From a virus: 26,841 bases of DNA. Positions 1-26,841 of this stretch are shown one piece after another (the first letter of the stretch is position 1; each line of letters begins with the position of its first letter). The stretch is taken from positions 1-26,841 of the IMG/VR virus record IMGVR_UViG_3300049489_000397, one strand, 5' to 3'. The notes below the pieces were generated by a model. It was not told the origin of the DNA. It did no database searches and worked only from the letters and a program-made list of their open reading frames with translations. Both the position numbers and the translations under genes were made by a program.

Positions 1-157
1 GTTCTATGTCAGATGTCGTCCGCAGATCAAGAGTGCAGTTTACCTGCAAATGCACAAAGACGGCTTCACCTCGATGGCGGACTGGTTCGATCAGTTTGTG
101 ACGAAAGCTATTTTGCCGCAGGTGAAAAAGCTTAAGAAAAAGGCCAAGAAGAAATGA
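1..157 (+). CDS. C-terminal part of a small basic protein, possibly ribbon-helix-helix
   Basis: The reading frame is open from the left edge and stops with TGA at 155-157, so only the last 51 residues are seen. The visible part begins FYVRCRPQIKSAV, continues through MHKDGFTSMADWF and ends in a Lys-rich tail (KKLKKKAKKK). A short strand with R-x-R-P followed by helix, Gly turn and second helix resembles the MetJ/Arc/CopG ribbon-helix-helix fold of small DNA-binding regulators. The stop overlaps the next start (ATGA), so it is coupled to the gene that follows. The fold is an inference from pattern alone, and the basic tail would also fit any nucleic-acid-binding protein. Confidence 0.6.
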   Translation, partial: FYVRCRPQIKSAVYLQMHKDGFTSMADWFDQFVTKAILPQVKKLKKKAKKK

Positions 158-357
158 CTATCAGTGAGCTGTTTTTAGGGGAAAAAATAGATTTGGAATT
201 TTTGGAAGTCATGGCTTGCGAAGGTGACTATTGGGAAAATTGCTTCAACTTCATCCAAGAGAATTGGGATGAAGATGTTGAAAGCCTGTCAGAAAAACAA
301 TCTGATTGGGCAAATCGCATTCTAGAAGACTGTGTTGAGAAAAGGATAGAAGGATGA
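154..357 (+). CDS. Small acidic hypothetical protein (67 aa)
   Basis: This 67-residue protein is rich in Asp/Glu (stretches such as ENWDEDVESLSEKQSDW) and has no signal peptide or membrane segment. Its ATG at 154 overlaps the TGA of the preceding gene, and its own TGA overlaps the ATG of the DNA polymerase at 354 (ATGA, 4 bp). That places it inside a translationally coupled operon and is the main argument that it is real. The Shine-Dalgarno site is weak (AAGAAG just upstream), consistent with coupling. I do not recognise the family. An accessory or inhibitor role near replication genes would be guesswork. Confidence 0.75.
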   Translation: MTISELFLGEKIDLEFLEVMACEGDYWENCFNFIQENWDEDVESLSEKQSDWANRILEDCVEKRIEG

Positions 358-2186
358 TTGTCACCAAGGATCTTTTTCCAAGTGTCATCAAGAAGCTGTG
401 CGTGACCGGCAGTCGCTCAATCGACACGGAAACAACGGGCCTTAAGTGGTACGATCAAGACCATTTGTTCAGCATAATAATTGCTGATACTGATGAGGTT
501 TACTATTTCAACTTTAACGGGGAGCCCGATCACCTGGGCGTGACTGCTCCCGCTGATACCGTGTTGCCAAGGGAATGGCTCAAAGCTTTTGAGGAGCCCT
601 TTCAAAATCCAGACTCCCTATGGTTTGCCCACAATGCTAAGTTTGACTTAGGCATGTTAGCCAGGGACGGACTATGGCTCGCGGGTATAGTCCACTGCAC
701 GGAAGTAGTGGCCCGCCTTCTTCGTTCAGATTTCATGAAGTACAATCTAGCAAGCTGCGTGGATCGTATGTGCGTGGAACTTCGCCTTCCAAATATCGCA
801 AAATCCGACGCCGTTTATGACTATGTGATGAAGCACAAGCTCTACCGCGAAGTGCGTGTTGAAGGAAAAGAAAAGCCAATCCTTGAGCTTCACTACCACA
901 AAGCACCTTTCAAGCTGATCGTGCCCTACGGCGAGACGGACGGGCTCATTACCAGAAAATTGGGAATTTACCAGGTACAAAAAGTGGAACAAATGGCGAG
1001 CGTCAACCCGCAGTTCTGGGAGCTGGTCAACGAGGAGCGACGCTTAGTGAAAACAGCTCTCAAGATGGCCAAAGCGGGCCTTCCGTTTGATGAGCCATAT
1101 GTGCGCCGGGCGCTGGCCGCTGAGACGGCCAAGCTCACCATGGTTGCGAGAGAATACCAGGGGATCACGGGCCGGGAGTTCGTGGATTCCGGCGTCCAGT
1201 TCGCAGAAGTGTTCTCAGGCCTTGGAATCCCCTATAAGAAGACCGACAAGGGCAACCCACGCTTTGATGAGTACGCCTTGGACACAATGCCCGCCCACGC
1301 GATCGTGGACCTCATAAAAGCCCACAGATCGAGCCAAAAGCTCGTTTCCACCTACTATTCGAGCTTCCTCTATTACGGGGCTCAGGGCAGGATATTTGCT
1401 GACATGCGTCAAGCAGGGACCACGACGGGCCGGGTTTCTTACCGGGAGCCCAACATGCAAAACGTGCCCAAGGAAGAAGATCCAGCGCAAGAGTTCCGCG
1501 TCCGCGCTTGCTTCATCCCGCCGCCCGGCCAGGTTCTCTTCATGCCCGATTACGACCAAATGGAATACCGGATGATGCTCGATGATGCCGAAGAAAAAGG
1601 AGTCATCGACCTGATTCTTCAGGGACTTGATGTCCACACGGCAACAGCCCAAATGATGAACGTGGGACGCCGGGAAGCAAAGACGATCAACTTCCTTTTA
1701 CTCTATGGCGGCGGCGCTCAGAAACTCGCCAATGCTTTAGGCATCACCTACGAGGAAGCTTGCGAGCTGAAGGCTCTTTACTTTGCACGGTTGCCGAATG
1801 TGAAGAAGTGGATCAACGGTACCATTTCGCGGGCTAGGGCTTCAAAGTACGTGAAGAACTGGGATGGCCGGATTGTAAGAATCATGGATCAGAACTATGC
1901 CTATAAAGCGCCGAATTACAAAATCCAAGGCGGCTGCGCTGGCATTGTGAAAAAGGCCATGAACCAGATTGATGATTTCTTAGTTGGCAAAAAAGCCAAC
2001 TCCTCAATGATCCTCCAAGTGCATGACGAACTTCTGTTCACGATGCCACGGGAGGAATTGGATCTACAGCCGGAGATCATCAAAATCATGGAGAAGATCT
2101 ATCCACATAAACAACTGCCGTTGACCGCAGGCCCTGGCCATTCGTGGACCAACTGGGCCGACAAGAAAGATGGGTTTGCGTCATGA
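354..2186 (+). CDS. Family A DNA polymerase with 3'-5' proofreading exonuclease
   Basis: This 610-residue phage replicative polymerase starts directly with the proofreading domain and has no 5' nuclease domain. Exonuclease motifs are complete: D24-x-E26 in IDTETTGL, N94-x3-D98 in HNAKFD and Y192-x3-D196 in YGETD. The polymerase domain shows the TTGR motif near 357-360, motif A (DYDQMEYR, D399), motif B (R439, K443, F447, YG at 451-452) and motif C (QVHDEL, H557 and D558). The segment between DVHTATAQMM and motif B is shorter than in E. coli Pol I, as in other phage enzymes. Phe447 is at the position of E. coli F762. The start overlaps the previous stop (ATGA) behind a GAAGG site, and its stop overlaps the next start. 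Confidence 0.97.
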   Translation: MIVTKDLFPSVIKKLCVTGSRSIDTETTGLKWYDQDHLFSIIIADTDEVYYFNFNGEPDHLGVTAPADTVLPREWLKAFEEPFQNPDSLWFAHNAKFDLGMLARDGLWLAGIVHCTEVVARLLRSDFMKYNLASCVDRMCVELRLPNIAKSDAVYDYVMKHKLYREVRVEGKEKPILELHYHKAPFKLIVPYGETDGLITRKLGIYQVQKVEQMASVNPQFWELVNEERRLVKTALKMAKAGLPFDEPYVRRALAAETAKLTMVAREYQGITGREFVDSGVQFAEVFSGLGIPYKKTDKGNPRFDEYALDTMPAHAIVDLIKAHRSSQKLVSTYYSSFLYYGAQGRIFADMRQAGTTTGRVSYREPNMQNVPKEEDPAQEFRVRACFIPPPGQVLFMPDYDQMEYRMMLDDAEEKGVIDLILQGLDVHTATAQMMNVGRREAKTINFLLLYGGGAQKLANALGITYEEACELKALYFARLPNVKKWINGTISRARASKYVKNWDGRIVRIMDQNYAYKAPNYKIQGGCAGIVKKAMNQIDDFLVGKKANSSMILQVHDELLFTMPREELDLQPEIIKIMEKIYPHKQLPLTAGPGHSWTNWADKKDGFAS

Positions 2187-2353
2187 TCTGGGTAAATTTA
2201 TTCATTCTCTGTGGGATTGGTTTTTTCTGCTTCATGGCTGGGAGACTACTAAAGATCACAAGTTACGAAGAGAAAATCAGATCCGTTGAAGCTGATAAAG
2301 AGTATTGGCGGGCGATTGTAAATCGGCGTCCCCCGGAGCCACCAAAACCATGA
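2183..2353 (+). CDS. Small single-TM protein (56 aa)
   Basis: I place the start at the ATG at 2183, which overlaps the polymerase stop as ATGA. An in-frame start at 2144 would lie inside the polymerase gene and adds polar residues with no better ribosome site. The protein begins MIWVNLFILCGIGFFCFMAG, one hydrophobic helix, followed by a charged helix (SYEEKIRSVEADKEY) and a Pro-rich end (PPEPPKP). This suggests a membrane-anchored protein with a short soluble tail. The family is not recognised. Its position between polymerase and nuclease genes is discussed in the findings. Confidence 0.7.
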   Translation: MIWVNLFILCGIGFFCFMAGRLLKITSYEEKIRSVEADKEYWRAIVNRRPPEPPKP

Positions 2354-2478
2354 ACCCACATCACGATTTAGACGGAGAATTTATGGCGAAGATTTTTGTT
2401 TGGACTTTAGTGGTCATTGTAGCAATCGGAATCTTAGCTATGGGTGGCTGCTGGTACATGATGCAGTTCCATGGCTAA
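2350..2478 (+). CDS. Very small single-TM protein (42 aa)
   Basis: The ATG at 2350 overlaps the previous stop (ATGA at 2350-2353) and the frame runs to TAA at 2476-2478, 8 bp into the next gene. The product starts MNPHHDLDGEFMAKIFVW, then has one hydrophobic helix (TLVVIVAIGILAMGG) and ends near CWYMMQFHG. An internal ATG at codon 12 (2383), preceded by GGAGAATTT, could be the true start and would give a 31-residue peptide with the same helix. The overlaps on both sides support it as a coupled gene. The family is not recognised, and it could be a chance frame. Confidence 0.55.
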   Translation: MNPHHDLDGEFMAKIFVWTLVVIVAIGILAMGGCWYMMQFHG

Positions 2479-2770
2479 AAAACCAGAGACGCTGTTCAAA
2501 GAGCGGTTGTTCAGAAAACTAAGAGAAGTTCCTGGGCTCTACATTCGGAAAATTCAGGCCGGAAGTGTTGGTGGAATGCCAGACATTCTCATCATCGTGA
2601 ACGGCTGGGCCGTGATGCCGGAGCTTAAAATGCCAGGCAACAACCCGACGCCACTGCAATGGATCAATATTGAAAGAATCAACGCAGCCGGAGGTGCCGC
2701 GTTCCCGCTCTACCCAAATGAGGAGCGGGAGTTTATAGAGTGGATTAAAGAATTACGCCTCGAAATATGA
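2471..2770 (+). CDS. VRR-NUC domain nuclease
   Basis: This 99-residue protein is essentially a single VRR-NUC domain, a PD-(D/E)XK fold nuclease. The signature is GMPDILIIVNG (D38), then E51-L-K53 in PELKMPG, then PTPLQW (Q63) followed by INAAGG. This is the usual order of catalytic Asp, ExK and a conserved Gln. Standalone phage versions of this size are common in replication modules and are thought to process branched or flap DNA; the substrate here is unknown. The start overlaps the preceding small gene by 8 bp. The final 18 bp overlap the end of the oppositely oriented structural operon. Confidence 0.92.
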   Translation: MAKKPETLFKERLFRKLREVPGLYIRKIQAGSVGGMPDILIIVNGWAVMPELKMPGNNPTPLQWINIERINAAGGAAFPLYPNEEREFIEWIKELRLEI

Positions 2771-3121
2771 CTTCTTCACATTGATTGCGGAGGGAAATTG
2801 GACAATCGAAATATCGAAATCGGGACCAGCGCCTTCCTTGATGGTCAGCTCAATGTTCTGGCCGTCCGCAGCCTTAAGAAGGCCAGAGTCCACATCAGAA
2901 AGTGTCACCTTAATTTTACCGCCAAGCGCCGATATGATCTCAAGTTTGGAGCCATTCGCATTGGGCGTAAGAGTCAGCTCCAGGGAGTCCGCATCAGTGG
3001 GGATCTTGAGAGCCAGGGCCGCGCCCGCAAGACCAGTTAGATCAAACGGCTCTTCCGTACTTTTGCGCACGATTCTGAGCGTGAACTCGCGGTCGCTGCC
3101 TTTTATAATATCCAAAGCCAT
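2753..3121 (-). CDS. Baseplate-upper-protein-like structural protein (122 aa)
   Basis: This is the last gene of the late operon. It begins MALDIIKGSDREFTLRIVRK and continues EEPFDLTGLAGAALALKIP. That layout of a 'D-x-x-x-T-L-R-I ... P-x-D-L-T-G' start followed by a beta-rich body resembles the N-terminal domain of BppU-type baseplate/receptor-binding proteins, which attach fibres or brushes to the baseplate. The start has AGGGGG about 7 bases upstream, and the previous gene ends 10 bp before it. Its location after the fibre genes agrees with a distal tail role. The assignment is by pattern only. Confidence 0.7.
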   Translation of the reverse strand: MALDIIKGSDREFTLRIVRKSTEEPFDLTGLAGAALALKIPTDADSLELTLTPNANGSKLEIISALGGKIKVTLSDVDSGLLKAADGQNIELTIKEGAGPDFDISIVQFPSAINVKKSYFEA

Positions 3122-3130
3122 TTCATCCCC

Positions 3131-3643
3131 CTAACACTCGATTGCTGTTCCAACCAGTTCACCTGAATCACTCAAAGTTCCAACCAGGAACTCTTCTCCC
3201 TCAACGAAACCTTCTAAACCAAAGTCATCATCCAGAATCTCGCCACTTAAGCCCATTTCATCTTCAACCAGACCTAAGAGATCCATTTCCAGATCATCTA
3301 CATACCCCGTAATATCACCTTTTTGTGTAGTCGAGAATGCGGCCAGGCTTTCTGCGATTGTGTCACGCTCAAACACATCGAGCAACGTGTCTGAGTGGAT
3401 TGGATGCCTGTTCAGGAAGCCTGAGTCCTCATAAACCCGGTACTGAGCATGAACACGAGGGGAGGCTGGCATCAAAAGCGAAGTGTTCCGGTAAAGCCCA
3501 CCGGAAACATGCGTCAAGGCCACGGGACTGCCTGTTACCGGGGTGTTGTCGTCCTTGAGCACTACGGCCTGCGGGAAAACGCCTGCATCGTCATCGGAGA
3601 TCTGAAGCACAAGTGGAATTGGATCTCCAAGCTTAACCGGCAT
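3131..3643 (-). CDS. Structural/adhesin protein with acidic C-terminal repeats (170 aa)
   Basis: I choose the ATG at 3643 because GAGG lies 5 bases upstream. A TTG at 3655 would add only four residues. The N-terminus (MPVKLGDPIPLVLQISDDDA) and the following beta-rich part look like a small immunoglobulin- or carboxypeptidase-regulatory-like domain, up to about residue 95. The last 55 residues are strongly acidic and show about four imperfect 10-11 residue units, for example LSGEILDDDFG then LEGFVEGEEFL, ending VGTAIEC. The gene overlaps the preceding one by 11 bp. Position among fibre genes suggests a virion surface component. No specific function is recognised. Confidence 0.7.
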   Translation of the reverse strand: MPVKLGDPIPLVLQISDDDAGVFPQAVVLKDDNTPVTGSPVALTHVSGGLYRNTSLLMPASPRVHAQYRVYEDSGFLNRHPIHSDTLLDVFERDTIAESLAAFSTTQKGDITGYVDDLEMDLLGLVEDEMGLSGEILDDDFGLEGFVEGEEFLVGTLSDSGELVGTAIEC

Positions 3644-4184
3644 TGATCCTCGCAATCAGTTCATCTGGTGCCAGTGTGCAGAGCTTTTTATGTGCATTTT
3701 CCATATTTATGTCGTGCATCTCCAAAAGCCCATAATCCTCAACATCACCAGGCAAAGCAATCCCTGTTGCAAGCTGAATGGCTCTGGCTGAAAGTTCCAC
3801 GCACACCATGGAAAATTCCCCGTCCTTGAAGTGATTCTTGGCCTTTGGATTCCACTGCATCTCAAGGCGCATCCACGCAAGCCCCAGCATGTGCTTATAG
3901 CCGTAGGGACGCATGTGCTCCCATATCCAGCGTTCAAGCTCTATGAGTTTTTCTTTCGTGATTTCGTACTGAAAGACACGGACCACATGATTTTCTTCGC
4001 GGAACTGATGGTTGATGACAATGCGCCCACCACCACCACGGGCTTCCGAGACTTTTCTAAAATCTAAAGCTTCGTCATGCCACGAGATGAACGAATGTGT
4101 GTGATCCGTTCCTTCAACTGCTTTGATGATCTCAGCAATTGGCTTCCACTTCTTTGGTTTTGATTCACCGATTGATAAGATCAT
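3633..4184 (-). CDS. Predicted permuted papain-fold (NlpC/P60-like) hydrolase
   Basis: This 183-residue protein shows THSFISWHDE near residues 29-38 (H28, H30) and FSMVCVELSARAI near 124-136 (C128, E130). A His in an early strand and a Cys at the start of a later helix match the circularly permuted NlpC/P60 (YiiX/YebB-like) papain fold, which acts on peptide or acyl bonds, often in cell-wall material. It has no signal peptide, so a virion-borne or cytoplasmic role is likelier than secretion. The start overlaps the upstream stop as ATGA. Confidence in the gene is high, in the fold moderate, and the catalytic residues are proposals. Confidence 0.72.
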   Translation of the reverse strand: MILSIGESKPKKWKPIAEIIKAVEGTDHTHSFISWHDEALDFRKVSEARGGGGRIVINHQFREENHVVRVFQYEITKEKLIELERWIWEHMRPYGYKHMLGLAWMRLEMQWNPKAKNHFKDGEFSMVCVELSARAIQLATGIALPGDVEDYGLLEMHDINMENAHKKLCTLAPDELIARINAG

Positions 4185-4591
4185 ACGACCTCGTGAAAGG
4201 GGATGTTCACACCAACTATGTTTGTTTCCGTGGTGGGGTTTTTAAGCGTGATTTGAAGCTGCATGTTGAGAACTAAATCCGCGTCGTATGGCGAAAAATC
4301 TTTGTAGAAATCTTTTGCCACGTTTATATCAAAACCAAACTGGCTTAGCACGGCGTTGGGTGTGCCATAGAGGGGCGCTTCTGCTTTATCTAGAACCTTG
4401 AAATCCACGCACACTCCAGCGGGGCACCACAAGATCTCTGCTTCCTGAATTTTGCACACAGCATAGGGCACTGCGATTGTGAGCACAGCATCACCTTCTG
4501 AAACTAAAGCTATTTTATAGCCATGTGCTCTGCGGAAAAGTTTTTTCCCGTTGGACATTTCTTTAGCGGCAAAAGGCAGTAGTAAAACCAT
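4181..4591 (-). CDS. Hypothetical virion-operon protein (136 aa)
   Basis: This beta-rich soluble protein begins MVLLLPFAAKEMSNGKKLF and contains ILWCPAGVCVDF and GFDINVAKDFYKDFSPYDAD. There is no signal peptide or transmembrane helix; the LLLP start is too short and lacks a charged n-region. GGAG lies 5 bases before the ATG, and the stop overlaps the next start (ATGA). I do not recognise the family. Its position between an adhesin-like gene and the permuted-papain hydrolase suggests a distal tail or fibre-associated structural protein. Confidence 0.72.
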   Translation of the reverse strand: MVLLLPFAAKEMSNGKKLFRRAHGYKIALVSEGDAVLTIAVPYAVCKIQEAEILWCPAGVCVDFKVLDKAEAPLYGTPNAVLSQFGFDINVAKDFYKDFSPYDADLVLNMQLQITLKNPTTETNIVGVNIPFHEVV

Positions 4592-4593
4592 TT

Positions 4594-5286
4594 TTACTCC
4601 GTTGTGAAAACCATGCGAAAGTTAAAAGCTCCAGCAGTAGAGTTTGTTGCAAATCTCACATGCGCACCCTGATTCTGTCTGAGCGTGATCGGCTTACAAC
4701 TTGGCGTTTGTCTCCAGAAGGGTTCCGTATTTTGATGGCCATGGTCACTTGCCTCAACGTCCAATGTTCCAGTACCCCACTCATCAGTGGACCATTTTCC
4801 AGAGCGAAATAGTGAAGTCTCTGTGGCAATTGTGGCACCTGTAGCCACAGAGATCCCAGATGGAAGCGAGTCAGCAGTATCAAAAAGATCTGGAGTAATT
4901 GCCGTTCCTCCAGAGAAACTTACAATCCTGTGCAGTCTAAACTCAGCGGCAACTCCCGTTACGGCAGTTGTCTGATCGTTGATAATCCACACTTCGCGCA
5001 ATTTTAGAATTGCTGTTCCCGTGTTCTGAATGGCGATCATGGATTTATTGTTGGCTGGAGCAACAGCCGGGACAGTAACCGCGAATGTTGCAAGCTCATA
5101 GGGAACTTGTCTTACAACTAAGCCCTGTTCAGAAACCCCCGGCGCAGATGTAAGCGTATTAAGCTTTGCAATTATATCGGCGTCATACACCTTAAGGCGA
5201 TCTGTGAGGTTTCCGATCTTCGTACCATCGGTATTGCCTTTGATCTTTGCCCAGCCTTGGATTATCGAGAAATTTCCAAACATCAT
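4594..5286 (-). CDS. Virion surface/adhesin-like protein (230 aa)
   Basis: The protein starts MMFGNFSIIQGWAKIKG and carries DGTKIGNLTDRLKVYDADII, a motif type ('DGxxIGNxxDRLKV') often seen at the start of phage neck, fibre or receptor-interaction proteins. The rest is a beta-sandwich-like sequence rich in Thr, Ala and Gly. Two adjacent ATG codons (5286 and 5283) follow GAGGTGAC; the first overlaps the upstream stop as ATGA. Only 2 bp separate its stop from the start of the next gene. The exact role is unknown. Confidence 0.75.
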   Translation of the reverse strand: MMFGNFSIIQGWAKIKGNTDGTKIGNLTDRLKVYDADIIAKLNTLTSAPGVSEQGLVVRQVPYELATFAVTVPAVAPANNKSMIAIQNTGTAILKLREVWIINDQTTAVTGVAAEFRLHRIVSFSGGTAITPDLFDTADSLPSGISVATGATIATETSLFRSGKWSTDEWGTGTLDVEASDHGHQNTEPFWRQTPSCKPITLRQNQGAHVRFATNSTAGAFNFRMVFTTE

Positions 5287-5606
5287 GTCACCTCTACCTT
5301 CAAGAGATCATCGCCCGAGTAGGAGTAAACAAGCGTTTCTGTGTTAAGAACCGTGGTTCCATCAGTCGCGTAGTATGTGTTTACCTGGCCTGTCAGCACT
5401 TCACTCGCGTAGCTAAAGTCAGATTTAGCAATGCGGTTGCCGGTTGTTTGCGTGAGAGAGTTGTAAAACTCCAAGCTCGTTAGCAAATCGCCGGTAAATG
5501 TGGGCTTTGAACTGCGAATGGTGTCAACAACAGAGTCGGGGATGACAACACCCCCGACTCTAATTCCATTCTCTGTTTCAAAAGCCTTGTTTAAATCCTT
5601 AGCCAT
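5283..5606 (-). CDS. Hypothetical structural protein (107 aa)
   Basis: This 107-residue soluble protein begins MAKDLNKAFETENGIRVGG and ends YSYSGDDLLKVEVT. The middle contains TSLEFYNSLTQTTGNRIAK and DGTTVLNTETLVYSYSGD, which looks beta-rich. The start is preceded by AAGGGATTAA, and the stop overlaps the following start (ATGA). It is not recognised. Its neighbours are fibre/adhesin proteins, so a small fibre-associated or capping role is plausible but unproven. Confidence 0.72.
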   Translation of the reverse strand: MAKDLNKAFETENGIRVGGVVIPDSVVDTIRSSKPTFTGDLLTSLEFYNSLTQTTGNRIAKSDFSYASEVLTGQVNTYYATDGTTVLNTETLVYSYSGDDLLKVEVT

Positions 5607-5614
5607 TTAATCCC

Positions 5615-6766
5615 TTACAAAACTGACTTCACCACTTCAATTCTGCGAGCAGTTACAGTCACACCGGCTGTGGAACTGGCAGCTCTAAGCCGCATGTCCG
5701 CGCCCGAAATGTCCACCGAAATGGTGAGGTTGAAATTCGCCCCCAATTTTAGCTTCGAGTAAACCGTGTTGTCCACATTTGTGCCATCATTCAGCGCGTA
5801 GACTTCCACGGCTTGGCGATTGGCGGGCGTAGCCTCTTCAAAAGCTTCAACCAGCCACTTGGCAGCTTTCACCGATGCGTGTGGAACTGAATCCACAGTA
5901 ACAGCAGCCGTGATGCCGGTTGCTTGGACTCCACGCATTTGCTCTAAGAGCACCTCTAGCCTCTGAAAGAGCTGCTTTGCAGTTTGGTTGTCTGCAAGAG
6001 ATCCACCAGTGAAAGTTCCAAAGTGTGTGGCACCTTGGGCAAGTCCCAAGGCCGTGTCTTGGTTGTCGTTCACACCGTCGAGCTTTGCAATCGCAGCCTC
6101 TAGCGTGTCGTTGGCTGCGACGTTGCCGCTTGTCGCTGCATACGCACCTGACAAATTGATGCCGGTTGCAATCGCCCAGTTGAAATCACCGATCTTGATA
6201 CCAGGAGAACCGGCTGCCGGTATGTGCAAAATGGCCTGGGCTTCTTGTGCAGCTCCCGCATCCGGTAGATAGCTTTGCACCACAAATGTATCGCCGTTTG
6301 CAATCGGAGTAGTTGCAGCCACCACAGTGATATCCGTGGGACCAGTGACCACAGTCACACGGAAGAGAGCCGGAACGCCGTTCACATCACCAAGCAAATG
6401 CTCGCCTACTGCGAAGTCGTTGCCATCTAAACCTGATTCGTTGTCTGAAAATGAAGTTGGGTCAACCGTTCCGGCTGATACCGTGTCGTTTGTTGCGGCA
6501 CGGACCAATTCATTGCGCCAATGTAGTTCATCAATCGTGACATCGCCCATCTCTGACCAATCGCTGGCTGAGTTGGTGTTTGTGATCTTCTTCCACAGGC
6601 CACCGTTGGTGGAGTTTGAATAAATAGATCCAATGGGAGCCTCTGCGGTTTCACCGGAAGTGCCCGGAGGCGAGCCAGCACCAAACAAATGGTCCACGAA
6701 AACGGACTGTGAGTTTTCTGCATATATTCTAAGACCTTTTTCAATTGCATGTAGGACGCGGGCCAT
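5615..6766 (-). CDS. Tail fibre-like protein (383 aa)
   Basis: Residues 46-61 (GSIYSNSTNGGLWKKI) are the kind of 'GSxYxxxxxGxLWxK' segment found near the N-terminus of phage fibre and adhesin proteins. Later parts include DNTLEAAIAKLDG-like helical stretches (about 219-275) and a C-terminal beta domain ending ARRIEVVKSVL. An AAGGAG site sits 8 bases before the ATG. The protein probably forms part of the distal tail adhesion apparatus, together with the smaller beta-rich proteins encoded downstream. The receptor-binding region cannot be located from sequence alone. Confidence 0.78.
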   Translation of the reverse strand: MARVLHAIEKGLRIYAENSQSVFVDHLFGAGSPPGTSGETAEAPIGSIYSNSTNGGLWKKITNTNSASDWSEMGDVTIDELHWRNELVRAATNDTVSAGTVDPTSFSDNESGLDGNDFAVGEHLLGDVNGVPALFRVTVVTGPTDITVVAATTPIANGDTFVVQSYLPDAGAAQEAQAILHIPAAGSPGIKIGDFNWAIATGINLSGAYAATSGNVAANDTLEAAIAKLDGVNDNQDTALGLAQGATHFGTFTGGSLADNQTAKQLFQRLEVLLEQMRGVQATGITAAVTVDSVPHASVKAAKWLVEAFEEATPANRQAVEVYALNDGTNVDNTVYSKLKLGANFNLTISVDISGADMRLRAASSTAGVTVTARRIEVVKSVL

Positions 6767-6780
6767 TCAATTCTCCTTGT

Positions 6781-7107
6781 TTAGATAAGTGTACGCGCTA
6801 ACGTAACGCCCATAACTTCGGCTTCCCCGTTAACAAACTCAAATTGAAATTGGCCTGTGACTACTTTAGGGTTTAAAGAAATCAAAGCATTTCCATATTT
6901 TGAGTAGATATCAAAATCCACTTGCCCAGCCCGTGGAGTGATCTTGATGCTAACTGTGAAAACTTTCGTGTTTCCGCTGTTTGTGACGTTAACGATGTAG
7001 TGGAGCTGCTTAAATGAAGACATTGGAACGGCGTCGAGATTCTTAGTCTCTAAGGCAGCAAGCTCTCCAACTATCTTCCTGACTATTTTTGGAAATGACG
7101 TAGCCAC
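6781..7107 (-). CDS. Hypothetical protein (108 aa), GTG start at a TAGTG junction
   Basis: The open frame extends upstream to 7182, but that extension lies inside the preceding gene. I place the start at the GTG at 7107, whose first base is the last base of the upstream TAG stop (TAGTG). The protein then begins MATSFPKIVRKIVGELAAL. It is a soluble protein with a helical start and a beta-rich rest (SIKITPRAGQVDFDIYSKYG). The family is not recognised. It lies between lysis genes and fibre genes and could belong to either group. Confidence 0.65.
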   Translation of the reverse strand: MATSFPKIVRKIVGELAALETKNLDAVPMSSFKQLHYIVNVTNSGNTKVFTVSIKITPRAGQVDFDIYSKYGNALISLNPKVVTGQFQFEFVNGEAEVMGVTLARTLI

Positions 7108-7406
7108 TACTTCACCACCAGGGCACCGGCAACTAATCCTAGGATAAAAATCCCAGTCACCCCGTAACTTGTTTGCCACCACTGCGGACTTAGCTCATTC
7201 TTGTCCGCGCAAATATCGTATTGCCGCTTATAGGTTTCCACGTTCTTTTTGTCGAGCGAGCATTGCTTGATAAATGTGGCAAGTTCCTTTTGCTCTTGCT
7301 TATCCAGGTGAATGAAGCCAGACGGCTGCGGCTCAGGGAGCCTTACCTCTTGGGAGAACGCTTGAGATGACATCAGCATCAGACTTACCAGCAAACTCTT
7401 TTTCAT
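7107..7406 (-). CDS. Exported lysis-cluster protein with signal peptide and C-terminal TM (99 aa)
   Basis: I choose the ATG at 7406, giving MKKSLLVSLMLMSSQAFSQEV, a clear Sec signal peptide with probable cleavage after AFS. A longer frame (to 7517) would bury this signal. The mature part is a helical, charged region (about residues 35-68, with Cys in KQCSLD and YDICAD) and then a C-terminal hydrophobic helix (YGVTGIFILGLVAGALVV). A signal peptide plus C-terminal anchor recalls unimolecular spanins, but no lipobox Cys is present. The start lies 74 bp inside the preceding gene in another frame, as in Rz/Rz1 pairs. It could instead be an anchored periplasmic lysis regulator. Confidence 0.72.
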   Translation of the reverse strand: MKKSLLVSLMLMSSQAFSQEVRLPEPQPSGFIHLDKQEQKELATFIKQCSLDKKNVETYKRQYDICADKNELSPQWWQTSYGVTGIFILGLVAGALVVK

Positions 7407-7575
7407 TTGCAAGCTCGTTTTCGACAAGCTCTTTCTGAAGTTTGGTTTTGTCATGAGCTTTCTCCTCTTTCCTGAGCTTGTCTCGCATGTAGCCGTGAAC
7501 CCAAGTCCCCACAGCAAGGGCCGTGGGGAAAGTTTCTTTAAGCCACTTGATTAGCTCTTCTAAAAACTTGGTCAT
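7333..7575 (-). CDS. Small amphipathic/TM and coiled-coil protein of lysis cluster (80 aa)
   Basis: The protein starts MTKFLEELIKWLKETFPTAL, followed by a short hydrophobic stretch (ALAVGTWVHGYM, about 19-30) and then a highly charged helix (RDKLRKEEKAHDKTKLQKEL and on to about residue 65). This resembles small phage holin or i-spanin-like proteins, although the hydrophobic stretch is short for a full TM helix. The ATG overlaps the preceding stop (ATGA), and its 3' end overlaps the signal-peptide gene out of frame by 74 bp. Its exact role in lysis is not established. Confidence 0.68.
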   Translation of the reverse strand: MTKFLEELIKWLKETFPTALAVGTWVHGYMRDKLRKEEKAHDKTKLQKELVENELANEKEFAGKSDADVISSVLPRGKAP

Positions 7576-7817
7576 TCCTTTTTCTCTTCATGCACTCCTG
7601 CGATGAGTTTCCCGTCTTCGCGCTTCACATTTGGGATCTTCAAGAACTTCATCAGTGCGGTCAGGTACTCGCCGATCTTCTCAACGGCACCATCGTCTTT
7701 TTTGGTGGGCGTGAGACGCACGATCCCCTGGAGTGAGATCATGAGAATGGCAAGACTTGTGAGCAGCTCAACGTAGTTGTCACGCATCCAATAATACTGG
7801 TTTAGCAGCGAATCCAT
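7572..7817 (-). CDS. Holin-like single-TM protein (81 aa)
   Basis: The product begins MDSLLNQYYWMRDNYVELL with one hydrophobic helix (TSLAILMISLQGIVRL, about 20-36) and a charged C-terminal half ending HEEKKE. A small protein with one helix next to an endolysin suggests a holin or antiholin. The ATG at 7817 shares its A with the endolysin TGA. A GTG one codon upstream (7820) is an equally good start, with the GGAGG 6 bases before it. The ribosome site is part of a palindrome, GGAGGCCTCC (7822-7831). Confidence 0.7.
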   Translation of the reverse strand: MDSLLNQYYWMRDNYVELLTSLAILMISLQGIVRLTPTKKDDGAVEKIGEYLTALMKFLKIPNVKREDGKLIAGVHEEKKE

Positions 7818-8341
7818 CACGGGAGGCCTCCTTTGATATTCCTGATTAGGTTAGCATAGGTCAGAGCAATGTACTTCTGACTTGCAACCAGCTTCCCATC
7901 GGAATTTTCGGACTGGACCTTAATGCCCATCCACAAAGAATGACCGTAATTCAGCGTTCCATCAGCATCTTGGCCCAGCGGCCGTGTATCAAGATGAAGC
8001 CCCCCACACTTTAAGCCCTTCCACTCCCAATCCGGATAGTAGCCGATGCCAGTAAACCCAAAGCGCATGGCCGTGAAGATTAAATCAATCGGATGGAGCG
8101 TGCACTCAGGGCTCATGACATCTACTGCACACGCAGCATTTCCTCTGGTGTGATAAGACTTCCGCCCGTCTGAATCCGGTCTGACACCACTTGTGACGTA
8201 CACAGGGACACCAAGATAATGACGAAAATCATCAAGGCGAAGAAGAATAGAATCCGCAATCGCATCAGGATCTCCAAAATTGTCTATTGTGCCGGTTGGT
8301 TTATAGTAGCGGAGTTTCCCCCAAGTTTCAGGGCTTGCCAT
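7817..8341 (-). CDS. M15-family peptidase endolysin
   Basis: This 174-residue enzyme is a predicted zinc peptidase of the M15 (D-Ala-D-Ala carboxypeptidase / L-Ala-D-Glu endopeptidase) group that cuts peptidoglycan stem peptides. Residues 46-54 (VPVYVTSGV) and RPDSDGRKSYH lead to the zinc site SYHTRGNAACAVD (H64, D74). The second part is GLHLDTR with H116 and D118. The usual spacing SxHxxGxAxD is stretched by three residues here. No signal peptide is seen, so export would depend on a holin. It overlaps the upstream coiled-coil gene by 14 bp and is followed by the small TM genes. Confidence 0.88.
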   Translation of the reverse strand: MASPETWGKLRYYKPTGTIDNFGDPDAIADSILLRLDDFRHYLGVPVYVTSGVRPDSDGRKSYHTRGNAACAVDVMSPECTLHPIDLIFTAMRFGFTGIGYYPDWEWKGLKCGGLHLDTRPLGQDADGTLNYGHSLWMGIKVQSENSDGKLVASQKYIALTYANLIRNIKGGLP

Positions 8342-8729
8342 TTTTCTTATCCCTTATGAGTGCCGCGTCCTGTGAGATCTTCACCAGTTCCGTGCGAATG
8401 AGTTGGCGAATGTTGCCCTCTAAATTCAGTGAATGAGCTTCGATGATGCGCTTGGCCTCACTAAGCTTTTCTTCAAGTCCGATGACTCTTGATTTGTTGT
8501 CGAGCAGCTTTGTTGAGAGATCTCTGAGTTCTGCTTGGACTGAAGAAACGGTTGTGCGGAATCCCTTAAGGTCTTCCTCAAAGCGTTCAAGACTTTTTGA
8601 AGTATTACGGCTCTTGATCGTCTCAAGCTCTTCAGCCTTTTTTGCCCAATCCGAAATCAGCCACTTGATCGCCGGAAGCAGCAATGCGACACCACCAATG
8701 ATGACACCTGCCGCCTCCTTCCAATCCAT
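8328..8729 (-). CDS. N-terminal TM plus long coiled coil protein (133 aa), holin- or i-spanin-like
   Basis: After MDWKEA comes a hydrophobic helix (AGVIIGGVALLLPAIKWLI, about 6-24), followed by about 100 residues of charged helical sequence with heptad character (AELRDLSTKLLDNKSRVIGL) and a basic end (RDKKNGKP). One membrane anchor and an extended coiled coil is the layout of inner-membrane spanin subunits and of some phage holin-associated proteins. Topology is ambiguous because Lys residues follow the helix. Its ATG shares one base with the upstream TAA (TAATG), and it overlaps the endolysin gene by 14 bp. Confidence 0.75.
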   Translation of the reverse strand: MDWKEAAGVIIGGVALLLPAIKWLISDWAKKAEELETIKSRNTSKSLERFEEDLKGFRTTVSSVQAELRDLSTKLLDNKSRVIGLEEKLSEAKRIIEAHSLNLEGNIRQLIRTELVKISQDAALIRDKKNGKP

Positions 8730-9178
8730 TACGCATCAATCTCGGCTAAGATTTCATCCTTATCCGTTTGCGTGATGAGCGTTCCATCAGGCGTGACCGC
8801 TACAACCATGGCTCTGGCCGTTGGGATCGACATGGACAGCAGCATCAGCATTATCGGCTGGTAAGTCGAAAGCACTTGCTCGATCTGCGATTGGTTCAAA
8901 CCCTTGGCTTCGTTTCTGAGGCCCATGAGCGCAATCACGCGCAGAGCTTTTTGAAACTTGCTCATGCGGGATTGCAGATTTGCTTCCAGTGTTTCGGCAG
9001 TAATGCGGGCATCTTTTCGTCCTTGGTTAAGAACTGCAACTCCGTCTACCACATCGAAATCGCCGGGCTCATCGTTGCCGATTGAATAGCAGACCTGGCC
9101 TTCGGCAGATTCGCATTTTTCTTTCGATTCGTAGGCGTTCTTCGCGCCTTCTTTTCCTAAAGGAAACCATCTCGACAT
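8729..9178 (-). CDS. Hypothetical protein between fibre and lysis genes (149 aa)
   Basis: The start is the ATG at 9178, with AAAGGAG 6 bases upstream; an in-frame upstream extension to 9223 lies inside the previous gene. The N-terminal half (MSRWFPLGKEGAKNAYES) contains a pair of Cys near residues 22 and 30. The C-terminal half is helical, with a fairly hydrophobic segment (QPIMLMLLSMSIPTARAMVV) and then DGTLITQTDKDEILAEIDA. The end resembles C-terminal regions of phage proteins encoded beside tail fibres, so a fibre-assembly or fibre-associated role is possible. It is not recognised with confidence. Confidence 0.72.
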   Translation of the reverse strand: MSRWFPLGKEGAKNAYESKEKCESAEGQVCYSIGNDEPGDFDVVDGVAVLNQGRKDARITAETLEANLQSRMSKFQKALRVIALMGLRNEAKGLNQSQIEQVLSTYQPIMLMLLSMSIPTARAMVVAVTPDGTLITQTDKDEILAEIDA

Positions 9179-9188
9179 AAATACTCCT

Positions 9189-11156
9189 TTATTGTGGACC
9201 CATGCACATAACGTGAAATCCACCGTCAGTTAAAGTGCCACCGGAGTTTTTCAAGTTTATGGAATACTGGTTTATCGTTGTGCCGTTCTGGTACATGTTT
9301 CCATCTTGGTTCCCCGCAAAAATACAAGTAGGCACATCTGAAAATGTTCCAGTGTAAATGACATTGTAATTTCCAGCCCCAACACGCTGAACCGTAGCCC
9401 ACCCTGTTGTTGAAGTTTTGTTGATCGTGCATGGATCTGCACCACAATTCGCAACAACGTGCAACCATTCTACGCGTTGACCAGAGGTTCCGATGTTGAC
9501 CTTTTTCTTTACCTCAGTAAACACAGGTGCGGGCATTTGCTGATTGAGTGGACGAACAGTTACATGAATATCGCGTTGGCCGTTGGCGGCCAATCTATCT
9601 GCAACCAATAGAGAAGTCGCAATTGTACCAGAGGCAGCCTGCTCAAAATACAGTTTGAATGAGTGCTTGCCCGCCGATGGGATGTTGAATGTTCCACAAT
9701 TGGTATGTGGAAGCTCAATTACTGAACTTGCAATTCCATTAGAAGACTGAATCCTGGATTTACCCTCTTCAACAATTGTAGGGCTGCCGTCCGCCGTTCT
9801 AACAACTTGAAATATTGAAGCGACACTTCCACCTGCCCCGGTCTGAGCACTGTGCATGAAGGAAAAACAAGCCTCGAACATTCCAGCATACGGGATGTTA
9901 AGAGTTACGCCCGTCGCTTCATTTCCCGCGCAAGTCAAGCCAGTCGCGGGTGCAGCATCGCAAGCTATTTGACCAGTGACGCTGCCCGATGCAAGCACTA
10001 AATCTAAGCCAGAATTTGCTATCTGCGAATATGTGGCATTTGAAACCGTACCCAAACTAGGGTTTGCTCCACCAATGTTTCCATCAAAAAACCAACCCGT
10101 AGTTTCAAGTGTCAGGGCTTCAGCACTCTGAAGGGGATACTTCTTCAAAGACATTGAAAAGGTTGCGCCACCCGCGTTGACTGTGCCCATGAAGCAAGTT
10201 CCAGCACCAGATGTGCGCCGCCATTCCATGAAGAAATCAGTTGCGCCCGTGGTTGCCGTCGTCTGATTCCAGGCAATGTTGACGGTTTGTGCTCTTGGGT
10301 TTGACTGCGCATTTCCAGCCGTGTCCAACACTGCGTAGTGCGCTGGCATATTGGAGCCCACACCAGATGTTGAGCGGATATAAAATTCGCAAGCTGTAGA
10401 AGCACCAGTCACATAGGCTGGAACCATAGTGGTAAGCTCATAGCGGCCAGCCGGAATGCCGTTTGCAAAGCGCATTTTGAATTGATTGTTTACGAAACTT
10501 GCATTTCCAATTACGGCGCGAGAATTACAATCAGCATCATCTGCAACTTCAGCCACCGTGCCGGACGTTGTGGAGACTTCGCAGTTAGCCGCGTTGTTAT
10601 AATTTACCGCACCTAAAAGTTGGCTTTGCGCAATCTGAAGAGTGCTTTTTCCAGTTCCCACGAACATGTCATCCACAGTGATCTGAGTCGCGTTTGCCGT
10701 GCTTTCTAACTCAAATCGCAAAGTGCCTGATGTGGGGCAAGTAAAGCTCACCTGGGCCGTGCGCGGTGTTGCCGAGGAAGTGGGATCAAGTGAAAGTTGC
10801 GCGACGTTGCTCGTGCCATCGTCAACATTCATCAAGATGTGGCCGGATGTGCCTGTGTCCCAGAGGTATTTCATCTGGATTACGCAAGTGACACCCTTTA
10901 ACCCCGCAGGAATTGTGTAGGTGCTTGACCTAAAAAATTCCCCAGTTGCCGAAGCATCCCAGTTTGCGGAGTAAGTGCCACTCAATGGCGCTGAACTTTC
11001 TATCGAGAAAGTGCTGCTTCCGGTTTTTGACCACTGTGAAGTCCTGCTCTCAAAACCTGGATTCTTGAGCAGGTTCACTTCACTTTGCGCAAAGGCCGGA
11101 GATCCTAAGAGGATACCAACTAAGATGTAAAGCGTTGTAAAAATCAGATTACCCAA
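9189..11156 (-). CDS. Large exported Cys-rich beta protein with carbohydrate-binding-like N-domain (655 aa)
   Basis: The start is a TTG at 11156, with a strong GGAGG 6 bases upstream; no ATG lies nearby. The product begins with a Sec signal peptide (MGNLIFTTLYILVGILLG then SPAFA before QSEV). After cleavage comes NLLKNPGFESRTSQW, the hallmark start of jelly-roll carbohydrate-binding modules (CBM4/9-like), to about residue 165. Two or three further beta-rich units follow, containing most of the 14 Cys residues, and the chain ends HVMCMGPQ. Even Cys number and a signal peptide suggest a disulfide-bonded protein outside the cytoplasm. It sits directly after a tail fibre gene, overlapping it by 8 bp. 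The role is unknown: exported adhesin, envelope modifier or fibre-like protein. Confidence 0.82.
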   Translation of the reverse strand: MGNLIFTTLYILVGILLGSPAFAQSEVNLLKNPGFESRTSQWSKTGSSTFSIESSAPLSGTYSANWDASATGEFFRSSTYTIPAGLKGVTCVIQMKYLWDTGTSGHILMNVDDGTSNVAQLSLDPTSSATPRTAQVSFTCPTSGTLRFELESTANATQITVDDMFVGTGKSTLQIAQSQLLGAVNYNNAANCEVSTTSGTVAEVADDADCNSRAVIGNASFVNNQFKMRFANGIPAGRYELTTMVPAYVTGASTACEFYIRSTSGVGSNMPAHYAVLDTAGNAQSNPRAQTVNIAWNQTTATTGATDFFMEWRRTSGAGTCFMGTVNAGGATFSMSLKKYPLQSAEALTLETTGWFFDGNIGGANPSLGTVSNATYSQIANSGLDLVLASGSVTGQIACDAAPATGLTCAGNEATGVTLNIPYAGMFEACFSFMHSAQTGAGGSVASIFQVVRTADGSPTIVEEGKSRIQSSNGIASSVIELPHTNCGTFNIPSAGKHSFKLYFEQAASGTIATSLLVADRLAANGQRDIHVTVRPLNQQMPAPVFTEVKKKVNIGTSGQRVEWLHVVANCGADPCTINKTSTTGWATVQRVGAGNYNVIYTGTFSDVPTCIFAGNQDGNMYQNGTTINQYSINLKNSGGTLTDGGFHVMCMGPQ

Positions 11157-12453
11157 ATTTCACCTCCGTGGATGCAGGAACCATTCTAATATCTGCGGTG
11201 TCTTCTGTGCCACCAGGCACGATGCGAGTCAATTCTACCTTGATGCGATCCCCAGGGGAAACCGCAAAACCGTTGATCTGGCCCGTTGCCGATGTCAGAT
11301 CGAAAAATACTTCACGGTCACGATTGGCAACCGCGTTCACAATGTCCCCGGAATTTGCCGTGCGCTGATTCGCCACGCTCGTCACCGCGTCCTGGTTCTC
11401 GCGGATCAAGGTTGCAACCGTCTGAAACTTCCACTGATCGGCTGCTGATGGAGAATAGGCGTTGAGGTAAAGAAAGATCTGCCGACCTGCCAAATATCCC
11501 TGTGGGACTTTCACCCACAAAGTCTCCATCTGGCCGCCGCCTTGTGCGAATTGCTTGGTCTTTGCGCCATTCTCAGTGGCTTCAAAAGCATCTCCCAACC
11601 ACTCAGCACCAGAGCCGCCACCAGCACCACTTCCAAGCGGCGTGATTGTTCCGCCATTCTCCCGCGAGTACCAAACGCCACCCTTATGATATAATCTGAC
11701 TTTGGAAACCGCTGGCACCGCTGGATCGGCACCCAGCACATCGTAATCGGTGTATTCCTGATAGCCGTTTTTTAGAAAAGCGTCGATCTCTGCACACGCC
11801 TGCTGAATGGTAAGACCTGCACTCTGCGTAAGACGCACAAACGCTAAAGAGTTGATCGTCGCACTTCCACCCACCGGCATCAGTGTGCGAGTGTCATCCA
11901 CATCTATCGCACCAGAAAGCCCGGTCACAGCGTTCACATAAAGTTCTGAAATCTTGATCCAACCACTAGGCGTGGCAGGTGCCACGGGCGAGCCTGCGGG
12001 AGTGCCTTCAACGATGTCAAACTCTGATTCCCAGTCATTTGATGTGACCAGGTTTTGATTTGAAATTACGAGAGTGCCCGCATCCTTGAACTTGCGGGAT
12101 TCGGTTGCACCACTCACGCGGGCAGCTCGCATCACCACAATATCAATGCGGTCATTGACAAGATCCGGAGCCACAAGATTCAGAGTTGTGGAACCGGCGC
12201 GATAAAGAAGGCGCTTCTTTGGCTCAGGAGACACTTGCGTGTTGTCAGTCTGAAAGCCAACACCGGCATTGACGGACACTGAGCTTGGACTTGCATACGA
12301 CACCAAGAATCCGTCGTCAAAGAGCGCGTTTTCAGCTCTTTGAAGCATCTCGTAGATCACACGGTCATAGAATTGGTTTTCTACCCGCGCGCCCATCTTA
12401 TTGAAGTCCTGAAAGATTACTTCCTGGCCGTCGTTAAACTGTTGTCTGCTCAT
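11149..12453 (-). CDS. Tail fibre protein (434 aa)
   Basis: This gene follows the gpI-like baseplate gene, where P2- and Mu-like phages encode tail fibres. The N-terminus (MSRQQFNDGQEVIFQDFNKM) and the following beta part (SSVSVNAGVGFQTD) look like a baseplate-attachment region. DDTRTLMPVGGSATINSLAF near 185-205 marks a junction. A Gly/Ser linker (GSGAGGGSGAEW, about 273-284) precedes a C-terminal beta domain that may contact the receptor. The start shares one base with the upstream TAA (TAATG). No collagen-like repeats or chaperone domain are visible. Confidence 0.82.
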   Translation of the reverse strand: MSRQQFNDGQEVIFQDFNKMGARVENQFYDRVIYEMLQRAENALFDDGFLVSYASPSSVSVNAGVGFQTDNTQVSPEPKKRLLYRAGSTTLNLVAPDLVNDRIDIVVMRAARVSGATESRKFKDAGTLVISNQNLVTSNDWESEFDIVEGTPAGSPVAPATPSGWIKISELYVNAVTGLSGAIDVDDTRTLMPVGGSATINSLAFVRLTQSAGLTIQQACAEIDAFLKNGYQEYTDYDVLGADPAVPAVSKVRLYHKGGVWYSRENGGTITPLGSGAGGGSGAEWLGDAFEATENGAKTKQFAQGGGQMETLWVKVPQGYLAGRQIFLYLNAYSPSAADQWKFQTVATLIRENQDAVTSVANQRTANSGDIVNAVANRDREVFFDLTSATGQINGFAVSPGDRIKVELTRIVPGGTEDTADIRMVPASTEVKFG

Positions 12454-13058
12454 TACGCCACCCTTTCAATCAGTCGGTAGACGGTCCCAAGCGCCTTGGC
12501 TGCATTCACCGCTTCGACAATTTGCTGGAACAATTCCAGGCTAGATTCATTTGTGCCGATAAAATCTTCCCGATCACAAAAATCTTCCCTCGTAAAGAAA
12601 GAATACGGAGCATGAACTTGGTTGTCCACGATGATCGAAAAGGCATTGTAAATGGCCGTGATGAGAACCTCGCCACGGTTCATGAAGTCCTCAGTGTTGA
12701 AAAACGTGCTGGACTCATAGTCTTCGACAATGGTTGATTCCCCTACATCTAGCAGCGCGTCAACAAGGGCCTTAAGAGCTGGCCGGTTGGCCGTGTTCAC
12801 GATGTTGCGAATGCGATCGGCAAAGGCCGGATTAAGCTCGCCTATGAGCCGTGACAGGTTTCGCTCTCCACCATGCTCATCGAGATAGCCGGTTTCTGCT
12901 TGCAGAATGAACGTCTGCGCTGCGTGTTCGCCCATGGACGCTTCAAGCTTCTCCAACACGGCAGCCATGCCCCAAAGGACGGCTTCATCCTCGCCGGAGA
13001 CAGTCCACCAATCTGGCAGCCACCCAACTAAAGTTGTGTACCACTGTGCTTTCGTCAT
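12453..13058 (-). CDS. gpI-like baseplate protein (DUF2313/YmfQ type)
   Basis: This 201-residue protein begins MTKAQWYTTLVGWLPDWWTV, then has a helical region (GMAAVLEKLEASMGEH) and a C-terminal helix. Small proteins of about 200 residues with a WLP-type N-terminus, directly after gpJ and before the fibre gene, belong to the P2 gpI / Mu gp48 family, which forms part of the baseplate wedge and connects fibres. The central part contains repeated F-x-x-x-E-D-F-x-x-R segments (TFFNTEDFMNRGE, SFFTREDFCDRED), an unusual insertion. Its start directly abuts the gpJ stop (TAA-ATG). Assignment rests on context and pattern. Confidence 0.8.
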   Translation of the reverse strand: MTKAQWYTTLVGWLPDWWTVSGEDEAVLWGMAAVLEKLEASMGEHAAQTFILQAETGYLDEHGGERNLSRLIGELNPAFADRIRNIVNTANRPALKALVDALLDVGESTIVEDYESSTFFNTEDFMNRGEVLITAIYNAFSIIVDNQVHAPYSFFTREDFCDREDFIGTNESSLELFQQIVEAVNAAKALGTVYRLIERVA

Positions 13059-14174
13059 TTACGGACTAGCCTCCATAGTTCCAGGGATGAGTTTTTGGAC
13101 CGCTGTTGCCGTGATGTTTCCGGTGGGGATGATGTTTGTCATATCGGTCAGATCATCCGTTCCGGACGGTCCCCAAATGGCCATGATTGCAAGCTTCGCC
13201 AAGCCCCGGTCAAAGCCAGTGCCCACCGGCAGATCCCGAATAAGAGAAATGCTGATCGTCCAATTCACACTTAAGGCGGTTGCTGCGATGACATCAATGC
13301 GCACTCCACATGCACGGACAAACTCTATGGCCGCAATCACTGCATCAAGCAAGGCTTGCGAAGCCGTTCCATTCACATCGGCAATGTAAAGCCTTACGCG
13401 CGGGATTCTGAAGTAATCACCAACTGTCATCGAGCCCCCAATGTCCCACTCGATCACAACCTGGAGAGATTCGATGGCAGTAGCCGTCTCAACGCCCGGC
13501 ACGTTGTTGGCCGCAGCTTCGATGGCTGCTTTCGTGGCACCACGAAGCGTTTCGATTTTGTTGCGGATAAATTCCCGGTACTCAGCGTCCGTGTCTTCAG
13601 CCTCACCACCGGTAAAGGGAGCTGTGTTATTGACCGCAATCGTAGGATCTGTGAGTGCCGTTTCAAGGATCGTCACGGTATTGGCAAGCACATTTCCTTC
13701 AGTGCCCGCATTTACCGCTTCCACAGAGGCGTTGATCGAAAGGCCGGTCATCACCACAGTGGCAAGCGTCTGGAACCGCTGCTCTTCACCGTTGGCGTTT
13801 TTTGCGGTCTTAACTATTGTGCCAGCGAGTATGGTGACGTTTCCGGCTCCCGATGTTGGCCTGGTGAATGTGACCACGCCAATCGCCTGTTCCGCTGCGG
13901 GCCTGGCAAAGCTATCACCAAAGTGATCCACTGCGAGTAGTTCAAGATCATCAGTTGAGCCCGTGACTTCCGGGCCGTGCGCTGTTGCAAAAAATGTTTT
14001 TGCAAAGTTGTCGATGATGAATTTGACGATCTGCTGGCCCGCTGTTGAGAATCCGCCGCCAAGAGAGTCGAGCTTTGAGCCCTCTTCAAAATCGGTGAGC
14101 GCAGGATTCCTGCTTTGCACTTCGTTCTTGTAAAGATCATACAGCTCTTGTTGACTTGGAACTTGCAAAGCCAT
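13059..14174 (-). CDS. gpJ-like baseplate wedge protein (Baseplate_J family)
   Basis: This 371-residue protein has the characteristics of P2 gpJ / Mu gp47, related to T4 gp6. They are an N-terminal DFEEGSKLDSL-type region (28-38), a beta core with TILAGTIVKTA (114-124), and the family signature TGGEAEDTDAEYR near 188-200 followed by a helix (EFIRNKIETL) and an AANNVPGVETA-like stretch. It forms the ring of wedge subunits that rearranges during sheath contraction. Its start directly follows the gp25-like gene stop, and it is followed by the gpI-like gene. The order gp25-gpJ-gpI matches P2-like and Mu-like phages. Confidence 0.93.
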   Translation of the reverse strand: MALQVPSQQELYDLYKNEVQSRNPALTDFEEGSKLDSLGGGFSTAGQQIVKFIIDNFAKTFFATAHGPEVTGSTDDLELLAVDHFGDSFARPAAEQAIGVVTFTRPTSGAGNVTILAGTIVKTAKNANGEEQRFQTLATVVMTGLSINASVEAVNAGTEGNVLANTVTILETALTDPTIAVNNTAPFTGGEAEDTDAEYREFIRNKIETLRGATKAAIEAAANNVPGVETATAIESLQVVIEWDIGGSMTVGDYFRIPRVRLYIADVNGTASQALLDAVIAAIEFVRACGVRIDVIAATALSVNWTISISLIRDLPVGTGFDRGLAKLAIMAIWGPSGTDDLTDMTNIIPTGNITATAVQKLIPGTMEASP

Positions 14175-14573
14175 TTATTCCTCCCCGAACGGCACGAATG
14201 TCAGCGGCAACTCAGCGTAGCCCGCCGTTTGAATCGTGACTACAATTTTGAAAAGACCTGGATTTGAAATGTCCTGATTGATGGCCACATTGGTGACATT
14301 CAAGACTCTAAAATCCTGCCGAAACTGCTCGTCAATTGCTTGTGCGAGCTTTCGATAAGTTGAAAGGCTTCCTACCGCGTTTTGGTAGTCTTTTATTCCA
14401 ACACCATAATCAGGCCGGTGGATCAAAGATCCTTTTCTGGTAATCAAGCGATGATAAAGAGCCTGTTTCAGATTCGAGAGCCCACGAACTGTGTCGAGAT
14501 CCCCGCTTGATGATTCAAGCAAAGTTCCCTCATGCACCAGATCTTCTAAATAAAACTCATCAACATCAGCCAT
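14175..14573 (-). CDS. gp25/gpW-like baseplate wedge protein
   Basis: This 132-residue protein contains GDLDTVRGLSNLKQALYHRL (residues 24-43) followed by ITRKGSLIHRPDYGVGI (44-60). This is the conserved core of T4 gp25 / P2 gpW proteins, including the small basic-turn region before the conserved DYG. These proteins nucleate sheath assembly at the baseplate and share the sheath 'handshake' fold. The C-terminal half is a beta structure (INQDISNPGLFKIVVTIQT). It sits between the spike-region 69-aa gene and gpJ, the expected location. The ATG shares a base with the upstream TAA. Confidence 0.92.
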   Translation of the reverse strand: MADVDEFYLEDLVHEGTLLESSSGDLDTVRGLSNLKQALYHRLITRKGSLIHRPDYGVGIKDYQNAVGSLSTYRKLAQAIDEQFRQDFRVLNVTNVAINQDISNPGLFKIVVTIQTAGYAELPLTFVPFGEE

Positions 14574-14782
14574 TAGGCCACCGTTCCTGTACTGTTAACC
14601 GTGCCGCCCTGGGGATCGGCTCCCGTGGCCGTGACCACAGCATTGGCTTGGATCTCATCAACCACGGCCTTTGCAATGGCATCAGCAAATTTCGCCAAAA
14701 TTCCAGCATCATCCGGCGCACCAAACTCCGCAATGATCTCTGTCTGAATTTTTGTCGAAAGACTTGCCTGAGTCAGTGCCAC
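14573..14782 (-). CDS. Small protein between spike and gp25 genes (69 aa)
   Basis: The start is GTG at 14782, overlapping the upstream TAG as TAGTG. The protein begins MALTQASLSTKIQTEIIAEF and has a helical first half. Its last part is a Gly/Thr-rich tail (TATGADPQGGTVNSTGTVA) that looks like extended beta. It contains no His and no Cys, so it is not an ordinary zinc-binding PAAR spike tip. It is encoded exactly where small spike-associated proteins are found in contractile tails, suggesting a baseplate or tip component. The function is not known to me. Confidence 0.72.
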   Translation of the reverse strand: MALTQASLSTKIQTEIIAEFGAPDDAGILAKFADAIAKAVVDEIQANAVVTATGADPQGGTVNSTGTVA

Positions 14783-15390
14783 TATTTCTCCGTCTTACTT
14801 AAATCGGACAACATCAACGCATCATCAACTGGACTGGCTTTCAGAGCTGTGAATGCTGCCGCGTTGTCCGGAACCATTGTCAAATATCCTAAATTACCAA
14901 TGTGCTTATGTTTAGAAGTTTCATCCAAATCAGTGCTATAGGCCGTCTTGAAGGTGTCTCCAAGCACCAGCCGCTCTGTTGGAGCCGTGTCTCCACGCGA
15001 CAAAAACACATTGTCATCGCTGGTCAGCCAGGCTTTCTTACCCGCAAGCGAGCGCAAGACCAAATGGCCGTTCAGTGCTTGCATTGGGATCTTGTCCACT
15101 TTGCTGGTGCAACGTTTGAGCACATAGGCTTCATTTTCGTTACCATCCAAATAGCCCACGATCACGAGATCATCCACTGATGGAAACTGAAAAACCCCGG
15201 CGTCCGGCCCAACCGCATCCCAAGTCATCTTGCAAATCATGTTGAGCATATCGGGCAAGATCAACACCTTCACCTGAAGCACGGATCTGTCATCAGGAAT
15301 GTGCATCTGCTTTACAAGGCCTATCGCCAAGTGAAGCCGATCATCCCGGAAGATGTGCTTCAGATCCTCTAAGCCGATGGGTTTGCTCAT
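14782..15390 (-). CDS. gpV/gp45-like baseplate spike (OB-fold) protein
   Basis: This 202-residue protein has an OB-fold-like N-terminal half: LAIGLVKQMHIP, then VLQVKVLILPD, then GVFQFPSVDDLVIVGYLDGN near residues 86-105. This matches the P2 gpV / Mu gp45 / T4 gp5 OB domain of the membrane-puncturing spike. The second half (HLVLRSLAGKKAWLTSDDNV) is beta-rich and short, and no lysozyme domain or long triple-helix repeat is visible. It follows the hub gene with an ATGA overlap and a GGAGG site, and precedes the 69-aa gene and gp25. The context makes the assignment fairly safe. Confidence 0.83.
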   Translation of the reverse strand: MSKPIGLEDLKHIFRDDRLHLAIGLVKQMHIPDDRSVLQVKVLILPDMLNMICKMTWDAVGPDAGVFQFPSVDDLVIVGYLDGNENEAYVLKRCTSKVDKIPMQALNGHLVLRSLAGKKAWLTSDDNVFLSRGDTAPTERLVLGDTFKTAYSTDLDETSKHKHIGNLGYLTMVPDNAAAFTALKASPVDDALMLSDLSKTEK

Positions 15391-16991
15391 AGCTTACCCT
15401 CCACCAGATGCTTTGAGATCTCGATGAAGTTGATGAACTCTAACTCCATGCTGAAGCCCTGCTCGTGATCGAGAGTAAACTCCACAGCTTTAGTGAAAAA
15501 CGGAGTATCAAATTGCGTGAGCGCATCGGCCATGGCTTCTGCGATCTTGGCATTGGTCTGCCCATATCCACGGCGCTTAAGAAACGACAAAATCCTCTGC
15601 CTTGTTTCAGCCATGGACTTCGGATCATCCTTGTCATTGTTCCTGGCCGCAGGACGCCTTACGGCGTTGAGCCCCTCTAAGTCGCCGTGGTCTATGCGGA
15701 TCTCAATGGGAGTGCCTACACGAAACTTGGTTGCATCAAACGTGGTCCTCGTTTCCTCTGTATAAACTTTCATCTCAAGTGTTGAAAGCCGTCCTTCGAT
15801 TTGCTGCCTGCCAAGCTCTTCATAGATCTTCTCGCCGATCTTTACCAGGTGATCTTTGTCGGCAATGTTTGCGATCTTAAACGTGATGTACGGCGCTGGT
15901 TCCGCCTTTTTCTCCTCAACGATTGGCTCCCCACTTGGCTTTGCCACAGGACCCGTAAGAAATGATGGCAGCTTCGTGAAAGTTTCACCTTGCTCTTGAT
16001 TGCCTACAGCCGGAGCTTTGGGAACAGGCATCGTGACTGCTTGCCTGATAACTCCTGTGTCCCTTGACCACTCTTCCGTGGCCTCCTCTGGAATCCTCGC
16101 TTCAAGCACTTCTTTTTGTTCCGTGTTGATGCTCACCACACGGACGTTAAAGCCCTTTTGCCGCCCAATCTTGCGCTCAAAGGAGAGATCCTTGACGTTT
16201 TTCCCATACACAAAGACCTTTGATTGCTTGCGGTCGTACAGATTTCTGGGCTTCGTGAGCACAAGCTGATCGAGAGACACATAGGCGATGAGCCCAGAGT
16301 TATTGACGATCTGCTGAATCATATCCCAGTAACTTCGCTTGGAGCGTGGGTTGATCTGCCCATCAAAAGGCCCTTTGCCCGGTGCCAGTTGCGAGAGCCG
16401 TGGGATGTCTTCCTCGTTTAGCCCCAGCGGCACAACTGTGAGCCCGGAGCCAGGTTGCGTGGGATCTACTTTTGTTTGCGGGAGCTGATTGACGAGTGCT
16501 TGGAGGAGAACATCCACCCGGTCAATGGGAGCAATCGGATCTCCAAGATACTCACGGTCAATGAGGAGTGCCGTGAAATCTCGTCCCTCAAGCGTGATTG
16601 TGCGGTCATCTTCGCTGAGTTCCATTTTGTCCGTGTCCGCAAAGCCCTGGAAAATAATGTTGTCTTTGCTTGGAGTGATAGCATCAAGCCCACGGCCAGA
16701 GTTCAGATCAAAGATCTGTTTTTTATTCTCAAGGTAAATTGAAACACCACAAGATCTGATGATGCGTGGATCAAATGGAAGATTTCGGTAATCAATGGTG
16801 GCCGAAAAAGTGTCGGCTTCCATGTAGGAATTTAAGTTTACTTTTAAATTCTTCGCTACCACCGTCCACGCATACGAATTTTGTAAGCGCACTGACTGAG
16901 TGCTGAAATCTTCAAACAGCACTCGAAGGCTGATTACGCCTTGCGGGTAGTAAATGCTGCCATGTGGTTTCTTGTCACCAATCTGACTCAT
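15387..16991 (-). CDS. gpD-like baseplate hub protein
   Basis: This 534-residue protein resembles P2 gpD / Mu gp44 / T4 gp27 hub proteins. Near the N-terminus it has KVNLNSYMEADTFSATIDYR (about 50-69), the typical 'N-x-x-x-x-A-D-x-F' strand set, then FQGFADTDKMELSEDDRTIT and a GRDFTALLIDREY segment (about 136-148). Next come a Pro-rich loop and SYWDMIQQIVNNSGLIAYVS (about 219-238), the helix and strand preceding the second barrel domain. The hub trimer links the spike to the tail tube. An 80-residue charged insertion (EEATEEWSRDTG through IVEEKKAEP) lies in the middle. It overlaps both neighbours by ATGA junctions. Confidence 0.87.
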   Translation of the reverse strand: MSQIGDKKPHGSIYYPQGVISLRVLFEDFSTQSVRLQNSYAWTVVAKNLKVNLNSYMEADTFSATIDYRNLPFDPRIIRSCGVSIYLENKKQIFDLNSGRGLDAITPSKDNIIFQGFADTDKMELSEDDRTITLEGRDFTALLIDREYLGDPIAPIDRVDVLLQALVNQLPQTKVDPTQPGSGLTVVPLGLNEEDIPRLSQLAPGKGPFDGQINPRSKRSYWDMIQQIVNNSGLIAYVSLDQLVLTKPRNLYDRKQSKVFVYGKNVKDLSFERKIGRQKGFNVRVVSINTEQKEVLEARIPEEATEEWSRDTGVIRQAVTMPVPKAPAVGNQEQGETFTKLPSFLTGPVAKPSGEPIVEEKKAEPAPYITFKIANIADKDHLVKIGEKIYEELGRQQIEGRLSTLEMKVYTEETRTTFDATKFRVGTPIEIRIDHGDLEGLNAVRRPAARNNDKDDPKSMAETRQRILSFLKRRGYGQTNAKIAEAMADALTQFDTPFFTKAVEFTLDHEQGFSMELEFINFIEISKHLVEGKL

Positions 16992-17179
16992 TGGAGTTCA
17001 TCCCTTACTTTGCGATGAACCACCATCATGCGGCAGTCAACTTTTGCGAGCAAATTCCACTGATTCTTGGCATCCCAGGTGGGGCAGCACCAACACTCAA
17101 GGCCATCAATGTGCTCGTCAATGTCGTCCATAGGGACAATGTTGATCTCTTCAAAGTCTAATGGATTGAGCCGCTCCAT
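16988..17179 (-). CDS. Small CWC-motif phage protein (63 aa)
   Basis: I place the start at the ATG at 17179, which shares its A with the TGA of the LysM gene and has GAGG 5 bases upstream. A longer GTG-started form to 17260 overlaps that gene and is less likely. The protein reads MERLNPLDFEEINIVPMDDI, then HIDGLECWCCPTWD and an ending MVVHRKVRDELQ. The 'H-x(5)-CWCxP ... VVVHR' arrangement resembles a family of small phage proteins of unknown function with a possible metal site made by Cys and His. The stop overlaps the hub start (ATGA). Confidence 0.75.
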   Translation of the reverse strand: MERLNPLDFEEINIVPMDDIDEHIDGLECWCCPTWDAKNQWNLLAKVDCRMMVVHRKVRDELQ

Positions 17180-18381
17180 CAAACCCTCGGGATTTCTAAA
17201 ACCACCCCTAGCGTAAGATCCACGCTTGCGAGCTTGTTGTGATCGAAAATTTTCTCCCACTGAGAAGAGTCGTTGTAATACTTCATGGCCAACCCCTGAA
17301 GCGTATCTCCACTTTGTACGCGGTGGCGGGCCAAAGGAATTGTGAGCGAAACATTGCGAAGCTGTACTGCAAGACTTGCAAGGAGTGCGTTCAGATTGAA
17401 CATGCCATCAGACACCTTGGCCACATGCTGCGCGTTCAATGTTGCACCGGAAATGCTCGTGACTTTTGAAACCCCGGCCTCCGGCTGCTGGCCGCCAATG
17501 CTTCGCTGATAACCAGAGATCTTATTGCGGGCATTCTTGATGAGTCCTAAAGCCCGCTGCACGGAAGACTTCAGGGCTTCCACTTCGCCAAGTACCGTGT
17601 CCACGAAGCCTGTCACCAGGTTTACGGCTGCCGCCACATCCGAGATTGCGGCGTTGATCTGATCCGCAAACGACTGTGGCATGGACGCTGGAACATCGCT
17701 TTGGAACTCCAAAACCGTGGAAATATACTGCGCAAGAGCGCGGTTTTGGTTGTAGGGGATTGTTTGCTGTTTGGTCACGATGATGAAATCTTTGGGCTGA
17801 TTGAATCCAACCACCAAAAAGGTGATCTGGTAGTCAATATCGGCCAAGGTTTTCATCTTAAACGCGGCTTCAGAGATAAATCCATACCGCTGCCACTCTT
17901 CACCAAGCGTGATCTTCACTAAAAGGCCAGCTATACGAATGGCTTCCACTTGCTCTTGCAGGGCTTGTGGATATTTTCGCCAAAGCTCACGGTCAAACGT
18001 AGCGTCTGAAGACTCTTTGAGCTTCTTCGCCTTAAACCGGCCACGAATTGTGATGTCATTTTCCTGCGGCCCAAGCACTTGAACCGTGGGCTCGCTGCTT
18101 CCGGGGTAGTAATTTTTTACGAGTTTTTGCTGCCCACCAAAATCCAGCGAATCGTGAGGCATGGCATCGGACACAAGCCTGACAACATCGCTCTCAAGCT
18201 CTTTGCCGTCCTTGTTGATGGGCGTGATGATAAAGCCTGATTTGAAATCGTGGCGCTCGTGCGCGGCTTTGAGCAAAGCCTTTCGCTCTTCAGCGGAAAG
18301 GTAGTTGTTGAACGGCGACATGAGCCGCTGCTTTATCGAATCCACACCTTTTGAAAAATTAAAGTTATTTAGTGGATTCAT
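17179..18381 (-). CDS. Baseplate/tail-end protein with C-terminal LysM domain (400 aa)
   Basis: Residues 353-400 (from HRVQSGDTLQGLAMKYYNDS, with WEKIFDHNK and ending VVLEIPRV) form a LysM module, common in proteins linking tail tube and hub (P2 gpX and XkdP-like). The N-terminal 200 residues are beta-rich, with TVQVLGPQENDITIRGRFKA and ITFLVVGFNQPKDF. This recalls proteins encoded between tape measure and hub in Mu- and T4-like tails. Residues about 225-310 are helical. The start shares a base with the tape-measure TAA (TAATG). In tails, LysM modules usually serve in assembly at the tube tip rather than cell-wall binding, but this is inference. Confidence 0.82.
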   Translation of the reverse strand: MNPLNNFNFSKGVDSIKQRLMSPFNNYLSAEERKALLKAAHERHDFKSGFIITPINKDGKELESDVVRLVSDAMPHDSLDFGGQQKLVKNYYPGSSEPTVQVLGPQENDITIRGRFKAKKLKESSDATFDRELWRKYPQALQEQVEAIRIAGLLVKITLGEEWQRYGFISEAAFKMKTLADIDYQITFLVVGFNQPKDFIIVTKQQTIPYNQNRALAQYISTVLEFQSDVPASMPQSFADQINAAISDVAAAVNLVTGFVDTVLGEVEALKSSVQRALGLIKNARNKISGYQRSIGGQQPEAGVSKVTSISGATLNAQHVAKVSDGMFNLNALLASLAVQLRNVSLTIPLARHRVQSGDTLQGLAMKYYNDSSQWEKIFDHNKLASVDLTLGVVLEIPRV

Positions 18382-20177
18382 TATCTACCCGCCGTCGCAC
18401 CGGCAGCCTCAAAGCCCCGGCCAGATGCTTGCGTTTTATTCCTGGCAGCCTTCAAGAGCTGATCCTTGATCGTAAACGCCACACGATCAGGCTCAATCAT
18501 TTCCTTGAAGTTGTTCTGCATCTTCACATCCATGTTCACCGTTTGGTTCACAATGGCACCTGTGCCGTCTTCGATCTGACCGAAGATGCGCTTATACATT
18601 TCCTCCATGCCGAAGGTTCCTGCTGCATTGATCTGCTCCATGCTGAAGCCACCGCCTGTGAGCAACGATCTTACTTGGTTCACAAACTCCATAATCCATA
18701 GAGCAAGACCTTGAAATCCCATCATGGCCAGGCCCAAAGTCTTCGCCAAAAATTCTAAGGTTGAGGAAAAGATTGTGACCAGGTTGATGAAGCCTAAGAA
18801 CTTCGATGGATCTAGCAAGAACCCAAGCCCACGCGCAAGTAAATCAAACCCGTCTCTGAGCACACTTAAAATCCCAGAGAACACAGACAGTGCGTTTGTG
18901 ATCCTAGGAAGCTGCTTTGCCACCTCTTCAAGCGCAAAGAGCTTCGCATACGCGAGTGCGCGGGATAGGAATTGGAAAATCCCCACGAACAACAAAAGTG
19001 GCATCAGCACGGAACTAATTAAAATAGTGAGCCCATTCAAGACTGTGAAAATTCCAGTTAGGCTCATACCGCCAAGCAAACGCAAAGCGCCTCCAGCAAA
19101 GGACATTAGAGTCCGGCCAAAAGCCATAAGCATTCCGGTGATCGACGGAATGGCGATTCCAAAAGCGCCAAGCAAATACCGAAGTCCCTGACCCAAGGCG
19201 ATCATCCCGGCAATCTTTCCGGCTGATGAAACATCCCCGGCCAAAGAGCGCATTTGCATGAGATCTGCAAACAAGGTCTGTGGATCTTTCAAGAAATCCC
19301 CAACCATTTTGGCGAGCTTCTCAGCAATCTGCTTTGCGGCCTTCATGACTTCCGGAGAATTGATCTGCGAAAGCATGTTTGAAAGAAATCGGTTTATCAC
19401 ATCACCAAGTGGTCTTAGCAAATTCGTGACATTGTTTTTAAGGACTGCGAGTTGCCCGGAGAGTGTTTTCACACGCGCACTGACTGCATCCGTGTCGTTT
19501 GAGAATTGTCTCATGGCATCCGTCAACACCTGGAGCCGTTTTGCTGGCTGAAGTGCATTCCACTTCTTTGTGTTGTTGAGGAACTCTTTCATGGGCTGCG
19601 TTTCAGATGTGAGACGCACAAAAAGCGTATCTCCCATCGACGCCTGGCCTTCCATCGTGCGGAGGAGCTGGCCGAAAGCTTCCTGCGGATCTACGCCCAT
19701 AGTAGGAGCAGACTTCAAGAAGACGCGGGAAAGCTCAGTCACATTGGAAAGATTCTGTCCGGCCAAGCCCTTATTCATGAGCATCGGCGTGAGCAACTTT
19801 GTCGTGTTGAGAAGATCCTTGAAATTGAGCGAGTTCTCGATGGAAAGCGCATTGAGCTTTTCCATCACACCGGCAGCACCGCGCATCCGATCCTCAAAGG
19901 TCATCCCCGTCTGCACCAGCGTGTTTGCAAGAGCGATCTGGGCATTGGCAAAATCATCGCTCACGCGGCTGGCTGTGGCGAGCATCCCAAGGAAGCTTCC
20001 ACCAAAAAGACCACCTGCAAAGCCCAAGGACATGCGAGCCAAGGCAAATTGCGCATTGGCCGCTGATGAAGAGATCTTATCAACGGCTCCCGCGACTGCT
20101 TCCGAGTTGGTGATTGCGGCACCAACATCGAACTTGAACTCTGTGAGGACTGTGAAGGCTTGGGCTGCGATTGGCAT
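18381..20177 (-). CDS. Tail tape measure protein (598 aa)
   Basis: This long, mostly helical Ala-rich protein directly follows the frameshifted tail-assembly chaperone gene, the classic place for the tape measure. The N-terminal part (residues 1-75) is Ala/Ser-rich; 75-320 is helical; a hydrophobic region with several potential membrane helices lies at about 323-403 (FTVLNGLTILISSVLMPLLL). A further helical region follows, with a basic end. At roughly 0.15 nm per residue, 598 residues would give a tail of about 90 nm; that rule is general knowledge, not measured here. The ATG directly follows the TAA of the frameshift extension. Confidence 0.93.
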   Translation of the reverse strand: MPIAAQAFTVLTEFKFDVGAAITNSEAVAGAVDKISSSAANAQFALARMSLGFAGGLFGGSFLGMLATASRVSDDFANAQIALANTLVQTGMTFEDRMRGAAGVMEKLNALSIENSLNFKDLLNTTKLLTPMLMNKGLAGQNLSNVTELSRVFLKSAPTMGVDPQEAFGQLLRTMEGQASMGDTLFVRLTSETQPMKEFLNNTKKWNALQPAKRLQVLTDAMRQFSNDTDAVSARVKTLSGQLAVLKNNVTNLLRPLGDVINRFLSNMLSQINSPEVMKAAKQIAEKLAKMVGDFLKDPQTLFADLMQMRSLAGDVSSAGKIAGMIALGQGLRYLLGAFGIAIPSITGMLMAFGRTLMSFAGGALRLLGGMSLTGIFTVLNGLTILISSVLMPLLLFVGIFQFLSRALAYAKLFALEEVAKQLPRITNALSVFSGILSVLRDGFDLLARGLGFLLDPSKFLGFINLVTIFSSTLEFLAKTLGLAMMGFQGLALWIMEFVNQVRSLLTGGGFSMEQINAAGTFGMEEMYKRIFGQIEDGTGAIVNQTVNMDVKMQNNFKEMIEPDRVAFTIKDQLLKAARNKTQASGRGFEAAGATAGR

Positions 20178-20650
20178 TTACTGACTTCTCCCGGACTCCC
20201 GATCAAGTATGTAGTTCAATGTCGAACACACAACTTTCAGTTGCGCCGGAGTCAGTTCAAAAACATCCTTTGGCCTCATACTGGTGTATCGACATATCCA
20301 AGTAATCAACTTCCATGTTTCTGAAGTTCGATCTTGAAGTTTCCCATTTCGGTATCCTCCAGTCCGGCGACCTTCGCCACGACCTTAAGACACTGCATAA
20401 ACTCTGCATAAGTGAATAATCCATCAAGATCCTCGACTTCAACCGCACTGGGCTTTTTGTCGTTGATCTGGACCAGAAGCATCTTCAGCATCTCTTTTTG
20501 GAGAGCAAAGCCGTAGGCAAACGCATTGTCACCCTTGACCTTGCTGCTCGCAGCCTGAGTTGCAAGCTCCTGGTCCTTGATTTTTGGATCTCTTAGCAGA
20601 ACCACCTTTCCAGTTGAAAGCGTGATCTTATGAACGAAAACTTCCGACAT
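20178..20650 (-). CDS. Tail assembly chaperone, -1 frameshift product (157 aa, joined)
   Basis: The zero-frame part (20650-20306) is followed in the -1 frame by an open stretch ending with TAA at 20180-20178, right before the tape-measure ATG. Shifting at GGGAAAC joins residues 1-104 to 53 more, beginning LQDRTSETWKL, with CRYTSMRPKDVFELTPAQLK in the middle and ending RESGRSQ. Such an 'xRPxDVxELTPxQL' C-terminus looks like a real domain, not chance sequence. In lambda G/GT and P2 E/E', a minority of ribosomes make the longer chaperone, which recruits the tape measure and tube subunits. Nothing else accounts for the 128 bp before the tape measure. Confidence 0.85.
20306..20650 (-). CDS. Tail assembly chaperone, zero-frame product (114 aa)
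   Basis: This 114-residue helical protein starts MSEVFVHKITLSTGKVVLLR, a small beta region, followed by helices (FAYGFALQKEMLKMLLVQIN and FTYAEFMQCLKVVAKVAG). Size, composition and position between tail tube and tape measure fit the P2 gpE / XkdN-type chaperone. The ATG has CAGGAG 9 bases upstream, in the 50-bp gap after the tube gene. Codons 103-104 (GGA AAC) form the slippery site, after which the zero frame continues only ten codons to TGA. The short form is expected to be the more abundant of the two. Confidence 0.87.
   Translation of the reverse strand: MSEVFVHKITLSTGKVVLLRDPKIKDQELATQAASSKVKGDNAFAYGFALQKEMLKMLLVQINDKKPSAVEVEDLDGLFTYAEFMQCLKVVAKVAGLEDTEMGNFKIELQKHGS
20339..20345 (-). 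promoter_or_regulatory. Slippery heptamer GGGAAAC for -1 ribosomal frameshift
   Basis: The sequence reads G-GGA-AAC with the codon boundaries of the chaperone gene (codons 103 and 104). It fits the X-XXY-YYZ rule and differs from the lambda G/GT site GGGAAAG by one base. A 6-bp inverted repeat, AACTTC and GAAGTT with a 9-nt loop (20328-20308), starts 10 nt downstream and could be a weak stimulatory hairpin. The zero-frame stop lies at its 3' edge. Confidence 0.85.
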
Positions 20651-20700
20651 AACAAATAACTCCTGTTTGTATAACTTTTAACTTATAAAACAAAACTACT

Positions 20701-21126
20701 TTACAAAGCGATGCGGCCAGATGCTTGGAAGTCGAGCTTCTTGGTCATCTTGTCGGCAAGTCCCGACTGTTGGCGGCTCATCTTCCACTGCACATCAAAA
20801 TACGCATACGACTTCACTTGTCCGTTGGCGTATTCTTCGGTGGTCACGAAAGAGTAATCGCTGATGCCGATTCCGTTCAGGTTGTTCGTCACCAGGCCGT
20901 CAATGAACTCGTCCACTGAAGCGTCTTTCACTTCGAGCGACACGGAACCCGACCAACCTTCAATCGACTGATCCCCTTCGGGAACAGGGCGACCAACATA
21001 GTTGGTGCGCATGAAGGTGGAGTCTTGGTTCACATCCACCGATGTGATGTCCACGATGCTTGAAAGTTGGCCGTTCTCGAAAACCTTGAACTGCCCCTTA
21101 TGACCGCGAATTGATGGTGCTGCCAT
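20701..21126 (-). CDS. Tail tube protein (141 aa)
   Basis: The protein begins MAAPSIRGHKGQFKVFENGQ and carries the regions VDITSVDVNQDSTFMRTNYV (about 25-44) and GDQSIEGWSGSVSLEV (51-66), ending TKKLDFQASGRIAL. Length and beta-rich pattern match contractile tail tubes of the XkdM type, which stack as hexamers inside the sheath. It is encoded directly after the sheath (3 bp between genes) and before the chaperone, the standard order. Expression is expected to be high. Membership in the tube family rests on pattern and context. Confidence 0.88.
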   Translation of the reverse strand: MAAPSIRGHKGQFKVFENGQLSSIVDITSVDVNQDSTFMRTNYVGRPVPEGDQSIEGWSGSVSLEVKDASVDEFIDGLVTNNLNGIGISDYSFVTTEEYANGQVKSYAYFDVQWKMSRQQSGLADKMTKKLDFQASGRIAL

Positions 21127-21129
21127 TGA

Positions 21130-22953
21130 TTACCCCTCGCTTTCCGTGACCACAACACTCTCGCCGATCTCCGCCTGGAGAACGATGTAGCGCATGGAGC
21201 TGAAAATTCTTCGTTTGTACAAAATCTTGAACATGCCCGCTGCAACAACCGCGTCGGTGTTGAGGCTTTCCGTGTCCACCAGGATCGGAGAGCCACTCTT
21301 CACATCCTGCGCTCCGGGCACAATGCCGGATTGAACCAGCGTGGTGTCGAAAGTCAGAATCGCACTCTTCACTTCCGTGCGCTTGGCAGTAGAGTTCACC
21401 GCGTTCTGATAGTTCTTCAAGAACTGCGCGATGGAATCGGTCAGGAAGTAGGCCATGCGACGGCGAAGAATGGTGCGCTTCGAGCTGTTAAGGATCTGAG
21501 TGCAAACCGCGTTCTTCACGAGGAAGCCCACATCCGGATCAAGCTCCAAGGCGCAAACACCAGCCGCATCCAAGGCGATGAATCCGTTGCGGGATTCCTT
21601 CGTCTTAAGATCCACAATCCCTGCGAGGTATTGCGTGTTGCCGGTGAAAGAGAGTGCCACATGGGGAGACACTTGCGTGAAAATCGAGGCGATCCAAGCA
21701 GCCGGAGGAGTATATTCCAAAGCCCCGTCGATGCTTGTTTGCACCCACGGCCAGCCGTAAATGATGTTGCCCGCATTGTCGCGGTAATTCGCAACATCGG
21801 CGATGGCCGCAGCCCGCGTTTGCACTTCAGGTCCGCATACGATCACCATTTTGTTCTCGTAAGTGGCCGCATGGACCTTCAGGTAGCCATTGCGAGTGGC
21901 GTTGTATTCGTCAAGGAAAAGGACATTTCCGGCTTTTTCCACACCAGCTTTGTCGATGGCCGCTTCATAGTCCGTATTGACAATGCTGCCGTCCGATCCG
22001 CCCGCAAGAGCAGTGGCAGCCGCATTGGCCGGAGCGCCCGTGGCGTCCAAAACCGTCACATCCATGAGCTGCGATCCTGCGAACGTCGCCGCAGTGATCG
22101 TGGCCAAAGTCAGGCCGTCATAGATCTCAACCGGGAGAACTGCGCCGGGATTGGTGTCTTCAAGAGTGACCTTGAAGCCCGCATCAACCGCTGTCACACC
22201 CTCTTGAGTGGTCGTGATCGTAACTCCCGCCGAAACATCAACCGCATTCGGAGTCACGGCTCCCGCTGCGGTATGCGTGACTGTAATGGTCGCGCCGGAG
22301 ACTTCGGAATCAAATCCAGAAATGGCTTCAATGACTGCTTCGATCTTGGCCGCAATTTGGGCTGCGGTATCGGCTGTGAGAATATCAACCTGATTCGCGG
22401 TTGAACCACCAATGACAGGGGCGGTTTGCGTGTTCGCTCCATCGGTGACGTTAAGCCAAACGTGTTGAAGACCCCCGGCAAGCCGAAAATGCTTACCAGT
22501 GCCGACCACATCAAAAAATGAACCAGTGTTGTTGACAAGAATTGTGTACACTTCGGCCAGAGCTGCGATGTCCGCAGCCGTGTCACCAATGGTGACTTTG
22601 AGATTGTTGCCGTAAGCGCCCAAATACTTCGCATCGAATTTCAGCTTCGCTGATAATGACAGCGTTGCTTTTGCTGCTCCTGTAGGTGCCACTCGAATGA
22701 TTCGTAACTGTCCAAACTTCTTGTTCTTGAGTTGCTTGTTGCCTAGAAACGATGATTTTCCGTAGATCTCGTGGAGTTCGCCGATGGAACCCATGGGGAG
22801 ACTGAGTTCTGTTGGCCCACGCTGGAACTGCCCGACCAGGATTCCAACATTCGCACTTACACCGCTGATGGACGCCGGAGGCGCTTGCTCGTCGATGATG
22901 ATTCCGTCAATGTCGTCAAACTGAGTCGGATCATTCGTTCTGAAAATTCCCAT
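21130..22953 (-). CDS. Contractile tail sheath protein (607 aa)
   Basis: The N-terminus (IIIDEQAPPASISGVSANVG near 18-37, then GILVGQFQRGPTE) and the C-terminal domain (IAQFLKNYQNAVNSTAKRTE, and later KILYKRRIFSSMRYIVLQAE) match phage sheath proteins. Residues 318-330 (KAGVEKAGNVLFL) onward include KMVIVCGPEVQTRAAAIADV, part of the conserved middle domain. About 105 residues (roughly 150-256), including HVWLNVTDGANTQTAP and SGATITVTHTAAGAVTPNAV, look like an inserted beta domain that also occurs in other phage virion proteins. This gene establishes the contractile tail. Confidence 0.94.
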   Translation of the reverse strand: MGIFRTNDPTQFDDIDGIIIDEQAPPASISGVSANVGILVGQFQRGPTELSLPMGSIGELHEIYGKSSFLGNKQLKNKKFGQLRIIRVAPTGAAKATLSLSAKLKFDAKYLGAYGNNLKVTIGDTAADIAALAEVYTILVNNTGSFFDVVGTGKHFRLAGGLQHVWLNVTDGANTQTAPVIGGSTANQVDILTADTAAQIAAKIEAVIEAISGFDSEVSGATITVTHTAAGAVTPNAVDVSAGVTITTTQEGVTAVDAGFKVTLEDTNPGAVLPVEIYDGLTLATITAATFAGSQLMDVTVLDATGAPANAAATALAGGSDGSIVNTDYEAAIDKAGVEKAGNVLFLDEYNATRNGYLKVHAATYENKMVIVCGPEVQTRAAAIADVANYRDNAGNIIYGWPWVQTSIDGALEYTPPAAWIASIFTQVSPHVALSFTGNTQYLAGIVDLKTKESRNGFIALDAAGVCALELDPDVGFLVKNAVCTQILNSSKRTILRRRMAYFLTDSIAQFLKNYQNAVNSTAKRTEVKSAILTFDTTLVQSGIVPGAQDVKSGSPILVDTESLNTDAVVAAGMFKILYKRRIFSSMRYIVLQAEIGESVVVTESEG

Positions 22954-22967
22954 GATTTTCTCCCCTT

Positions 22968-23579
22968 CTAATCTGGAATGACCACGGTGTTGTCTATCTG
23001 ACCAACCTGCTCAATCTCAGCAGCCGTTTGCGTGGTTTCAATAATAAATTCTGAGCGTTCTCTTATTGCTTTGCAAGTAACAACTAGGTTCAAAGTCACA
23101 CGCCATTCATCCCTCTGAGCCCGAACTTCAGAGTCTTGGAACGTATGGCCAACATAAAGGTAGTCACAGAGCTGATTGAAATACTCCTCCATGGGCAAAA
23201 CAAGCCCCATTGGACTGATTTTCGGATTTAACGCATTGAACAATGAGTCGAAAACATCGTCCCGCTCCTCTTTGTTTCTGGCCCATAGATCGAGCTGTAA
23301 ATTGAAGTCGTAGATCCCGACCACCCACCGCACCTTGGCCTTGGAATTGGTGATCTGCGAATCCTCAATCGGCTGCACATAAGGCATCAGTGGCCGAAAC
23401 TGAGCATCACTCGAAGCAAACACGCTCACTGAAGGCATGTCGATCTTTTGAGTGCTTGCGGGAAATTCATCGAATGCTTGCTTAAGCCCCTGCACATTGG
23501 CCTTCAAATACGCAGCAAGCACCTTCGGCACGATCTCCGTTATGCTTTCATTTGCCGAAGTGCTATCGGACACGCTCAA
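22968..23579 (-). CDS. Tail terminator/completion-like protein (203 aa)
   Basis: This protein lies just before the sheath gene and after the HK97 gp10-like gene, the usual site for tail terminators. The middle shows VRWVVGIYDFNLQLDLWARN (about 84-103) followed by a helix (EERDDVFDSLFNALN), and the C-terminal part SEVRAQRDEWRVTLNLVVTC. A strand-helix-strand layout with a 'D-x-W-x-x-x-x-x-x-R-D-x-x' helix is typical of terminator proteins that cap the tail at the neck. The first 20 residues are polar. The start overlaps the preceding gene by 17 bp. Family membership is proposed from pattern and position. Confidence 0.78.
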   Translation of the reverse strand: MSVSDSTSANESITEIVPKVLAAYLKANVQGLKQAFDEFPASTQKIDMPSVSVFASSDAQFRPLMPYVQPIEDSQITNSKAKVRWVVGIYDFNLQLDLWARNKEERDDVFDSLFNALNPKISPMGLVLPMEEYFNQLCDYLYVGHTFQDSEVRAQRDEWRVTLNLVVTCKAIRERSEFIIETTQTAAEIEQVGQIDNTVVIPD

Positions 23580-24024
23580 GCTCCAATCGGATATTCTCCA
23601 CGATCTTCGGAAGCATTTTCTCCAGGATGTTCTTTGGCTTCATCCCCTCTTCCGAGATTTTCTTCTGCACACCCTTGGCCAGAGCCCAAACTTCCGAATC
23701 ATAATCGGGAGGTTGGCTTGGATTCTTGAGCACTCTTTTTGCCCAAGCAAGCAAAGGCGCAATCGGCGGCGTAAAAGGTCTTGCCCCCTTCTCGATGATC
23801 GGTGCGTGAGGCGCATAATTACCCAAGATCGCGCTTTGCTCCGTCATCGAGAAGTCCCAACTTGAGGCGTACTGTCCCGTATCCACAGGGGATGTGGCCA
23901 CAAGGTCCGGCAGTGATTTCATCACGCCACCGGCAACGGCTTGTCGCTGCTCCTCGACTGTGGCTTTGCCAAAAGCTCTTAGCTCCTTGGCAAAGTTTTC
24001 GAGACGTACAACCTTCGTGGACAA
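23563..24024 (-). CDS. HK97 gp10-like neck/tail protein (153 aa)
   Basis: The core TSPVDTGQYASSWDFSM (residues 44-60) followed by ILGNYAPHAPIIEKGARPFT (66-85) and PPIAPLLAWAKRVL is the signature of HK97 gp10 family proteins, which join head and tail at the neck. The start is TTG at 24024, two bases after the TGA of the Gly-rich gene. No better start occurs in frame before the conserved region, since the next Met is residue 35. The C-terminus is a charged helix (ILEKMLPKIVENIRLELERV). It overlaps the terminator-like gene by 17 bp. Confidence 0.85.
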   Translation of the reverse strand: MSTKVVRLENFAKELRAFGKATVEEQRQAVAGGVMKSLPDLVATSPVDTGQYASSWDFSMTEQSAILGNYAPHAPIIEKGARPFTPPIAPLLAWAKRVLKNPSQPPDYDSEVWALAKGVQKKISEEGMKPKNILEKMLPKIVENIRLELERVR

Positions 24025-24025
24025 T

Positions 24026-24220
24026 TCACTTGCCTACTTTGGGCTGAATCGGATCTTTCACCATGCCACCCATGCCGCCGCCATGCGATTTCGGCTCAAT
24101 GCCACGGGGATTGTTGGTCCCGTAGACTTTGCCGCCGTTCATCGCGCCGCCATTACCTTGCGGTCCCACGCCATGGGGATTTGCAACCGGCTTTTTCTCG
24201 AATCCTTTTTGGTTGACCAT
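24026..24220 (-). CDS. Gly-rich small repeat protein (64 aa)
   Basis: The gene has an excellent AAGGAG site 6 bases before its ATG, which directly follows the previous TAA, so it is very likely translated. The product has two imperfect units of about 17 residues: NPHGVGPQGNGGAMNGG (14-30) and NPRGIEPKSHGGGMGGM (37-53). It is basic, has no Cys and is probably disordered. The family is not recognised. Its location among neck genes suggests a minor virion protein. Confidence 0.72.
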   Translation of the reverse strand: MVNQKGFEKKPVANPHGVGPQGNGGAMNGGKVYGTNNPRGIEPKSHGGGMGGMVKDPIQPKVGK

Positions 24221-24652
24221 TTATGTCTCCTTTTCGGTTTCGTCTTGATTGACCTTGCGAATATGAACGTCCCATGTGATGAGCTTTTCCTTCACATGAA
24301 CCGTGCGATAAAAATGCTTGCCCACTTTTATCATTTTCTCTTCCTTGTTGCTCTTCACATCTGTGCGCAAGAGAGCTTCATCTGGAAAGGCATGACGAGA
24401 CACGCCCACCAAGATCAAATCCCCTTGCTTTACCGCACCCGCCTCGCTCACGCGCACATCATGAGAGAAGTCTTTAATCTGCGGCGTGGGTTTAAGTGGT
24501 GTAACCGAGTCCGTAAAAGTGCCGTCTCCGACGCGCTCTCCAGTCCACGTGCGATGGACAATAGAAATATCAGCCAGTGCAGCTCCGATGCTGTCACGCA
24601 CACCAAGAATGCAATCAACGCAATCAGTAAGGCTTTCACGAATCCCCTTCAA
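24221..24652 (-). CDS. Neck/head-completion-like protein (143 aa)
   Basis: The protein starts MKGIRESLTDCVDCILGVRD (a helix), followed by IVHRTWTGERVGDGTFTDS (about 31-49) and beta strands (GDLILVGVSRHAF; KHFYRTVHVKEKLITWDVHI). The pattern of an N-terminal helix, 'T-W-x-G-x-x-x-G-x-G' loop and beta-barrel-like strands suits small head-closure or connector proteins. Its neighbours agree. The start overlaps the upstream stop by ATGA. I cannot name the family, and its function is inferred from context. Confidence 0.75.
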   Translation of the reverse strand: MKGIRESLTDCVDCILGVRDSIGAALADISIVHRTWTGERVGDGTFTDSVTPLKPTPQIKDFSHDVRVSEAGAVKQGDLILVGVSRHAFPDEALLRTDVKSNKEEKMIKVGKHFYRTVHVKEKLITWDVHIRKVNQDETEKET

Positions 24653-25005
24653 TTCACCACTCCGACGTTCACGCCGCCTGATTTCATCATCTCAATGTCC
24701 AAGTGATCTGACATCTCCCGAATCAAACGCTTTCGCTCTGATCTGAGTTTACAGATCTCGTCTTCATTGAGCACAATCCCGTCAACTTCGCTTGCAGAAA
24801 GCCTACAAGCCGCCTCATCAAGCCTGGTGTCGAGCGTCTCCAAACGTGCGAGCAGCCCTTTTACCAGGTTTTCGATGTAGGTGTTGAGCCCGGTCAAGCG
24901 ATCATTGACCACGGAATTGTATTGCGAGGAAGTGGTCACGAGCGTAAGCCCGGACCACCCCAAGTAAAAAATCACACGGTGCTTGTCCTTATCAGACAGG
25001 GCCAT
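24649..25005 (-). CDS. Helical head-tail connector-like protein (118 aa)
   Basis: This helical protein begins MALSDKDKHRVIFYLGWSGL and contains YNSVVNDRLTGLNTYIENLV and a long charged helix with ICKLRSERKRLIREMSDHLD. The 'HRVxFYLGxxGLT ... YNSVVxxRL' start looks like a known phage connector-region family of unknown detail. The ATG follows an AAGGGAAAAC site and overlaps the 50-aa gene by 14 bp. It may act as a head-tail adaptor, as mostly helical proteins encoded after the capsid gene do. This is inferred. Confidence 0.75.
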   Translation of the reverse strand: MALSDKDKHRVIFYLGWSGLTLVTTSSQYNSVVNDRLTGLNTYIENLVKGLLARLETLDTRLDEAACRLSASEVDGIVLNEDEICKLRSERKRLIREMSDHLDIEMMKSGGVNVGVVN

Positions 25006-25144
25006 GTTTTCCCTTCTTCGCCATGGGCTTTGGAGATTCCTCCGCTACCTTAGGCGCTGGTTCCGTTTGTTTTGGCGCTTGCGCGGGAGCAGCTTTTGCT
25101 TGCGCGGCTCTCTCCCGGCTACGCCTGCCCGACATGATTCCCAT
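24992..25144 (-). CDS. Small basic Ala/Pro/Lys-rich protein (50 aa)
   Basis: The ATG at 25144 shares its A with the TAA of the preceding exported-protein gene (TAATG), and the frame ends with TGA at 24994-24992, overlapping the next gene by 14 bp. The product begins MGIMSGRRSRERAAQAKAAP, has a Pro/Ala/Lys-rich middle and ends MAKKGKHGPV. It is strongly basic and probably disordered. A second ATG at codon 4 is possible. Overlap junctions on both sides support it. Its role is unknown; basic disordered peptides near capsid genes can bind DNA or the portal vertex, but that is speculation. Confidence 0.6.
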   Translation of the reverse strand: MGIMSGRRSRERAAQAKAAPAQAPKQTEPAPKVAEESPKPMAKKGKHGPV

Positions 25145-25593
25145 TAGCGCACCGAATATTGCATACAGAGAACAGCGCCGCTCAATGCGACGTTTGTGCC
25201 TGCGTCCGTCTCGTCATAATTCACTGACAACACAGACTGGGATGCAATAGCCTTTTGCGCACTCACCACATTCAGCGGCTCAACAGTGTTTGCGGTAATG
25301 CCGTTTTCATGGGCTGCGCGGGAATCCATCTCGGCCACTACAGTGGAACCCTTCTTCAGCTCCAAGATCACATAGTTTGCGTTGTCCGCAGCTATGGTCC
25401 CGGCGTTGAGCAGGTACACGGCAGATACGTCGATGGCTTTTTCGCTGGCACCGGCCAGCACCACGCCATCAGCGGCCAGCGATCCCAGCGGGATGCACAT
25501 GACATGCGGATTGTTGGCATTGTTCAGCGCCGCTTGCGCGGGCAAGGTCATCATGCAAAACACAAGGCTCAAGAACATCAGAATCATTTTCAT
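25144..25593 (-). CDS. Capsid-adjacent beta protein with Sec signal peptide (149 aa)
   Basis: The ATG at 25593 follows AGGAG with a 9-base gap. The product starts with a signal peptide (MKMILMFLSLVFCMMTLPAQA, cleavage likely after AQA). The mature part has CIPLGSLAADGVVLAGASEK, VYLLNAGTIAADNANYVILE and a strand ending GAVLCMQYSVR. The middle resembles small beta-sandwich decoration or head-fibre proteins of other phages, encoded, as here, right after the capsid gene. Two Cys in the mature chain could form a disulfide. An internal ATG at codon 32 has no ribosome site, so avoiding the signal is unlikely. A virion protein with a Sec signal would be unusual. Confidence 0.82.
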   Translation of the reverse strand: MKMILMFLSLVFCMMTLPAQAALNNANNPHVMCIPLGSLAADGVVLAGASEKAIDVSAVYLLNAGTIAADNANYVILELKKGSTVVAEMDSRAAHENGITANTVEPLNVVSAQKAIASQSVLSVNYDETDAGTNVALSGAVLCMQYSVR

Positions 25594-25633
25594 TTTTCAC
25601 ATCTCCTGAAAAGGTTTTTGAAGGCAAGGCCCA

Positions 25634-25664
25634 GAGGAGGCAAAGCCTCCCCCGGATTTTTCCG
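25634..25664 (-). promoter_or_regulatory. Two adjacent hairpins after the capsid gene
   Basis: Two bases after the capsid stop (minus strand) come CGGA-AAAA-TCCG (25664-25653) and then GGAGGC-TTT-GCCTCC (25650-25636), extended by a G-U and a G-C pair. Neither is followed by a U-run on the transcribed strand, so they are not typical terminators. They could stabilise the 3' end of an abundant capsid mRNA or reduce read-through. On the plus strand the larger stem is followed after a few bases by ATTTTT. Confidence 0.5.
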
Positions 25665-25665
25665 A

Positions 25666-26511
25666 TTACACGAACACCAATTTGGCCGTCTTGTAGTCGT
25701 TGGTCGCAATCTTGGCGTGGAAGCTCTTCACGGCATACCACTGGTTGCCGGTGAAAACCCACTCACGAGCCAGGATGTCGTAATCCGACTCAAGTTCCAT
25801 GTCCTGCTTCAGAATGTAGCCATACGGGTCCATCTTGTGGATGTAGGCCGCGCCCGAAGCCACTTTGTCATTCTCGAACACTCCCATGCCGAGAAGACGA
25901 CCAATGAAACCGGGAACCCGGTACATCGGATCGTTGGCGTCAGCTTTCATGAAGCCGGTGTTGGTGTCATTCATCACATCCAGCATATCCAAGCTATGGA
26001 TTTGGAGAGCGATGGCTTCCGTGTGCAAGTCGCCAAAGGCTTTCACTTTGCCTTCGTTGAGTGAGCGCACGTTCTTACCAGTGATGGTAAGCGTGGGAGC
26101 AATGAAGTTGCCCACTGTGGAAAATTCCGCAAGCAAGTCCGAGTCCACTTTTTCAGCGTGACGACGGCCAATCTGCGAAGTGATTTCCTGAATGATGCGT
26201 TCCGTGCGGGCTGCGGATTTCTTGAACGCTTTCTTCTTGATGCCCACAGCCTTTCCGACTTCTTTCACGGTCGCGCTGAAAGAATCATCAGTCAGGTTGT
26301 CCACCGTCAACGAAGCACTCTCAGCCGGTTCTTCAACCGCGCCGATCTGCTTGAAGTACGGGAAATTGATGCTCTCACCAGGTTCACTGGTCAAAGTATC
26401 ATCACTCATGGCGATTGCGCCAAAAGTCAGTTTGTCACGGAAGAAAGCCGCAATGTGCTCTTTCCACACCTTCGGTTCAAAAACAAAATCTGCTGCTACA
26501 GTTGCTCCCAT
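25666..26511 (-). CDS. Major capsid protein (HK97 fold)
   Basis: This 281-residue protein begins MGATVAADFVFEPKVWKEHI and continues with AFFRDKLTFGAIAMSDDTLT, a region of the P22/N4-like coat subtype (an N-terminal helix, then an extended strand leading to LTSEPGESINFPYFKQIG). The spine-helix region lies at about 97-130 (FKKSAARTERIIQEITSQIG). The P-domain and A-domain follow, ending AVKSFHAKIATNDYKTAKLV. AAGGAG lies 9 bases before the ATG. Scaffold upstream and decoration-like gene downstream give the expected order. No protease cleavage site is obvious. The HK97 fold is inferred from pattern and context. Confidence 0.88.
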   Translation of the reverse strand: MGATVAADFVFEPKVWKEHIAAFFRDKLTFGAIAMSDDTLTSEPGESINFPYFKQIGAVEEPAESASLTVDNLTDDSFSATVKEVGKAVGIKKKAFKKSAARTERIIQEITSQIGRRHAEKVDSDLLAEFSTVGNFIAPTLTITGKNVRSLNEGKVKAFGDLHTEAIALQIHSLDMLDVMNDTNTGFMKADANDPMYRVPGFIGRLLGMGVFENDKVASGAAYIHKMDPYGYILKQDMELESDYDILAREWVFTGNQWYAVKSFHAKIATNDYKTAKLVFV

Positions 26512-26533
26512 TTTCCAATCTCCTTACGAATGG

Positions 26534-26841
26534 TTATTTTTTCTTTTTAGCTGCCTTCTCCTGGAGAACGAGCTTTTCGTAAGTAGCCTTGTCCTTCTGA
26601 TAAAGAGCCGATCTTGCACCGATGCCCATTTCCATGAACTCATCAAGTGTCAGTTCGCCATCTTCCTCATCCGGATCGGGACCATTATCATCCACCGAAG
26701 TGGAGCGGGCTGCGGATTTTGACTTTGCTTGCTTTGCAAGCTGGGTCAGATCCTCGTCCGAGAGTTCTTCGTCTTCTTTGAGAGTGGCAAGTTTCTTACC
26801 CACCAAAAACTCAAAGTATTCGTAGTCCTCTTTTTTGATCC
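26534..26841 (-). CDS. C-terminal part of a scaffold-like acidic protein (partial, right edge)
   Basis: The frame is open to the right edge and stops with TAA at 26536-26534, so the start is not seen; a GTG at 26806 lies inside the frame but no Shine-Dalgarno site precedes it. The visible part reads IKKEDYEYFEFLVGKKLATL, then has a helical region (ELSDEDLTQLAKQAKSKSAA), an acidic stretch (DDNGPDPDEEDGELTLDEF) and a Lys-rich end (LQEKAAKKKK). Scaffold proteins upstream of capsid genes are similarly helical and acidic with a basic C-terminal helix that contacts the capsid. That is the best guess here. Confidence 0.75.
   Translation of the reverse strand, partial: IKKEDYEYFEFLVGKKLATLKEDEELSDEDLTQLAKQAKSKSAARSTSVDDNGPDPDEEDGELTLDEFMEMGIGARSALYQKDKATYEKLVLQEKAAKKKK

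Follow-up and report, generated by a model that had tools for sequence, protein, structure and literature searches.

Introduction

Many phages, lambda among them, make two proteins from one tail assembly chaperone gene by a -1 shift of reading frame. In the lambda G/GT model, the short form binds the tape measure, the extension carried by the long form binds the tube protein, and neither is present in the virion (PMC5009743). G-T sites have also been reported from haloarchaeal siphoviruses, with GGGAAAC in HCTV-1, AAAAAAC in HCTV-2 and GGGAAAG in HCTV-5 (PMC5009743); these viruses differ from the one described here in host and tail type and are likened to it by published site only. In the SEA-PHAGES set, GGGGGAA is common among genes annotated as frameshifted, almost all of which are tail assembly chaperones (PMC10885494).

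Here we analyse a 26,841-base virus record, hereafter the window, in which all features given coordinates lie on the minus strand. As in phage lambda (J02459), where G/GT is flanked by V (tail tube) and H (tape measure), the window has a gene between presumed tube and tape measure genes in which slipping into the -1 frame late in the first ORF would yield a fusion bearing a second domain. The lambda heptamer, GGGAAAG, is one base from the window's GGGAAAC, as a first-pass annotation of the window had pointed out. Unlike lambda, the window phage is predicted to have a contractile tail, and its extension is 53 residues long compared with 144 for the annotated lambda T ORF. A closer model is phage P2 (AF063097), given its contractile tail and the shared gene order of sheath (FI), tube (FII), E, E' and tape measure (T); a -1 frameshift likewise adds the short E' extension to gpE to give gpE+E'. 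The first-pass annotation had called the locus "lambda G/GT-like", a description that suits its gene order, shift direction and probable role but does not extend to sequence homology, since profiles compared with lambda G and T gave nothing. It had also placed the novelty in the presence here of a mechanism known as a class, and we agree.

Results

Gene order and lineage

A tail sheath protein encoded at 21130-22953 matched two tail sheath families (phrog_279, 5.7e-19; phrog_23, 3.3e-18), which indicates a contractile tail. Genes for a major head protein, baseplate wedge proteins and a DNA polymerase are likewise present in the window. Directly after the sheath gene lies an ORF of 141 codons (20701-21126) presumed to encode the tail tube protein; its sole family match is phrog_12993, whose function is unknown. 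An ORF of 598 codons (18381-20177) is presumed to encode the tape measure protein from its position and length. Family scans gave no match for this ORF, and a homologous ORF follows the extension in relatives. Both of these identities rest on gene order, not on a functional family match. The order sheath, tube, chaperone, extension, tape measure is common to the window and its relatives.

Searches with the chaperone as query found no viral relatives. The tube protein as query led to 17 viral contigs, and its alignment as query to 41 uncultured viral contigs, across which the presumed tube protein is strongly conserved. It had no match among 50,697 phage records, and no relatives were found in bacterial genome contigs; therefore, no host can be assigned. 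The capsid protein is about 33% identical to those of cultured phages (among the best matches listed), and the sheath protein matched one phage record, weakly. By sequence, the lineage appears to consist of uncultured myophages without close cultured relatives. The chaperone region was present in 40 of the 41 contigs, which together with the window gave 36 distinct chaperone sequences (window included); the 35 others are 28-53% identical to that of the window.

An in-phase heptamer and an open -1 frame

The candidate chaperone gene (20306-20650) runs from ATG to TGA and encodes 114 residues. At codons 103-104 of 114 it contains GGGAAAC (20345-20339), the first base of which is the third base of codon 102, so that the frame-0 reading is G_GGA_AAC. 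A -1 slip after N104 would add 53 residues encoded at 20178-20339, LQDRTSETWKLITWICRYTSMRPKDVFELTPAQLKVVCSTLNYILDRESGRSQ, to the first 104 and produce a protein of 157 residues. The extension ends at a TAA (20180-20178), and the tape-measure ATG adjoins it at 20177. The first-pass annotation had described this in-phase heptamer and a -1 frame open to a TAA abutting the tape-measure start, and all of its figures proved to be right.

Conservation of the extension

At all 36 distinct loci, the -1 frame remains open for 38-67 codons past the chaperone stop, longer than the +1 frame does. The extensions align as one domain with the consensus LWRxIAWICRYTSxRPxDVxxMxPWQ...LxxILxxESG. Mismatches among related loci are distributed over -1-frame codon positions 1, 2 and 3 as 31%, 19% and 49%, close to the in-frame pattern of the chaperone body (34%, 13% and 53%). 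This third-position bias in the -1 frame argues that the extension is selected as a protein. In two relatives (L044 and L059), the slippery site is separated from the conserved T block by a far longer stretch than in the other relatives, which suggests a flexible linker.

Slippery motifs across the family

We searched for motifs in the zone 25-60 bases from the chaperone stop, with 2000 codon shuffles of the same region as the null. An in-phase X_XXY_YYZ heptamer (Y = A or T) was present at 27 of 36 loci (shuffle mean 2.5, maximum 10), and either this motif or GGGGGA was in phase at 31 of 36 distinct loci (mean 3.7, maximum 11). GGGAAA was found in phase near the stop at 21 of 36 loci; outside this zone it occupied 1 in 3750 codon positions of the gene, and near the site it was seen at 0 of 864 off-phase positions. 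The motif types were GGGAAAG, GGGAAAC, CCCAAAG, AAAAAAG, TTTTTTG, GGGGGAG and GGGGGAA. P2 shifts E to E' at T_TTT_TTG, which differs from the window's sequence; TTTTTTG occurs in relatives L047 and L054. The first-pass annotation had tied its claim to the fate of the heptamer and extension in relatives: a known slippery motif, GGGAAAC or another, is retained at these 31 loci and the extension is open and conserved throughout, and the claim stands.

The remaining five relatives have the conserved -1 extension without a recognised motif. Four have NNNAAAG in phase, namely G_TCA_AAG (L029 and L049), G_GAA_AAG (L033) and A_CAA_AAG (L048), and the fifth has C_CCC_CAG (L031). These sequences are candidate non-canonical -1 sites.

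Predicted structures and profile comparisons

Direct family scans of the window's proteins gave no chaperone match. The first-pass annotation had suggested profiles of XkdN, gpE/E' and G/GT for comparison, which gave little: profile comparison (hhalign) with lambda G and T and P2 E and E' returned probabilities of about 1% or less and no homology, and matches of individual relatives were below threshold (Phage_TAC_7, E 0.089; XkdN-like and tail assembly chaperone PHROGs, E 0.025 to 0.075).

The short form and the extension were folded separately with AlphaFold2 using 36-row alignments, which gave pLDDT values of 90.9 and 91.4, respectively. A Foldseek search of the PDB with the short-form model placed the HK97 tail assembly chaperone 2OB9 at the top (probability 0.84, E 0.08). 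A second aligner gave Z 7.8 for YqbN of B. subtilis (3KLU), which we take to be a tail chaperone of the XkdN kind, 6.2 for RBSTP2171 (3FGX) and 5.6 for 2OB9, with unrelated entries at 2.6 or below except 5IR0 at 5.1. The predicted fold aligns with these three proteins over 85-90 residues at 7-15% sequence identity, and none of the entries shows a frameshifted form. A BFVD fold search with the short form returned many annotated viral tail assembly chaperones. Because the Z values are moderate, we treat the predicted phage tail chaperone fold as supporting evidence beside position and conservation. The extension was modelled as a confident three-helix domain. Its fold matches were weak, with Z of 3.2 or below against the PDB; among them is a tail assembly chaperone from a Microbacterium phage (1.2 A over 43 columns, E 1.7).

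In phage T4, gp26 (L062:3803-4429) and gp51 (L062:4480-5229) are paralogues (BLASTP E 2e-6, profile E about 1e-12). Relative to gp26, gp51 has an extra C-terminal stretch of approximately 46 residues, so that the two form a short and long pair reminiscent of G/GT but involving no frameshift. Among the extension domains, those of L051 (E 1.6e-4) and L027 (E 0.0046) match phrog_634, the family of the gp51 C-terminus. A link between the extension and the gp51 C-terminus was considered and is unsupported: at least 4 of 200 column shuffles beat the profile score of 13.0, and higher scores were obtained elsewhere in gp51 than at its C-terminus.

Candidate stimulators of the shift

The 6-bp hairpin that the first-pass annotation had reported 10 nt after the heptamer, AACTTC-(9 nt)-GAAGTT (20308-20328), is present, but its role as a signal is unsupported, with folding of the region no better than in dinucleotide shuffles (z = +0.15). 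Across 31 loci, the mean z was -0.90 for downstream folding and -0.27 for gene-body controls (p = 0.09). Values below -2 were found at 23% of sites and 3% of controls, an excess due to some loci. These data suggest that some relatives may have a downstream stem, with none supported in the window.

A Shine-Dalgarno-like GGAGG (20356-20360) lies 10 nt upstream of the heptamer, a spacing that resembles that of known -1 stimulators. Such matches of at least five bases were found at 7 of 31 loci against a background of 5.8% (nominal binomial p about 0.002). Since most relatives lack the element, GGAGG is only tentatively proposed as a stimulator.

Discussion

By its position, shift direction, size and predicted fold, the window gene is identified as a putative G/GT- or E/E'-type tail assembly chaperone. 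We infer that a -1 slip at G_GGA_AAC in this 114-residue chaperone gene produces a 157-residue fusion of the G-T type, a reading to which we assign a probability of roughly 95%. The site, the frame and the conserved extension can be read directly from the DNA; the slip is deduced from them, and how efficient it would be and what each product would bind are borrowed from lambda. A minority of ribosomes on the gene would move back one base at the heptamer, where the tRNAs in the P and A sites would pair anew with GGG and AAA, and would then read 53 more codons to the TAA adjoining the tape-measure start. On the lambda model, the tape measure would be coated by the abundant short form, and the three-helix C-terminal domain of the rarer long form would bring tail tube subunits to it. 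Both forms would leave before the tail is completed.

The extension could instead be a separate small gene with its own start overlapping the chaperone gene, in which case no frameshift would be necessary. In the extension frame, the window does have a TTG six codons ahead of the RYTS block, and some ATG, GTG or TTG precedes the conserved block at 12 of 36 loci. However, the other 24 loci have no such codon in the extension frame upstream of the block, the start codons that exist vary in position among loci, and starting at the window's TTG would remove part of helix 1. The in-phase slippery motifs also far exceed chance, and we consider this explanation highly improbable. The open -1 frame and heptamer might also be an accident, or the product of a decayed or misassembled gene. 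GGGAAAC is not rare in itself, occurring four times in the window where chance predicts 3.8, and it is the phase, position and conservation of the heptamer, not its mere occurrence, that exceed chance. The same -1 arrangement and conserved domain recur at 36 of 36 distinct loci among relatives whose chaperones have diverged to 28-53% identity, and this conservation already refutes an accidental or degenerate origin, which we regard as extremely unlikely.

Short and long forms could, on a further alternative, arise by transcriptional slippage, for which runs of six A or T in four relatives (AAAAAAG in L019 and L053, TTTTTTG in L047 and L054) would give the polymerase an opportunity, and those four loci may fit such a mechanism. 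In the window and most relatives the site is instead GGGAAAC or GGGAAAG, and polymerase slippage is unlikely in the window because its site has no run of more than three identical bases. The codon phase for tandem tRNA slippage is also kept, whereas polymerase slippage would need no phase, and for the family the explanation seems very remote. Ribosomal frameshifting remains our preferred reading. Within it, we lean slightly towards the view that in one lineage the shift site has changed repeatedly while both products were conserved, which would mean that heptamers so far less fully characterised serve as natural -1 sites. This would cover GGGAAAC/G, CCCAAAG, AAAAAAG, TTTTTTG and GGGGGAA/G, together with the non-canonical GTCAAAG, GGAAAAG, ACAAAAG and CCCCCAG.

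With these findings, a gene that is split or overlooked by ORF callers can be annotated correctly. They also provide a family-wide set of 36 putative natural frameshift sites, from a lineage whose tail tube has no match among the phage records searched, and this set would show which slippery sequences are interchangeable with the fusion retained. Collectively, the data suggest that another uncultured lineage of contractile-tailed phages uses the G/GT strategy, an extension of a sort that was expected.
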